Source: Succinivibrionaceae bacterium (GTDB taxonomy: Bacteria; Pseudomonadota; Gammaproteobacteria; Enterobacterales; Succinivibrionaceae). Taken from it: a stretch of 64,000 nt of DNA. Shown in pieces: positions 1-64,000 of this stretch. The notes beneath the pieces were generated by a model. That model did no database searches. It was not told the origin of the DNA and saw only the letters and a list, made by a program, of their open reading frames with translations. Numbering within the stretch: the stretch's first letter is position 1; each line of letters opens with the position of its first letter. The translations under genes were made by a program, and so were the position numbers. The stretch is from the NCBI GenBank assembly GCA_016284235.1, contig JAEEOK010000018.1, positions 1 to 64,000 on the forward strand, given 5' to 3'.

Positions 1-639
1 TAAAAACAACATGTTATCCCTCACGAGCGAGAATAATGATCTGTGTCACATAATTTAAGATAATTTGATCCACTTCACAATTTAACTGTTCATTTTTTAA
101 TCAAAGGTTTCATTTGAATCCATTAACTTTATATAAGCTTCCCTGTATTCATGTGTGAGGTCGTTAATCTGTTATTAAAGCTGCTGGTTTTTCATTCATA
201 TCTTTTTGCAGAAGAATCGTAACTCATTGAAATTAAAAGCATTTATATTTTTCTTATGTAAGTTTTATTTGAGTAAATATCTTACATAATATATACTAAA
301 ATACTGAGAACAATAAATGCAGGCAAAAAACTCAGGAGAAATCAGAGCTAAAATCATCCATCAGTCTCATAAGAATGGTGATATCCGCGCTCTTGAAAAA
401 AAAACTGTATATAATTCAGGCAAACTGCAATGTGCATTAGTGTTGTATATCGCTCTCTATTATATAAAATCACTAATTCATTCTGGCTCTGTTAAGGAAT
501 AGTGTTGCTCCGGGAACCGGCATGATACATACATGCACAAATTCATCTGGCAAAAAAATCTACTTTTTAAGTTAAAAATAAATACTTATGAAATGTATTG
601 GTTTCTGCGGTATCAACACTTTTGTTCAACAGTGCCAAT

Positions 640-664
640 AAAAAAACCGGCTCATAACGCCGGT
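640..664 (-). terminator. Rho-independent terminator downstream of secG
   Basis: Stem ACCGGC/GCCGGT followed on the minus strand by a T-run. Confidence 0.7.
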
Positions 665-723
665 ATTAAATTAAAAAAACAACATTGCAAAATCAGATCT
701 TCTTTATAACAACTGCAAAAGGA

Positions 724-1524
724 TCATTTATCAGAAACTACGTCTTTTGAAACAGCCGCATCAGATTGCTTTAAAGCTTCGGTCTGCTCCTTGAGCTTTG
801 CCGCATTATCGGCTGCCTGCTGCTTTAAGGCTTCGGTCTGCTCCTTGAGCTTTGCTGCATTATCGGCCGCCTGCTGCTTTAAAGCTTCGGTCTGCTCCTT
901 GAGCTTTGCCGCCTCATCGGACGCCTGCTGCTTTAAGGCTTCGGTCTGCTCCTTGAGCTTTGCCGCTTCATCGGATGCCTGCTGCTTTAAGGCTTCGGTC
1001 TGCTCCTTGAGCTTTGCCACCTCATCGGCTGCCTGCTGCTTTAAGGCTTCGGTCTGCCCGTTAACATCAAGAGAACGTGATACATCCTGATCGGCTTTAG
1101 AAGGGTCTGTTGCCGTACCGGCACTTTCTGCTTCAGTCGCCGTTTTTTTCTCATCAATAGCCTTTACCCCGACGTCTGAATTTTCAGTTGGAAGATCAGA
1201 TGAATTCTCCTCCTTCTTATCGGCGGAATCAGCACCTGTGGCTGCCTGATCTGCAATACTCTGAAGATTATCAAAATCTGTACTGCCGTGATCCTGATGA
1301 GCATAGAGAGCGGTAATACCTAAACTTATAATGAAAAAAAGAGCAGCCAGAACAGCAGTTGAGTGAGTCAGAAAGTTTCCGCTTCCAACAGAACCGAATA
1401 CTGTATTAGACGCGCCGGCACCAAAGGAAGCACCCATGCTTGCACCCTTTCCATGCTGAAGAAGAATCAAACCGATAAGAACAATCGACACCATCAGATA
1501 AAGGGCTAACAACACACTATACAT
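724..1524 (-). CDS. secG: Preprotein translocase subunit SecG with repeat-rich C-terminal extension
   Basis: N-terminus MYSVLLALYLMVSIVLIGLILLQHGKGASMGASFGAGASNTVFGS is typical SecG; located after glmM as in E. coli. Confidence 0.93.
   Translation of the reverse strand: MYSVLLALYLMVSIVLIGLILLQHGKGASMGASFGAGASNTVFGSVGSGNFLTHSTAVLAALFFIISLGITALYAHQDHGSTDFDNLQSIADQAATGADSADKKEENSSDLPTENSDVGVKAIDEKKTATEAESAGTATDPSKADQDVSRSLDVNGQTEALKQQAADEVAKLKEQTEALKQQASDEAAKLKEQTEALKQQASDEAAKLKEQTEALKQQAADNAAKLKEQTEALKQQAADNAAKLKEQTEALKQSDAAVSKDVVSDK
768..1060 (-). repeat. 54-bp tandem repeat in secG encoding about 6 copies of (A/K)AKLKEQTEALKQQA(S/A)DEA
   Basis: Direct repeat visible in DNA and protein. Confidence 0.9.
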
Positions 1525-1647
1525 TACAATATATCCTACTTACGAAAATAAATTCAGAACATCACAATTCTGAATATTAAAAACAAAAAAAAACACGGCA
1601 GATCTTACTATATCTGTAAATTTTAACAAGGTTTTTACAGAAATCAG

Positions 1648-2970
1648 TTAAATCAGATCTGCAATATAGGTTGCCATTTCATTTACAAGTTTTCCGTCAG
1701 AACCTTCAACCATAACACGTATCAGAGGCTCGGTTCCTGATTTTCTCAGAAGAACTCTGCCCTGCTCGCCAAGTCTGGCTTCTGCCTCCTTGACGGCATC
1801 GATAACTTTCGGATCATGAAGAGGATCCATTCCGTCAACAAACTTCTTGTTAATCAGTACCTGAGGGAACATTACCAGGTCCTTTCTTGCCTCTTTCAGA
1901 GTTTTTCCTGTCCGGGAAAGAGCCTTGAGTACCTGAAGAGCTGATACAATTCCGTCTCCTGTTGTGGAATGGTCCAGACTTATAATATGACCGGAATTTT
2001 CACCTCCAAGCCGCCAGTCTCTCTGCTGAAGCTGTTCCAGCACATAACGGTCGCCAACGGCAGATCGTGCAAAAGGTATATTAAGACGCCTGAGAGCCAG
2101 TTCAAATCCTAAATTTGACATGAGCGTACCGACAACACCGCCGTTAAGTTTGTTAAGCTGCTTGAGCGACGAAGCAATAATGTAAAGAATTCCGTCACCA
2201 TCGATAAGTGTACCGTCAGAATCCACCATCATTACACGATCACCGTCACCATCAAAGGCAATACCCATATCCGCTCCGGTATCAAGAACCTTCGCTATAA
2301 GTTTTTCAGGATGAGTTGATCCTACCTTGTCATTGATATTGATACCGTCAGGTTCACAGCCGATTGCTGTAACAGATGCTCCAAGTTCCGAAAAAACAGC
2401 CGGAGCAATATGATGAGTAGCACCGTTGGCACAGTCAAGAACTATGCGGCATCCGGACAAATCCTTGTCGGAAGGGAAAGTGCTTTTACAAAATTCTATA
2501 TATCTGCCGGGAGCATCCTCTATCACTGAGGAACGTCCGAGCAGCCAGGATTCAACGCACTTGAAATCCTGATCAATCATATTTTCAATTTCTGATTCCA
2601 CTTCATCAGGAAGTTTTGTTCCAAAAGCGGAAAAGAACTTGATCCCGTTGTCATAGAACGGATTATGCGACGCACTGATAACAACGCCGGCATTACACCT
2701 GAAAGCCCTTGTAAGATAGGCTACTGCAGGCGTTGGCATCACACCGGCCAGAATCGAGTGTATTCCCGCAGCAGAAAAACCGGCCTCCAGTGCAGACTGA
2801 AGCATAAATCCGGATATACGTGTGTCCTGACCGATAAGTACTCTCTTGGTACCCTGTCTCGCCAAAACAACACCGGCGGCATAACCTAAACGCAGCACGA
2901 AATCCGGTGTTATAGGATAGTTACCCACAGCACCTCGAACTCCGTCAGTTCCAAAATATTTTCTTTCCAT
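1648..2970 (-). CDS. glmM: Phosphoglucosamine mutase
   Basis: [13 protein letters not shown]..., active-site motif ISASHNP, metal loop DGDGDR. Confidence 0.97.
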
Positions 2971-3831
2971 TTACTTCTTTATCTTCTGTTTTGAATACTT
3001 GCTGGCATACATGAAAACCTTGAGAGCTTCGGCCATTTCCTTTACGTCATGAACTCTGAGAATATCGGCTCCCTTCTCCACTGCAAAGAGATTTGCCGCT
3101 ATCGAACCTGCAAGACGATTTTCAGTGTTGACTTTGAGAAGATCACCTATCATTGATTTACGTGACATTCCAACCAGAACAGGAAGCGCAAAACTTCTCA
3201 AGCGATCGAGCTGACCGAGAAGTTTGTAGTTCTGCTCAATATTCTTTCCGAATCCGAAACCCGGATCAATTATGATATTCTCACGTCTGATACCGGTATT
3301 CAGGCAGTTATGAATTCGCTCGTAAAGAAAAGATGAAATTTCTCCAAGAAGATCTTCATAAGCAATATTCTGCTGCATTGTTTTAGGATCTTCACCCAGC
3401 ATATGCTGAAGACAGACGGGACATCCGTATTCGGCAACGACCTCCATCGCTCCAGGACGTCTCAGTGCTCTTACATCATTTATCATGGATGCACCGGACT
3501 CAAGAGCCGCTCTCATAACCGCAGGAGAGGATGTATCCACACTTATCCAGACATCAGTATTTTCCGCTATGGCCTGCACAACGGGAATTACACGTCTCAG
3601 CTCCTCCTCTTCGGTTACAGGATCACTGCCAGGTCTGGTTGATTCACCGCCGACATCAACAATTGAAGCACCGGCCAGCACCATGTCCTTGGCATGCTGC
3701 AAAGCAGAATCAACAGAACTGAATCTGCTTCCGTCATAGAACGAATCAGGGGTAACATTCAGAATACCCATGATCTTGGGTTGGCTTAAATCTAAAACCT
3801 TGCCCTTGTACTCAAGCTTTGTTACAGCCAT
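2971..3831 (-). CDS. folP: Dihydropteroate synthase
   Basis: MGILNVTPDSFYDGS, VDVGGESTRPGS motifs. Confidence 0.97.
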   Translation of the reverse strand: MAVTKLEYKGKVLDLSQPKIMGILNVTPDSFYDGSRFSSVDSALQHAKDMVLAGASIVDVGGESTRPGSDPVTEEEELRRVIPVVQAIAENTDVWISVDTSSPAVMRAALESGASMINDVRALRRPGAMEVVAEYGCPVCLQHMLGEDPKTMQQNIAYEDLLGEISSFLYERIHNCLNTGIRRENIIIDPGFGFGKNIEQNYKLLGQLDRLRSFALPVLVGMSRKSMIGDLLKVNTENRLAGSIAANLFAVEKGADILRVHDVKEMAEALKVFMYASKYSKQKIKK

Positions 3832-3863
3832 ACTTCTCCTTCCATCAGCATGAAAAGACTGTT

Positions 3864-5954
3864 TTACTTATCATCAGAAGTGCTATCTGATTTATCCTTC
3901 TTGTCAGTTTCCACATCAGACCAGTCATCGACACCGTCATCACTAGCCGATGCTGTTGAAGAATTATTTTCGACTGATGCTTTCACGTCGTCATTTTCGG
4001 ATTTCTGCTCCTGACTGCCGGCAGAATTTTTTTCATTCTGCTCAGCCTTTGAGGCCTCTTCACTTATATCAACCGTGACGGTCTCATTCTTTCTGACCTT
4101 GCTCATCTGTGTATCATCTTTCGGCTTCTGTGCATCATCCCGCTCCTCCTGAGGCTCTCTGACCGGGCGACGCGCCATGAGATCATCAAGCTGAGCTGAA
4201 TCAATGGTTTCAAACTTGAGAAGAGCATCTTTCATAGAATGAAGGATATCCATATTCTCCTTGATAAGAGTTTCAGCCACCTTGTAATTTTCTATGATAA
4301 TCTTATGAACCTCTTCATCAATGAGCTTTGCAGTATCATCTGACATATGCTTGGTTTTGGTCACGCTCTTGCCGAGAAACACCTCTCCGGCCTCTTCAGT
4401 ATAAAGGATAGGTCCGAGAAGATCTGACATACCCCACTGGGTAACCATCTTTCTGGCTATACCGGTGGCGCGCTCAATATCATTGGAGGCACCGGTTGAA
4501 ACCTTGTCGCGGCCATATATTATTTCCTCGGCAATGCGGCCGCCGAACAGTGAGGCAATATTGGCACAAAGATATGCTCTGCTCTGACTCCAGCGGTCTG
4601 CCTCAGGTATAAACATTGTCACACCAAGGGCTCGTCCGCGCGGAACTATCGACACCTTGTAAACAGGATCATGTTCCGGAAGGAGTCTGCCAACTATTGC
4701 ATGACCTGACTCATGATACGCAGTCATTTCCATCTCTTCATTGCTCATGATCATGGACTTGCGCTCAGTACCCATCAGAAGTTTGTCTTTGGCAAGTTCA
4801 AACTCGTGCATGGAAACAAGTCTGAGATTTGCTCTTGCAGCAAAAAGAGCTGCCTCATTGACAAGATTGTGTAAATCAGCACCGGAAAAACCAGGAGTAC
4901 TTCTTGCCAGCACCGCCGGATCAACATCCTTCGCCAAAGGAACATTCTTCATATGAACATTAAGAATTGCCTCACGGCCTTTGATATCAGGCAGTGTCAC
5001 GTAAACCTGACGATCGAATCGTCCAGGACGCTGCAGGGCCGGATCCAGAACATCAGGCCTGTTGGTAGCCGCTATTACAATCACAGAGTCTCTTTCATCA
5101 AAACCGTCCATTTCGACAAGCATCTGATTAAGAGTCTGCTCACGTTCATCGTTACCGCCGCCGAGTCCGGCACCGCGCTGACGACCGACTGCATCTATTT
5201 CGTCAATAAAAATGATGCAAGGTGCACAGCTTTTCGCCTTGGCAAACATATCTCTTACACGGGCAGCACCGACACCCACAAACATTTCCACAAAATCAGA
5301 ACCGGAAATAGAGAAGAACGGAACCTTGGCCTCGCCTGCTATGGCCTTGGCAAGAAGAGTCTTACCGGTGCCCGGAGGACCGACCATGAGAACACCCTTT
5401 GGAATCTTGCCTCCGAGTTTTCTGTACTTGTCCGGTTCTTTAAGAAAATCTACAACCTCTGCAACTTCAGCCTTTGCCTCATCGCATCCGGCCACATCAT
5501 CAAATCCGGTATTGATCTCCTCAGGAGAGAGCATCCTTGCACGGCTCTTGCCGAAATTGGTAGCCTTGCTTCCGCCGCCCTGCATCTGACGCATGAAATA
5601 AAGCCAGACACCGATAAGAAGAATAAGAGGAAGCCATGACATCAGTACACCGGAAAGGAAACCTGACGACTCCTCGTATTCACCTGTAGTTTTGACATTA
5701 TGCTCTCTGAGTTTTTCAAGAAGTCCGCCGTCATACACCGGAATTACAGTATTGAAAGGAGTTCCTCCGGAAAGTCTGCCGGTAATATTTCTGCCATCCT
5801 TGATATTAACAGAGGCGACCTCGTTATTGAGAACCTTGTTAACAAAATCGGTATAATCAAGATTGTTATCAGAATATCCGTCCGAGCTTATTGACTGAAT
5901 AAGAGCCATTATTATCACAGCAAATATCAGCCAAACAAGTATATGCTTTGCCAT
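3864..5954 (-). CDS. ftsH: ATP-dependent zinc metalloprotease FtsH
   Basis: Walker [14 protein letters not shown] zinc site, AAA SRH; acidic/charged C-terminal tail. Confidence 0.97.
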
Positions 5955-6242
5955 TATGTTATTAAATAATCCTTATCTAATTCTACCCTGCCGATCTGAC
6001 ACTCATCCCGGAAGAACCGTAAAATAAAACATCCGGTACTGCAGACCTGGATCTTTATTCCCGAGACACACCGACCTCAATCACAATGAACATCGAAACA
6101 ATACAGAAAACATCCGGTTCATAATGATAAATTCAGAGCACAGTTACTCAAATTATGCCCATTGTATCACAAAAAAACTATTAACTGTACGGCACATCCA
6201 AACACGATTCCGCATGCAGAAAGGTTTTAATAATTTGATATT

Positions 6243-6956
6243 TCAATCATTTTTCAGATCCGGCTGTTCATCCATATCCAGATCTTCAAACTCTGCCATT
6301 TTTCTCTGGCGTTCCTGTTCGGCTTCGGAAAGTTTAAAGCCGGTAGCCACGTAATATACCTCGCGTGAACGAGCTCTTGATGCATCAGGTTTCCTGATTT
6401 TTACAGTTTTGAAAAGCCTGCGGACTGTCTTCAGATAATCCTCTGTACCCTCACCGTTGAAGACTTTTACGACAAAGGAGCCACCATCGGCAAGAACATC
6501 AATACACATATCAAGTGCAAGTTCCACGAGATACATCGCTTTTGGCTGATCCACACCTGTGGTTCCCGACATATTAGGAGCCATATCAGAAAGAACAACG
6601 TCGACCCTGTCTGAGCCGACAAGCTTTTTCAATTCTTCAAGAACCTGGCTGTCTCTGAAATCACCCTGAATAAAATCAACACCTGTTATAGGTCGCATCG
6701 GAAGCAGATCACATGCTACAACTCTCCCTTTGCGGCCTATGCATTTTACTGCGTACTCCGACCATCCGCCCGGTGCGGCACCTAAATCAACCACCGTCAT
6801 GGATGGACCGATAACATGGTCTTTTCCCTGAATTTCCTCAAGTTTAAAGTGTGCACGGCTGCGCAATCCCTGTCGATGAGCCTCCTGAACATACTGATCG
6901 CTGAAATGCTCTTTCAGCCATCTTGTCTGCGATGATGTACGCTTTTTTTCTGTCAT
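6243..6956 (-). CDS. rlmE: 23S rRNA 2'-O-ribose methyltransferase RlmE (FtsJ/RrmJ)
   Basis: [26 protein letters not shown]; synteny with ftsH. Confidence 0.95.
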
Positions 6957-7516
6957 AAGTAATAACGCATAATAATGTTTACAATATCAAGAAGTTTGAC
7001 AAATCATTTGATCAAACCCCGCCCCTTTTCTCTATAAAAAAGTCAACCCTGTCAGCCACCCGTCACCTGAAGGAAACGGGGGTATAACTGTCCGGTCGCA
7101 GTAACGGATGTTGTTTCTTCAACATTTAATCACTAATATGTACCGCTGCATAAAATGGTGCTGATCGCACGGCGGCTGACAGCACCTTCGCAGCAATGCC
7201 CACCCGATTGTGACTTCACCGGGTATTTGACAATTTTTCAAGTTTATTCCCGTCCCGCGCAGATCATACCTCCGATACTGTCGTGATACCTGAACCGGTG
7301 AGTTTTATTTATGCACAGGTACTGAAAATTCTCTGTCAGGATGTGCCTACTTTACCACAAGAATCTCAATTCAACACGGATCTTTTTCAGCACGGCATTA
7401 CAACAGTTCCGGCCGATCAGATTGCACAGCACTCCTGTTTTAAAGTAAAATTGCCTCAGTCACGGCAGTTTGATACGTACATCTGCCATATGTCTTTCAA
7501 CAGATTAGGAGCTCTT

Positions 7517-7978
7517 ATGAAGAAGGTTGAACTCTTTGCAGACGGTTCATGTTTGAAGAATCCTGGACCAGGAGGTTTCGGTACAATACTGAAATACAAA
7601 AATAAAAGCAAGGAACTTTCAGCCGGATTTGACAATACCACCAACAACGCCATGGAATTGCTCGGAGTAATCAACGGTCTTGCGTGTCTCAAGGAACCAT
7701 GTGAAGTCAACGTTGTCACCGACAGCAAGTATGTAGTTGACGGAATAAGCCAGTGGCTTCCTAAATGGAAGGCAAACAACTGGAAAACTGTCGATAAGAA
7801 GGATGTCAAAAACAGAGAATTATGGGTAATGCTCGATGAGCAGCTCAACCGTCACAAAGTCTCAACTTTCTGGATCAAGGGGCACAACGGACATCCTGAA
7901 AACGAGCGCTGCGACGAAATGGCCAGAGAGTGCGCAAGCAGGCTGAAATTAGCCAAAGAACTGGAAAACAGCAGATAG
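7517..7978 (+). CDS. rnhA: Ribonuclease HI
   Basis: FADGSCLKNPGPGGFG, TTNNAMEL, VTDSKYV, GHNGHPENERCDEMA. Start placed at the internal ATG of ORF 7283..7978. Confidence 0.93.
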   Translation: MKKVELFADGSCLKNPGPGGFGTILKYKNKSKELSAGFDNTTNNAMELLGVINGLACLKEPCEVNVVTDSKYVVDGISQWLPKWKANNWKTVDKKDVKNRELWVMLDEQLNRHKVSTFWIKGHNGHPENERCDEMARECASRLKLAKELENSR

Positions 7979-8041
7979 ACAGATTTTATTTTCACTTCTC
8001 TGTCCAATCAGCATCGGAAATAAAAATGAATTAAAACTTTC

Positions 8042-8090
8042 ACAAACCTTAGGACTAGGCAATCTCCTTGTTCTAAGGTTTGTTTCTTTT
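8042..8090 (+). terminator. Rho-independent terminator of rnhA
   Basis: Perfect 11-bp stem ACAAACCTTAG/CTAAGGTTTGT then T-rich. Confidence 0.75.
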
Positions 8091-8184
8091 CAAATCATAT
8101 CAAAATTTCACCTGTTTTCAGGGAAAAATCAGATATTTCAATTCCTTTTTTAACGTAAAACTCTGCGAGTTCTTTGCAAAATTA

Positions 8185-11942
<3,758 letters not shown>

Positions 11943-12148
11943 TCAATAACAAGAATTTTATTTTCCGAAATTCCGGACTGCAGTTCACCAGAAGATATCG
12001 CGCACCATCCGAAATATAAAATAAACCCGGTAAAACGGTTTGTTTCATCCCCAAAAGTCCTGGAAGTACATATCAGATCCGGACATAATCAGCTGCTGAC
12101 TGTCTCAACCGGAGAAGTAAAAAAAAACAGATTTCAAAAAACAAATTA

Positions 12149-12170
12149 AAAACCCGGAATCCCCGGGTTA
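12149..12170 (-). terminator. Rho-independent terminator of zipA
   Basis: AACCCGG/CCGGGTT stem followed by T-run on the minus strand. Confidence 0.65.
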
Positions 12171-12215
12171 AAAAAATCTCTTATTTTAAATCTTAAAAAG
12201 ATAACGAAAACATTC

Positions 12216-12983
12216 CTACTGACGATCGTATGCCTTCATCTGACTGAGATAATCAGAAATCACGTCATCAGTCATAGGACGAAGCTCCTTAGTGCAAAGC
12301 AGACCATCCAGGGAGGTATTGATGCTTTTCACGTGATTTATAATATCGCTGAAACGAGCTTCGGCAGATCCGGGTTCCGGCATAAACATGATCACACATA
12401 TGCCCTTGGTGGACCATTCAGCATTTGAAATCTCACTGCCGGTAATGCCCTTAGGAAAGGTTCCGGGCTTAATCATGCTGCTGACTCTGAAAAGTTCTCT
12501 TCCGGTAACAGGATCATTGTAATAAACAATGTCATACTTGCCTATAGCGAGATTTTCTCTCTTGAACACATCCCTGAGCTGTGCAAACGTAAACGGACGG
12601 TGATCACGGCTGACTATGTTGAACTGATAATACTTTGCCCAGGCCTGTTTCGGACTGTCAGCAGTATTCATGGCAGTTTCAGAAGCTGAAGATGAAGCTC
12701 CGGCGGAAGGCTCCTTGGAAACATCAGATCCCTGATCAATCTGCTTCTCAAACTTGAAAGTCTGTTCAAATTCCTTTGAATCTCTTTTTATCGTTTTGAC
12801 CGGTCCAACAGTACCGTCATCATCAGGCAGATTGGCGGCAACTTCGCGTCCGTATTTCAAATGACGCTGGAGTTTTCTGTTCTTGTATGAGGTGTAGATC
12901 ATATAACCGACGCCATACATAACAACTATACCGATAAATACAAACAAAACGACACGCATGCCGATGCCGTTAGCGCTTTCCAT
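12216..12983 (-). CDS. zipA: Cell division protein ZipA
   Basis: N-terminal TM, C-terminal ZipA FtsZ-binding-like domain (FNIVSRDHRPFTFAQLRDVF...); located between ligA and cysZ. Start chosen at MESANGIGM. Confidence 0.85.
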   Translation of the reverse strand: MESANGIGMRVVLFVFIGIVVMYGVGYMIYTSYKNRKLQRHLKYGREVAANLPDDDGTVGPVKTIKRDSKEFEQTFKFEKQIDQGSDVSKEPSAGASSSASETAMNTADSPKQAWAKYYQFNIVSRDHRPFTFAQLRDVFKRENLAIGKYDIVYYNDPVTGRELFRVSSMIKPGTFPKGITGSEISNAEWSTKGICVIMFMPEPGSAEARFSDIINHVKSINTSLDGLLCTKELRPMTDDVISDYLSQMKAYDRQ

Positions 12984-13539
12984 ATAAACTATGCAATCCC
13001 GGGTTGAAATATTGACACGAATACCAAGTTGTTTAAATCCTAAAGGGCAGACAGAATAATTTTTATTCACTGTCTTTAAGATTCCAAAACTAAACTAGAT
13101 TATAGTGTAGCATATTTTTTACTGTCAAGCATTAGAGAATGCTGACAACGGATGCCGCAAATCCGTCTCTTGACGTAAACCGTCAGTCATTTTTAACCAG
13201 ACTGACTGCCGGACTTTTTTGTCAAATACGGCCACAGTTAGTACACCGATCTTTAAATCCGCGAGGATCGTCAGAAACATAACCGGAAGGTTTTGAACCC
13301 TGTACGAAAATCCTGCATATGCCAGCCGGAAAAGTCTTGTCAGCTCGGATCTGCACATATGTTAATTCTAAAAAACGCAGGAATTTGATGCCTGCCGTGA
13401 ACGGCAGGCGGAAAGCCGGCATAATGCATAGCATTCAACCGATATGTTAAAATGCAAAGTCCAAGCTGCAGACATGACACCGGTGGTAAACCGGACTCTG
13501 TGCATACTTGAGGATCTTTTATAACCGTCAGGCAGAAAA

Positions 13540-14361
13540 ATGTTAAAAAAATTTGGAATCTACTACTTGTTATATGGAATAAAAATGCTCAGATTCAAAG
13601 AAATCCGGAGCTACGTTTTAATTCCGCTGATCGTAAACATTCTGATTTTCGCCTTTGCAACCGCATATGTATGGCACAAGGCATCGGAACTGGCAGAGTA
13701 CATAGAATTCGAACTTCCGGACTGGCTTGCCTTCTGCCAGTATCTTATCATTCCTCTGGCTCTGCTTGTCTTTATGGTCATAGCATATTATATGTTTGCC
13801 ACTGTCGCAGGAATTCTCGCAGCACCGTTTAACGGCGCACTGGCAGGAAAGGCAGATGAAATCATCCAGCAGAGAAAACTCAGGGATGAACCGGTTTCAG
13901 CAACATTAAAAGACGTGCCGAGGATCATTGCACATACACTCAGAGTTCTGCTCTACACTCTGCCGAGAATGCTGCTGTCATTTCTCCTGCTTCTGATCCC
14001 TGTGGTCGGTTATATCGCCTGGCTCGCATTTTCAGGCTGGAATGTAGCTGTCGGTTATCTTGACTGTGCCGGAGATAACCACCACAAATCTCTCAGAGAA
14101 CTTATTCTGTCCATGAGAGAAAACCGGGTCGCATGCATCGGATTCGGCATATCCGTCTACTTCATGATGCTTGTGCCGTTTGTCAATATGATAATAATAC
14201 CGGCTGCAGTCTGCGGAAGCACAAAACTTCTTGCTGATCTGGACGGCGGCGCCATTACAGGTGACAAGGAAATTTTTGAACCGGTTCAGGAAGAAAAAGA
14301 AGAATCCGATCGAACAGAAGAACTGCAAACAGAGGAACAGCCGACCGGTGAGGCTGATTAA
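13540..14361 (+). CDS. cysZ: CysZ-family sulfate transporter/membrane protein
   Basis: EI24/CysZ-like TM protein, divergent from zipA as in E. coli. Confidence 0.82.
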   Translation: MLKKFGIYYLLYGIKMLRFKEIRSYVLIPLIVNILIFAFATAYVWHKASELAEYIEFELPDWLAFCQYLIIPLALLVFMVIAYYMFATVAGILAAPFNGALAGKADEIIQQRKLRDEPVSATLKDVPRIIAHTLRVLLYTLPRMLLSFLLLLIPVVGYIAWLAFSGWNVAVGYLDCAGDNHHKSLRELILSMRENRVACIGFGISVYFMMLVPFVNMIIIPAAVCGSTKLLADLDGGAITGDKEIFEPVQEEKEESDRTEELQTEEQPTGEAD

Positions 14362-14499
14362 TCCGTATCCGGAGATTTCGGCAGATTCAGTAATCTGACC
14401 GAAACCGAACCCGGGCAGAAGGATGTTTCGCTGATGACAGCGGAATTATTTCATAGCAGATATCCTGCTGACACTGTCTGCCCGGCAGTTCTAATGTAT

Positions 14500-15633
14500 C
14501 TACAGTTTAGCATGCACCACGTGATCATGAGCCTGATCCAGAAGAAGTTTTGACTCCTTCATAAACTGTTCCGAGTATTCTCCGAAATATTCTCTGGCCT
14601 TGAGAAAACTTGATACAAAGGCATCCTTGTCCTGCGACTGGATGATTTTCAGGGAACTTTCCACAAACCGTGAATAATTTCTTATGGTTTCAATATTGCG
14701 ATGTGCAGAAAGAATAATATCCGCATAAAGATTAGGATCCTGGGCAAAAAGTCTGCCGACCATCATCAGTTCCAGACGATAGATAGGTGAACTGAGTTTA
14801 ATCAGACTGTCAAGATCAGCATTGGACTGTGCAAGAAAAACTCCATACGCATAAGTGGTAAAATGACGCAGTGCCTGGATAATGCTCATGGCTTCATCAT
14901 GCTCCAGGGCATTAACCTCTTCAATACGGGAACCCCATATTCTCATCTGAGCCAGCACCCACTGGCACTGTTCCGGAAATCTTCCTTCGCAGTACACAAT
15001 CACCTGTTTTGCCAGACTTGCTATATCAGGTCCGAACATAGGGTGCAGTCCCATAACCGGCCCCTTGTGCGTCTCGAGCATAGCCTTGAGCGGAGCAGAT
15101 TTAACAGAGGTGAAATCAGCAAGAATACAGTCCTCCGGCAGATCCTTAAGACCTCTGATTACATCTTCCGTGACATCAATCGGAACACAGACTATGACAA
15201 GACTCGGGTTTGCAAGAATTTTCGGGGCTTCATCCCAATTTCTCCGACTTAATGCATCAACCCTGTAACCTGATGCGCGGAAGGCATTGACAAATATTGA
15301 GCCCAGCTGTCCGTTGCCGCCTATAATCACTATATTGCGGCATGAGGGATTGACACACTTGAAGCCGGCATCATGCTCACTGCTGTATGATTCTCTCATC
15401 ACACGTCTGAGCACGTCCTCCACCATCTGCGGAGACAGTCCGTGCATCTGTGCATCATGGCGGCGCTTTGCAAGCATGCTTGCCTCTCTTTCAGGAGCAT
15501 ATACGGGAACACCGATGCGGCTCTTGACTTCACCAACCTTTGCCACAAGCTGAAGTCTTCTCTTTAGAATAGCTATCAGCTCCCGATCGGTTTTGTCTAT
15601 ATTTTCTCTTAGATTATCCAGTTCTTCATTCAT
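14500..15633 (-). CDS. tyrA: Bifunctional chorismate mutase/prephenate dehydrogenase
   Basis: N-terminal CM helix (LRENIDKTDRELIAILKRRLQL) plus IIGGNGQLGSIF NAD-binding domain. Confidence 0.94.
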   Translation of the reverse strand: MNEELDNLRENIDKTDRELIAILKRRLQLVAKVGEVKSRIGVPVYAPEREASMLAKRRHDAQMHGLSPQMVEDVLRRVMRESYSSEHDAGFKCVNPSCRNIVIIGGNGQLGSIFVNAFRASGYRVDALSRRNWDEAPKILANPSLVIVCVPIDVTEDVIRGLKDLPEDCILADFTSVKSAPLKAMLETHKGPVMGLHPMFGPDIASLAKQVIVYCEGRFPEQCQWVLAQMRIWGSRIEEVNALEHDEAMSIIQALRHFTTYAYGVFLAQSNADLDSLIKLSSPIYRLELMMVGRLFAQDPNLYADIILSAHRNIETIRNYSRFVESSLKIIQSQDKDAFVSSFLKAREYFGEYSEQFMKESKLLLDQAHDHVVHAKL

Positions 15634-15645
15634 GTTCTTATCAGC

Positions 15646-16488
15646 CTAGTCATCAATCTCGTCAAGATATTCCTCTAAATTCTTTTCGTCGGCGGCATCC
15701 TTCTTTATCTGCTCCGCAGCAATACCTTCCTTGCCGATAACAAGTCCTTCCTGATACTGAAGATAAAAATCTCTTGCGGAAATATACGGATCAAAGGATT
15801 TATCAAGGACCTCCTCCTGACTTATCATATCAGCTCTTGAATCAATGGTATTAAGAACGAAATATGAAACGAACCAGTACCATTCAAGTTCACTGTATGG
15901 AAAATACAGATTATCCACTATTCCGCCGACAATGCTTCGCGGCGTACTCATTCCGGTAAACGGAACCTGAATATACGGACCGTTGCCGACATTCCATTTT
16001 CCCAGCACCGTGGAAAAAGTCATAGGTTTATGCTCCATACCCATGTCAGAAGCAATATCCATCAGCCCCAGAACACCGATAGTCGAATTAACCACAAATC
16101 TTCCCGCACTGATCCCTGAATCCGCAAAATTTGCAGTAAGTGCGTTATTCACAACATTATTGACTTCTCTAAAGTTTGACAGAAAATTATGAATGCCTTT
16201 TCTGACAGGCTGAGGCATATAATCGGCATACCCGTGAGCAACAGGCCTGAGAGCGTAGCGATCTAGAAAATCATAATTAAAACTCCAGACTCCGCGGTTA
16301 ACCTTCTCAAAAGGATCTGATGAATTACCCACAAGCATTCCTGTTGACGGAGGATTATGAACCATGGATCTGTGGGATTTCAAATGAGGCAATACCTGAG
16401 GTCCGTCCGCCCATGCCGCACCGGAAAAGGAAGCCAAGAGAACAGATGAAGCAACAAGGGAAGTAATTTTTTTCAGAATTTTTATCAT
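15646..16488 (-). CDS. mlaA: MlaA/VacJ outer-membrane phospholipid transport lipoprotein family
   Basis: DPFEKVNRGVWSFNYDFLDRYALRPVAHGYADYMPQPVRKGIHNFLSN signature. Confidence 0.92.
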   Translation of the reverse strand: MIKILKKITSLVASSVLLASFSGAAWADGPQVLPHLKSHRSMVHNPPSTGMLVGNSSDPFEKVNRGVWSFNYDFLDRYALRPVAHGYADYMPQPVRKGIHNFLSNFREVNNVVNNALTANFADSGISAGRFVVNSTIGVLGLMDIASDMGMEHKPMTFSTVLGKWNVGNGPYIQVPFTGMSTPRSIVGGIVDNLYFPYSELEWYWFVSYFVLNTIDSRADMISQEEVLDKSFDPYISARDFYLQYQEGLVIGKEGIAAEQIKKDAADEKNLEEYLDEIDD

Positions 16489-16812
16489 CGGTGCCTGCTA
16501 AAATTTCATTTTTGACAAAAGAAAAAGTGTGCTGAAAATAGAATCCTCTATAAGCGCAGCATACCTAGATTATAGCAGGGTAGGACTAATAAGACTATGT
16601 TTAAGAAAAGTATTGATCTCAGTCTGAGTCTGCTGTAACAGCCTGGGCATTTTGATAAAAATTCAAAGAAGGATCCGCATTGTGAAAGAAGTTCTGCACC
16701 GTTTCACACAAGTAAACATTCTTTTTTATCCTTTTCCTATTTTTTTGAGAAAAAAGCCACATCTTGAAACCTGCACGGGTTAAAATTACATGAATTGAAT
16801 TTCAGGTGTTTT

Positions 16813-19800
16813 ATGGAAATATCAGTCAATAACAGAGAAATACGACAGACTAAATCTGCTGCATCTCCTGAAAATGAAATAACAGTTGAAGGAAAGATGT
16901 CAGTCGCAAAGGAAGGCGGATCATATCTTGGAGTAAACATTCGGGATGTGAAATCACTGCTTGCATCCCTTGCTCAAAGTCAGGGACGCGTCCCCCAGCC
17001 CCTTACAGACAGGCAGCAGAAACTCAGCCGCCACCTTGAAACCATAGAAAGAAAAGAGGCCAGACCAGTTAAGGACACGGCCGGAGAATCTTCCGGAAGA
17101 CAGCTGAGTTCTCTTATAACAAGAATTGTCGGCAAGTATCCGGAAATCAACCAGGAGCTGAGTTCTGCACTGAACCGGGAAACACTGTCCGTGCAGTCGG
17201 GAGACAGACTTGCCGCTGAAATTTCCCGAAATCTGGCAAATATGCCGAAGATACTCCAGGCAGATACAACCGCCGGCAAATCACTGCTGGAATTTGTCGC
17301 CCAGGCTGCTGTAGCCAAACTTGATGAAAAGAGCCTGTCGGAAAACTGGAAAAAACAGATCAGCGACAGCAATCTTGCAGTTGTAAAAAACACAAGTCCC
17401 CGCGAGCAGCAGGAGATCTCACGGATTCTGGATGACTCGGTAAAATTCATATATAAAAATCAGGGGAACGCTCTTAAATCAAACAGCGGGGACAGCCTGC
17501 TGAATGCCATCACCGGCAGCGTATCAAGAAATGCTCAGTTTTCTTCCGTACAGACTGCGCCGGTAAAACCGGCAGAATCGTCACATGTTACCTATCTTAA
17601 TCTTTTTTCGCAGATAGCAAACGCCAAAAGCACTCCGGAGGTCAGCGCCGACCTTCTTCAGAAAATCAACAACATAATTATCAAGGCGGCTCAGCTTGCA
17701 ATAGAATCAAATCTGATAGAACCGCCGTCCGATGCACTGGATCAGATCATAGAGGAGGAAGATTTTTCCCTGCAGGATCTGAAATTCGTCAACAGTCTGA
17801 TAACAAAAGCAGCCTCTGGAGCCGGCAGTCAGCCGGTAAGCAAGACATCGCTGATGCATGCTTCAGATATAAACCTGACACAGAAGAATGTATCTTCAGC
17901 GGCAAAGGAGCTTACAGAAGGTGAAATCAATGCTGAGATCAAACGCCATATGGACATCATCCATAACAGCAATGATCTTAAAACCATAGAATCAACACTG
18001 CAAAAAATCAATGATCTCAACAAACAGCTGGCCAGCATAAGGGCTCAAAACGTAATTGCGCAGGCAACCAGACCTGATAGAGCCGTGCAAGGTGCAAAAA
18101 ACGAATCAGCACCATCTGTTCAGCCTTCAGGAGATAATATATCCGCTCAGTCTCAAATCAGCAAAGAGGCAGGACAGGCGGCACCAGCGGCTCAGCATCA
18201 GTCCGGCACCGCCGCATTGCGCACAAATACGGTTCAGACAGTCTCTGAAGGAGAAATCACCAGACCGAATACCCCGGGAACGGGAACAGTATCAGAATCC
18301 TCATCTGAATCAGGAGAAAAAAATCCGCCACGTTTAATCAGCGGATCTGACGGACAGATAAAAGCAGACATACAGTCCGGACAGGATTCTGCTGGCAAAA
18401 ATCTCAGAATTCCTTCCGGACAGATAAAAACAGACATACAGTCCGGACAGGATTCTGCCGGCAAAAACCTCAGAGTTCCTGCCGGACAGGACGCGGTTCA
18501 GCAAAATCCACGTCAAAATCCGCAGATGTCAGTTATTCAGCAGACGACCGTCCTGACCGTCAGAAACAGTGCGAACCCAAGTGCACCGCAGACCGGTATA
18601 CAGGGAGAAGTCCTGAGTAAAAATCAGATCCGCACGGAAGTTCCTCAAATGCAAAACACAGAAGGAAACGAGACTACGAAGGCTTCCGACAGAGGATCTC
18701 TGCAGTCAGATCCGAACCGTCTGAATCCAAAAGCGCATTCGCCGGAAAATCAGATTTCATCAGCGGCGGAATCCGGTGGAAATAAACAAGGTGCAAAGTC
18801 GCAGCCTCTGTCAGATGAATCAGTCCGCAGCACACAGGGCGCAGTTCAGCAAAAAACAGACAGTCAGGTCACAAGGCAGCAAGGCAGTTCAGTACAGCCG
18901 GAACCGTCTTCGGTAAACGCGGCAAAAGATTCTTCTGCAGCAACCGTCAGTGCAGGAAAAGACGTTTCGAATCCGGCATCCAACGTAAACCTTTCCTCAA
19001 GACCCCTGGTAAGCTCTCTAAACAGACAGGAGATACCAAAAGATCCTGTCGCAGAGTCCAGAATATCAGCAAATGATTCCAAAGCGGAAGATATAAAAAG
19101 AACAGCAGCGGAAAATGATGCCGTCAGTACGCCGGAAAAACAGGAGAAGATCAATATATTCAGACGAATAACAAATTTCTTCAATCCGTCCGGTCACGGC
19201 AAAAACAACTCAGGCAGTCAAATCAGATCAGACAGTGATCCGTCAGTCTCTTTTTCAGCATCAAAAAGGAATCAGTCTGTACAAATCCAGACACCTGAGG
19301 ATCCGGCAACACCGAAAGCAATAAAACAGTTTAAAAATGTGCAGACTGCCGTTTCGCTGCAGAATACCGTCTCCGCACAGAGTTCCGGTTTCACCGCCAT
19401 AATGCAGGATTTGGAAAATGAAAATATTAATCCTTCAGTTTTTTCGGCAGCCAGGCATTTGGAATCAATATTTTCTCAAAGTCTCGCATCCACACCGGCA
19501 ATACTCCAGTGGCTGAACTATGTTGATTCCCCGCTTTCAGGAAATAATGTTTTCTCCAAAGGTCTGAGGGCATGGGCCACAATGCTTGTTACCATCAGAA
19601 TGAAGCAATTCGGCATGGATGTGTCCCCTGCTAAAAATCCAAAAATGAAAGAACTTCATGAATGGCAGAAGGAGACACAGGTGGATGACAGTGAACAGTG
19701 GCCTCAGAACTTTCTCAAACACCTGGGGGATCACATTGATAAAATGCACCAGAACATGATGCAAAGAAATGATCCTCTCTGGGCGAATTATATTCCTCTG

Positions 19801-20160
19801 CCGACGCCTCCTCAGAATGAAAAGGAAAACTGCATGAAATTCAGCAGAAAAAAAAGTGCCGGCAGAGAGGATGCTCTGGAGCTTAACTTTTATTTCGAAA
19901 TAAAAAATCTGGGACCTGTGGGGATCAAGGTCTCCTACGCAAAACCGGATATATCTGTAAGAGCAACAGCCGAAACCTACGAGGGATACAGCAGGATCAG
20001 AGAAACCATGCATCTGCTTGAAGAACGCTTTAAGCAGCTTAATCTGAACTGTCATGACTTCAACTGTACAAAAGGTACGGTTTCACACCCAGGATCATCA
20101 GAAGGCTCCGATCAGTCATGGTCAAAGGGAAATGATGTAGGTTTGAATCTGAGGATTTAA
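16813..20160 (+). CDS. Large FliK-like flagellar hook-length control domain protein
   Basis: Long Ser/Gln-rich N-terminus, Flg_hook-like C-terminus (LNFYFEIKNLGPVGIKVSYAKPDISVRATAETYEGYSRIRE), directly followed by an FlhB C-terminal-like gene. Confidence 0.65.
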   Translation: MEISVNNREIRQTKSAASPENEITVEGKMSVAKEGGSYLGVNIRDVKSLLASLAQSQGRVPQPLTDRQQKLSRHLETIERKEARPVKDTAGESSGRQLSSLITRIVGKYPEINQELSSALNRETLSVQSGDRLAAEISRNLANMPKILQADTTAGKSLLEFVAQAAVAKLDEKSLSENWKKQISDSNLAVVKNTSPREQQEISRILDDSVKFIYKNQGNALKSNSGDSLLNAITGSVSRNAQFSSVQTAPVKPAESSHVTYLNLFSQIANAKSTPEVSADLLQKINNIIIKAAQLAIESNLIEPPSDALDQIIEEEDFSLQDLKFVNSLITKAASGAGSQPVSKTSLMHASDINLTQKNVSSAAKELTEGEINAEIKRHMDIIHNSNDLKTIESTLQKINDLNKQLASIRAQNVIAQATRPDRAVQGAKNESAPSVQPSGDNISAQSQISKEAGQAAPAAQHQSGTAALRTNTVQTVSEGEITRPNTPGTGTVSESSSESGEKNPPRLISGSDGQIKADIQSGQDSAGKNLRIPSGQIKTDIQSGQDSAGKNLRVPAGQDAVQQNPRQNPQMSVIQQTTVLTVRNSANPSAPQTGIQGEVLSKNQIRTEVPQMQNTEGNETTKASDRGSLQSDPNRLNPKAHSPENQISSAAESGGNKQGAKSQPLSDESVRSTQGAVQQKTDSQVTRQQGSSVQPEPSSVNAAKDSSAATVSAGKDVSNPASNVNLSSRPLVSSLNRQEIPKDPVAESRISANDSKAEDIKRTAAENDAVSTPEKQEKINIFRRITNFFNPSGHGKNNSGSQIRSDSDPSVSFSASKRNQSVQIQTPEDPATPKAIKQFKNVQTAVSLQNTVSAQSSGFTAIMQDLENENINPSVFSAARHLESIFSQSLASTPAILQWLNYVDSPLSGNNVFSKGLRAWATMLVTIRMKQFGMDVSPAKNPKMKELHEWQKETQVDDSEQWPQNFLKHLGDHIDKMHQNMMQRNDPLWANYIPLPTPPQNEKENCMKFSRKKSAGREDALELNFYFEIKNLGPVGIKVSYAKPDISVRATAETYEGYSRIRETMHLLEERFKQLNLNCHDFNCTKGTVSHPGSSEGSDQSWSKGNDVGLNLRI
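18349..18490 (+). repeat. Two near-identical 69-bp direct repeats within the FliK-like gene
   Basis: GQIKADIQSGQDSAGKNLRIPS / GQIKTDIQSGQDSAGKNLRVPA. Confidence 0.9.
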
Positions 20161-20161
20161 C

Positions 20162-20467
20162 ATGGAAGAAAAAAGAACAATCAGCGTAAACTACAACGAG
20201 GATCGCAGCACTCCGGAAATTGTCAGGAAGGCGTCAGGACTCGAAGCTGATGAAATCATAGAAATGGCAAGGGATGCCGGAATTTATATTCATGAAGATC
20301 CTGTTCTGTTCAGTCATCTTGATGAAATACCCGAAGGTTCCTCCATACCCAGAGAACTATATGCAATAATGGCGGAAATTCTTGCCTACTCATATGTGCT
20401 TCAGGGCAAAACGCCTGAGCAGTGGCGACGCTCGGACGGAACTGTGGCAATTAACAAAAAGATATAG
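20162..20467 (+). CDS. FlhB/EscU C-terminal-domain-like protein
   Basis: Small protein AGIYIHEDPVLFSHLDEIPEGSSIPRELYAIMAEILAYSY. Confidence 0.85.
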   Translation: MEEKRTISVNYNEDRSTPEIVRKASGLEADEIIEMARDAGIYIHEDPVLFSHLDEIPEGSSIPRELYAIMAEILAYSYVLQGKTPEQWRRSDGTVAINKKI

Positions 20468-20582
20468 AAATAGATCAAACAAAAAACTTAAATATAAATT
20501 CAGAATGAAGTATCATGAACCAGCTGCTGTTTTGATGACAGTGCATTAAATCAAACAAGGTAGGGAAACAACTGTTAAATCT

Positions 20583-21017
20583 ATGAAAATTTTATCCCCA
20601 ATAGTTCTTGCCGGATTTCTTGTTCTGATTTCCGGATGCGAAAAAAATACAAACCAGGATATGCTTGTCAAATGCCGCAAGGCTAATATCACCCAGGCCA
20701 GCATAAACATGGAGTCGGGCAAATTCAAACAGCTTTATGATGACTGCAAGGCCTTTGTCTCAGCCCAGGAGAATCTGTGTGCATACTCTTCAGAAGAAGA
20801 AAAAACAGCAAGAAACAATTATGAGGCAAGTTTAAACGAAGAGGCGTTAAAAGGATTTAAGGAAATCTGCGGCAGCGGTCTTTTTGACACCAAAAACGTG
20901 GTTGACGGCATTGACAGTCTGACGGACAAGGTAAGCAGCGGAGTCGACAGTATGGTGGACGGCATAAACAGCGCGGCGGAATCCATATCCGAAAAATTCA
21001 GCTCCGATGACAAGTGA
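20583..21017 (+). CDS. Small putative lipoprotein
   Basis: Signal peptide plus lipobox (VLISGC). Confidence 0.6.
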   Translation: MKILSPIVLAGFLVLISGCEKNTNQDMLVKCRKANITQASINMESGKFKQLYDDCKAFVSAQENLCAYSSEEEKTARNNYEASLNEEALKGFKEICGSGLFDTKNVVDGIDSLTDKVSSGVDSMVDGINSAAESISEKFSSDDK

Positions 21018-21114
21018 CGTTCCCTATGCCCGGAGACTCGAAGAAACTCCTCTCTGCACCGGCGCATTTACGAAAAAAATAAGATCTTCCGCTGAAACGC
21101 GCCGCTTATAAAAA

Positions 21115-23711
21115 TCAGCATCGATCGGAAGAAGTATCAAAGACTATTGAAAGCACAGAATAGTCCTCCTTCTCTACGCTGTTTTTCAAAATATCTTCAC
21201 TGATCCTTTTTCTCATTACGAGTTTTGCTGTACCGCTGCTGTGACTGACGTCGGCACTTACAACTCCGTCTATACCCTCGAGGATTTTTTTTACGAATTC
21301 TTCACAGTGAATGCACATCATTCCGTCAATACTCATGATGCACGTAAAATCTCTATTTTTTCCCGCCTCTGCCGAGCTGACAGCAGAAACAGGGGAATGT
21401 ATTTCCGCCCCGGCAATGCAGAAACAATCCGGTGCGTTCAGCTCGGTTTTCTGCCCGGAGAAGGCTTCGCCCTCCATATCCCGACTGTTCCTGCCTTGAA
21501 TTCCAATCAGATTCAGCCGCAAAGCATTCATCACCACGCAAAAGCTTGACAGACTCATGGCGCCGGCAGCTGTCACAGGACTCAGCTGCCAGCCGAGCCA
21601 GTGACTGAATACTCCCGCTGCAAGAGGTATTGCAGACACATTGTATATAAAGGCCCAGAAAAAATTTTCGTAAATATTGCGGAGTACGAGTCTGCTGATT
21701 CTTACTGCTGAATAAATATCAGTGATGCGGTTATGAAACAGAATGATATCGGCGGTATCTGCCGCTATATCCGTACCGGACTGCACTGATATACCTATGT
21801 CACTTGCCGCGAGAGCCGGAGCATCGTTAACGCCGTCGCCGGCCATTGCCGTAACCCCTGACTTTTTCAGTGATCTGACATACTCCGCCTTCTGCACAGG
21901 ATCAAGTTCTGCAATAATTTCATCAATGCCGGCCTTTCTTCCAACAGCGGAAGCCGTTACTGTATTATCCCCTGAGAGCATTACCACATTTACTCCGCTT
22001 TTTTTCAGAAGTTCAACGCCGTCTCTTGAATCATCTCTCAAAACATCGGCAATACCCATTATTCCAAGGAGTATTCCGTCCTCTGCAAAGAATACAGCGG
22101 TCTTTCCCTGTTTTACCAGTTCACTGAATTTGCTCTCAGCCTCTGCAGACAAACCGGTAAACCTTCTTATGAAACCGCTGTTTCCCGCAACTGTAAATCT
22201 TCCATTGATCCTGCCTGTGATACCGTTTCCCGGGTGGATCTTAATATCTGAAGCTTCATGAAGAACAGAGCCGCACTCTGATTCCAGAGCCTGAACAGCC
22301 CTGGCTACCGGATGCTCGCTGTAATGCTCCAGCGAACAGGCCGAAGTCAGAAGATAGTTCAATTCAACACCGCCGCACGGAACAATATCCGTTACGACCA
22401 TTTTTCCGCAGGTGAGAGTGCCAGTTTTATCCACTGCAAGATTCGAAATCCGGCAGGTTTTTTCCATAACCGCGGCGCTTTTAAAAATTATACCGCAGCG
22501 TGCCGCAACACCAGCTCCGACCATAACAGCAACCGGAGTTGCAAGACCGAGGGAACACGGACAGCTGATCACCAGCACCGATACTGCATATTTAAGCGCT
22601 GTACCTGGCTCTGCACCGATAATCACCCATATTAAAAAAGTAAGAAGTGACAGCAGCATTACTGCAGGAACAAAAACTCTGGCAATTCTGTCAGCAACTC
22701 TTTCTATCGGAGCTTTTGAAACAGAGGATTCAGCGACCAGTCTGATCAATTTTGAAAAAAGCGTGTCAGCGCCTGTTCCGGTGGCGCGACATTTGAGAAC
22801 CCCGTTAAAATTAACAGAAGCCGCTGAAACTCTGTCCCCCTTCTGCTTATCGGCGGGAATACTTTCCCCGGTAAGCGAGGACTCGTCCACACTGCTGGCA
22901 CCTTCAATAACAATACCGTCAGCGGGAAATATACCTCCGGGACGCACTATAAAGACATCACCGGCCGACAATTCATCAGCGGAAATTTCCACCTCTCTGT
23001 CTCCGCGCTGAACAACGGCAACCGCAGGACGCATATTCTGCAGCTGCCTGACTGCGGAAACAGTTTTATATCTGGCTCTTGCTTCAAGTACCCTGCCCAG
23101 AGTTACAAGAGTGAGGATCATTGCAGCGGACTCAAAATACATGCAGTCATCCATATGATCGGAAGCATGAAGAAATGCATCCGGCAGGAATATTCTGCAG
23201 CTCCATATAAAAGATGCAAGGGATCCCAGCGATACAAGAGTATTCATATCCGGAGCCAGTGAAAACAGGCTTTTAAAGCCACGGACAAAATAATCCCTGT
23301 TGACAGTCATTATCGCCAGGGTAAGAAACATCTCTGTCAGACCTTTCGTAAACGGCTCGTCAAACGCCGTCAGCCCTGGAAAAGAGAAAATCATCGTTCC
23401 CATGGAAACGTAAATGAGCGGAACAAGCAAAACTGCAGACAAAAGCAGTCTGAACAGCATTTTTCTGTATTCAGCATCACCTTTGCTGCAGGTCTTATCA
23501 TTATCAGCTGCCGCAGAAATAATCTCAGCACCGTACCCCGCCCTGCGGATCGCATCAGCAATCATTAGGGGATCCGCTTTTCCTTCCGCAGTTGCTGTTC
23601 CATCAAGCAGATTTACGGAGCATGAATCAACACCGTCAAGAGAAGATATGACCCTTTCAATTTTCTGTCTGCACACAGTGCAGCTCATTCCAGTAATTTT
23701 AAAATAATGCA
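21115..23711 (-). CDS. copA: Copper-translocating P-type ATPase with N- and C-terminal HMA domains
   Basis: GMSCTVC, SCPCSLGLATPVA, DKTGTLT, GDGVNDAPALA; C-terminal MCIHC HMA. Start placed at MHYFKITGMSC. Confidence 0.92.
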
Positions 23712-23828
23712 TAAAAAAACAAACTGTGATAGTTTTATCAACGGCAACCTGTAAAAAGTACGCAAAAAAGCGTAAAAAATCAAGATCTGACGCGCACATT
23801 AAAACGGAGTATCCTGATAGAATCAATC

Positions 23829-23992
23829 GCGGGGTGGCTTTGATGTCAATCAGGGTGACTCTTGGAGTTCACCATAAATAGAAGGACTTTAAACCGACGG
23901 CGCCGCGCCTGAAGTTTTCTTTTAAGACTAAACGACACATTGCCGTATCAGTGTCTGTTCTGTTATAAATCAGTTGTTTTAAGCCACCCCGC
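23829..23992. ncRNA. Candidate structured RNA element closed by a 12-bp inverted repeat, upstream of the RT gene
   Basis: GCGGGGTGGCTT (23829-23840) / AAGCCACCCCGC (23981-23992) perfect inverted repeat; internal hairpins GGTGACTC..GAGTTCACC, GGCG-CCG-CGCC, GACAC..GTGTC. Confidence 0.45.
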
Positions 23993-24731
23993 CCTTTAAA
24001 AATTCGCCAGGCAGGCAGTGAGGGATAGTAAACCGTTATTCAGATTGCCGCAAATCTGCAGTCTCAAATGCGTAAACGCAAAAAAAGAAAATAGCGAAGA
24101 AGGAATGGAGGAACACGGCATATGAGGCGCAGAGACTTGAACTCATCTATAACAACCGGTGTTAAACCAGTCTAAAAAAGCACTGAACAGTGCTAGAGGA
24201 ATATCAGATATAAAGGGCGAACAGCCCGCTGCCGATCAGAAATTCCGGCCGGCAAAGCCTCTGCACAGATCATTATAACCGCTTCGCTGCAATAGAAAAA
24301 CTTTTATTGAAAAGAAATCTAGAGAAGATTTCCGGCACTGATGTAAAAAGGCTGAAATGAGAATTTACAGAACTAATCAAATTTCTGCTGGAGAAATGAG
24401 CATCAGCAGAAGAATACGGTTTTGTGATAGAAATATCATTCTTAATTACTTTATTGGAAAGATTATCGACAAGACAGCAAACATTATTAAAATCGATCAT
24501 AGATTCTTTGGTTTTTGATTTATTTTAAATATATTTCATCTTTTTTGCTGTCAATCAGCAAATTCAGAAAATATTTAATCAGAACAGACATATATTTTCA
24601 TTTAAAAACTTACATCTTAAAATCTAAAGCGCGGTATAAACCGCTCATGACAGAGACTGTTAAAGCAGTCATGCCGGAATAGTACTGACGAACAGGGTTT
24701 TAATTTTTCTCAGAATGCAAGGAGAAGCTTC

Positions 24732-26786
24732 ATGGAGACCAGCACAGACATCAATTCAAATGAAGACCTGATTTCCAGATTTTTCAACAAAGACAGTCTT
24801 ATAGAAATGGTCTATGAAAAAATTGTCAGCAAAAAGCACTGTGCCATAGGTCTGGATGCCGCGGACAAAAATCATTTTATGAGATATCTCAATGACGAGA
24901 TTGATATAATCTTAAGAAAGATTTCTGACGGAAGCTACAAGTTCACACGCTACCGCATGATGCTAATCCCCAAGGGGCCTAAAAAAAATCCGAGAAGGAT
25001 CTGTGTTCCGACAATTCGCGATCGACTGGTAATAGCAGTAATTTCCCAGATACTGAAAAATAAGTTTGAATCAGCCAGAAGCAGACCGCGTCCTGATCAG
25101 GTGATCAGGCAGATTGTAAAAGAAAAAGGACGTTTCAGCACTTATATAAAGCTGGATCTTTCAACTTTCTATGCATCAATAAATCATAAACTTCTGCTGG
25201 ACAAGCTGAAAGTTATCGGGAACCCGACAGTTTTAAAGCTTATAGAAAGAGTAATCACGACCCCTGCCTATGATCCTGAAACTGATACCGAGTCAAAGAT
25301 TGAAACCGAAGCCAAACCGGGATCCCCTTCCGAACCGGTCGGCGTTCCCGAAGGTCTTTCCTGTTCTGGACTTCTTGCAGATATTTTTCTGGAAGATATA
25401 GACTGCAGATACGGAAAGCGTGAAGATATACGCTACTACAGATTTGTCGACGACATACTCATACTCTGCGATAAAGAAGAAGATGAAACCGAACAGCTGA
25501 AAAAACAGATCATAAGCGATCTGACAGCCAAAAAACTGATCATCAACCAGGAAAAAACCAAAACTTCGCAGCTTATCGACGGATTGAGTTATCTGGGCTA
25601 CACATTCTCCGGTGACTTCATCAGCGTGAGGAAGGAATCAATCCGCAAGCATGAGAAAGCCATTGAAGATATGGTTAAAAAATACGTCAAAAAAATCACC
25701 AACACCGACACTCTCTACAAAGCTGTCTACAGCAAGTACGAACTAGACAACAAGATATCCATGCTCTGTACAGGAGCAAATGTGGAAGATACATTCATGG
25801 GATGGATGTCATACTACCGTTACATAACAAATATGAAACTGCTGTATCATTTCGACTGGCTTATAACCAGCCTGTATAACAGATACAACATTCCCAAATA
25901 CTGCGGTAAAAGGCATGTGAGAGCATACCATGAATTAAACCGCAATATAAAAAATACAACCTATGTTTTCAAATACCGAAATTTAAAAGCCTACAACGAC
26001 TCTAAAAAGGATGAATTTCTGAAAACTGCAAGACAGTCTCTGAAATCAGGATGTGAAAAGTTGTCTGCAGCGGCAAAAACGATACATAAAACGGGCGGAA
26101 CAGGAGGTCTAATAAAATCATCAGATATAAAAGATCTGAAACTGCAAAACGAGTTAAAATTGAATAATAATCAGAAAGCTGTATTAAGCCTGGGACTTTC
26201 AAAATTTGTTTCCGTAAAAAATCATGACGAATATAACCGGATATCGATAAAAGCTGATTCAGATTTTTCGAACATATTAAGTACCTTTAAAAAGAAGAAC
26301 TGGCTGGAATTCAGTCAGAAGGAGATAGATATCCTGCTGAGCGGAATAACTCCAAAGACGGAAGCAGAAGAAAAATCGAATAAAAACAAGGACGACGCTG
26401 AAGAAAAATATGTCAGCAGGCATGATGAATCACTTCAGGACAGTACTGCAGAAACAGATGAAATGAATCAGAATGTAGAAATCACTGCAGCTGTAAATGA
26501 TACTGATGAAAATAACGAGAAACAGGGAGAAACCGATCAGCGTCAGGAAGAAAAAGATTTTGAAAAGCCGGACAATGAACAGCTGAAATCACAGCTGGCG
26601 AAGTATGCGCAGATAATAGAGAGAATCAGCAGGGAGAAAAACATACTGATTGATGATTATGCATTTTTATCAGGCATAGACAAAAACGGAGATATGACAC
26701 CTGAAGAAATTATCGATGCAATTATCGGAGAATTTCTGACAGATCCGATTATTGAAGAAGATCTCAAAACATTTGATTATGAATAA
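24732..26786 (+). CDS. Reverse transcriptase (RVT_1), UG/DRT- or group-II-like, with long charged C-terminal extension
   Basis: Motif A YIKLDLSTFYASINH, motif B GVPEGLSCSGLLADIFL, motif C RYYRFVDDILIL, motif D LIINQEKTKT...LSYLGYTF, thumb-like GWMSYYRYITNMKLLYHFDWLI. Confidence 0.93.
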   Translation: METSTDINSNEDLISRFFNKDSLIEMVYEKIVSKKHCAIGLDAADKNHFMRYLNDEIDIILRKISDGSYKFTRYRMMLIPKGPKKNPRRICVPTIRDRLVIAVISQILKNKFESARSRPRPDQVIRQIVKEKGRFSTYIKLDLSTFYASINHKLLLDKLKVIGNPTVLKLIERVITTPAYDPETDTESKIETEAKPGSPSEPVGVPEGLSCSGLLADIFLEDIDCRYGKREDIRYYRFVDDILILCDKEEDETEQLKKQIISDLTAKKLIINQEKTKTSQLIDGLSYLGYTFSGDFISVRKESIRKHEKAIEDMVKKYVKKITNTDTLYKAVYSKYELDNKISMLCTGANVEDTFMGWMSYYRYITNMKLLYHFDWLITSLYNRYNIPKYCGKRHVRAYHELNRNIKNTTYVFKYRNLKAYNDSKKDEFLKTARQSLKSGCEKLSAAAKTIHKTGGTGGLIKSSDIKDLKLQNELKLNNNQKAVLSLGLSKFVSVKNHDEYNRISIKADSDFSNILSTFKKKNWLEFSQKEIDILLSGITPKTEAEEKSNKNKDDAEEKYVSRHDESLQDSTAETDEMNQNVEITAAVNDTDENNEKQGETDQRQEEKDFEKPDNEQLKSQLAKYAQIIERISREKNILIDDYAFLSGIDKNGDMTPEEIIDAIIGEFLTDPIIEEDLKTFDYE

Positions 26787-26839
26787 AAAAACAATCAGGT
26801 AATTACATTCCGCTTTTGGAAATGTCTTAAGACATATTT

Positions 26840-26880
26840 AAAAACGCCTTCACCGCTCATACAGCTGTGAAGGCGTTTTT
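26840..26880. terminator. Bidirectional terminator between RT and the chemotaxis operon
   Basis: AAAAACGCCTTCAC...GTGAAGGCGTTTTT. Confidence 0.85.
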
Positions 26881-26917
26881 AATGATGATCAAAAGAGTTT
26901 ATCAGACAGAGAAAAAA

Positions 26918-27391
26918 TCAGAGTTTGAGACCGCCTCCGTGAATCGATATCAAAAGCTTCGCCTCAGCCTCCGGAATTTCGCATTCATCCATGATCTCCT
27001 GAATAGAAGCACCTGACTTAACCATTTTCACAGCCCGGTTGTACATCTTCCCTTCCGGATCCTGGTACTGAACTTCATCATACTTCTGTTCCAGTTCTGA
27101 AACCTTGGATTCAAGATATTCACATCTGGACTGCAGATCTCCGATAAGCTGCTGAAATGTGCTCTGGGCAGTGCCGGCATCGGTTACAGCCTTACTGATA
27201 TAATCCCAGCGTCTTGCCTCACCCTTGAACTTACTGAGAATATCGGCAACTCCGTTCATATTGTCAGCAAGTTCCGAGTACGCCTGCTTCATGCTGCGTA
27301 TATAAAAATTCTGGTACAGCACCCAAACAAATAGGATCACCACTAATGTGGCGACCCCTATAAGTACATAAACGTAAATATCTGTATTCAT
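26918..27391 (-). CDS. DUF2802-type chemotaxis-associated protein
   Basis: N-terminal TM, coiled coil, C-terminal MVKSGASIQEIMDECEIPEAEAKLLISIH; adjacent to cheW as in Vibrio/Shewanella. Confidence 0.75.
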   Translation of the reverse strand: MNTDIYVYVLIGVATLVVILFVWVLYQNFYIRSMKQAYSELADNMNGVADILSKFKGEARRWDYISKAVTDAGTAQSTFQQLIGDLQSRCEYLESKVSELEQKYDEVQYQDPEGKMYNRAVKMVKSGASIQEIMDECEIPEAEAKLLISIHGGGLKL

Positions 27392-27885
27392 TACTGCTGC
27401 AGCTGACCGATCTCAGACCATTCCTCGTCCGAAAGCAATTTATTGAGATCCACGAGTATAAGAAGATCCTGATTACGATTACATACGCCCTGGATAAACT
27501 TGGCGCTTTCATCAGTTCCTACGCTAGGAGCCACGTCAATTTCGGAAGATTTCAGATAAACAACCTCGGCAACACTGTCCACAAGTATACCGATTACCTG
27601 AGTCTCTGCTTCTATGATCACAATACGGGAATTGTCAGTAATCTCAGCCGAAGGTAGACCGAAACGAAGTCTTGTATCAATTATGGTTACAACATTTCCG
27701 CGAAGATTGATAATTCCAAGTACATAATCAGGAGAACCAGGAACAGGTGCTATGTCGGTATAGCGAAGAACCTCGCGAACCTGCTTTACATTGACTCCAT
27801 ACGTTTCACTGTCAAGCTGAAAGGTAACCCACTGAAAAACATCATTATCACTTACTGATCCGGCTATATTCTGACTTCCGCTCAC
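27391..27885 (-). CDS. cheW: Chemotaxis coupling protein CheW
   Basis: FQLDSETYGVNVKQVREVLRYTDIAPVPGSPDYVLGIINLRGNVVTIIDTR. Confidence 0.95.
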   Translation of the reverse strand: MSGSQNIAGSVSDNDVFQWVTFQLDSETYGVNVKQVREVLRYTDIAPVPGSPDYVLGIINLRGNVVTIIDTRLRFGLPSAEITDNSRIVIIEAETQVIGILVDSVAEVVYLKSSEIDVAPSVGTDESAKFIQGVCNRNQDLLILVDLNKLLSDEEWSEIGQLQQ

Positions 27886-28087
27886 AACCCGTCTCCTTAA
27901 AAAACAATCTGTAAAAGCGAGTCAACTGACTCACTCTCATATCATATATTAAAACCGTCAAAAAGTTGAAAACGGCAAATGATTTTTGTGATCTCTCATA
28001 ACCATATAATCAACCGGCAGTTTTTTAAATCTCAGCAGCACAATGACGACTCATATACAGCAGAACAATCAGAAAAACTGCGTGAAA

Positions 28088-28954
28088 TCAGGATTTATCA
28101 CCTTCGATATTAATTCCCTGATTAAACAGTTTTATCAGTTCATTGACATGAATAAGTGCACACATCTTCTCCTTGACAAGACCTGAAAGCCACGGACGTT
28201 TTCCTGCAGTGGAGCGCCACTGGATCTGAGATTTACAAAGAGACTCGGTACCGATAAGTTCATTGCAGGTTATCGCCCACCTGCTGTTTTCCATCTCAAT
28301 CACGTAGTTGAAATTCTTTTCATAATCCTCAACATTAGGCATCGCCCACTTTACGAAATCGACCACCTTGTACTTTTCATCTCTGAAATTCATCATTCCC
28401 ATAAACCATTCAGGTTTACCGAAAATCGAGGTGACCTTATCCATGTTGGCAATGTTTCCAAGATTGATAAGAGGTACGGCAAATGTAACACCGTGCACAA
28501 TAAAAAACAAAGCCTGAAACTCCTCAGGAACGTCAATATTCCGCCATACGCCGTCATCCGGTTTGACTTCCTGAATTATCTGCTCCTGTACAGCAGTATC
28601 AGTTTTAAGCTCATCGGCAGTCGTCTGGACAGCGGCTGTTTCAGTCTTGACATCGGTCTGGACAGAAACCTGTACCTTGTTTTCCGTTGCTGTCTGCACA
28701 ACAGGTTCCGCCGTTTTTACAACCGTTACCGGCTCCGGTGTAACCTGCTCAATCAGCCTTGCAACACGGGAAAGCTCTGACTGCTCCTTCTCAAGAACAG
28801 GTCTGGCCTCGGTGTGAGCAGTCTCCCTGGCTGTCTTTACAGCAGGATCCTGCAGACCGCCGGAACCGCCCTGCCCGCTTTTGCCGGATCCGACAGGCGT
28901 AAGCATGGATCTGAAATAATCAGCCATGGCATCAAATTGATTTTTCCCTGTCAT
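28088..28954 (-). CDS. CheW-like ParP-type polar chemotaxis array protein
   Basis: Disordered N-terminus plus CheW-like C-terminal domain; overlaps the ParA-like gene. Confidence 0.72.
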   Translation of the reverse strand: MTGKNQFDAMADYFRSMLTPVGSGKSGQGGSGGLQDPAVKTARETAHTEARPVLEKEQSELSRVARLIEQVTPEPVTVVKTAEPVVQTATENKVQVSVQTDVKTETAAVQTTADELKTDTAVQEQIIQEVKPDDGVWRNIDVPEEFQALFFIVHGVTFAVPLINLGNIANMDKVTSIFGKPEWFMGMMNFRDEKYKVVDFVKWAMPNVEDYEKNFNYVIEMENSRWAITCNELIGTESLCKSQIQWRSTAGKRPWLSGLVKEKMCALIHVNELIKLFNQGINIEGDKS

Positions 28955-29730
28955 TGCTGGATGCCCTCTGATTCAAGAAGATAATCTAAAAGAAATTTAT
29001 ATGCTCTGCTGCCGCGTGATTCCGGTATGAGAAGTGCCGGAGGAATATGCTGAGAACTGGAATCTCTGAATTTGGTATCAATAGGAATGTAATATTTCCA
29101 TACCTTATCACCGTACTGCTGACGGATTGTCTGAAGACTCAGAACAGAAGCATTTGTTCTTTTATCATACATTGTAGGTACGATAACATAATTAAACGGC
29201 TCCTCAACAGTACTGTGAAGAATTTCAAAGGTTTTCATCATCCTCTCGAGACCCTTAAGCGCAAGAAATTCAGTCTGGGTCGGCACAACAATTCTTGAAC
29301 TTGCAGCTAGAGCATTAACCATAAGCACGCCGAGAACCGGAGGACAGTCAATAAGAACGGCGTCAAAATCATCTTTCAGCCGGTTCAGAGCCCCTCCAAG
29401 TATATGCCCTACGCCCTCACGGTTTCCAAGATTTCGATCAAGCGTGGAAAGAGCAATAGAACCCGGAATAATTTCAATATTCTCATATTTTGTACTTAAA
29501 ACAGCGCCGAGAAGTTCCTCCCGGGACATCTCAGAATTCAGAAAGACGTCAAAAAGAGTGTGCTCCTGAGCATCAGAATCGTAATCAAAATAATTGGTAA
29601 GAGAGGCATGAGGATCTGTATCTATCAGCAGAACCTTCATTCCCATAAGACTCATCCACCCAGCCAATCCGACACAGGTAGTAGTCTTACCCACACCTCC
29701 CTTCTGATTGGCAACTGTCCACACAAACAT
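28951..29730 (-). CDS. ParA/Soj-like ATPase (ParC of polar chemotaxis loci)
   Basis: NQKGGVGKTTTCVGLAGWM deviant Walker A; located between motD and parP. Confidence 0.88.
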   Translation of the reverse strand: MFVWTVANQKGGVGKTTTCVGLAGWMSLMGMKVLLIDTDPHASLTNYFDYDSDAQEHTLFDVFLNSEMSREELLGAVLSTKYENIEIIPGSIALSTLDRNLGNREGVGHILGGALNRLKDDFDAVLIDCPPVLGVLMVNALAASSRIVVPTQTEFLALKGLERMMKTFEILHSTVEEPFNYVIVPTMYDKRTNASVLSLQTIRQQYGDKVWKYYIPIDTKFRDSSSQHIPPALLIPESRGSRAYKFLLDYLLESEGIQQ

Positions 29731-30804
29731 TTAGCGCTCCCTTTTCTTAAGCTGCATTCTACCGTCAGGAAGTCTGATAATTTCAAAATCATCCGGACTG
29801 ACCTCCTGCTGCTGTGAATTTTCTTCTCCTGACTGCCCCATGTCAACATCTGAAATAACAGGAAGCTTGCGTGGAGTAAATGCATATTTCGATACAGCAA
29901 CAACAACCTTGCGGTTCTGCTCTCTGCCTCGTCTCGTTGCATTTGAGGCAAAAGGCGAATATTTGCCATAGGCCTCAATCGCCATTCTTCTTGGATCGAT
30001 TTCCTTCTGTTCAAAATAATTAAGCACTGAAATCGCCCTGGCTGCAGAAAGTTCCCAGTTCGAATGATAGAGTTCATCAGATATGTTGCGATCATCTGTA
30101 TAACCGCGGATATGAACGTAGTTGTTAACAGTACCGAGAACCGATGCTATCCGATCCAGCACAGGTTTGAGACGATTGAGAATAGTGGCGCTGCCCTGAG
30201 GAAATAGCAAGGCGGAATCCATATCTATAGTAAGCCACGATTCATGACGCGTAATTGTTATAATCTTTTCCTGGATCAACTCCTGCAGTCCCTGTTCAAT
30301 TTCCTGCTGAATAGAATCCAGAGGAGCTCCGGTAACAGCCTCGCTCAGATCCTGAGCAAGAATCTCCGACTCACTTCTCGATTCAGCCGAAAGACCGTTG
30401 GCTGAATTCTGACTTTCATTATCTCCGCTTGACGAATCAGGACTGTTGGTATTATTAAAATTGGTGCTGGCGCCGAAATCAAGAACTCCGCCGCCGCCCT
30501 CGACAGGCGCGGATACAATCGGAACCTCTTTTGTCGGAGACGAGCTCAGATTGGCGCTTGAATTAGAACCGTCAACACCCATATTTCCAACCAGAACGGA
30601 TGAACCAGGTCTGGCTGTCACAAAACCCATCTCGGAAAAACTCTGAATCAGACCCTGTATTACACTTTTTACCTCTGTCTGATTGGACATTGCAAATCCG
30701 TACAGGATAACAAAAAGCGCAAACAGAAGAGTGAGAAGATCGGCATACGAAACCATCCATCTTTCATGGTTTTCATGTTCCGGAATTTTAGGTTTCTTTG
30801 CCAT
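29731..30804 (-). CDS. Flagellar stator MotB/MotD family
   Basis: HERWMVSYADLLTLLFALFVILYGF plus OmpA-like domain (IRGYTDDRNI...). Confidence 0.92.
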   Translation of the reverse strand: MAKKPKIPEHENHERWMVSYADLLTLLFALFVILYGFAMSNQTEVKSVIQGLIQSFSEMGFVTARPGSSVLVGNMGVDGSNSSANLSSSPTKEVPIVSAPVEGGGGVLDFGASTNFNNTNSPDSSSGDNESQNSANGLSAESRSESEILAQDLSEAVTGAPLDSIQQEIEQGLQELIQEKIITITRHESWLTIDMDSALLFPQGSATILNRLKPVLDRIASVLGTVNNYVHIRGYTDDRNISDELYHSNWELSAARAISVLNYFEQKEIDPRRMAIEAYGKYSPFASNATRRGREQNRKVVVAVSKYAFTPRKLPVISDVDMGQSGEENSQQQEVSPDDFEIIRLPDGRMQLKKRER

Positions 30805-30807
30805 GAG

Positions 30808-31560
30808 TTATTCTTTACCCTTTACACCCTCAGGAAGATATGCTCCTATACGGCGTCTAAGCTGCAATTGATTTTCACCGGATGCGATGGAAACAAGACC
30901 CTCAATTGTCATAGTATCAAATTTAATCAACTCATGGTTACACGCCTTGTAGCGATTTCCAAGAGGAAGAAAAAGAGTGTTGGCCGACATAACACCATAA
31001 ATAGTTGCAATAAAAGCAACACCGATGGCAGGACCAAGCAGTTCAGGCTGATCCAGAAGACCCATCGCATGAATAAGACCGAGTACGGCGCCGACAATAC
31101 CCATACACGGCGCATAACCGCCGGCAGCTTCGAAAACCTTTGCTCTCTGCTCTAACTCATATTCTTTCATCTCAACTTCTTTTTCCAGAAGTTCAACCAG
31201 CTGCTCCTTGTCCACACCGTCAACGATCATCTGAATACCGATTTTTGTAAACTCGTCACCTATACCCGGAATCTGATTCTCAAGAGCCAGCAGTCCCTGC
31301 TGTCTTGCCGTTTGAGCCATACCTTCAAGAAGCTCAACCTGTGAAAAATAATCAGGCTTGGGAGGGGCGACCATCCACTTGAGTTCCTTAACAGCTCCGA
31401 CAAGCACCCCTATAGGAAACTGCACAAACATCGCACCCAGGGTGGCACCGCAAATAATGAAAAAGGCTGGAATATCAATAAGAGCAAGAGGATTACCGCC
31501 CTCAATAATATTGGCGGTAATAACAGCGACAACAGCAATCAGAAAACCAAGTAAACTCAT
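30808..31560 (-). CDS. Flagellar stator MotA/MotC family
   Basis: MotA_ExbB topology; PIGVLVGAVKELKWM; paired with MotB-like gene. Confidence 0.92.
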   Translation of the reverse strand: MSLLGFLIAVVAVITANIIEGGNPLALIDIPAFFIICGATLGAMFVQFPIGVLVGAVKELKWMVAPPKPDYFSQVELLEGMAQTARQQGLLALENQIPGIGDEFTKIGIQMIVDGVDKEQLVELLEKEVEMKEYELEQRAKVFEAAGGYAPCMGIVGAVLGLIHAMGLLDQPELLGPAIGVAFIATIYGVMSANTLFLPLGNRYKACNHELIKFDTMTIEGLVSIASGENQLQLRRRIGAYLPEGVKGKE

Positions 31561-31569
31561 TTCCTAAAC

Positions 31570-32928
31570 CTATGTATTCATTACTTCACGTCGAATGCAG
31601 CCGGCAAATTCACGAATAGGAACAACGTAGTTCACTATACCGGCGTTTACAACAGCCTGCGGCATGCCGTATATAACACACGTCTCCTCATTCTGAGCCC
31701 ATATGGAGGCGCCGCTGGCCTTCAATTTTCTGCAGCCCTCTTTTCCATCTGCACCCATTCCTGTAAGGATTAATGCAAGAACACTGCCACCATACGACTT
31801 ATTTATAGATTCAAAGGAAATATCAACGCACGGCTTGTAACACATAGTCGGTTCAGATTCACGAATTCTGATCACCTTCTGAAATCCGCGGTTTTCCACA
31901 TAAAGCTGCATTCCTCCGGGTGCCAAATAAGCGGTGCCTGGCTTGAGAACATCTCCGTTTTTAGCCTCGCACACGGAGATTTTGCAGATTTTATCAAGTC
32001 TGGCTGCGAAAGATGCAGTAAATGTCGACGGCATATGCTGAATGATAACTATCGGCAGAGGAAAATTCTCGGGAAGATTTGTCAGAACCTCCTGTAGCGC
32101 CACAGGTCCGCCGGTGGATGAACCGATGGCAAGAAGACTGTACTTCTTTCCGGAGGCTCTATAGGAAACAGCGCTGATCTCGGGAACACTGCACGGCTTT
32201 TTGGCCGGCTGGGAAAAGATTCCGGCTGCCGGTACGGTCTGGGAGGAATTATGTCCGAACCTGGATGCCACAGTTCCGCGATCAGGAAGAACAGATGATG
32301 TCCTGCCGGTTAAATTTGAATTTCGATCCAGAGGTCTTGATGAAAAGACGGAACCTCCCGGGGAAGAAACGGTGTCGGAGGATTTTCTGAACGAACCTGC
32401 CGCATTTCTGGATGACTGCGCAAACGACAGAGCTGTCTTTGCTGTCGCAGAAGAATCAGTACCTGCTGAAGTGGAGGCAGAAAATGAAGAAACCCCGTAT
32501 CTTGCCCTTGCTATGCGTGAGGCCTGGAATTTCTGTCTTGATATATTTTTTATCTTAGCCCGGATAAGCTCGATTGCTTCATCACGGTTGCGGGCGATAT
32601 CATCAAAATTTTTTGTAATGAAGTCGAGAGCACCGGCATCTAAAGCATTAAAAGTGGCAGTCGCCCCCTCCTCAGTAAGAGAAGAGAACATAATAATTGG
32701 CGTCGGATTAGTGGACATAATGCTCTTAACGGCATCGATGCCGTTCATAATCGGCATTTCCACATCCATGGTTACGACATCAGGCTTGAGTTCCGATACC
32801 TTATCAACAGCCTCCTTTCCGTTAGTTGCAAAACCGGCAACCTCCATCGTGGAGTCTTTTGAAACTATTTCACTGATTCGTCTACGAAAAAAACTTGAAT
32901 CATCGACAATCAGAACACGTATCGGCAT
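31570..32928 (-). CDS. cheB: Chemotaxis protein-glutamate methylesterase CheB
   Basis: Receiver domain plus GSSTGGPVALQEVL, QHMPSTFTASFAARLD, GMGADGKEG. Confidence 0.96.
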   Translation of the reverse strand: MPIRVLIVDDSSFFRRRISEIVSKDSTMEVAGFATNGKEAVDKVSELKPDVVTMDVEMPIMNGIDAVKSIMSTNPTPIIMFSSLTEEGATATFNALDAGALDFITKNFDDIARNRDEAIELIRAKIKNISRQKFQASRIARARYGVSSFSASTSAGTDSSATAKTALSFAQSSRNAAGSFRKSSDTVSSPGGSVFSSRPLDRNSNLTGRTSSVLPDRGTVASRFGHNSSQTVPAAGIFSQPAKKPCSVPEISAVSYRASGKKYSLLAIGSSTGGPVALQEVLTNLPENFPLPIVIIQHMPSTFTASFAARLDKICKISVCEAKNGDVLKPGTAYLAPGGMQLYVENRGFQKVIRIRESEPTMCYKPCVDISFESINKSYGGSVLALILTGMGADGKEGCRKLKASGASIWAQNEETCVIYGMPQAVVNAGIVNYVVPIREFAGCIRREVMNT

Positions 32929-32947
32929 ACCCTAAAAACTCCAATAG

Positions 32948-35131
32948 TTAAATTCTGCCAGGTTCACCGGACAGTCCTGGCATATTCTTGTACTGACGAT
33001 GAGCATACTGTTTAAGCAGATTAGGAACATCAATGATAAGGGCTATTCCGCCATCGGATGTAATTGTAGCACCTGCCATGCCAGGTGTACCCTTCAGAAG
33101 ATTATCAAGAGGTTTGATGACAACCTCCTCCTGACCTATAAGACCATCCACTACAAAACCGACCTGCTGATGACCAACCTGAACAATAACAACGTGTCCT
33201 TTTCTTGGATGAACAATCTTCGACTTGTCACGAATAAGCCAGTCCTGAAGATAGAAGAGCGCTATGGCCTTTTCACGGATTACAATTGTCGCCTGTCCGT
33301 CGACTATATTGATCTGACTCAGATCAGACTGGAATATTTCATTAACCGATGTCAGAGGAAGAGCAAAGGACTGGCCGCCGACCGATACCATGAGCGTAGG
33401 CAGAATCGCAAGGGTCAGAGGCACCTTGATTTCCATGGTGGTACCCACACCAAGCTTGGATGAAATATTAAGAGATCCGTTAAGCTTGGCGATAGAGGTC
33501 TTCACAACATCCATGCCGACACCGCGGCCAGAAATGTCTGTGATGACAGTATTGGTTGAAAATCCCGGGAGGCATACCAGCTGATACGCTTCGGAATCGC
33601 TCATCTTTGACGCGGCTTCAGGAGTAATAAGTCCCTTCTTAATGGCGACCTGCTTGAGCTTTTCAGCATCCATACCCGCACCGTCGTCAATTATACGAAG
33701 CAGAATATGATCACCTTCCTGGGAAGCCTCAAGTCTTATCTGTCCCTTGGCAGGCTTTCCGGCTCTAATACGATCCTCCGGAAGTTCTATACCGTGATCG
33801 CATGAGTTTCTGACAAGATGCACCATAGGATCTGCAAGCGCATCAACCAGATTCTTATCAAGATCGGTTTCCTCACCGACCATCACCAGCTCAATCTCCT
33901 TGTTGAGATTTCTCGCCAGATCACGAACAACGCGAGGGAACCGGCCGAAAACTTTCTTTACCTGCTGCATGCGTGTCTTCATTACGGCACCCTGCAGATC
34001 CGCCGTTACAACGTCAAGATTGGACACGGCTTTTGACAGATCATCGTCATTGCTGCTCGCTCCTATGCTGATAAGACGGTTGCGAACAAGAACAAGTTCA
34101 CCCACCATATTCATGATATTATCAAGAATCTTGGTATCAACTCGAACAGTTGTATCAGCTGCAGGTGATACAGCCGGCTTCGACGGAGCCTTGGAAGTCG
34201 ATGCAGCCGGCTTGGCCGGTGCGGCAGATGCAGGAGACTCAACCTTCGGAACCGGCTTCTTTATAGCCTCATCCTCCGGAGTTCCAGGCGCATGACCCTT
34301 TCCATGAAGCTGATCAAGAAGAGCTTCAAATTCATCTTCGGTGATATTCTCATCCGGATCAATCGGCGCAGCAGCCACAGATGATACCGGGGATGCCGCA
34401 GGCTTCTCTTCCGGCGCTGCCTCAGCAACTTCCGAAGTAGCCTCCACCTTCTGCTCAGGCTGTTCAGAACCTGCGACCCCGTCAAGCATTCTTTCAAACT
34501 CGTCGTCAGTCGGATCACCCGCCGGCTTAAGACTGATATCCTCATCCGTTCCGGGAGCGTGACCTTTTCCATGAAGCTGATCAAGAAGAGCTTCAAACTC
34601 ATCTTCAGTAATATCCTCGTCAGGATCAACCGGTGCCATTGCTATGGGAGCAGGTTTTGAAACTGGTTTCGGAGCCGGAGCCGGCGCAGGCTTAGGAGCG
34701 GGGGCAGGAGCCGCCTTTGGAGGAGGATTTCCGGATGCAAAACTTTTAAGAGCGTTAACAAGTTCCTGAGGAGGCGGATCGAAATCCTCCTTGTTCTGAA
34801 CATGAGAGAACATTTCTGATATGACATCGTGGGATTTAAGCACCACATCCATCAATTCAGGCGAAACAGAAATCTTTCCGTTTCTGAGCGAATCGAAAAC
34901 ATTTTCCGCAGCATGACAGATAGCAACCAGATTAGCCAGATTTATAAAACCTGCTCCGCCCTTTACTGTATGGAATCCGCGGAAAATAGCATTGAGAAGA
35001 TCATGATCCTCCGGTGTTTTTTCGAGCTGCACCAACTGCTCTGACAGAGTTTCTATAATTTCACCGGCTTCAACAATGAAATCCTGTAATATTTCCTCAT
35101 CAACACCTTCGTAAGCCATCTTATGCTCCAA
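32948..35131 (-). CDS. cheA: Chemotaxis histidine kinase CheA
   Basis: Hpt FHTVKGGAGFINL; N box HLVRNSCDHGIELPE; C-terminal CheW-like regulatory domain. Confidence 0.96.
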   Translation of the reverse strand: MEHKMAYEGVDEEILQDFIVEAGEIIETLSEQLVQLEKTPEDHDLLNAIFRGFHTVKGGAGFINLANLVAICHAAENVFDSLRNGKISVSPELMDVVLKSHDVISEMFSHVQNKEDFDPPPQELVNALKSFASGNPPPKAAPAPAPKPAPAPAPKPVSKPAPIAMAPVDPDEDITEDEFEALLDQLHGKGHAPGTDEDISLKPAGDPTDDEFERMLDGVAGSEQPEQKVEATSEVAEAAPEEKPAASPVSSVAAAPIDPDENITEDEFEALLDQLHGKGHAPGTPEDEAIKKPVPKVESPASAAPAKPAASTSKAPSKPAVSPAADTTVRVDTKILDNIMNMVGELVLVRNRLISIGASSNDDDLSKAVSNLDVVTADLQGAVMKTRMQQVKKVFGRFPRVVRDLARNLNKEIELVMVGEETDLDKNLVDALADPMVHLVRNSCDHGIELPEDRIRAGKPAKGQIRLEASQEGDHILLRIIDDGAGMDAEKLKQVAIKKGLITPEAASKMSDSEAYQLVCLPGFSTNTVITDISGRGVGMDVVKTSIAKLNGSLNISSKLGVGTTMEIKVPLTLAILPTLMVSVGGQSFALPLTSVNEIFQSDLSQINIVDGQATIVIREKAIALFYLQDWLIRDKSKIVHPRKGHVVIVQVGHQQVGFVVDGLIGQEEVVIKPLDNLLKGTPGMAGATITSDGGIALIIDVPNLLKQYAHRQYKNMPGLSGEPGRI

Positions 35132-35200
35132 TTACGCTCAAAAGACACCTTTCCCAATCAAGAGAAAAGTCTGAAAAATCCAAGATAAGGCATAAAGGCC

Positions 35201-35584
35201 CTATTCCAAGCGTGCAAATATCTTGTCCAGTTTCTCGCTCAGCGTTGCCGCTGTGAAAGGTTTGACTATATATCCGTTTACACCGGCCTGAGCTGCTTCA
35301 ATTATCTGCTGTTTCTTAGCTTCAGCTGTTACCATCAATACCGGGATACTCTTCAGCTTCTCATCGGCGCGAATCGCTTTGAGAAGATCAATACCCTGCA
35401 TACCAGGCATGTTCCAGTCTGTTACTACAAACTGAAAATCACCACTCTTAAGCATAGGAAGAGCCGTATTACCGTCATCAGCTTCCTGAGTGTTGGTATA
35501 TCCGAGATCACGTAGCAGATTTTTTATAATTCTGCGCATTGTTGAGAAATCATCTACGATGAGAATCTTGATATTCTTATCCAA
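35201..35584 (-). CDS. cheY: Chemotaxis response regulator CheY
   Basis: [23 protein letters not shown] ... [19 protein letters not shown]. Confidence 0.96.
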
Positions 35585-35891
35585 TTAAGTTACTCCTAAA
35601 CTGTAATTCTGATGAACTCATGCGTACCATATCTGATTCAGCGTACACAGGGCTCTGTTTGCAAATTAAACATCAGCGGATTATATCACCTTTACCGTAT
35701 TTATCTAACAGCAAGGGCGCCACAACCGCCACTGCACAAAAGAGCTGAATTCATATAAGCACACCGAACCTTAGTGAATGATAATAAAATGTTATAGCAA
35801 ATTCTTTGTTGTTTGGCACATTTTGTTATAAATCAGTCTTGAAATGTAAACATTTCCTTAAAAATGCACAGTTTGCGCACGGCAGCACAGA

Positions 35892-35923
35892 CAAAAAAGG
35901 CATCTGCCTTTTAAACAGATGCC
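35892..35923 (-). terminator. Rho-independent terminator of the Wza-like gene
   Basis: AGGCATCTG/CAGATGCCT stem with T-run on the minus strand. Confidence 0.75.
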
Positions 35924-35967
35924 TGCAAATATCCTGATAATATATCAGCAATTCAAAAAGTGAACTG

Positions 35968-37734
35968 CTACAGACTTACTGCAACCTTGGTTGCCACAGC
36001 AATCTGGTAGATGATCTGCATGATATCCTTTGCAAACTGCATGGTCTTAGAATCAACCTTCGGCATAACAATAATGCGGCACCCCGGCTGGATACTGAGA
36101 TTCTCAACATTGCCCACCTGACCGTTGGCCAAAACGACAAGAACATTATCCTCGTCTGCACGGAGAGAATATCCGCCGGTCTCTGATATATAATCCTTGA
36201 GAGTATAGTTCGGATCATACACCACAGCCTTAGGCATCATGACCTCACCTCCGATCTGGATAACATTGGACTTCTGAGGAATTATTATTTCATCCCCGTC
36301 CTCAAGAACAAGATCCTTGACCGTACCGCGGGAGGAAACAACAACAATACCGTCAGGCTCCACCGACTGCGCGCGCTTGACAAAATTCTGAATAAGTTCA
36401 GCTTCCTTTACACGGATTGATGCCTCGTCAACCGAGCTTGACTCTGCTGTCAGAGAGCTCTGCTCAAGTCTTCTCAGAGCATCGGCGATAACAATCCGCT
36501 GCTGTTCGGCAACACTCTTTCTTCTTATGTACACAGACTTTACATCAGCCACGGAATCATCAACCCTGACATTTCTGAGAACATCAGCCAGTTTGGTTCC
36601 GTTACTCACAATAAAGCGCGACTTTCCCTTAATCGGACCGATTACACTGGCAAGAATACTTCCCTTCTGACTGTCCGATATAAACATTATTCTGTCGTCA
36701 GGATTAAGTCTGTATCCTGAGAATTCCTGAATGGATAGATACTTGTTGAACGGAACGTTTGCCACTGTACCGGTAACCTGGACATGAGAAACATTAGCCC
36801 CAACACCTGTAAGATTAAGCAGATCCCGTCCGGTGTGCGAAGCCTCGGTAAACTCGTAGGTGGCCGGCTTCTTTATCAGACCGTATGCACTTACAGCAAG
36901 AAACTTCTGGGAAACGACTATTACATCATTCTCTTTTAAATCAAAAATAGGAATTTCGCCGTTTACCAGAAACTTGTACAGATCTATCGTTTTGATAATC
37001 TGACCGTTACGCTTGACAGTAATTGTACGGTAGCTTCCAAGCATCGGATCTATTCCGCCTGCTCTGTCAAGATAGGAGAGAACGTTGTCGTTCTGACTTC
37101 CCGCATATCTTCCCGGATTCTTTACCTTGCCGGTGACAAAAACAGCTATAGGCTGTGAACTCTGAAGATTTACGTAAAGTTCAACATTGCTGGTAAAAAC
37201 CTTGGATACAGCCGATTTAATAGTTCCGACAAGTGCAGATGCAGAAGTTCCAAGAACCTTTACAGGACCTATTTCCGGTATGAACACATTACCCTGCAGA
37301 TCAACAGTCAGAACATCCTCATAGGTCTTTGCACCCCACATGCGCACAACAATACGGTCACCCGGATTTACCCGGTAATCCGGATTTACATCTGTCTGAA
37401 AGGTTCCGGCAAAATTACCCTTAAACAGTTCAGAACCGAAAGGCTCGAGTTTGTTAAACTCAACATACTGATAGGCGCCCTGGGCCCACGCCGGTTTTGC
37501 GGAGCCGTTGGGATTAAACGGATCATAGCCTGCATCTGCAAACACCTGCTGACCTGACTGTGCGTCACCGGAGCTGCCGATGACTCCGCCGTTACCGATA
37601 GTATACGTGGTCTGCTGAACATCAAGCTCCTTTTTGCTCTCCGCCTGGGCACTGCTGAAAAAAAGACCAGTTCCCAGCATAAGAAACAATGGAAAAATAA
37701 ACTTTGAATATTTGTAAAAAGTTAAGTTTTTCAT
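35968..37734 (-). CDS. Polysaccharide export/SLBB-domain periplasmic protein (Wza-like)
   Basis: Poly_export motif YRVNPGDRIVVRMWGAKTYEDVLTVDLQGNVFIPEIGPVKV plus multiple SLBB domains. Start chosen at MKNLTFYKYSK. Confidence 0.85.
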   Translation of the reverse strand: MKNLTFYKYSKFIFPLFLMLGTGLFFSSAQAESKKELDVQQTTYTIGNGGVIGSSGDAQSGQQVFADAGYDPFNPNGSAKPAWAQGAYQYVEFNKLEPFGSELFKGNFAGTFQTDVNPDYRVNPGDRIVVRMWGAKTYEDVLTVDLQGNVFIPEIGPVKVLGTSASALVGTIKSAVSKVFTSNVELYVNLQSSQPIAVFVTGKVKNPGRYAGSQNDNVLSYLDRAGGIDPMLGSYRTITVKRNGQIIKTIDLYKFLVNGEIPIFDLKENDVIVVSQKFLAVSAYGLIKKPATYEFTEASHTGRDLLNLTGVGANVSHVQVTGTVANVPFNKYLSIQEFSGYRLNPDDRIMFISDSQKGSILASVIGPIKGKSRFIVSNGTKLADVLRNVRVDDSVADVKSVYIRRKSVAEQQRIVIADALRRLEQSSLTAESSSVDEASIRVKEAELIQNFVKRAQSVEPDGIVVVSSRGTVKDLVLEDGDEIIIPQKSNVIQIGGEVMMPKAVVYDPNYTLKDYISETGGYSLRADEDNVLVVLANGQVGNVENLSIQPGCRIIVMPKVDSKTMQFAKDIMQIIYQIAVATKVAVSL

Positions 37735-37824
37735 AATTTTCACTAAATTTGCGCCATCACTGCAGAACACTGCGCCTCGAATCAAATATATAACTTATCC
37801 GGTGTGCGAAACTGTCTGCTCAAC

Positions 37825-38124
37825 TCACAGAATATTTATACGGGACCATCCATCCGATGCACTTTTGCAGAATATCCTCTGCATATCAGAAGTATCTGTA
37901 AAGGACTTACACTCCTGACCCAGACCGTTGGTATATGATTCAATAAATGTACACCCTATTCCTGCAATGCATTCCCTGTCGTCACCGCTCAGCAGTGAAA
38001 ACACGTCCCCAGAAACCTTCTCCGGATTTTCCGACTGAACACCGTTATTGTTATTTACGGAAGTCGCCGTGCACCCAGATAAAAAAGCCATGACAAGCAC
38101 AACTATGCAAGATTTTTTTTTCAT
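37825..38124 (-). CDS. Small putative lipoprotein
   Basis: MKKKSCIVVLVMAFLSGC lipobox. Confidence 0.6.
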   Translation of the reverse strand: MKKKSCIVVLVMAFLSGCTATSVNNNNGVQSENPEKVSGDVFSLLSGDDRECIAGIGCTFIESYTNGLGQECKSFTDTSDMQRIFCKSASDGWSRINIL

Positions 38125-38180
38125 GAAGTAAAATCTCAAAAAAAAATTCTCATTTGAGAAATTCTATATAAAACGAAATT

Positions 38181-38320
38181 GACACTCCACGCGGCTAAAG
38201 CCGCGGGATTCCTGCTTCACAGACCACTGACAGCCAGCTGCGCTCTAAACGATCTCCGGGAGAATTGATTGCTCCGGTTTTCAGTGCAGGTCTATATTTC
38301 CGTACGCCATACGGTATTTA
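38181..38320 (-). mobile_element. IS200/IS605-family relic: tnpB 3' tail plus right-end/omegaRNA-like hairpin (copy A)
   Basis: Minus strand GAAGCAGGAATCCCGCGGCTTTAGCCGCGTGGAGTGTC; in-frame residual peptide VRKYRPALKTGAINSPGDRLERSWLSVVCEAGIPRL*. Confidence 0.72.
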
Positions 38321-38534
38321 TCAGTTCAGACTACTGATGAGCATATACTATCATATTTTGGATGTTAGTCCATACTTTATCTATACGCACAAAAAAGCCG
38401 GCTTCACATTTTAAACCGTTTTATGAATACATTCGTGGTTCTTGCAAACAGCGCTGAAACCTATCTGAGGTCAGTACACACTGTTAAAAAAATACGGCAG
38501 CAGACATCGTCGTAATCATGATGCTTCAAAACAA

Positions 38535-38569
38535 AAACCGGCACTCCCTACCCGAAAGGACGCCGGTTT
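38535..38569 (-). terminator. Terminator downstream of asd
   Basis: AAACCGGC...GCCGGTTT with T-run on the minus strand. Confidence 0.6.
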
Positions 38570-38612
38570 ATATAACAGGAATGCACATACCGTGCATCCG
38601 TCCTCAGTAAAT

Positions 38613-39728
38613 CTACTTGTTGAGGATATTAAGCATTCTGCGCAGAGGCTCTGCAGCACCCCACAGGAGTTGATCACCGACGCTGAAGGCATTTAAATAC
38701 AGAGGTCCCATATTTGTCTTGCGGATTCTTCCGACAGGTACGGAAAGAGTACCGGTTACCTTTGCAGGTGTCAGTTCGGCAATTGTGGCAGGTTTTTCGT
38801 TAGGTATAACCTTAACCCACTGATTATGAGAAGCAATAATGTTTTCAATCGATTCAACGGAAACATCCTTCTTAAGTTTTATAAAGAAGGACTGACTGTG
38901 ACAGCGCAGAGAACTGATGCGGACACAGTTGCCGTCCACCGGAATTGTTCCCTGAGCAAGACCCAAAATCTTGTTGGCTTCAGCCATTCCCTTCCATTCC
39001 TCGCGGCTCTGACCGTTCGGCATGGCAACGTCAATCCAAGGAAGCAGACTTCCTGCAAGAGGTGCCCCGAACTGCTCGGTAGGATTCTCCTCGGAACGCA
39101 TTGCCTTGCGGACAGCCAGTTCGATGTCCAGAATTGATGAGTTAGGATCCTTGAGAGCATCGGAAACACAGTTGTGAAGAAATCCCATCTGAAGCAGAAG
39201 TTCACGCATATTGCGGGCACCTGCACCTGAAGCAGCCTGATATGTGGAAGACTGAATCCACTCTACCAGATCCTCCTTAAAGAGACCGCCAAGGCCCATA
39301 AGCATAAGACTTACGGTACAGTTACCGCCGACGTAGGTTTTAATTCCCCTGTTGAGAGCATCCTCAATGACATTTCCGTTTACAGGATCAAGAATGATAA
39401 TGCTGTCATCCTTCATACGCAGAGTTGAAGCAGCATCAATCCAGTATCCGTTCCATTTCATTTCATCACGAAGTTTGGAATAAACCTTGTTGGTATAATC
39501 ACCACCCTGACAGGAGATGATGATGTCCATAGAAGCAAGCGCACTGAAATCATAGGCATCAAGCAAAGTGCCGCAGTCACGACCTGCATAGTCAGGGGCC
39601 TTCTCACCAGCCTGGGAAGTGGTGAAAAACACCGGATCGATACCGGCAAAATCATTCTCTTCAACCATGCGGTTCATCAGCACTGAGCCGACCATACCGC
39701 GCCAGCCAACTAATCCAACTTTCTTCAT
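38613..39728 (-). CDS. asd: Aspartate-semialdehyde dehydrogenase
   Basis: [38 protein letters not shown] active-site region. Confidence 0.96.
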
Positions 39729-40441
39729 TATGAATTCCTAATTATTCTAATATTGCAAAACAAAATTCTATTATTAACAATCTTTACCGCAGAAATATAC
39801 ATTTCTAAATCAGCATACATTGTGCTGTTTACTCTGATTAAACGTGGTATCATGCCATGAACCCGGTTTCGGCATGCCAGCGGAATTTGTGGAAGTATAA
39901 ATGAAAAAGAAATTTTTTTCAATTATATGAGACAGATCAAATTTTAATAAATAACATTTTTATTCATATAACTTAAAAAAATTAATGTTTTGTGCAGTTT
40001 TGTGTAAATTTATTCAGTAAAACCGCAAATTAATTCTTCAGAACAAATTTCTGATTTTTTTGATTTAAGAATCATAATTCACAGATAATTTCTCCGTCAT
40101 GGCAGCAGGTACTGTCTGCTGTGTCCCGGATCGGGCCGGTATCCTCTTCAATTCAAATCGGAAAAAGAGTTTTGTAATACAAATTGTTTTATAATTGAGT
40201 ACGATCGGCGTCAGTTTCGGCGCCGTCATGAAAACAAAAAGAAGAACTGAGTCGGACAGCCCGGTCTGCATAACAATAGACAGTACGCAACGGAATCTGC
40301 ATTAAGATAACGCCGACATCAAAACAGATGAAACAGTAAATGCATATATAACAGGGTATGCGGCACATACTGATAACAAGGTTCTGAAACTGATGCAGAC
40401 TGAAAACAAACAAAAAATGAACTGTTAGGAGCACAGAAAAA

Positions 40442-42160
40442 ATGAATGATTTTAATGCAGCCAACCAGTACAGGAAATTTCTGGAAAGCAGAGGACTCAA
40501 ACTGGAGTTGTACACCAACAGACATATGTCTGAACCTGTTTACAGGACTTTCGCATCAGTAAATCTCAGCAATGCCATAAAAATCTATGCTGCCGGACTG
40601 TCTGAAGAAGAGGCGGAATACAGAGCAATACTCAAACTTGCAGCAGATCTGGAATTCAACAAGTCCCTGAGCAGCTACTACATGGATAGTCAGGGATGCA
40701 GTCAGCCGCTTGCTCCGTTTGAAAAATTAATAGACATGGAAAACTGCGGTGAACTATTCAGCAATGAACTGAATTCAATCTACGATCTTGAAAGCTGGTC
40801 ACCGGAAGCCTTTACCGAACCTATGACATGCGACAGCAGCGGTATAAGAGCTGAAATATTTACAAACGACTCAAACGGAGAAAAGACAGCTGTTTCATTC
40901 GGATGGCTGAAAACAGTTTTCGGATTCGACTGCATCGGTGTTGCCGATTCTCAAAGCAAGGCGACGGAAAAGGCATATTTCAGTGAATGCGAAAGATATA
41001 TAACAAATCAACTTCTTGTTTCCCCGATCCCGCTTCTGAAGGTTCCCGACGAATACCTACCCGATGACTACTTCATACTGTCAGACTGGTGCAGCAGACA
41101 GGAATTTAAACTGTCAGTATATGACGCATCCCTGAACGGAAAATATCCTTCCGCTGTCGCTGCCGTCCTTTTCCGCCAGATTGACCAGAAGGCAAGATTC
41201 TGTGTCTGCATGGGCAAAACAACAAAAGAATCAGTCAGAAATGCTGTGCTTGAAGTGTTTGATGCCCCGATAGCATGTGACACGGCATTCCATGAAATTA
41301 CCTTTGACTTCAGCTGCGCTCTTACCGCTTCAAACATCAATAAAATCGCCCTTAATATCAGCGGTTATCTGCCGGCAGATCTGTTCTCCGTCAGCAAAGA
41401 CAATGCAGCCGATGCATACTACGATTCTCATCCTGACAGAAGCGTTATCAATACCGACAGAGAGATTACAATGGAGAACATTTTGGATCAGATTAATGAG
41501 GACTGCGATATCCAGTCTGGCGGATACACGCTTGAATTTGACAGAGAGGGACTGTTCTTCTGTTGGAAAATCCGCCCGGGCTACAGCGAGATCTCCGATG
41601 CAACAATGTTTGATGCCGCCTGTCAGAATATCGGAAACATATACAGAGAGTTTATTCTGAACATGAATAAGAGACTCGATGACTACGGTGAATTTTTCTC
41701 ATCACTGAAGGAGAACGAAATTCCTCTTGATACCGGAATTACAAAAATGCTTGGCATCCTGACAAACAAAACAAACAACTGGAATTCCTTAACTCTGGCC
41801 GAACTGCTCGCTCTGATTGAAATGAAAACAGGAAATTTCGAGGCAGCGCTTAATCATATCGAAATCTATCTTGAGGATATCAGTTTTGAAGCTCCTGATT
41901 TTGTGGAAAAAAGAAAAAGGAACTTCTACCGCTGCTGCAGAGATATTCTCCGTGTGAGACTTGATAATGAAGACGAATATGATTTCAGACCGATGCTGAT
42001 CAGTCTGTACGGAAAATTCGCATTTGAAATGTCTGAGTCCACCTGCAACGGTTCGTCAATGTTCAACTACAATTTCAACGGAGAATATCTGAATCAGATC
42101 CCTGAGCACATGGATGTGATCAAAAATTACACGGATATCAGAAAGGCACTGTGCGGCTGA
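40442..42160 (+). CDS. ycaO: Divergent YcaO-family protein
   Basis: By-eye resemblance to recalled E. coli YcaO: VYDASLNGKYPSAVAAVLF ~ AYDGSLGGQYPVICVVLF; LLALIEMKTGNFEAALNHIEIYLE...NFYRCCRDIL ~ LKAMLALAGGDLEQALVWTEWTME...NYYRCLQTLL; adjacent to pflB as in E. coli. Confidence 0.75.
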   Translation: MNDFNAANQYRKFLESRGLKLELYTNRHMSEPVYRTFASVNLSNAIKIYAAGLSEEEAEYRAILKLAADLEFNKSLSSYYMDSQGCSQPLAPFEKLIDMENCGELFSNELNSIYDLESWSPEAFTEPMTCDSSGIRAEIFTNDSNGEKTAVSFGWLKTVFGFDCIGVADSQSKATEKAYFSECERYITNQLLVSPIPLLKVPDEYLPDDYFILSDWCSRQEFKLSVYDASLNGKYPSAVAAVLFRQIDQKARFCVCMGKTTKESVRNAVLEVFDAPIACDTAFHEITFDFSCALTASNINKIALNISGYLPADLFSVSKDNAADAYYDSHPDRSVINTDREITMENILDQINEDCDIQSGGYTLEFDREGLFFCWKIRPGYSEISDATMFDAACQNIGNIYREFILNMNKRLDDYGEFFSSLKENEIPLDTGITKMLGILTNKTNNWNSLTLAELLALIEMKTGNFEAALNHIEIYLEDISFEAPDFVEKRKRNFYRCCRDILRVRLDNEDEYDFRPMLISLYGKFAFEMSESTCNGSSMFNYNFNGEYLNQIPEHMDVIKNYTDIRKALCG

Positions 42161-42735
42161 TATATAAAAGGCCCCTGCACAGCTGATTATTTCCGGATCC
42201 GGTTTCACGGTCTGATATTCAGGCAGGTCGCCTGTCTGCCGGTTTAATTTATGCCGGGTCATAAAGTCTGACCCGGAAATTTCAGTCCGGACCTCCCGTT
42301 CTTCACCGGATGAAACCTGCGGACGACTGCAAATCAAGGATATATTTTTGATTTCTGAATCAAAGATATATTTTTTTTACATTTTTTGCAAAAAACACTA
42401 TATTTAGTAGTTCAAAAAGATGTAAAATACAAACAGTTCATAAGAGTGCATTAAACGGATTACAGAATTATCCATTTTGAATGCCCAGCAGCGATAATGC
42501 ACAATGCAGTCCCCGTCATCCGTTTTCGGTGTCTGTATCAATGAGTAAAAAAAATGTTCTTTTCATCACAGATTTAAGTGAAAAAACTGTCTGCAGGGTT
42601 TATAATACCCCAAGTTTTTAACCGCAGCTTCTGACACACAAAAGACAGCAGCTGTGATAATTGTGCCCCAGTCATCAAGTAAATGTAACTGTGGTTTTTT
42701 TATACTTAATGCCCAAAAGGTGAAAGAGGTAGAAA

Positions 42736-45066
42736 ATGGCAGAACTTAACGAGAAGTTCCAAAACGCATGGAAAGGTTTCAAAGCAGGAGCCTGGCAGGA
42801 AGAAGTCAACACCCGTGACTTTATTCAGAACAACTATACTCCGTATGAGGGAGATGCTTCCTTCCTTACCGGTCCGACAGACGCAACAAAGGAACTTTGG
42901 AGCAAGGTTAGAGAAGGCATCATTCAGGAAAACAAGACTCATGCACCTGTTGACTTCGATACAAGCAATCCTTCCACCATCACTTCTCACGGTCCGGGAT
43001 ACATCAACAAGGATCTGGAAAAGATCGTAGGTCTGCAGACTGACGCTCCTCTCAAGCGTGCAATTCATCCTTTCGGCGGTATCAGAATGGTTGAATCCTC
43101 ATGCAAGGAATACGGCAGAGAGCTTGATCCTGAGGTTGTAAAGATTTTCACCAAGTACCGCAAGACTCACAACCAGGGTGTGTTTGATGTATACACATCA
43201 AATATCCGCAACTGCCGCAAGGCCGGAATCCTGACAGGTCTTCCTGATGCATACGGTCGCGGACGCATCATCGGTGACTACCGCCGTATTGCCCTTTACG
43301 GTATTGATTATCTGATGAAGGATCGTCAGAAGGGTTTTGATTCCCTCCAGGACAATCTTGAGAAGGGAATTGATCTTGAGGAGACAATCCGTCACCGCGA
43401 GGAAATTTCTGAACAGTACCGCGCGCTGAACGATCTCAAGGAAATGGCTGCAAGCTACGGCTGCGATATTTCAGGCCCTGCCACAAACGCCAGAGAGGCT
43501 ATCCAGGCAACCTACTTCGGTTATCTTGCCGCAGTAAAATCACAGAACGGTGCAGCCATGAGTTTCGGCAGAACTGCAACCTTCCTTGATATCTACATTA
43601 CAAGAGATCTTGAAAACGGTGTCATAACCGAGCAGGAGGCTCAGGAGCTTGTAGATCACCTCATCATGAAACTGCGTATGGTCCGTTTCCTGCGCACCCA
43701 CGTTTACGATGAATTATTCTCCGGCGATCCAATCTGGGCAACTGAATCACTGGGCGGTATGGGTCTTGACGGCCGTACTCTCGTTACTAAGAACTGCTTC
43801 CGCTACCTGCAGACTCTGTACAACATGGGTACCTCTCCGGAACCTAACATGACAATTCTCTGGTCAGAAAAGCTCCCTCTGGCATGGAAGCAGTTCGTGA
43901 CCAAGGTTTCCATCGAAACATCAGCCATTCAGTACGAAAATGATGATCTGATGCGCAATGACTTCAACAGCGATGACTATGCTATCGCATGCTGCGTATC
44001 ACCTATGATTGTTGGTAAGACACAGCAGTTCTTCGGTGCCCGTGCAAATCTGGCCAAGACTCTGCTCTATGCAATCAACGGCGGTATTGATGAGAAGCTG
44101 TATGCCGGCAAGGACGGCGTTGAGCGTCATATTCAGGTTGGCCCGAAGATGGATCCTATCAAGTCTGAATATCTGGACTTCGACGAGGTTATGACCCGCA
44201 TGGACAGCTTCATGGACTGGCTGGCAACTCAGTACGTTACCGCTCTGAACATTATTCACTACATGCACGACAAGTACTCATACGAGGCTGTCCAGATGGC
44301 TCTGTACGATATCAATATCAAGAGAACCCTCGGATGCGGTGTTGCAGGTCTGTCTGTTGCTGCAGACTCTCTGTCAGCTATCAAGTACGCCAAGGTTAAA
44401 CCAATCCGTGATGAATTCGGCGTTGCTGTAGACTTTGAAATCGAAGGCGATTTCCCTAAATTCGGTAACAACGACGAGCGCGTAGACAGCATTGCCTGCG
44501 ATCTGGTAACCCGCTTCATGAAGAAGGTTAAGAGCCACAAGACTTATCGTGATGCTATCCCGACACAGTCAATCCTTACCATTACATCCAACGTTGTATA
44601 CGGTAAGAAGACCGGCAACACTCCGGACGGCCGTCGCGGCGGTACTCCTTTCGGACCTGGTGCAAATCCGGTTCACGGAAGAGATGTCAACGGTGCTGTA
44701 GCTTCTCTTACTTCTGTAGGCAAACTTCCGTTTGCATATGCGAAGGACGGTATTTCCTATACCTTCACTATCGTACCTGATGCACTCGGCAAGGATGGTT
44801 CATCCCAGTCAAAGAATCTTATCGGACTTCTTGACGGATATTTCCATCATGAGGAAGAGACAAAGAACACTCCTGACTATATCGAAGGCGGTCAGCATCT
44901 GAATGTTAACGTTTTGAACCGTGAAACTCTTCTTGATGCAATGGAAAATCCGGACAAGTATCCTTCACTGACTATCCGTGTTTCAGGATATGCTGTAAGA
45001 TTCAACTCCCTGACCAAGGAACAGCAGCAGGATGTTATATCACGTACATTCACCAGCAAACTGTAA
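42736..45066 (+). CDS. pflB: Formate C-acetyltransferase (pyruvate formate-lyase)
   Basis: Active-site YAIACCVSP; glycyl radical [13 protein letters not shown]. Confidence 0.97.
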
Positions 45067-45095
45067 CATCAATCTGAAACATATGTTTTAATCAT

Positions 45096-45127
45096 AAAAG
45101 GGTCTGTTTCAACAGACCCTTTTTTCG
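45096..45127 (+). terminator. Rho-independent terminator of pflB
   Basis: AAAAGGGTCTG-TTTCAA-CAGACCCTTTTTT. Confidence 0.85.
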
Positions 45128-45291
45128 TCTTTGACTTTCCTGATAAAATTCTTAACTTTCTCTTCCCCCGGGAAAATTATCACTGCATCTAAAAACAGAT
45201 TCAAAGACATGCGTCTGCAGTCAAATCAGTTATAATACGAAAAAATACAACTGAATAATTGCCCTATTTCCAACACACAGAGAGTTTGCAC

Positions 45292-46044
45292 ATGAAAAGC
45301 AGAGACACAGCCAGAATTCAATCCATAGAAACATGCGGTGCTGTTGACGGTCCGGGGATCAGATATGTTGCGTTTCTGCAGGGATGCCAGTTCAAATGCC
45401 GCTACTGCCACAACCGTGATACATGGAGCATGGCCGGAGGAAAGGAAAAGGACATTACCGAAATGCTGAGAGAAATACAAAGCTATATCTATTTCTACAG
45501 ACCAAACCGCGGCGGTGTTACAGTATCCGGCGGCGAGGCGACTCTCCAGATGCCTTTTGTAATCAATCTTTTTCAGCAGGTTAAGAATCTTAACCTTACT
45601 ACATGCCTCGATACCAACGGATGCATTTTAAGGTACGACAACGAACTTGAGCAACTGCTTAACTGCACTGATCTGGTACTGCTTGATATCAAGCATATGG
45701 ATGAAACCCAGCACAAAAAGCTTACAGGAATGACCAACTCATACACGCTCAACTTTGCACGATACCTTAATGATAAAAGAATCCCCATGTGGATCCGCTA
45801 CGTAGTTGTTCCAGGCTGGACTGATCAGGAAAGCAACATTCATGCTCTTGGAAAATTCATAAGCACAGAAATCAGGGAAAGTGTGGAATATGTAGATATA
45901 CTTCCGTATCATGAACTCGGTAAATACAAGTGGGCACAGTACGGAGAAACATATGAACTTGAAAATGTAACTCCTCCGTCTGCAGAAGAAATCAAACGAA
46001 TAAAAAAAATACTCTCCGACGAGTATCACCTGAACATCAGATAA
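45292..46044 (+). CDS. pflA: Pyruvate formate-lyase activating enzyme
   Basis: Radical SAM CxxxCxxC (CQFKCRYCHNRDTW); GGVTVSGGEA. Confidence 0.95.
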   Translation: MKSRDTARIQSIETCGAVDGPGIRYVAFLQGCQFKCRYCHNRDTWSMAGGKEKDITEMLREIQSYIYFYRPNRGGVTVSGGEATLQMPFVINLFQQVKNLNLTTCLDTNGCILRYDNELEQLLNCTDLVLLDIKHMDETQHKKLTGMTNSYTLNFARYLNDKRIPMWIRYVVVPGWTDQESNIHALGKFISTEIRESVEYVDILPYHELGKYKWAQYGETYELENVTPPSAEEIKRIKKILSDEYHLNIR

Positions 46045-46118
46045 ACGCTGCAGATTTATCCGGCACATGAAGATTTAAAAAGAACTGTCAAAAAATAAAA
46101 TTCCGGCAGTTCCCTCAG

Positions 46119-46532
46119 TCACAGCAGATCAAGAAAATCACGTCTGTCATTCTTCAGTGCGATTTTCATTTCCTCGGCAAGATCAATTCTTGCAGGGTCC
46201 ACGACACCTGATCTGCTGTTCTCCTCACAGAGAATGCGGTAAAGTCTGAGCTGACTTTCATTAAGACGCGTCAGAGCCTTAACACCCATCATAATGTAGC
46301 ACATCAGAAGAGTCATAATAAGAGACACAGCGGCAATGATATAAACAGCCGTCAGAGTTCCGCCTCTGTACAGATAGGCAATAATCACAAAAAGAGCAAG
46401 AAGAGGAGGCAATGCATACTTCGCATAATCAAGATACAGCTGTAGTCTGGATTCCGTGTACAGATGCAGAAGAATTTTCTCCCTCGGAAGAATATCTGCG
46501 TAGCGGATCCCGGCTGCGATAACCCTGAACAT
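46119..46532 (-). CDS. YfbV/UPF0208-like membrane protein
   Basis: Topology and position divergent from pta resemble yfbV; weak sequence similarity. Confidence 0.55.
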   Translation of the reverse strand: MFRVIAAGIRYADILPREKILLHLYTESRLQLYLDYAKYALPPLLALFVIIAYLYRGGTLTAVYIIAAVSLIMTLLMCYIMMGVKALTRLNESQLRLYRILCEENSRSGVVDPARIDLAEEMKIALKNDRRDFLDLL

Positions 46533-46663
46533 TCATCAACTCCCATGCCGTGATAATAAGAAACCAAAACGATTTTACAAAATGATCACCCAGGCAAAAT
46601 CTGATAAAATAAACAGATAACAGGTAATTTGGTTTAAAGAATAATAAGAGGATATAAGTGACT

Positions 46664-47665
46664 ATGAATTCTGTCAAGACTGATGCTCCATCCGCTTTCT
46701 GCGAATACCTTACTCAAAAAGCCCATGAAGCAGGCAAGAGAATCGTACTGCCTGAAGGCAACGAACCAAGAACAGTAAAGGCTGCCGCCATCTGTGCTGA
46801 AAAGGGTATTGCAACACCTGTGCTGCTGGGCAGCAGGGAGGAGATTCTTAAGGTTGCTGCTGATCAGAATGTAACTCTTGGTGACAATGTGGAAATTATA
46901 GATCCTGAAAACAGCCGCGAGAAATACGTACCTCGCCTGGTTGAGCTTCGCAAGAGCAAGGGTCTTACTGAAGATGATGCAAGAAAGCTGCTTGCAGACA
47001 ATGTCTATCTTGGTACCATGATGATCGAATCAGGCGAAGTTGACGGTCTGGTATCAGGTGCGGTTCATACCACTGCCAATACCATCAGACCTGCCCTGCA
47101 GATCATAAAAACAGCTCCCGGCAATTCTATTGTTTCATCAGTGTTCTTTATGCTTCTGCCTGATCAGGTTCTGGTATACGGCGACTGTGCAATCAATCCA
47201 AATCCGGATGCAGCGCAGCTTGCTGAAATTGCTGTTCAGTCTGCAAAATCAGCCAAGGCCTTCGGTATTGATCCTAAAGTTGCAATGATTTCCTACTCAA
47301 CCGGAACATCCGGCAAAGGTCCGGATGTTGATCTCGTGGCAGAGGCAACCAGAATAGCCAATGAAAAGGCTCCTGAGTTCCTGATCGACGGTCCTCTGCA
47401 GTACGATGCGGCCGTAGCTCCTGATGTTGCGGCTCAGAAGGCTCCTGATTCAAAGGTTGCAGGCCAGGCAAATGTTTTCATATTCCCTGATTTAAGCTGC
47501 GGCAACTGCACCTACAAGGCTGTTCAGCGTTCAGCTCATGTAATCTCAGTCGGTCCTATGCTTCAGGGTCTCAGAAAGCCTGTAAACGATCTTTCCCGCG
47601 GTGCTCTGGTTGAAGACATCGTATACACCATTGCTCTTACAGCAATTCAGGCTACACAGATGTAA
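46664..47665 (+). CDS. pta: Phosphate acetyltransferase (short form)
   Basis: [48 protein letters not shown]; about 335 aa. Confidence 0.95.
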
Positions 47666-47712
47666 CATCTTCGATATATGCTGATAATAATTCAGCTATG
47701 TAACAACTACGC

Positions 47713-47738
47713 AAAAGGCTGCAGCTGCAGCCTTTTTT
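47713..47738 (+). terminator. Terminator of pta
   Basis: AAAAGGCTGCAGCTGCAGCCTTTTTT. Confidence 0.8.
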
Positions 47739-47854
47739 ATGCACCGGAAATCAGACTGCGCGTCAGCGGTTCACACAAAAAAAGACAGGCAATTTTTTCA
47801 AATCACCTGTCACTTATCTCAGACCGGCCGTTAAATCTATGCCGTCCTGATTAC

Positions 47855-49825
47855 CTAGTCCACGGCCTTCGGTGTGAAATGGCGGACGTCAAATCCTCCG
47901 CTGGCGACATCCTTGCGATAGGCATCAACCTTGGCATAGAGTTCATTCTTATTCTGAGCAAAATCCGTTTCAAAGACATGCTTCATAGGAACCTCGCAGG
48001 AGCCTTCATCCGTAGTTCCGTCTGAAAAATACCAGACACAGGAAAAATCCTCCAGCGCCGAATCTTCACTGTAATTCCAGATTTTTTCAAGAGAGTAGGT
48101 TTTGGTAACCTTCATCGTCTGAAACAGCTTCAGCTTATAGTTTAAATCAGGTGCACCCTTTGATTTTACAGTAACCTCCTGCTCCGGATTAATAGAAATG
48201 GATGAGGCTTCATTAAAGAACGGTTCACCGTTTACATAAATACTCGGATCAATAGCATTGATTTCAAAGCGCGGTTTAATGCGCATATCTTTAGGCAGGA
48301 AATCAAATTTTGCTATACGGCATATGATTTCATGATATTTGGCATTGATACGGCATGAGGAATTATCAATCTTTTCATTCCATTTCTTCGGCAGGGACGC
48401 CTGAATTATGCCGTTGACATCATAAACAACCACACGATCCTCAGGCACAAAATTCACACCGTTTCTGTGATAGTCATTGCCGTAGCACTGAACCTCATAG
48501 TCAGGTCTGATTACGCATACCTGACTGTTTCCCTGGGAAACATCTATGGCTTCAGATCCGTTTTTTAAACCTTCATAATAAAAAGGAATTCCGCCACACT
48601 GAACACGGTTCAATCCGTCTCCGCCCCGGTAGATTACGCAATTGCTCTGAGATCCTACTGAAAGCTTTCTTACATTCTCAAGACCGACTGCTTCGGAATT
48701 TGAATAATCAAAATTCATACGCGGTCCGAAGCACTCGGTTTTTTTCTCATCTCCGGTAATCGCGCAAATGGCATCATTTCCGGCGGCAAAATCAGAAACC
48801 TTGTTTAAATTCTCAATATCCTTCATTGTATCTCTCATGGCGCGGAAAAGAGAATTATCAAGATTCAGACCCAGAAGATGAAGCTTGCCCTTGTAATCCA
48901 TGGCAACAGTATAAAACTCCTCAGTCTGGATCTTTTTGATATCTGAAAGATGGGTAACATTTGTCTCATCCGGATTCGTGTATGCGATATAAGCCTGATC
49001 CTCGTCTTCAGCATTTATGCACATGGCCTTTCCGCTGAGATCAACATAGCATATGGAATTTATACTTATGGAGGCTGAGCGTACAAGTGATTCTATAGGC
49101 TTAAAGCGTTTTGCATCCGCGCCATAACAACGGAAGACATGTTCAGGATCGATACTGCAGGTAACATCCTGGCTGCGGGAAAGGAAAATATCATCAGCCG
49201 GAGTGCCCACAACCGAGTTTGAACCGTCTGTATTGGCAAATCCTCTTGTTTTACCCCAGCATGTGACGGTATTGTTAAGACGTATAGCACATGCATGCTC
49301 ATATCCAACAACCACCTTTTTTGCTCTCAGAGGTCCTGCGAAATCGATAATTTTGCTTACGCAGCTCTTGTCGCCTGTATTGCATGCCTGAACATACATT
49401 ACCGTGGCGCAAGGTGATTTGTTGTTAAGCTTGTCGCATGAATACTTAAACATTCCGGATTTGTTGTCACGATTCAGCGTGGTGCACTTTTCCCCTATGC
49501 AGATCTGATATACATACTGAGGTCCGAAAGTATCCTGAACATACACATCAAGAAACAGATCACCGTCGGTAACAAGCATTTTAAGCTCCGGATCTGTTTT
49601 TTTATTACGGGCGACTATCTTCTCATCAGTCTTTACATTAGGAACAACCACTCCGCCACTCTGTCCGTTTACCGGTTTTTTCTCTGCAACAGGAGCCTGG
49701 GCGGATGCAGCCGGCTTGGCCGGTTCTTCCTCATCATCACATCCGCACAGGATCACACCGGAAAACATCATTACTGCAGTCATTATGCCTTTAAGCATAT
49801 TCCCGCCAAATAGATTGCTTTTCAT
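47855..49825 (-). CDS. Large lipoprotein with RCC1-like repeats
   Basis: Lipobox ILCGC; RCC1-like VVGYEHACAIRLNNTVTCWG repeats; Cys-rich. Confidence 0.65.
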   Translation of the reverse strand: MKSNLFGGNMLKGIMTAVMMFSGVILCGCDDEEEPAKPAASAQAPVAEKKPVNGQSGGVVVPNVKTDEKIVARNKKTDPELKMLVTDGDLFLDVYVQDTFGPQYVYQICIGEKCTTLNRDNKSGMFKYSCDKLNNKSPCATVMYVQACNTGDKSCVSKIIDFAGPLRAKKVVVGYEHACAIRLNNTVTCWGKTRGFANTDGSNSVVGTPADDIFLSRSQDVTCSIDPEHVFRCYGADAKRFKPIESLVRSASISINSICYVDLSGKAMCINAEDEDQAYIAYTNPDETNVTHLSDIKKIQTEEFYTVAMDYKGKLHLLGLNLDNSLFRAMRDTMKDIENLNKVSDFAAGNDAICAITGDEKKTECFGPRMNFDYSNSEAVGLENVRKLSVGSQSNCVIYRGGDGLNRVQCGGIPFYYEGLKNGSEAIDVSQGNSQVCVIRPDYEVQCYGNDYHRNGVNFVPEDRVVVYDVNGIIQASLPKKWNEKIDNSSCRINAKYHEIICRIAKFDFLPKDMRIKPRFEINAIDPSIYVNGEPFFNEASSISINPEQEVTVKSKGAPDLNYKLKLFQTMKVTKTYSLEKIWNYSEDSALEDFSCVWYFSDGTTDEGSCEVPMKHVFETDFAQNKNELYAKVDAYRKDVASGGFDVRHFTPKAVD

Positions 49826-49852
49826 TGAAACATCCTTCAATCAAATTCTTTT

Positions 49853-50040
49853 GACATCCTCCTCTGCCTGAAGGCAGGGGATTCCTACCAGTTCCCGCAG
49901 CAAGCTGCAGGCTACTCTCGGTGGGTTCCTGCTGCGGACCGACAATACGGTTCACTTCACAGACTCTAAGGCTATGCTCTAGCCTGATTTGCCGTCATTG
50001 AGAAAGCCGAAGTCATCTCTGTTAGCAAGAAAGATTATAC
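49853..50040 (-). mobile_element. IS200/IS605-family right-end/omegaRNA-like relic without tnpB (copy C)
   Basis: Minus strand GGTCCGCAGCAGGAACCCACCGAGAG...GGTAGGAATCCCCTGCCTTCAGGCAGAGGAGGATGTC, typical of IS605 tnpB 3' ends. Confidence 0.75.
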
Positions 50041-50511
50041 CTAATTTTTATGCCCTGCATCCACGACCTAAAAGGAACGCGGTTTTACTGCACGATCAGA
50101 TAAATCAATCTCTAAAACTGCCGGTATTATACAACAAGAGTCAGATCAAAAATTTTAAGTAAGTTATGAAACATGATAAATTATCCGAATTACCGGTATA
50201 AAAGGATCCGCGGCCCCCGCAATCAGATAAGGTAAAAAACTTAAGCTGCACACAAAAAGCACTCTGATTTTCATTACCGGCTGTCATGAATTACAGGAGA
50301 AGGCACTTTTCTGCAATGTTTCCCGGCATTCGAGGCGATGCATAAATCCTGTAAGCGACACTAAACATAAACGACAAACAGCCAATGCTGTCACGGAGTG
50401 TCGGCGATATGTTATCATTATCTCTGACGGATGATCAGATCAGCGAAACAGACCTCGCTGTATCATGACAGTCACACGTATCAATTTTTTAAACCAGCGG
50501 GGAACCTGGGT

Positions 50512-51429
50512 ATGAACATTCTCATTGCAGGTGCAACAGGACTTATCGGTCGTAAACTGATGCCGGTTCTTATAAATGACAATCACAGGCTCATCATTCT
50601 CACAAGAAACAGAGAAAAAGCAAGAGAACAGCTCAGCGAGATAAAGGATAAAATTCATATTACAGACTACCAGACCGGATGGGAAGAAAATATTGATGCT
50701 GTAATCAATCTTGCAGGTTCGCCGGTAACAAGAACCTGGACCCCCAAGCAGCGCAGAAGAATTTTAAACAGCCGTCTTTTAAGCACAGATTATATCTATA
50801 TAAGGTGTCTGCAGAACAGGATAATGCCCAAGCTCTGGCTTACCATATCAGCCACAGGCTACTATAACGATCAAAGCGGTGCCGTGATGGATGAGAATCA
50901 TATCTGCAGCGACGGAGGATTTTTGTATCAAACCTGCGAGAAAATCGAAAAAAATGCGCAGAAAATTTCAAATATCGTATCCCGGCACTGCATTCTCAGA
51001 ATAGGTCTTGTCATGGACAGAAACTACGGTTTTCTGGGTAAACTGCTTAAACTGTACAAACGCCACCTGGGAGGGCATATAGCGGGCGGCAATCAGTACC
51101 TGCCGTGGATCCATATCGAAGACGTGGCAAACGCAATGAAATTCATAATTGATCATGAAGAATGCACCGGAGTTATAAACGTCACATCACCGAATCCGTG
51201 CACACAGGCAGAATTTTCCGACATTCTGGAAAAGCTTGTGGGCAGAAAAAACCCTCTGTGGTATCCCGCATTCGTAGTGAGACTTCTTCTGCGCAATCAA
51301 AGTGAACTGTTTCTGAACAGTCAGAATGTTGTGCCGGCAAAACTTCTCAACGCCGGTTTTGAATTCAGATACACGGATGTTTCAAAGGCTATGAGCGATC
51401 TTCTGCGGGACAACGGAATCGGGTCGTAA
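50512..51429 (+). CDS. NAD-dependent epimerase/SDR, TIGR01777/YfcH-like
   Basis: MNILIAGATGLIGRKLMPVLINDNH; VINLAGSPVTRTWTPKQRRRILNSRL. Confidence 0.88.
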   Translation: MNILIAGATGLIGRKLMPVLINDNHRLIILTRNREKAREQLSEIKDKIHITDYQTGWEENIDAVINLAGSPVTRTWTPKQRRRILNSRLLSTDYIYIRCLQNRIMPKLWLTISATGYYNDQSGAVMDENHICSDGGFLYQTCEKIEKNAQKISNIVSRHCILRIGLVMDRNYGFLGKLLKLYKRHLGGHIAGGNQYLPWIHIEDVANAMKFIIDHEECTGVINVTSPNPCTQAEFSDILEKLVGRKNPLWYPAFVVRLLLRNQSELFLNSQNVVPAKLLNAGFEFRYTDVSKAMSDLLRDNGIGS

Positions 51430-51454
51430 TTCTTCACGCTGGAAACAGCGGAGC

Positions 51455-52171
51455 TCACCTGTCACGGTATGAACCGAGGGGTTCAAGCCCCATAACCAGC
51501 GTCACATCATCAAGATACATGAATCTGACGTTAAAATCATAAAGCGCAACACCGTAGACATTCGGATCACCGCCCCTGACACCGCGGTAGGCAGGACGGT
51601 GATCATAGGAAAGAATGTCTGAAATAATGGTCTGGAGCTCAGGATATCTGTCACTTTCAAGAGACTTTATAAACAAAAGAGCCTCGGAAGAAAACTCTAC
51701 CCTGCGCCTTGCCGGAGGAACTGCCGCAATGCCGCACACAGAGTCCGGGATGCTGTCAGAAAAGGCAATATACGGTTTGATGTCATAAACCGGAGTGCCG
51801 TCGACCAGATCACCTCCGGAGAACACCAGTTTCGTTCTGCCGCCGCGACGGACAACCTCAATAAATCTGACTGCGGAAAGACCTATTCGGTTAGGGCGGT
51901 ACGGAGATCGGCTGGCAAAAACACCGAGTCTGGTATTTCCGCCCAGACGGGGAGGACGGACAAGAGGTCTGAAACAGGGATCTTCCCTGATAAGATTAAA
52001 GTCGAAAACAAGCCAGAGATGAGAATACTGCTCTATACCGCGAAAAGCCTCCGGATCACTGTACGCAGGCTCCATGACAACCTCCGAAACAACTCTGGAA
52101 GCAAGTCCGGGCTGCCTCGGAACAGCAAATTTCTCACGATAGGGAGACCTCACATATCCCACCGGGATCAT
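51455..52171 (-). CDS. trmO: tRNA (adenine37-N6)-methyltransferase TrmO (TsaA/YaeB)
   Basis: IGYVRSP-like start (PVGYVRSPYREKFAVPRQPG), RSPYRPNRIGLSAVRF, DLVDGTPVYDIKPY. Confidence 0.93.
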   Translation of the reverse strand: MIPVGYVRSPYREKFAVPRQPGLASRVVSEVVMEPAYSDPEAFRGIEQYSHLWLVFDFNLIREDPCFRPLVRPPRLGGNTRLGVFASRSPYRPNRIGLSAVRFIEVVRRGGRTKLVFSGGDLVDGTPVYDIKPYIAFSDSIPDSVCGIAAVPPARRRVEFSSEALLFIKSLESDRYPELQTIISDILSYDHRPAYRGVRGGDPNVYGVALYDFNVRFMYLDDVTLVMGLEPLGSYRDR

Positions 52172-52554
52172 TTCTGATCATTCACCTTTACAGCCTGTGC
52201 ATAGCAGGTGTATTCAGCAATGCAGGCCTCGGTTGATTCCACCCGGACACATTTAACTGATGTCACGCCGGTAGCTCCGATATCAGAAGCCTTCTCCAGC
52301 ATGTGTCTGCGTGCCGTTCCCTCCTTGGGGACGGGGTAAAGTTCGTTGACCTGGCAGTCAACACCTTCAACCAGACCAAGAATTTCATAGGATGGAAAGG
52401 AAACCATATCCTCATTGGAATATTCTTCCACGAGGATGCTACGAAAATGCTCCTTGAAGTTTCTCGGATCAACATTGGAAGAAAAAACAAAAGATCCGCA
52501 TGAACACAGGAACAGCGATGTAAACAGGAAAGGTAATATAAAGATTCTAGACAT
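52168..52554 (-). CDS. rcsF: RcsF-like outer-membrane lipoprotein
   Basis: Lipobox FLCSC; YEILGLVEGVDCQ...TARRHMLEKASDIGATGVTSVKCVRVE...CIAEYTCYAQAV matches the RcsF Cys pattern; upstream of trmO as in E. coli. Confidence 0.78.
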   Translation of the reverse strand: MSRIFILPFLFTSLFLCSCGSFVFSSNVDPRNFKEHFRSILVEEYSNEDMVSFPSYEILGLVEGVDCQVNELYPVPKEGTARRHMLEKASDIGATGVTSVKCVRVESTEACIAEYTCYAQAVKVNDQK

Positions 52555-52568
52555 GATTAAATCGACCT

Positions 52569-52644
<76 letters not shown>

Positions 52645-52679
52645 TCAAACAAGTGTCCACATTATAACAAATAAATTTA

Positions 52680-53897
52680 CTATTGCAACCCCGAAAGCAG
52701 TTTTTCTGCCGGATTTGTATCTATGAGATACTGATAGCAGTCCTCCACCCTGTTGAGAATTTCAAAAAGATAGTTCAGATTTTCGCTGCACAGTTTTATC
52801 TGCTCGGCAACCGTACCGTCAGGGAAGAAACTCCTGTCACTCTGATTCTTGGCTACAGAAGAACACAGGGAATGCACGGCGGATACATAGCACTTGAGAA
52901 TACCGAGATTTGTATGGAAAAATTCATCCCCGGCCTCAACCTGGGACAGATCCGTGAATATATCCATGGTTGCATCCGGCAGTTCACTGAAGAACCAGTG
53001 ATACGCAACATACGGTCTCATGTTTTCGATTGGATCCTGAACCCTGTCCGGAATGTTTGTGAGAATATTTTTATGAACAAGCTTTCTTTCAGACAGCGGA
53101 CCCTTGATCTTCTTATCCTTTAATTCTCTGAAGCTGTATTCAAACTTGACATCAGCCAGATACCTGGCGCCTGCGAACATGTTCGGAAGATTCCAGAAGT
53201 CATCCTTGCTGAATGTGTACGGAATCACACCGATGGACGGACTTGGAACAAATTCTTTGTTTCCATGGGAATAGGAACGGCTTATAACCTTTCTGGTATT
53301 AGGAAAATCACTGTTCATGTACACATCAAAATCAAAATCCCAGTATGCACAGAAATAGGAATGATAGTTTTCTATGACAGAGAAAATGGTTTTGGCGCAG
53401 TCAGAGGCATTAAATGCTATAACGCTTTCAGGATTAACCATAAGCAGATTCAGCAGTTTTCCGCTGACCCTGCTCTCCCTGGTCTTGAACTCGACGTAAG
53501 TGTCCTTCGGTATGACTGGAGAAGCCGCAGCATTGGAATTTGCCACATAAATCGAATAATACTTTGATCCCTGGTTTGCAAATTCACTGAACTTGGCATC
53601 ATCCAGCTGAGGTTTCAATCTCGCAAGAGCCGGACTTACCGGAGTCATCTTTTCACGTGACGAAAGACAGTAAAGCAGTGCATACGGATGCATGGATCTG
53701 ATTACCTGAGAGAACTCGTCAGCAGTAAACTGAGGATAGATCCTCATATCAAACATCAGTCTGAGATACTCAGGTCTGGCGGCATAAAAAGACTCCACAG
53801 CACCAAGATCCGTTACATCGGTGCCGCACAAACCGGCAGCCACAAGAGCCCTGACAGCAAACTTTGAACGGTTGCTATTAACTATTATTCCTGTCAT
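52680..53897 (-). CDS. Hypothetical protein, no recognised family
   Basis: 405-aa uninterrupted ORF with balanced composition. Confidence 0.6.
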   Translation of the reverse strand: MTGIIVNSNRSKFAVRALVAAGLCGTDVTDLGAVESFYAARPEYLRLMFDMRIYPQFTADEFSQVIRSMHPYALLYCLSSREKMTPVSPALARLKPQLDDAKFSEFANQGSKYYSIYVANSNAAASPVIPKDTYVEFKTRESRVSGKLLNLLMVNPESVIAFNASDCAKTIFSVIENYHSYFCAYWDFDFDVYMNSDFPNTRKVISRSYSHGNKEFVPSPSIGVIPYTFSKDDFWNLPNMFAGARYLADVKFEYSFRELKDKKIKGPLSERKLVHKNILTNIPDRVQDPIENMRPYVAYHWFFSELPDATMDIFTDLSQVEAGDEFFHTNLGILKCYVSAVHSLCSSVAKNQSDRSFFPDGTVAEQIKLCSENLNYLFEILNRVEDCYQYLIDTNPAEKLLSGLQ

Positions 53898-54385
53898 TTA
53901 AACCTCATTACTGACTATTGATTCGGGAACATTCAATCCGGCACGGTAGATTCGTTTAAAAAATCAAATCGTCATCGAAAATCCCTGGAATTGCCGTCAA
54001 AGCGGAAATTCTGAATTCGCTCAAGTTAAAAAGCGTTATACCGGAAGCATACGATATATCCACGGGTTATTTTAATTAAAAACTGCAGTAAAACCACCAT
54101 GCGCCTTCAAAATTTTAAAAAATATAAGCGGCACAGTTAAAAAAAGCGGTAATTAAAAGCAAGCCGGGCATAAACATGGATAATTTACAGAACAGGCAGG
54201 ACTGAAACCTGTTAAATTCACTTACAGGATAAATTCGGTTCTACATCTGTCAGTTAACATATTTTAAGCACAAAACACGACTTTCAGCCCGTGCAAAACA
54301 GTTATGCTGCTCCCGATATATCTCAGTGAACCTCTGTCCCGTTTTTTCTCTCCGGATGCTTTAAAATCATGAAAAGTTCAGTCAA

Positions 54386-54412
54386 AAATCCCGGATGTTA
54401 AATCCGGGATTT
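54386..54412 (-). terminator. Terminator of gltX
   Basis: AAATCCCGGAT-GTTAA-ATCCGGGATTT, T-run on the minus strand. Confidence 0.8.
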
Positions 54413-54445
54413 ACATTTAATACTTACGCTGACATATGTTCACTG

Positions 54446-55852
54446 TCATGTTCTGTCCGCAAGACGACTCCTGGCGTCTGCGATTCGAGCAAGACATCTG
54501 TCACGTCCTATAAGCTCCATTGTCACATCAATTCCAGGAGAAACACCTCTGCCGGTTACGGCAATACGCAGAGGCATACCGACCTTGCCCATGCCTATTT
54601 CCATCTCTGCCGCGACCTCCTCGACGACATGATGAAGATTTTCAGCCTTCCATTCAGCAACAGACTCAAGTTTTTCAAGACAGCGGCTCAGCACCTCTCC
54701 GGTATTCGCCTTGAACCATTTCTTTACGGCGGCCGGATCATAATCTGTTACATCCTCGTAGAAATATCTGGACTGGCTGGCCATATCCTTGAGAGTTTCA
54801 CTTCTCTCGGCCAGAGCTTTGACAACCTCGGAAAGCTCCGGTCCGTTTGAAGTATCAATACCCTGATCCTTCATATGCCATTCAAGATGTCCGGCAACAT
54901 ACTTAGGATCAAGAGTCATAATATAGTGGCGGTTCATCCATTTAAGCTTGTTTGTATCAAAGGCGGATGCCGATTTGCTGACGTGATCTATGCTGAACTT
55001 CTCAATCATTTCATCCAGAGAGAATATTTCCTGATCTCCGCATCCCCATCCCAGACGGACAAGATAATTGATCAGAGCTTCAGGAAGATACCCGTCATCT
55101 CTGTACTGCATCACGCTTACCGCACCGTGTCTCTTTGAAAGCTTTGCACCGTCGTCTCCGAGAATCATCGAAACATGGGCAAATTCCGGAACCTTGGCTC
55201 CGAGGGCCTTGTATATGTTTATCTGGCGCGGAGTGTTGTTTACGTGATCCTCACCGCGGATAACATGAGTTATTCCCATGTCGTAATCATCCACAACCAC
55301 GCAGAAGTTATAGGTAGGTGAACCGTCCGTGCGGCGGATAACCAGATCATCAAGTTCGCTGTTGGCAATCTCGACATCACCGCGGATATGATCATGAAAA
55401 CGGACAACGCCGTCATCAGGATTGCGGAAACGCACGCAGTACGGCTCATCCGGCTCATGATGGCTACTGCAGCATCTGCAGTGACCGTCATAACGCGGTT
55501 TTTCACCCCGCTTCATCTGCTCCTCGCGCATTTTCTCAAGACGTTCCTGGGTGCAGTAGCACTTGTAGGCTCTTCCGTCAGCAAGCATTTCATCAATAAG
55601 CTGGTTGTAGCGGTCAAATCTCTTGGTCTGATAGTAAGGACCTTCATCCCAGGTAAGTCCGAGCCACTTCATTGATTCAATAATAGCGTCAATTGCGGGC
55701 TGGGTGGAACGCTCAAGATCAGTGTCCTCGATTCTGAGAACGAAAGTGCCGCTGTGATGACGGGCATACAGCCATGAATAAAGAGCTGTACGTGCTCCGC
55801 CAACATGAAGAAAACCTGTTGGACTAGGTGCGAATCTTGTTTTAACAGTCAT
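54446..55852 (-). CDS. gltX: Glutamyl-tRNA synthetase
   Basis: [22 protein letters not shown] (HIGH), KLSKRHGA (KMSKS-like). Start at MTVKTRF. Confidence 0.96.
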
Positions 55853-56202
55853 GGTTAAACCTAAAATGAATTTGATTATTCTTTTGAGATACAAAAGGCA
55901 GTACCACCGCTTTCCCGCAAGCGTGGCAACAGCCAGACCCTGTATGCGCCGATCCTACGCAGAGATATGAAAGGCCCGAAACCTACCGGCGTACATCAAT
56001 TGCACATCGAACGAAATGCAGAGCAATTGTATCATATTTTTGTGATTAACTTAACAATGACCGCACTGTCCGGCCGGCATGAACGATGACACTGTGAGCA
56101 CAGCTCCAGAAACATGCGAAGTCAGATAATACGGTGATCACCATTCCAACACGTGATATAATTCAAAAAATTTTTTTGTTTTTTTATTTTCGTTGGTTAC
56201 CT

Positions 56203-57903
56203 ATGCGTACAAGCAATTATATGTTAAGCACTCTGAAGGAATCACCTTCAGAAGCCGTGGTTGAAAGCCACAAACTGATGATCAGAGCAGGTTATATCAG
56301 AAAACTCGCCAGCGGACTCTACACATGGCTTCCTACAGGTCTGAGAGTTCTTCACAAGGTTGAAGGCATTATCCGCGAGGAAATGAACAGGGCCGGAGCA
56401 CTGGAGCTGTCCATGCCTGTGGTTCAGCCTGCTGAACTGTGGCAGGAATCAGGACGCTGGGATCACTACGGTCCCGAGCTGTGCCGCTTCAATGACCGCC
56501 ACAATGCGAATTTTGTGCTCGGTCCTACTCATGAGGAGGTTATAACAAGTCTGGTCCGCAACGAAATCGTAAGCTACAAGCAGCTGCCGATCAACCTCTA
56601 TCAGATCCAGACAAAATTCCGTGATGAAATACGTCCGCGCTTCGGAGTCATGCGCGGCAGAGAATTCATAATGAAGGATGCGTATTCATTTCACATGGAT
56701 CGGGCGTCACTGGATCAGACATACAAAGATATGTACGATGCATACACCGCAGCTTTCACACGAATGGGACTTTTCTTCAGAGCCGTGCAGGCCGATACAG
56801 GTTCCATCGGCGGATCCAGTTCCCATGAGTTTCAGGTTCTGGCTGACAGCGGCGAGGATCTGATAGCATTCTCGACAGAATCCGATTTTGCCGCCAACAT
56901 CGAGCTTACAGAGGCTGTTGCTCCGGCAGAACAGAGAAAGGCTCCGCAGAAGGAACTGGCAAAGGTAGCAACACCTGACAGTCACACCATAGAGGAGGTT
57001 TCAGCATTTCTCAAGGTTGAACCTGAGCACATTGCAAAGACTCTGCTGGTCAAGGGTGAGCAGGACGAGGTTATAGCTCTTATTCTCAGAGGTGATCACG
57101 AACTTAATGAAGTAAAGGCGGAAAAAATTTCAGGAGTGGCATCACCTTTGACATTTGCCTCTGACGAGGATGTAGAAAAGTGCTGCGGATGTCACGGAGG
57201 CTCACTCGGACCGGTCGGATTCAAAGGACGTATTGTGATTGATCGTTCAGCGGCAGTAATGAGCGACTTTGTATGCGGAGCAAACTCTGACGGATTCCAT
57301 TACACCGGTGCAAACTGGGACAGAGATGTCACCTCCTACGAGATTGCTGATCTGAGAAACGTTGTTGAGGGAGATCCTTCACCGGACGGAAAGGGAGTTA
57401 TAACTCTAAAGCGCGGTATTGAAGTTGGTCATATTTTCCAGCTCGGAAAAAAATACTCCGAGGCAATGAACTGTTCAGTCCTTAACGATGAAGGAAAGTC
57501 TGTGATCCTGGAAATGGGATGCTACGGTATCGGAGTTACAAGAGTAGTTGCGGCAGCCATTGAGCAGCATCATGACGAACACGGCATAACACTTCCAAAA
57601 CAGATAGCTCCGTTTGATCTGGCTCTGATTCCTATGAATATGCACAAGTCACCGGATGTGAAGGAATACTGTGAAAAGCTGTATAAGGATCTTGTATCCG
57701 CAGGCATAGACGTGCTTTATGACGATCGTGCAGAAAGACCGGGTGTTATGTTTGCCGATGCAGAGCTCATCGGTATTCCGGAAATGATAATAGTGGGAGC
57801 AAAGAATCTCGCAGCAGGAACAGTTGAGATAAAGGATCGCTACACTGGCGAAAAGAAGGGTATTGCAGCTGAGGAAGTTATATCCTATCTGACAAGCCGG
57901 TAA
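56203..57903 (+). CDS. proS: Prolyl-tRNA synthetase
   Basis: [52 protein letters not shown]; class II motifs. Confidence 0.97.
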
Positions 57904-57926
57904 TCCGGATTGCATCAGCTCATCTG

Positions 57927-57953
57927 AAAAGGAACGCACTGCGTTCCTTTTTT
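57927..57953 (+). terminator. Terminator of proS
   Basis: AAAAGGAACGCACTGCGTTCCTTTTTT. Confidence 0.8.
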
Positions 57954-58100
57954 ATGTTCGAAAAGTACGGTGATGCACAGTATTTTCAATTCATAAAATA
58001 AATTTTAATTTTTTTTTAAGAAACATGGAACTTTTTTAGATTTGATTTGTCTACCTATGTGAATGCAAGTTTTTTGTTTCATATATTTCCTCCTGATCAT

Positions 58101-58131
58101 AAAGGTCTGCTAAGTGGCAGGCCTTTTTTTT
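58101..58131 (+). terminator. Second plus-strand terminator hairpin
   Basis: AAGGTCTGC-TAAGTG-GCAGGCCTTTTTTTT. Confidence 0.7.
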
Positions 58132-58190
58132 ACCCTGATCGAACCGGATGCATCAGCTGATCCGGCTATCCGGCAATGCTTAAAAACATA

Positions 58191-58220
58191 CAAAAAAAAA
58201 AGATCCGTATGCGCGGATCT
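58191..58220 (-). terminator. Terminator of deaD
   Basis: AGATCCG-TATG-CGCGGATCT flanked by an A-run (T-run on the minus strand). Confidence 0.7.
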
Positions 58221-58246
58221 CTATTACCATCAGACGCTGCTTCACA

Positions 58247-60058
58247 CTATCTGGATTTTTTTCTGCGTCCTGTACGCTCAAAATCACCGTTTCTTGTGCT
58301 CAGTCTGCGCTTTCCCGGAATTTTCTTTTCACTGGCAAAAGGTTTGCCTCTTGATCTGGAACTCTTTCCAGGATTTTCCTTTGTGAATTCCCTCAGTTCC
58401 AGACATCTTCCGCATACTCTTGTTTTCTGAAGAACAGCTCTGACATGATCAGGAACAACCGGAAGATCCACGGTAGAAAATGTTCCGTAAATATCAATAT
58501 GACCAATATAGCAGCTGTCTATATCACCCTCATTGGCAATTGCCCCCACAATCTGACCCGGCTTGACACCGTCGCAGTGACCGACACTGAGGCGGTAGCG
58601 GCACATTTCTATGTCAGGAAAATCCTTAAGCGGCTCGGCCTTATCACTGATTTCCCGCGTTTCACTCCTGTGACCCGAACTGTCATCAGACATTTCCTTC
58701 TGAACCGGTTCGTCATCGCCTTCTCTTACCAGAGGCTCGTCATTATTGGCCATTCTCGCAAGAACTGTGCACAGCTCCACTGAATCAACAGATTCATCAC
58801 TGAGCAGTTCACCGATCAGTTCCCGGAAATCATCAAGATCATCTCTTTCCTCTTCAAGCCGATCCATAATCTTGCGCTTGAAAGCATTTACACGGTGCCT
58901 GTTGATATCCTCGTTTGAAGGCATCAGCATAGGTTCAATTTTCTGTCTTGTGGTCTGTTCAATAATTCTGAGCATTTTACGATCACGCGGAGAAACAAAC
59001 AGAATTGCATCGCCTGCTCTGCCTGCTCTTCCGGTTCTGCCGATGCGGTGAACATAAGATTCAACGTCATACGGAATATCATAATTGACAACGTGGGTAA
59101 TACGATCCACATCAAGACCGCGGGCGGCAACATCAGTGGCAACAAGAATATCAATCTGACCGTTTTTCAGTTTATCCACGATCTTTTCACGGATCTTCTG
59201 AGGAATATCACCGTGAAGCGCCTCGGATGTGAAACCCCGGGCCGAGAGTTTCAGAGAAACAGCATCCGCATCAGTCTTTGTTTTAACAAAAACAAGCACA
59301 GCCTCATACGGCTCCACCTCAAGCAGACGAACCATGGCATCAATCTTATGTAGTCCGGAAACATACCAGAAGCGCTGGCGTACAGTTGACGCGGTAGTTG
59401 TCTTTGAGGCAATGCGGATTTCCTTCGGCTCATGAAGATAACTGGTGGCGACTTTGCGTATAGCATCCGGCATAGTAGCCGAAAACAGAGCAATCTGCCT
59501 GTTTTGCGGACATTGAGTAATAATCCACTCAATATCTTCGATAAAACCCATATTAAGCATTTCATCAGCCTCATCAAGCACCAGGGTTTTCAGAGCTGAC
59601 AAATCAAGTTTCTCCCTGCGGATTAAATCCATCACTCTGCCGGGAGTTCCGACCACAATCTGAACACCGCGGTTCAGCGCTCTGATCTGAGAATCATATG
59701 AGGCTCCGCCGTAAATGGGAAGAATATGAAAATTTTCCATATACTTGGCAAAGCTCTGACATGCCTCAGCAATCTGAATTGCAAGCTCACGGGTAGGAGT
59801 GAGGATCAGCGCCTGGACCTCCTTCTGATTAACATCGAGCTTGGAAAGAAGCGGAAGAGCAAAGGCGGCGGTTTTTCCCGTACCCGTCTGTGCCTGACCG
59901 ATAAGATCAGCTCCGGTAAGAAGAACAGGTATGGCCTGCTCCTGTATTTTTGACGGCGACTCAAAGCCGAGATCGCATACAGCGCGGTAAACTCTCTGAT
60001 CAAGCTGCAGATCAGCAAAAGATGAAAGAGCTTCAGTATTAGAAATTTCTTCAGACAT
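58247..60058 (-). CDS. deaD: DEAD-box ATP-dependent RNA helicase (DeaD/CsdA-like)
   Basis: AQTGTGKTAAFALPLL, VLDEADEMLNMGF, SAT, HRIGRTGRAGRAG; DbpA-like RNA-binding region and basic tail. Confidence 0.94.
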   Translation of the reverse strand: MSEEISNTEALSSFADLQLDQRVYRAVCDLGFESPSKIQEQAIPVLLTGADLIGQAQTGTGKTAAFALPLLSKLDVNQKEVQALILTPTRELAIQIAEACQSFAKYMENFHILPIYGGASYDSQIRALNRGVQIVVGTPGRVMDLIRREKLDLSALKTLVLDEADEMLNMGFIEDIEWIITQCPQNRQIALFSATMPDAIRKVATSYLHEPKEIRIASKTTTASTVRQRFWYVSGLHKIDAMVRLLEVEPYEAVLVFVKTKTDADAVSLKLSARGFTSEALHGDIPQKIREKIVDKLKNGQIDILVATDVAARGLDVDRITHVVNYDIPYDVESYVHRIGRTGRAGRAGDAILFVSPRDRKMLRIIEQTTRQKIEPMLMPSNEDINRHRVNAFKRKIMDRLEEERDDLDDFRELIGELLSDESVDSVELCTVLARMANNDEPLVREGDDEPVQKEMSDDSSGHRSETREISDKAEPLKDFPDIEMCRYRLSVGHCDGVKPGQIVGAIANEGDIDSCYIGHIDIYGTFSTVDLPVVPDHVRAVLQKTRVCGRCLELREFTKENPGKSSRSRGKPFASEKKIPGKRRLSTRNGDFERTGRRKKSR

Positions 60059-60204
60059 AAAACACCAGTCAACACAAAGAAAGGCTCTGCCAAAATCCCT
60101 GCATAATTGGCCGGCCTAAAAGAAAAAAAAGAAATAAACGAAGTGAAGGGCTGCGCCCGTGCAGAGCAATATACAGAAAAATGTGATATAAATCAAGTTT
60201 TATT

Positions 60205-60330
60205 GATACTCCACACGGCTAAAGCCGCGGGATTACTGCTTCAAAGACCGCTGCACAGCAGCTGCGTCCTGCACGATCCTAAGGAAAACTGACTACTCCG
60301 GCTTTTCAGCGCAGGTTTATATTTCCGAAT
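60205..60330 (-). mobile_element. IS200/IS605-family relic: tnpB 3' tail plus right-end/omegaRNA-like hairpin (copy B)
   Basis: Minus strand GAAGCAGTAATCCCGCGGCTTTAGCCGTGTGGAGTATC; closely similar to copy A; residual RKYKPALKS reading frame. Confidence 0.72.
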
Positions 60331-60501
60331 GCACTGCTCTGTTTGTCTGTTCATGCTGCCGACAGCAAGCCTTTATTCAGGGTACCAGCACCGGAATTCA
60401 GAGATCTGCCATGTTTAGCATGACAGCAGAGACGCTCCCGTTCTCACACAACGGGATTATCAAGCGGCGGATCTTATATCCACACTGTGCAAACATGAAA
60501 A

Positions 60502-61332
60502 TTAAAGGAGACGGTAGGCTATGCCCGGATTGCACCGGATCATTTCAAAGCGGTCGCAGAGACCTGTCATGGCCTCAGATGCACCCATGAAAAGATATCC
60601 ACGCGGATTAAGGCAGTCAGCCATCTGATTTATAATCTTTGACTTTACCTGAGGGGAGAAATAAATCAGAACATTGCGGCAGAAGATGATATCAAACTTG
60701 CCCATACCCGCATAACTTTCAAGCAGATTAAGGTGCTTGAATGTAACCAGCCGTTTAATCTGATCGTTGATGACCATGTTCTGATCATCAATCTTGGTGA
60801 AAAAATGACGCTTTCTCTCAGGAGAAAGACCGCGGTTCAATGCTATATAGTCATAAACGCCCGACTTGCAGTGAGAAAGCATGGTAGGAGAAATATCGGT
60901 ACCGATAATCTGAACGCCCATAGGTGTTTTAAAGCGCGGAATAGTAGTTTCAAAACACGTCATGGCTATGGAATAAGGCTCCTGTCCCGAGGACGAGGCC
61001 GCCGACCATATTCTGATGGTTCCGTGAGGCTTTTCATTTGCAAACTCCGGCAGAAGCTTGTTTTTGAGCATATTGTAGGGATAGTTGTCACGAAACCACA
61101 ATGTTTCATTTGTAGTCATGGCGTCAATAACTCTCATCCTCAGCTGACGCTGAAAGGTGTTCTGAGTTTTTTCAAGCAACTCAGACAGAGAAGACATATT
61201 GAATTCTGAAATCAGCGGTGTCAGTCTGCTTACCACAAGGTACTGCTTGCTCGGACCAAGCACTATACCGCTGTGATCCTCAAGAAATAAACAGAATTTC
61301 TCGTACTGCTCTCGCGTTATATTATCAGCCAT
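60502..61332 (-). CDS. cheR: Chemotaxis protein methyltransferase CheR
   Basis: RMRVIDAMTTNETLWFRD; IWSAASSSGQEPYSIAM; DIIFCRNVLIYF. Confidence 0.95.
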   Translation of the reverse strand: MADNITREQYEKFCLFLEDHSGIVLGPSKQYLVVSRLTPLISEFNMSSLSELLEKTQNTFQRQLRMRVIDAMTTNETLWFRDNYPYNMLKNKLLPEFANEKPHGTIRIWSAASSSGQEPYSIAMTCFETTIPRFKTPMGVQIIGTDISPTMLSHCKSGVYDYIALNRGLSPERKRHFFTKIDDQNMVINDQIKRLVTFKHLNLLESYAGMGKFDIIFCRNVLIYFSPQVKSKIINQMADCLNPRGYLFMGASEAMTGLCDRFEMIRCNPGIAYRLL

Positions 61333-61357
61333 TTAAAAAAAACACCAAAACCGGAAA

Positions 61358-62320
61358 CTACTTGGCCATCATCGCCATCTGCCCCTGCTTGGCTTTGAGA
61401 ACATCTCTCACTGCCTTTGCAAGTTCATCAGGATTAAATTTGGCAATAAAATTGTTTGCTCCGACTTTCTTAACCATATTCTGATTAAAAATACCAGACA
61501 GGGATGTATGAAGAATAACCTCCACATCCTTGAGAGCCTGATCATTCCTGATTGATGCAGTAAGGGTGTATCCATCCATCTCCGGCATTTCAATATCGGA
61601 GATAACCATAAGAAGCTGCTCGTTGATAGGTCCCTTGGTACTCATATCCTTAAGCATGTCAAGAGCTTCCCGGCCGTTCTTTGCAAGAAGACAGTGAATA
61701 CCGATAGCCTCCATGGATTTCTGAACCTGGCGTCGTGCAACCGATGAGTCATCAGCCACAAGAACCGGAAGCTCGGCAAGATTGATCTCTCTGGTGGTTT
61801 TTACAGTCTCCTGCACCACAGTCTGGGAAACTTCTGTATTGATAGGAGAAATCTCATCAAGTATCCTCTCAACATCAAGGATCTGAACAAGTTCACCGTC
61901 AATTTCGGTAACAGCCGTCATGTAATTCTGCTTGCCGACACCCTTCGGAGGAGGAACTATCGATGACCAGTTCATATTCAGAATTCTGTCAACCGCAGCG
62001 ACAAGAAAACCCTGCACCGAACGGTTGTATTCTGCAATAATGACAAACGCCTTGGACAAATCCTCTATCTTCGGAGCACCTGTAGCCATTCCCAAATCAA
62101 TAATGGAAACTGTCTGTCCTCTTATATGGGCAACACCGCGTACAAATCTGTGAAGCTTCGGCATTACAGTCAGATGCGGACAGCGGAGAACTTCACGAAC
62201 CTTGAATACGTTGATTCCGTAACGCTGCTTTCTTCCGTTGAGATGAAACAGAAGCAGTTCCATCCGGTTCTGACCTACCAGTTCTGTCAACTGATTAACG
62301 GAATCCAATACACCTGCCAT
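61358..62320 (-). CDS. cheV: Chemotaxis protein CheV (CheW-receiver fusion)
   Basis: N-terminal CheW-like domain, C-terminal receiver (VLVADDSSVARRQVQKSME; VISDIEMPEMDGYTL). Start at MAGVLDSVNQ. Confidence 0.94.
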   Translation of the reverse strand: MAGVLDSVNQLTELVGQNRMELLLFHLNGRKQRYGINVFKVREVLRCPHLTVMPKLHRFVRGVAHIRGQTVSIIDLGMATGAPKIEDLSKAFVIIAEYNRSVQGFLVAAVDRILNMNWSSIVPPPKGVGKQNYMTAVTEIDGELVQILDVERILDEISPINTEVSQTVVQETVKTTREINLAELPVLVADDSSVARRQVQKSMEAIGIHCLLAKNGREALDMLKDMSTKGPINEQLLMVISDIEMPEMDGYTLTASIRNDQALKDVEVILHTSLSGIFNQNMVKKVGANNFIAKFNPDELAKAVRDVLKAKQGQMAMMAK

Positions 62321-62693
62321 ATCAAACGCTCCATTCAGGCATGCAAAGCCACCAAACGATACACTGACAAGAATCTGCCAACCATACGACATTCACCCGG
62401 TAAATTTTCCAGCCGAAAGCAACGAGACTCTTAATACCCTGCCAGGCGAACCCCGTCCGGACAAATGCCACTTCTAGATTAGATTACAACAAAATGTGAG
62501 TATAAAATCTGTTAGGTAGTTAACCATTATTGTTTATTTGTTGCCTTTATTTTCTTTTTGTGAGAACAAGCAACTTTTCTGTTTATGCGAATTAAAAATA
62601 AACCGGGTGTTAAATAACCGGTGAAATATGGTACGATCCTGGCATATACGGATCATGCGGTTTACTTCAGGAAACGGATCAACAGGAGTTCAT

Positions 62694-63407
62694 ATGTCAA
62701 ATATCAGTAATATGAATGCAGCACTGCTTTGCGGTCTGCTCTCCGTCTCCTGTGCCTGCGCGAATGTATCCGAAGAAACAGCCGCGGAAATAACTACCAT
62801 GATCGAAGAGTATATAACAGACAGAATTGCCGAAGAGCTCGGCGACAATGTAAATGCTCAGATCAAAATTTCTGATATTGAAAAAAGACAGAGAATTGAC
62901 GAATGTGACGGGGATCTGGATATAGAACTTGTAAAGAAGGATCTCTCGCGATTCAGCAACAGTGTTAGGCTGACCTGCTCGGGCGGTGAAAAAAAATGGA
63001 ATGCAGTCGTACCTGTAAAAATCATCTATACTTCTCCTGCGGTAACGTTGACTGTTCCTGTCAGCAAAAATCAGACTATTACAAGCGACTGCATAGAAAT
63101 ATCCCAGATTGATAAAAAGAATCTGCGCGGCAATTATTTTACAGATCCTCAACTTGTGGCCGGAGCAAAAGCCAAAAGAGAACTTCCTGCCGGTGCAGTT
63201 GTCAGAAACAGCCAGATCTGTCTGGTATGCAAGGACGACATAGTGGATCTGGAGGCAGGAACCGGAGAGGTGACAATCAAGGTGCAGGCAAGAGCACTGC
63301 AGGACGGAAGTCTCAACTCCAGCATAAAAGTGAAGAATCTTATTTCAAACAAGGATGTCACAGGAAGAGTTATAGGTGTAAAGCGTGTCAGAATTGATGT
63401 AAAGTGA
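62694..63407 (+). CDS. flgA: Flagellar P-ring chaperone FlgA
   Basis: SAF-like C-terminal domain (VVRNSQICLVCKDDIVDLEAGTGEVTIKVQARALQDGSLNSSIKVKNLISNKDVTGRV). Confidence 0.88.
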   Translation: MSNISNMNAALLCGLLSVSCACANVSEETAAEITTMIEEYITDRIAEELGDNVNAQIKISDIEKRQRIDECDGDLDIELVKKDLSRFSNSVRLTCSGGEKKWNAVVPVKIIYTSPAVTLTVPVSKNQTITSDCIEISQIDKKNLRGNYFTDPQLVAGAKAKRELPAGAVVRNSQICLVCKDDIVDLEAGTGEVTIKVQARALQDGSLNSSIKVKNLISNKDVTGRVIGVKRVRIDVK

Positions 63408-63484
63408 AATTTATGCACAGAGACAGATCCGCCGGCAGAAACGAGGATCACTTCATCATTCCAAGAAAAAACGGTAAAAAACAC

Positions 63485-63511
63485 TAAAGGAAACTTTAAC
63501 CGGGCCGATAA
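63485..63511 (+). promoter_or_regulatory. Sigma-28 (FliA) promoter upstream of flgM
   Basis: TAAA-N15-GCCGATAA: TAAA GGAAACTTTAACCGG GCCGATAA. Confidence 0.85.
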
Positions 63512-63573
63512 AACCTTTGAAGGAGAATTTCTGTAGAAACTATGAACAAACTACTGATAAACAGGAGCACATC

Positions 63574-63903
63574 ATGGCAGTAAACAACGTATCAAACGGT
63601 ATTGCCAACAATCCGCTCATAAACGGCAGTACTGTACACAGCACAAAGGGATCAGGCAGAAATGCAGCATCCGGTTCAGTCAGATCATCCGGCACCATAA
63701 CCGAGGATTCTGTTGAAATTACAGCACAGGCTCAGAAACTTGCCGGTATTCAGTCAAAAATCAAGGCGTCCCCCGATGTTGATATGGGGAAGGTATCTGC
63801 CATAAAATCAGCAATCAGCAACGGTTCTTACAAAGTTGACGGTGAGGCAATAGCTGAAAAAATGGTTGGATTTGAAACCAGTCTCGCAGCGCTTTACGGT
63901 TGA
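63574..63903 (+). CDS. flgM: Anti-sigma-28 factor FlgM
   Basis: C-terminal VDMGKVSAIKSAISNGSYKVDGEAIAEKMVGFE, after flgA. Confidence 0.9.
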   Translation: MAVNNVSNGIANNPLINGSTVHSTKGSGRNAASGSVRSSGTITEDSVEITAQAQKLAGIQSKIKASPDVDMGKVSAIKSAISNGSYKVDGEAIAEKMVGFETSLAALYG

Positions 63904-63916
63904 TACGGAGATGTGA

Positions 63917-64000
63917 TTGCCCCAGACATTGCCTGTACTGCTTGAACGACAAAAGCAGATCCTGAATAAACTTGATAAACTTCTAAAGGATGAGTTTGCC
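63917..64000 (+). CDS. flgN: FlgN-like export chaperone, 5' end only (truncated by window; possible TTG start)
   Basis: LPQTLPVLLERQKQILNKLDKLLKDEFA immediately after flgM. Confidence 0.5.
   Translation, partial: MPQTLPVLLERQKQILNKLDKLLKDEFA

What the first reader, a model, noticed from the sequence alone, without database searches (positions are those of the whole stretch)
23829..23992. 164-nt element closed by a perfect 12-bp inverted repeat upstream of the RT: candidate RT-associated ncRNA
GCGGGGTGGCTT and AAGCCACCCCGC bracket a segment with several internal hairpins (GGTGACTC-TTG-GAGTTCACC, GGCGCCGCGCC, GACAC...GTGTC). A long-range stem closing a multi-branched RNA next to an RT recalls retron a1/a2 architecture and DRT ncRNAs, although the RT itself is not retron-like. 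A MITE or a copA leader on the other strand are alternatives; no target-site duplication was obvious.
Basis: partly seen in the sequence, partly recalled or inferred. Interest (0 to 1): 0.75.

Follow-up and report, generated by a model that had tools for sequence, protein, structure and literature searches.

The report
SLATT-less DRT10-type RT with ncRNA
Next to a bacterial reverse transcriptase lies a short folded RNA gene that looks like the template RNA of DRT10, an antiviral system that makes DNA repeats the way telomerase does, but here its usual membrane-protein partner is missing and the enzyme carries a long extra stretch before its tail.

Summary
GCGGGGTGGCTT and AAGCCACCCCGC lie at 23829-23840 and 23981-23992 and form the strongest long-range stem upstream of the RT gene.

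The RT (24732-26786) is UG17-related. UG17 is DRT10 (preprint, Oct 2025): a ncRNA, a SLATT membrane protein and a protein-primed RT making telomerase-like tandem-repeat cDNA. In SLATT-linked DRT10 loci that I fetched, a comparable stem encloses 109-182 nt, typically with two hairpins abutting its 5' arm and a template loop before its 3' arm. The window element has this layout, as do elements upstream of related SLATT-less RTs, one of them examined after the pattern was set. A -10 box lies 3-9 nt before the 5' arm on the RT strand (Fisher p 3e-7), with no such signal on the other strand.

The window RT ends ...DLKTFDYE, aligned with the C-terminal priming residue of DRT10 RTs. Differences: no SLATT gene, about 240 extra residues before the tail, and no hit with a DRT10 covariance model (which also misses several SLATT-linked loci). 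The template repeat cannot be told from chance.

Best reading: a divergent two-part (ncRNA + RT) DRT10-type defence system in uncultured Aeromonadales. No experiment supports it yet.

The parts
23815..23823 (+). Extended -10 promoter-like box TGA-TAGAAT, 5 nt before the ncRNA 5' arm
   Evidence: Sequence. Position test p 0.0105 for this locus; Fisher p 3.4e-7 over 7 SLATT-less loci, 5.7e-6 over 12 SLATT-linked DRT10 loci, minus-strand control 0.50. The Pseudomonas veronii DRT10 locus L077 has the same TAGAATCAATCGCG.
23829..23992 (+). Candidate DRT10-type ncRNA, 164 nt
   Evidence: comparable layout.
23829..23840 (+). Closing stem P1, 5' arm GCGGGGTGGCTT
23841..23852 (+). SL1, TGAT-GTCA-ATCA, abutting P1
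   Evidence: MFE fold.
23854..23873 (+). SL2, GGTGACTC-TTG-GAGTTCACC (one bulge), one nt after SL1
   Evidence: MFE fold.
23934..23955 (+). SL5-like hairpin GACAC...GTGTC directly upstream of the template loop; would set the 5' template boundary
   Evidence: MFE fold; role by analogy with SL5 of DRT10 (PMC12632851).
23956..23980 (+). Putative template loop TGTTCTGTTATAAATCAGTTGTTTT. Candidate A-B-A': TGTT-C-TGTT (23956-23964) or TGTT-ATAAATCAGT-TGTT (23961-23978)
   Evidence: Position only; the repeat is not distinguishable from chance.
23981..23992 (+). Closing stem P1, 3' arm AAGCCACCCCGC
24732..26786 (+). UG17-related reverse transcriptase, 684 aa, catalytic motif FVDD
   Evidence: PADLOC RT_UG17 346.6 bits, E 4.6e-104, next named DRT family 108.8 bits; Pfam RVT_1; tree.
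26028..26741 (+). Clade-specific extra stretch between RT/thumb and tail (about residues 433-670): acidic, mostly low-complexity, then a conserved helical stretch; no known domain
   Evidence: Alignment A1; Pfam finds only RVT_1; the structure model failed, mean pLDDT 36.7.
26742..26783 (+). C-terminal tail DPIIEEDLKTFDYE (residues 671-684); Tyr683 is the candidate protein primer
   Evidence: Alignment A1 places it with the terminal Y/S of DRT10 RTs, D677 nearly invariant; the fetched E. coli RT (L080) has 444 aa ending in Y.

Best explanation
The element is the template ncRNA of a divergent DRT10-type (UG17-related) antiviral reverse transcriptase. A promoter whose -10 box ends at 23823 starts the RNA at the 5' arm of the closing stem (inferred from sequence). 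The RNA folds into a stem closing a ring of hairpins, with an open template loop between the last hairpin and the 3' arm (predicted, and shared with related loci). The RT is thought to bind the RNA, prime DNA synthesis from its C-terminal Tyr683, copy a few nucleotides of the loop, stop at the last hairpin, slip back and repeat, giving tandem-repeat single-stranded DNA (inferred from DRT10 by homology). In SLATT-linked DRT10 the SLATT protein is the likely effector. Here it is absent, so the cDNA, the enlarged RT C-terminal region, or an unlinked partner must carry the immune effect (inference).
For: The RT is UG17-like by a wide margin, and with six relatives it forms one clade (94/99) beside SLATT-linked DRT10 RTs. 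In 12 SLATT-linked loci a comparable stem of 6-15 bp lies upstream of SLATT: it is the top-scoring long-range stem in 9, second in L055, and set by eye in L076 and L080. Gene-free stretches upstream of the SLATT-less RTs carry the same. A descriptor of stem plus two abutting hairpins picks the same element in the window (1/200 shuffles), G030 (1/200), G012 (0/200) and G002 (0/200), and in G029, examined later (7/200). The -10 box position test gives Fisher p 3.4e-7 on the RT strand and 0.50 on the other. G012 and G029, the one alignable pair, show 4 compensatory pairs of 22, against 0-2 when slid. G003 has a similar 5' arm, hairpin and -10 at the same place next to copA. The C-terminal tail is conserved.
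Against: No SLATT gene adjacent, or above the family cut-off anywhere in these genomes. A covariance model from four SLATT-linked ncRNAs does not find the window element (7.4 bits, E 0.46, stem only and on the - strand); it finds held-out L056 and L075 but also misses L058, L059 and L077-L079, all SLATT-linked. A-B-A' repeats are not above chance, although the test also fails on the SLATT-linked set. The descriptor does not find G001's element, and in real DNA 4 of 126 tiles of this window score at least as high as the window element, one of them the element's own tile. G001 and G002 tails lack a terminal Y or S. No expression data.
Confidence: 0.78

Rival explanations
1. It is the ncRNA of this RT, but the product is not DRT10-like tandem repeats: for example a homopolymer as in DRT9, or a single short cDNA, so the clade is a mechanistically separate DRT type.
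For: The clade sits on a long stem beside the SLATT-linked UG17 RTs; no SLATT; A-B-A' not above chance; G030's loop ends in seven U and has no A-B-A' of 4 nt with a short B.
Against: The RT is far closer to UG17 than to Drt9 (47-62 bits); the tail and RNA layout are those of DRT10.
Confidence: 0.12
2. It is a structured cis-regulatory leader of the RT mRNA (attenuator or stability element), not a template.
For: It lies upstream on the same strand, with 740 nt of ORF-free sequence between it and the RT.
Against: In SLATT-linked DRT10 the equivalent RNA precedes a different gene, and the E. coli one is a discrete RT-bound ncRNA (PMC12632851); the distance to the RT gene varies from about 180 to 740 nt.
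Confidence: 0.06
3. It is a leader or regulatory element of copA on the other strand.
For: It lies about 120-280 nt upstream of the likely copA ATG; the - strand fold is slightly stronger.
Against: In G005 the copA homolog lies beside the same downstream genes without RT or element. No -10 signal on that strand. The same layout appears by RTs that are not next to copA.
Confidence: 0.02
4. Chance inverted repeat or a MITE.
For: Alone the stem is only a roughly 1% event and the interior is no more stable than shuffles.
Against: Single copy; the same layout recurs at related RTs with an independent promoter signal.
Confidence: 0.02

Closest known systems
DRT10 (UG17 RT + ncRNA + SLATT), Tang et al. 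2025 preprint, PMC12632851
   Same: UG17-like RT; structured ncRNA upstream with closing stem, abutting hairpins and a loop after the last hairpin; -10 box just before the stem; RT C-terminal tail with terminal Tyr/Ser.
   Different: No SLATT gene; ncRNA directly precedes the RT; about 240 extra residues before the tail; ncRNA sequence too diverged for a DRT10 covariance model built here.
DRT9 (UG28 RT + ncRNA)
   Same: Upstream ncRNA; C-terminal protein priming; the DRT9 and DRT10 ncRNAs are reported to look alike (PMC12632851).
   Different: The RT is not Drt9-like (far lower score); no conserved poly-U template across the clade.
DRT3 (Drt3a, UG3)
   Same: Drt3a is the next best named DRT family for this RT (108.8 bits).
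   Different: Score far below UG17; no second RT (Drt3b) next to it.
Retrons
   Same: Inverted-repeat-closed RNA beside an RT.
   Different: RT is UG17-like, priming expected from protein rather than from a branched msr guanosine (own knowledge); no effector gene.

Membership tests
DRT10 | UG17 reverse transcriptase | tested here: met
   PADLOC RT_UG17 E 4.6e-104, next named DRT family 1e-31. SLATT-linked RTs score higher (468-540 v 347 bits), so it is divergent; clade beside them in the tree, root uncertain.
DRT10 | Adjacent SLATT protein, required for defence in the tested systems | tested here: not met
   No SLATT gene between ncRNA and RT or downstream; SLATT_5 not above cut-off in G000, G003, G030, G012, G022, G029, G001, G002, found in both positive controls. 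About 18-24% of UG17 RTs have no SLATT_5 nearby (PMC8934634).
DRT10 | Upstream ncRNA: closing stem decorated with stem-loops | tested here: met
   Layout by folding and descriptor, recurrence in relatives, compensatory changes in the one alignable pair. Transcription not shown.
DRT10 | ncRNA recognised by a DRT10 covariance model | tested here: inconclusive
   R1, built from 4 SLATT-linked RNAs, misses the window (E 0.46) but also misses five SLATT-linked loci.
DRT10 | A-B-A' template directly downstream of the last hairpin | tested here: inconclusive
   Candidates present; the test has no power (SLATT-linked set Fisher p 0.82, SLATT-less set 0.36).
DRT10 | Priming Ser/Tyr at the RT C-terminus | tested here: met
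   Tail ...DLKTFDYE aligned with terminal Y/S; D677 nearly invariant. Sequence only, chemistry untested; G001 and G002 lack it.
DRT10 | Tandem-repeat cDNA and phage defence | not testable with these tools
   Needs miniprep-seq or cDIP-seq and plaque assays.
Retron | Retron-type RT with msr/msd RNA | tested here: not met
   The only retron-labelled model listed scores 21.7 bits v 346.6 for UG17; no Rfam hit at the locus.

The most novel reading that the evidence does not exclude
A SLATT-independent branch of DRT10 in which ncRNA and RT alone make up the system, so that the repeat cDNA, or the RT's enlarged C-terminal region, is itself the effector.
Probability: 0.35. Interest if true: 0.72.

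Novelty: new variant of a known kind. Interest (0 to 1): 0.55.

Why it matters
How the DRT10 repeat cDNA gives immunity is unknown, and the current proposal is that it controls the SLATT pore (PMC12632851). A natural ncRNA + RT version without SLATT, with a conserved priming tail after a long extra stretch, would test that proposal directly and add a deep branch to the RT group proposed to be related to telomerase.

Tried and rejected
A-B-A' repeat test: no power, fails on the SLATT-linked set too. Covariance model R1: too narrow. MAFFT alignments of the ncRNAs mostly misplace the closing stem. AlphaFold model from two sequences: pLDDT 36.7, unusable. Rfam: only a tRNA elsewhere in the window. 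Decayed SLATT gene in 23993-24731: no Pfam match in the reading frames tried. The weaker UG17-profile hits that I inspected in this family (L060-L065) look like group II intron RTs and were excluded. Two viral-contig scans got no answer. Phage records: no match to a UG17 RT. The general sigma-70 scan does not report the TAGAAT site, because no -35 passes its rule; it is argued as an extended -10.

Full report
What is there. It is the strongest stem of its span upstream of the RT, reached in 2 of 200 shuffles. It closes a 164-nt segment that occurs once in the genome. The interior is not unusually stable by itself (z -0.1 with the stem fixed), so one locus alone proves little.

The RT. The 684-aa protein matches the PADLOC RT_UG17 profile at E 4.6e-104; the next named DRT family, Drt3a, scores 108.8 bits against 346.6. 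Three relatives behave the same, and a SLATT-linked UG17 RT gives 540 bits. Seven such RTs from one family form a clade (94/99) beside SLATT-linked UG17 RTs, with group II intron RTs as outgroup. Whether the clade is nested inside or sister to the others is not resolved. The nearest relative lies on a contig of an uncultured Aeromonadales MAG; the family is probably Succinivibrionaceae (own inference).

What UG17 does elsewhere. UG17 was named DRT10 in PMC12632851 (preprint): a 137-nt ncRNA upstream of SLATT, a SLATT protein and an RT. The RT primes from a C-terminal Ser or Tyr and makes tandem repeats by an A-B-A' template just after the last stem-loop.

The element compared. I extracted 12 SLATT-linked UG17 loci. 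In each a perfect or nearly perfect stem of 6-15 bp encloses 109-182 nt upstream of SLATT. It is the top-scoring long-range stem in 9, second in L055, and set by eye in L076 and L080. In the better-folded ones two hairpins abut its 5' arm, then come a single-stranded linker, further hairpins and a loop. The window element and those of G030, G012, G001, G002 and later G029 have a comparable layout. A scored descriptor of the stem plus two abutting hairpins chose the same element in the window, G030, G012 and G002 with 0-1 of 200 shuffles as good, and in G029 with 7 of 200. It failed on G001. The descriptor was written after seeing both sets, and real DNA is less forgiving than shuffles: 4 of 126 tiles of this window score at least 51, one of them the element itself.

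Independent evidence. A -10-like hexamer lies 3-9 nt before the 5' arm: Fisher p 3.4e-7 for seven SLATT-less loci and 5.7e-6 for the SLATT-linked ones; 0.50 for the opposite strand. The window and Pseudomonas veronii share TAGAATCAATCGCG at this spot. G012 and G029 can be aligned and show 4 compensatory pairs of 22. G003's copA contig ends inside a similar start.

The protein tail. SLATT-linked RTs end in a short acidic helix and a terminal Y or S. The fetched E. coli RT has 444 residues ending in Tyr, matching the priming Y444 reported for Eco1DRT10 (that it is the same system is not proven). The window RT ends DLKTFDYE and its relatives SDYR, VGEY, SGYY, AGYY and TGYY. Between the RT core and this tail lie about 240 extra residues without a known domain. 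G001 and G002 lack the terminal Tyr.

What differs. No SLATT gene is next to the RT or above the cut-off in these genomes. Where seen, the gene downstream is on the other strand and looks unrelated. A covariance model from four SLATT-linked RNAs finds two held-out ones but not the window, nor five other SLATT-linked loci. The A-B-A' repeat has candidates but is not above chance in either set.

Genomic setting. In same-genus G005, copA adjoins DUF2802-CheW with about 284 nt between. The window carries ncRNA + RT at this place, and G003's two contigs fit the same arrangement. This is an occupied/empty-site contrast and also argues against a copA leader.

Verdict. The RNA is most likely the template ncRNA of a SLATT-less DRT10-type system. 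Shown here: sequence, layout, recurrence and relatedness. Inferred: transcription, priming, repeat synthesis and defence.

Noticed in passing
window 24473-24491 and 24534-24552: AT-rich inverted repeat (GACAGCAAACATTATTAAA / TTTCATCTTTTTTGCTGTC) in the 740-nt ORF-free stretch between ncRNA and RT; function unknown.
   Followed up: no
L090 (G005), upstream of copA: Empty site: copA directly beside DUF2802-CheW, without ncRNA or RT.
   Followed up: yes
L046 2636-4299: In G002 an AAA ATPase and an RloB-like gene lie directly upstream of the ncRNA and UG17-like RT, suggesting a small defence island (named by eye, not searched).
   Followed up: no
L042 (reverse complement) 1-3646: In G030 genes that look like type III CRISPR components lie upstream of the ncRNA and RT (named by eye).
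   Followed up: no
L085, L086: Two more UG17-like RTs in other proteobacteria without a SLATT gene just upstream; they form a separate pair in the tree.
   Followed up: partly

What the first reader, a model, noticed from the sequence alone, without database searches (positions are those of the whole stretch)
24732..26786. Solitary 684-aa reverse transcriptase with FVDD motif and long charged C-terminal extension
All core RT motifs are intact, but motif C is FVDD rather than YADD and motif B is GVPEGLSCSGLLADIFL. These features recall unknown-group/defense RTs (UG/DRT) and group-II-like RTs more than mobile intron RTs. A GWMSYYRYITNMK thumb-like segment remains. I see no HNH endonuclease and no domain V sequence between the stop and the terminator at 26840. 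The last ~270 aa are low-complexity and Glu/Lys-rich, ending in a helical segment, and match no partner domain I recognise. The gene sits alone between copA and the chemotaxis operon with its own terminator. This is the strongest candidate for an undescribed RT system in the window.
Basis: partly seen in the sequence, partly recalled or inferred. Interest (0 to 1): 0.85.

Follow-up and report, generated by a model that had tools for sequence, protein, structure and literature searches.

The report
Partnerless relative of DRT10 defence polymerase
A gut bacterium carries a reverse transcriptase related to DRT10, a recently described telomerase-like anti-phage enzyme; a structured RNA that probably serves as its template lies upstream, but the membrane partner protein that DRT10 needs is missing and the enzyme has a long extra tether before its tail end, so it is an unstudied variant of a known system.

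Summary
The ORF is real and intact (24732-26786, 684 aa). It is not an orphan class: it is a UG17 (DRT10) reverse transcriptase (PADLOC RT_UG17 E=4.6e-104, next best model 128 bits). UG17 enzymes use FVDD/YVDD, so that motif is ordinary. Equivalent elements precede the RT in three relatives. Two features are unusual and shared by a Succinivibrionaceae clade (7 loci, support 99). First, no SLATT gene lies beside the RT, whereas 74 of 81 other UG17 loci have one; DRT10 immunity is reported to need SLATT. Second, six members have a long linker (disordered in the window's model) between the RT core and a conserved C-terminal segment, which ends in the terminal motif with which DRT10 RTs prime DNA synthesis. 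Best explanation: a two-part DRT10 variant (RNA plus RT) making protein-linked tandem-repeat DNA for phage defence. Membership, missing adjacent SLATT and the linker are shown; the RNA is well supported; priming residue, repeat sequence and defence are inferred. New variant of a known kind.

The parts
24732..26786 (+). UG17/DRT10-type reverse transcriptase gene, 684 aa
   Evidence: ORF; RT_UG17 E=4.6e-104; tree
24750..26066 (+). RT fingers/palm/thumb core, residues 7-445
   Evidence: pLDDT mostly 84-98 over this stretch; Foldseek matches to group II intron RT 6ar1, DRT9 9vma/9nlx, DRT2 9c0i
25443..25454 (+). catalytic motif C, FVDD, residues 238-241
   Evidence: VDD invariant in 54 UG17 RTs
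26067..26567 (+). charged, low-complexity linker, residues 446-612, predicted disordered; no counterpart in typical UG17 RTs
   Evidence: pLDDT about 29-56; variable in relatives, absent from SLATT-linked UG17
26568..26783 (+). conserved C-terminal helical segment, residues 613-684, ending DPIIEEDLKTFDYE
   Evidence: conserved in relatives; helices 615-635, 640-647, 657-669, 672-680
26778..26780 (+). Tyr683, proposed protein-priming residue (inferred)
   Evidence: terminal Asp-to-Tyr spacing of six as in DRT10 RTs L058, L088, L092; terminal motif in 74 of 81 other UG17 RTs
23829..23992 (+). candidate template ncRNA, 164 nt; strand inferred from relatives
   Evidence: 12-bp perfect closing stem, MFE z=-3.79; 2 of 300 shuffles as good; best-scoring such architecture in 64 kb
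23829..23840 (+). 5' strand of ncRNA closing stem GCGGGGTGGCTT
23981..23992 (+). 3' strand of ncRNA closing stem AAGCCACCCCGC
23934..23955 (+). SL5-like hairpin GACAC...GTGTC just before the template loop
23956..23980 (+). proposed template loop TGTTCTGTTATAAATCAGTTGTTTT, with possible A-B-A' TGTT-C-TGTT at 23956-23964 (short enough to be chance)
   Evidence: position matches the DRT10 template loop described in PMC12632851
26840..26880 (.). bidirectional terminator-like stem-loop between RT and the convergent chemotaxis operon

Best explanation
This is a DRT10 (UG17) anti-phage module that has lost its SLATT membrane protein and consists of two parts, a template ncRNA (23829-23992) and the RT (24732-26786). 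By analogy with studied DRT10 systems, the RT binds the ncRNA and copies a short template in the loop after SL5. It primes DNA on its own C-terminal hydroxyl residue (probably Tyr683), then slips back and re-anneals, so that a long tandem-repeat single-stranded DNA covalently attached to the RT builds up. A ~170-residue disordered tether now separates the polymerase core from a folded tail that carries the priming residue. Without SLATT the DNA product must act by itself or through an unlinked effector, as in DRT9, in which SLATT is only an occasional associate. Shown: UG17 membership, absence of SLATT beside the gene, linker plus conserved terminal motif, conserved architecture of the upstream RNA element in the clade. 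Inferred: strand and function of the window RNA, priming residue, repeat sequence, defence role.
For: UG17 model E=4.6e-104, 346.6 bits, against 128 bits for the next model. Tree of 88 UG17 RTs puts the window in a 7-member Succinivibrionaceae clade, support 99, nested among SLATT-linked UG17s. No SLATT in any of the 7, against 74 of 81 other loci, and no hit over cut-off for PF18160 in the seven whole genomes. Terminal motif in 74 of 81 other UG17 RTs and in 5 of 6 long-form clade members, against 2.7% of interior 12-mers. Structure: ordered core, disordered 446-612, ordered 613-681, whereas a SLATT-linked UG17 is ordered nearly to its end. A strict RNA descriptor gives 6 hits in 316 kb of strand sequence, 4 of them upstream of this RT in four genomes, in the RT's direction. 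MFE z-scores -3.8, -5.2, -5.2, -6.7. G011 and G028 closing stems differ by a compensatory G-C to A-U change. dN/dS about 0.11 in the core and 0.27-0.33 in tail and linker against G002.
Against: A covariance model from gammaproteobacterial DRT10 ncRNAs does not find the window element. The element folds at least as well on the minus strand (z=-5.57) and is 740 nt from the RT, against 190-250 nt in relatives. The descriptor thresholds were set after seeing the candidates. The A-B-A' repeats are short enough for chance; no convincing element was found in G029, and G002 is cut. DRT10 is reported to need SLATT for defence (PMC12632851), so a SLATT-less form might not defend. The C-terminal segment as a whole is not detectably homologous to the usual DRT10 C-terminus by profile comparison; only the terminal motif matches. 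The site is a housekeeping locus shared by two species, not a defence island.
Confidence: 0.62

Rival explanations
1. An ordinary tripartite DRT10 whose SLATT partner is present but unlinked or too diverged to recognise.
For: The window genome is 91% complete, so a gene could be missing from the assembly; only SLATT family PF18160 was searched genome-wide. The 739-nt gap between ncRNA and RT is about the size of a SLATT gene plus spacers.
Against: No SLATT in cis in any of 7 loci, none over cut-off for PF18160 in 7 genomes, no SLATT remnant in the gap and only short ORFs there. Three relatives have ncRNA-RT gaps of 190-250 nt with no room for SLATT.
Confidence: 0.1
2. A domesticated RT with a role other than phage defence, for example stress response or genome maintenance.
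For: Same position next to the chemotaxis operon in two species and next to tatD in three species of another genus; purifying selection; the effector is lost.
Against: Patchy presence: in G004 the same two flanking genes are adjacent with no RT, and most genomes of the family lack it, as expected of a dispensable defence module. The UG RTs characterised so far act in phage defence (PMC12632851).
Confidence: 0.13
3. A decaying DRT10 relic: SLATT already lost, RT on its way out.
For: SLATT is required in studied DRT10 systems (PMC12632851); the window ncRNA is far from the RT.
Against: Intact catalytic motifs and reading frames, conserved terminal motif, dN/dS well below 1 in core and tail, and the long-form architecture recurs in three genera.
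Confidence: 0.1
4. The 23829-23992 element belongs to copA (5' leader on the minus strand), and the RT uses another RNA or none.
For: It lies 117 nt from the copA start, is closer to copA than to the RT, and folds better on the minus strand.
Against: copA of the same genus in G004 shows no such element in its ~0.27-kb upstream gap, and elements with the same layout lie upstream of the RT in three genomes where copA is not adjacent.
Confidence: 0.15
5. A group II intron or G2L-type RT.
For: Weak match to TIGR04416 (135.7 bits) and fold match to GsI-IIC RT and G2L4 RT.
Against: TIGR04416 cut-off is 300 bits; UG17 score is far higher; no intron RNA.
Confidence: 0.01

Closest known systems
DRT10 (UG17) tripartite defence system, Eco1/Eco2/Eco3DRT10 (PMC12632851)
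   Same: RT family; upstream ncRNA with closing stem, stem-loops and template loop after SL5; terminal priming motif at the C-end
   Different: No SLATT gene beside the RT; RT 642-688 aa instead of about 436-470; ~170-aa disordered linker before the tail; ncRNA too diverged for the covariance model built here
DRT9 (UG28), RT plus ncRNA, poly-dA synthesis (PMC12483538)
   Same: Two-part layout (RT plus upstream ncRNA, SLATT only occasional); C-terminal tyrosine priming; Foldseek match to DRT9 structures
   Different: Different UG group (no DRT9/UG28 model among the 25 best); no universal poly-U template seen in the proposed loop
DRT3a (UG3)
   Same: Class 2 UG RT, ncRNA-templated repeat synthesis (PMC13174585)
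   Different: Score 109 bits against 347 for UG17; no DRT3b partner
Group II intron RT (GsI-IIC)
   Same: RT fold
   Different: No intron RNA, below family cut-off

Membership tests
UG17 / DRT10 reverse transcriptase | RT domain best matching the UG17 profile and placed in the UG17 tree | tested here: met
   346.6 bits, next best 128; nested among SLATT-linked UG17s, support 92 and 99 at the nearest forks (the tree holds UG17-like loci only)
UG17 / DRT10 reverse transcriptase | Intact catalytic YVDD/FVDD motif | tested here: met
   FVDD at residue 238; VDD invariant in 54 UG17 RTs
UG17 / DRT10 reverse transcriptase | Terminal Ser/Tyr priming motif at the C-end | tested here: met
   EEDLKTFDYE; motif in 74 of 81 other UG17 RTs. 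Priming itself not testable here
DRT10 system | Adjacent SLATT gene, required for defence | tested here: not met
   No SLATT in cis or over PF18160 cut-off in the genome
DRT10 system | Upstream ncRNA with closing stem, stem-loops and template loop after SL5 | tested here: met
   Architecture present at 23829-23992 and in three relatives; but covariance model R1 negative and strand ambiguous from folding alone
DRT10 system | A-B-A' repeat in the template loop | tested here: inconclusive
   TGTT-C-TGTT in the window, TTAAT-AG-TTAAT in G001, GTAC-N4/5-GTAC in G028 and G011; short enough for chance
DRT10 system | Tandem-repeat, protein-linked cDNA and phage defence | not testable with these tools
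   Needs experiment
DRT9 (UG28) | RT of the UG28 group | tested here: not met
   No DRT9/UG28 model among the 25 best families
Group II intron RT | Adjacent intron RNA (domain V) and family score over cut-off | tested here: not met
   No Rfam intron hit; TIGR04416 135.7 of 300 bits

The most novel reading that the evidence does not exclude
A self-sufficient DRT10 lineage in which SLATT could be dispensed with because the RT changed: the priming residue sits on a folded tail at the end of a disordered tether, and the tail domain with its attached repeat DNA, or the DNA alone, is the effector.
Probability: 0.3. Interest if true: 0.72.

Novelty: new variant of a known kind. Interest (0 to 1): 0.55.

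Why it matters
How the repeat DNA of DRT10 leads to immunity is open; the leading idea is that it controls the SLATT pore (PMC12632851). A natural lineage that keeps the RT, the terminal priming motif and an RNA element but has no SLATT beside them is a direct test: if ncRNA plus RT alone defend, the DNA itself, or the RT tail, can be the effector. The tethered tail is also a natural experiment on protein priming in a telomerase-like enzyme.

Tried and rejected
Group II intron, G2L, retron, DGR, CRISPR RT: far lower scores, no partner or RNA. Covariance model R1 from eight gammaproteobacterial DRT10 ncRNAs: finds its own group and a few others, not the window. MAFFT alignment across ncRNA groups fails, so no broader model was built. 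DNA similarity of the upstream region within the family: nothing useful. SLATT remnant in the gap: none. Homology of the whole C-terminal segment with the usual DRT10 C-terminus by profile: not detectable. Degenerate tRNA near 24120 suspected by eye: ARAGORN and Rfam found none. EF-hand look of the stretch near residues 647-660: not conserved in relatives, dropped. Viral contigs gave only SLATT-linked or distant RTs.

Full report
Observation. The ORF at 24732-26786 encodes an intact 684-aa reverse transcriptase with all core motifs as described. It is single-copy in its 2.94-Mb draft genome. The genome belongs to a family that, through matching contigs, includes Succinimonas amylolytica and Ruminobacter, i.e. 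Succinivibrionaceae.

What it is. The PADLOC model RT_UG17 matches residues 10-435 at E=4.6e-104, 346.6 bits; the next model scores 128 bits and Drt3a 109. UG17 was named DRT10 in 2025: a phage defence system of RT, ncRNA and SLATT protein whose RT makes protein-primed tandem-repeat DNA by a telomerase-like mechanism (PMC12632851). FVDD/YVDD is standard for this group. No intron RNA is present.

Relatives. A scan of GTDB genome contigs, viral contigs and plasmids gave 88 UG17 RTs for the tree. A SLATT profile built from five annotated plasmid SLATT proteins finds a SLATT gene next to the RT in 74 of them. All seven Succinivibrionaceae loci, the window included, lack it. They form one clade with support 99, nested among gut Bacillota and Coriobacteria whose DRT10s keep SLATT. 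Pfam SLATT_5 has no hit over cut-off in any of the seven genomes; only this SLATT family was searched genome-wide. Seven other loci also lack a detected SLATT: L139 is cut by a contig end, L075 is single, and five form a separate clade (L086, L095, L099, L106, L121).

The C-terminal extension. Typical UG17 RTs have about 436-470 aa; the four complete long-form clade members have 642-688, and two more are truncated at contig ends. The relatives align over the core and again over the last ~60-70 residues, with a variable linker between. AlphaFold2 gives a confident core to residue ~445, disorder at about 446-612, and helices at 615-635, 640-647, 657-669 and 672-680. A SLATT-linked UG17 modelled the same way is ordered nearly to its end, without such a linker. 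DRT10 RTs end in a conserved motif...LExDIxxxS or ...DxxxxGY; the terminal Ser456 of Eco3DRT10 primes DNA synthesis, and Tyr444 is the likely primer in Eco1 (PMC12632851). That motif is in 74 of 81 other UG17 RTs and 5 of 6 long-form clade members, against 2.7% of interior 12-residue windows. The window ends EEDLKTFDYE: D677 is invariant in 54 aligned RTs and Tyr683 is six residues after it, the spacing of the tyrosine-type tails in L058, L088 and L092. Profile comparison of the whole C-terminal segments found no homology, so the claim rests on the terminal motif and its position. The seventh member, G001 (L074/L026), is 541 aa and ends without the motif.

The upstream RNA. SLATT-linked loci show the published RNA layout upstream of SLATT: closing stem, hairpins, SL5, then the template loop. 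In the window, a perfect 12-bp stem closes 23829-23992, with a hairpin stacked on it, a second hairpin, an SL5-like hairpin (23934-23955) and a 25-nt loop (23956-23980) leading straight into the 3' strand. Its stem is matched by 2 of 300 shuffles and its fold has z=-3.79. Elements with the same layout lie 190-250 nt upstream of the RT in G011, G028 and G001 (z=-5.16, -5.19, -6.67); G011 and G028 show a compensatory change in the closing stem. A strict descriptor finds six such elements in 316 kb of strand sequence, four of them being these; its thresholds were chosen after the candidates were seen, so the odds are inflated. Weak points: model R1 is negative on the window, the minus strand folds as well, G029 has no convincing element, and the A-B-A' repeats are too short to be significant alone.

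Setting. In G004, same genus, the chemotaxis gene and copA are adjacent with no RT between them and no such element. The module was therefore inserted or lost at this site; G002 shares the chemotaxis side of it. dN/dS against G002 is about 0.11 in the core, 0.33 in the linker and 0.27 in the tail, with dS near saturation.

Mechanism. Shown: family, lack of adjacent SLATT, linker and terminal motif, conserved RNA architecture in the clade. Inferred: that the RNA templates repeat DNA, that Tyr683 primes it, and that the product defends against phage. DRT9 is the nearest working analogy for a system without SLATT: RT plus ncRNA, tail-tyrosine priming, toxic DNA product, SLATT only occasional (PMC12483538).

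Verdict. Known family, new variant. The most valuable point is that this lineage appears to run DRT10 without an adjacent SLATT, which makes the question of what the repeat DNA does directly testable.

Noticed in passing
L086, L095, L099, L106, L121: A second UG17 clade without a detected SLATT (support 98; L121 is cut at its 3' end) in Sulfurimonas, Marinospirillum, Flavobacteriales and a gamma MAG; tails of L086, L099 and L106 end EDIEFY, DDIEFY, EDVDFY; no shared partner gene seen. L106 has an ACAAAC-ACAAAC tandem in a template-like loop upstream.
   Followed up: partly
L022:9856-18001: In Ruminobacter RUG10948 the RT lies beside a divergent type III CRISPR-like operon (Cas10/RAMP-like proteins, judged by eye from the translation).
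   Followed up: no
L026:6136-7799: In G001 the shorter UG17 relative follows an AAA ATPase and a shortened RloB-like gene, which looks like a defence module (judged by eye).
   Followed up: no
window 23993-24731: 739-nt stretch between the RNA element and the RT with no ORF over 75 aa and no family match; about the size of a lost SLATT gene, but no remnant was detectable.
   Followed up: partly
G022 (L012, L036): Many near-identical, partly broken RT copies in one genome of the family, probably group II introns.
   Followed up: no
L077, L080, L084, L097, L102, L107, L109, L118, L119, L130, L133, L134, L151: In several UG17 loci the SLATT gene is downstream of the RT instead of upstream.
   Followed up: no
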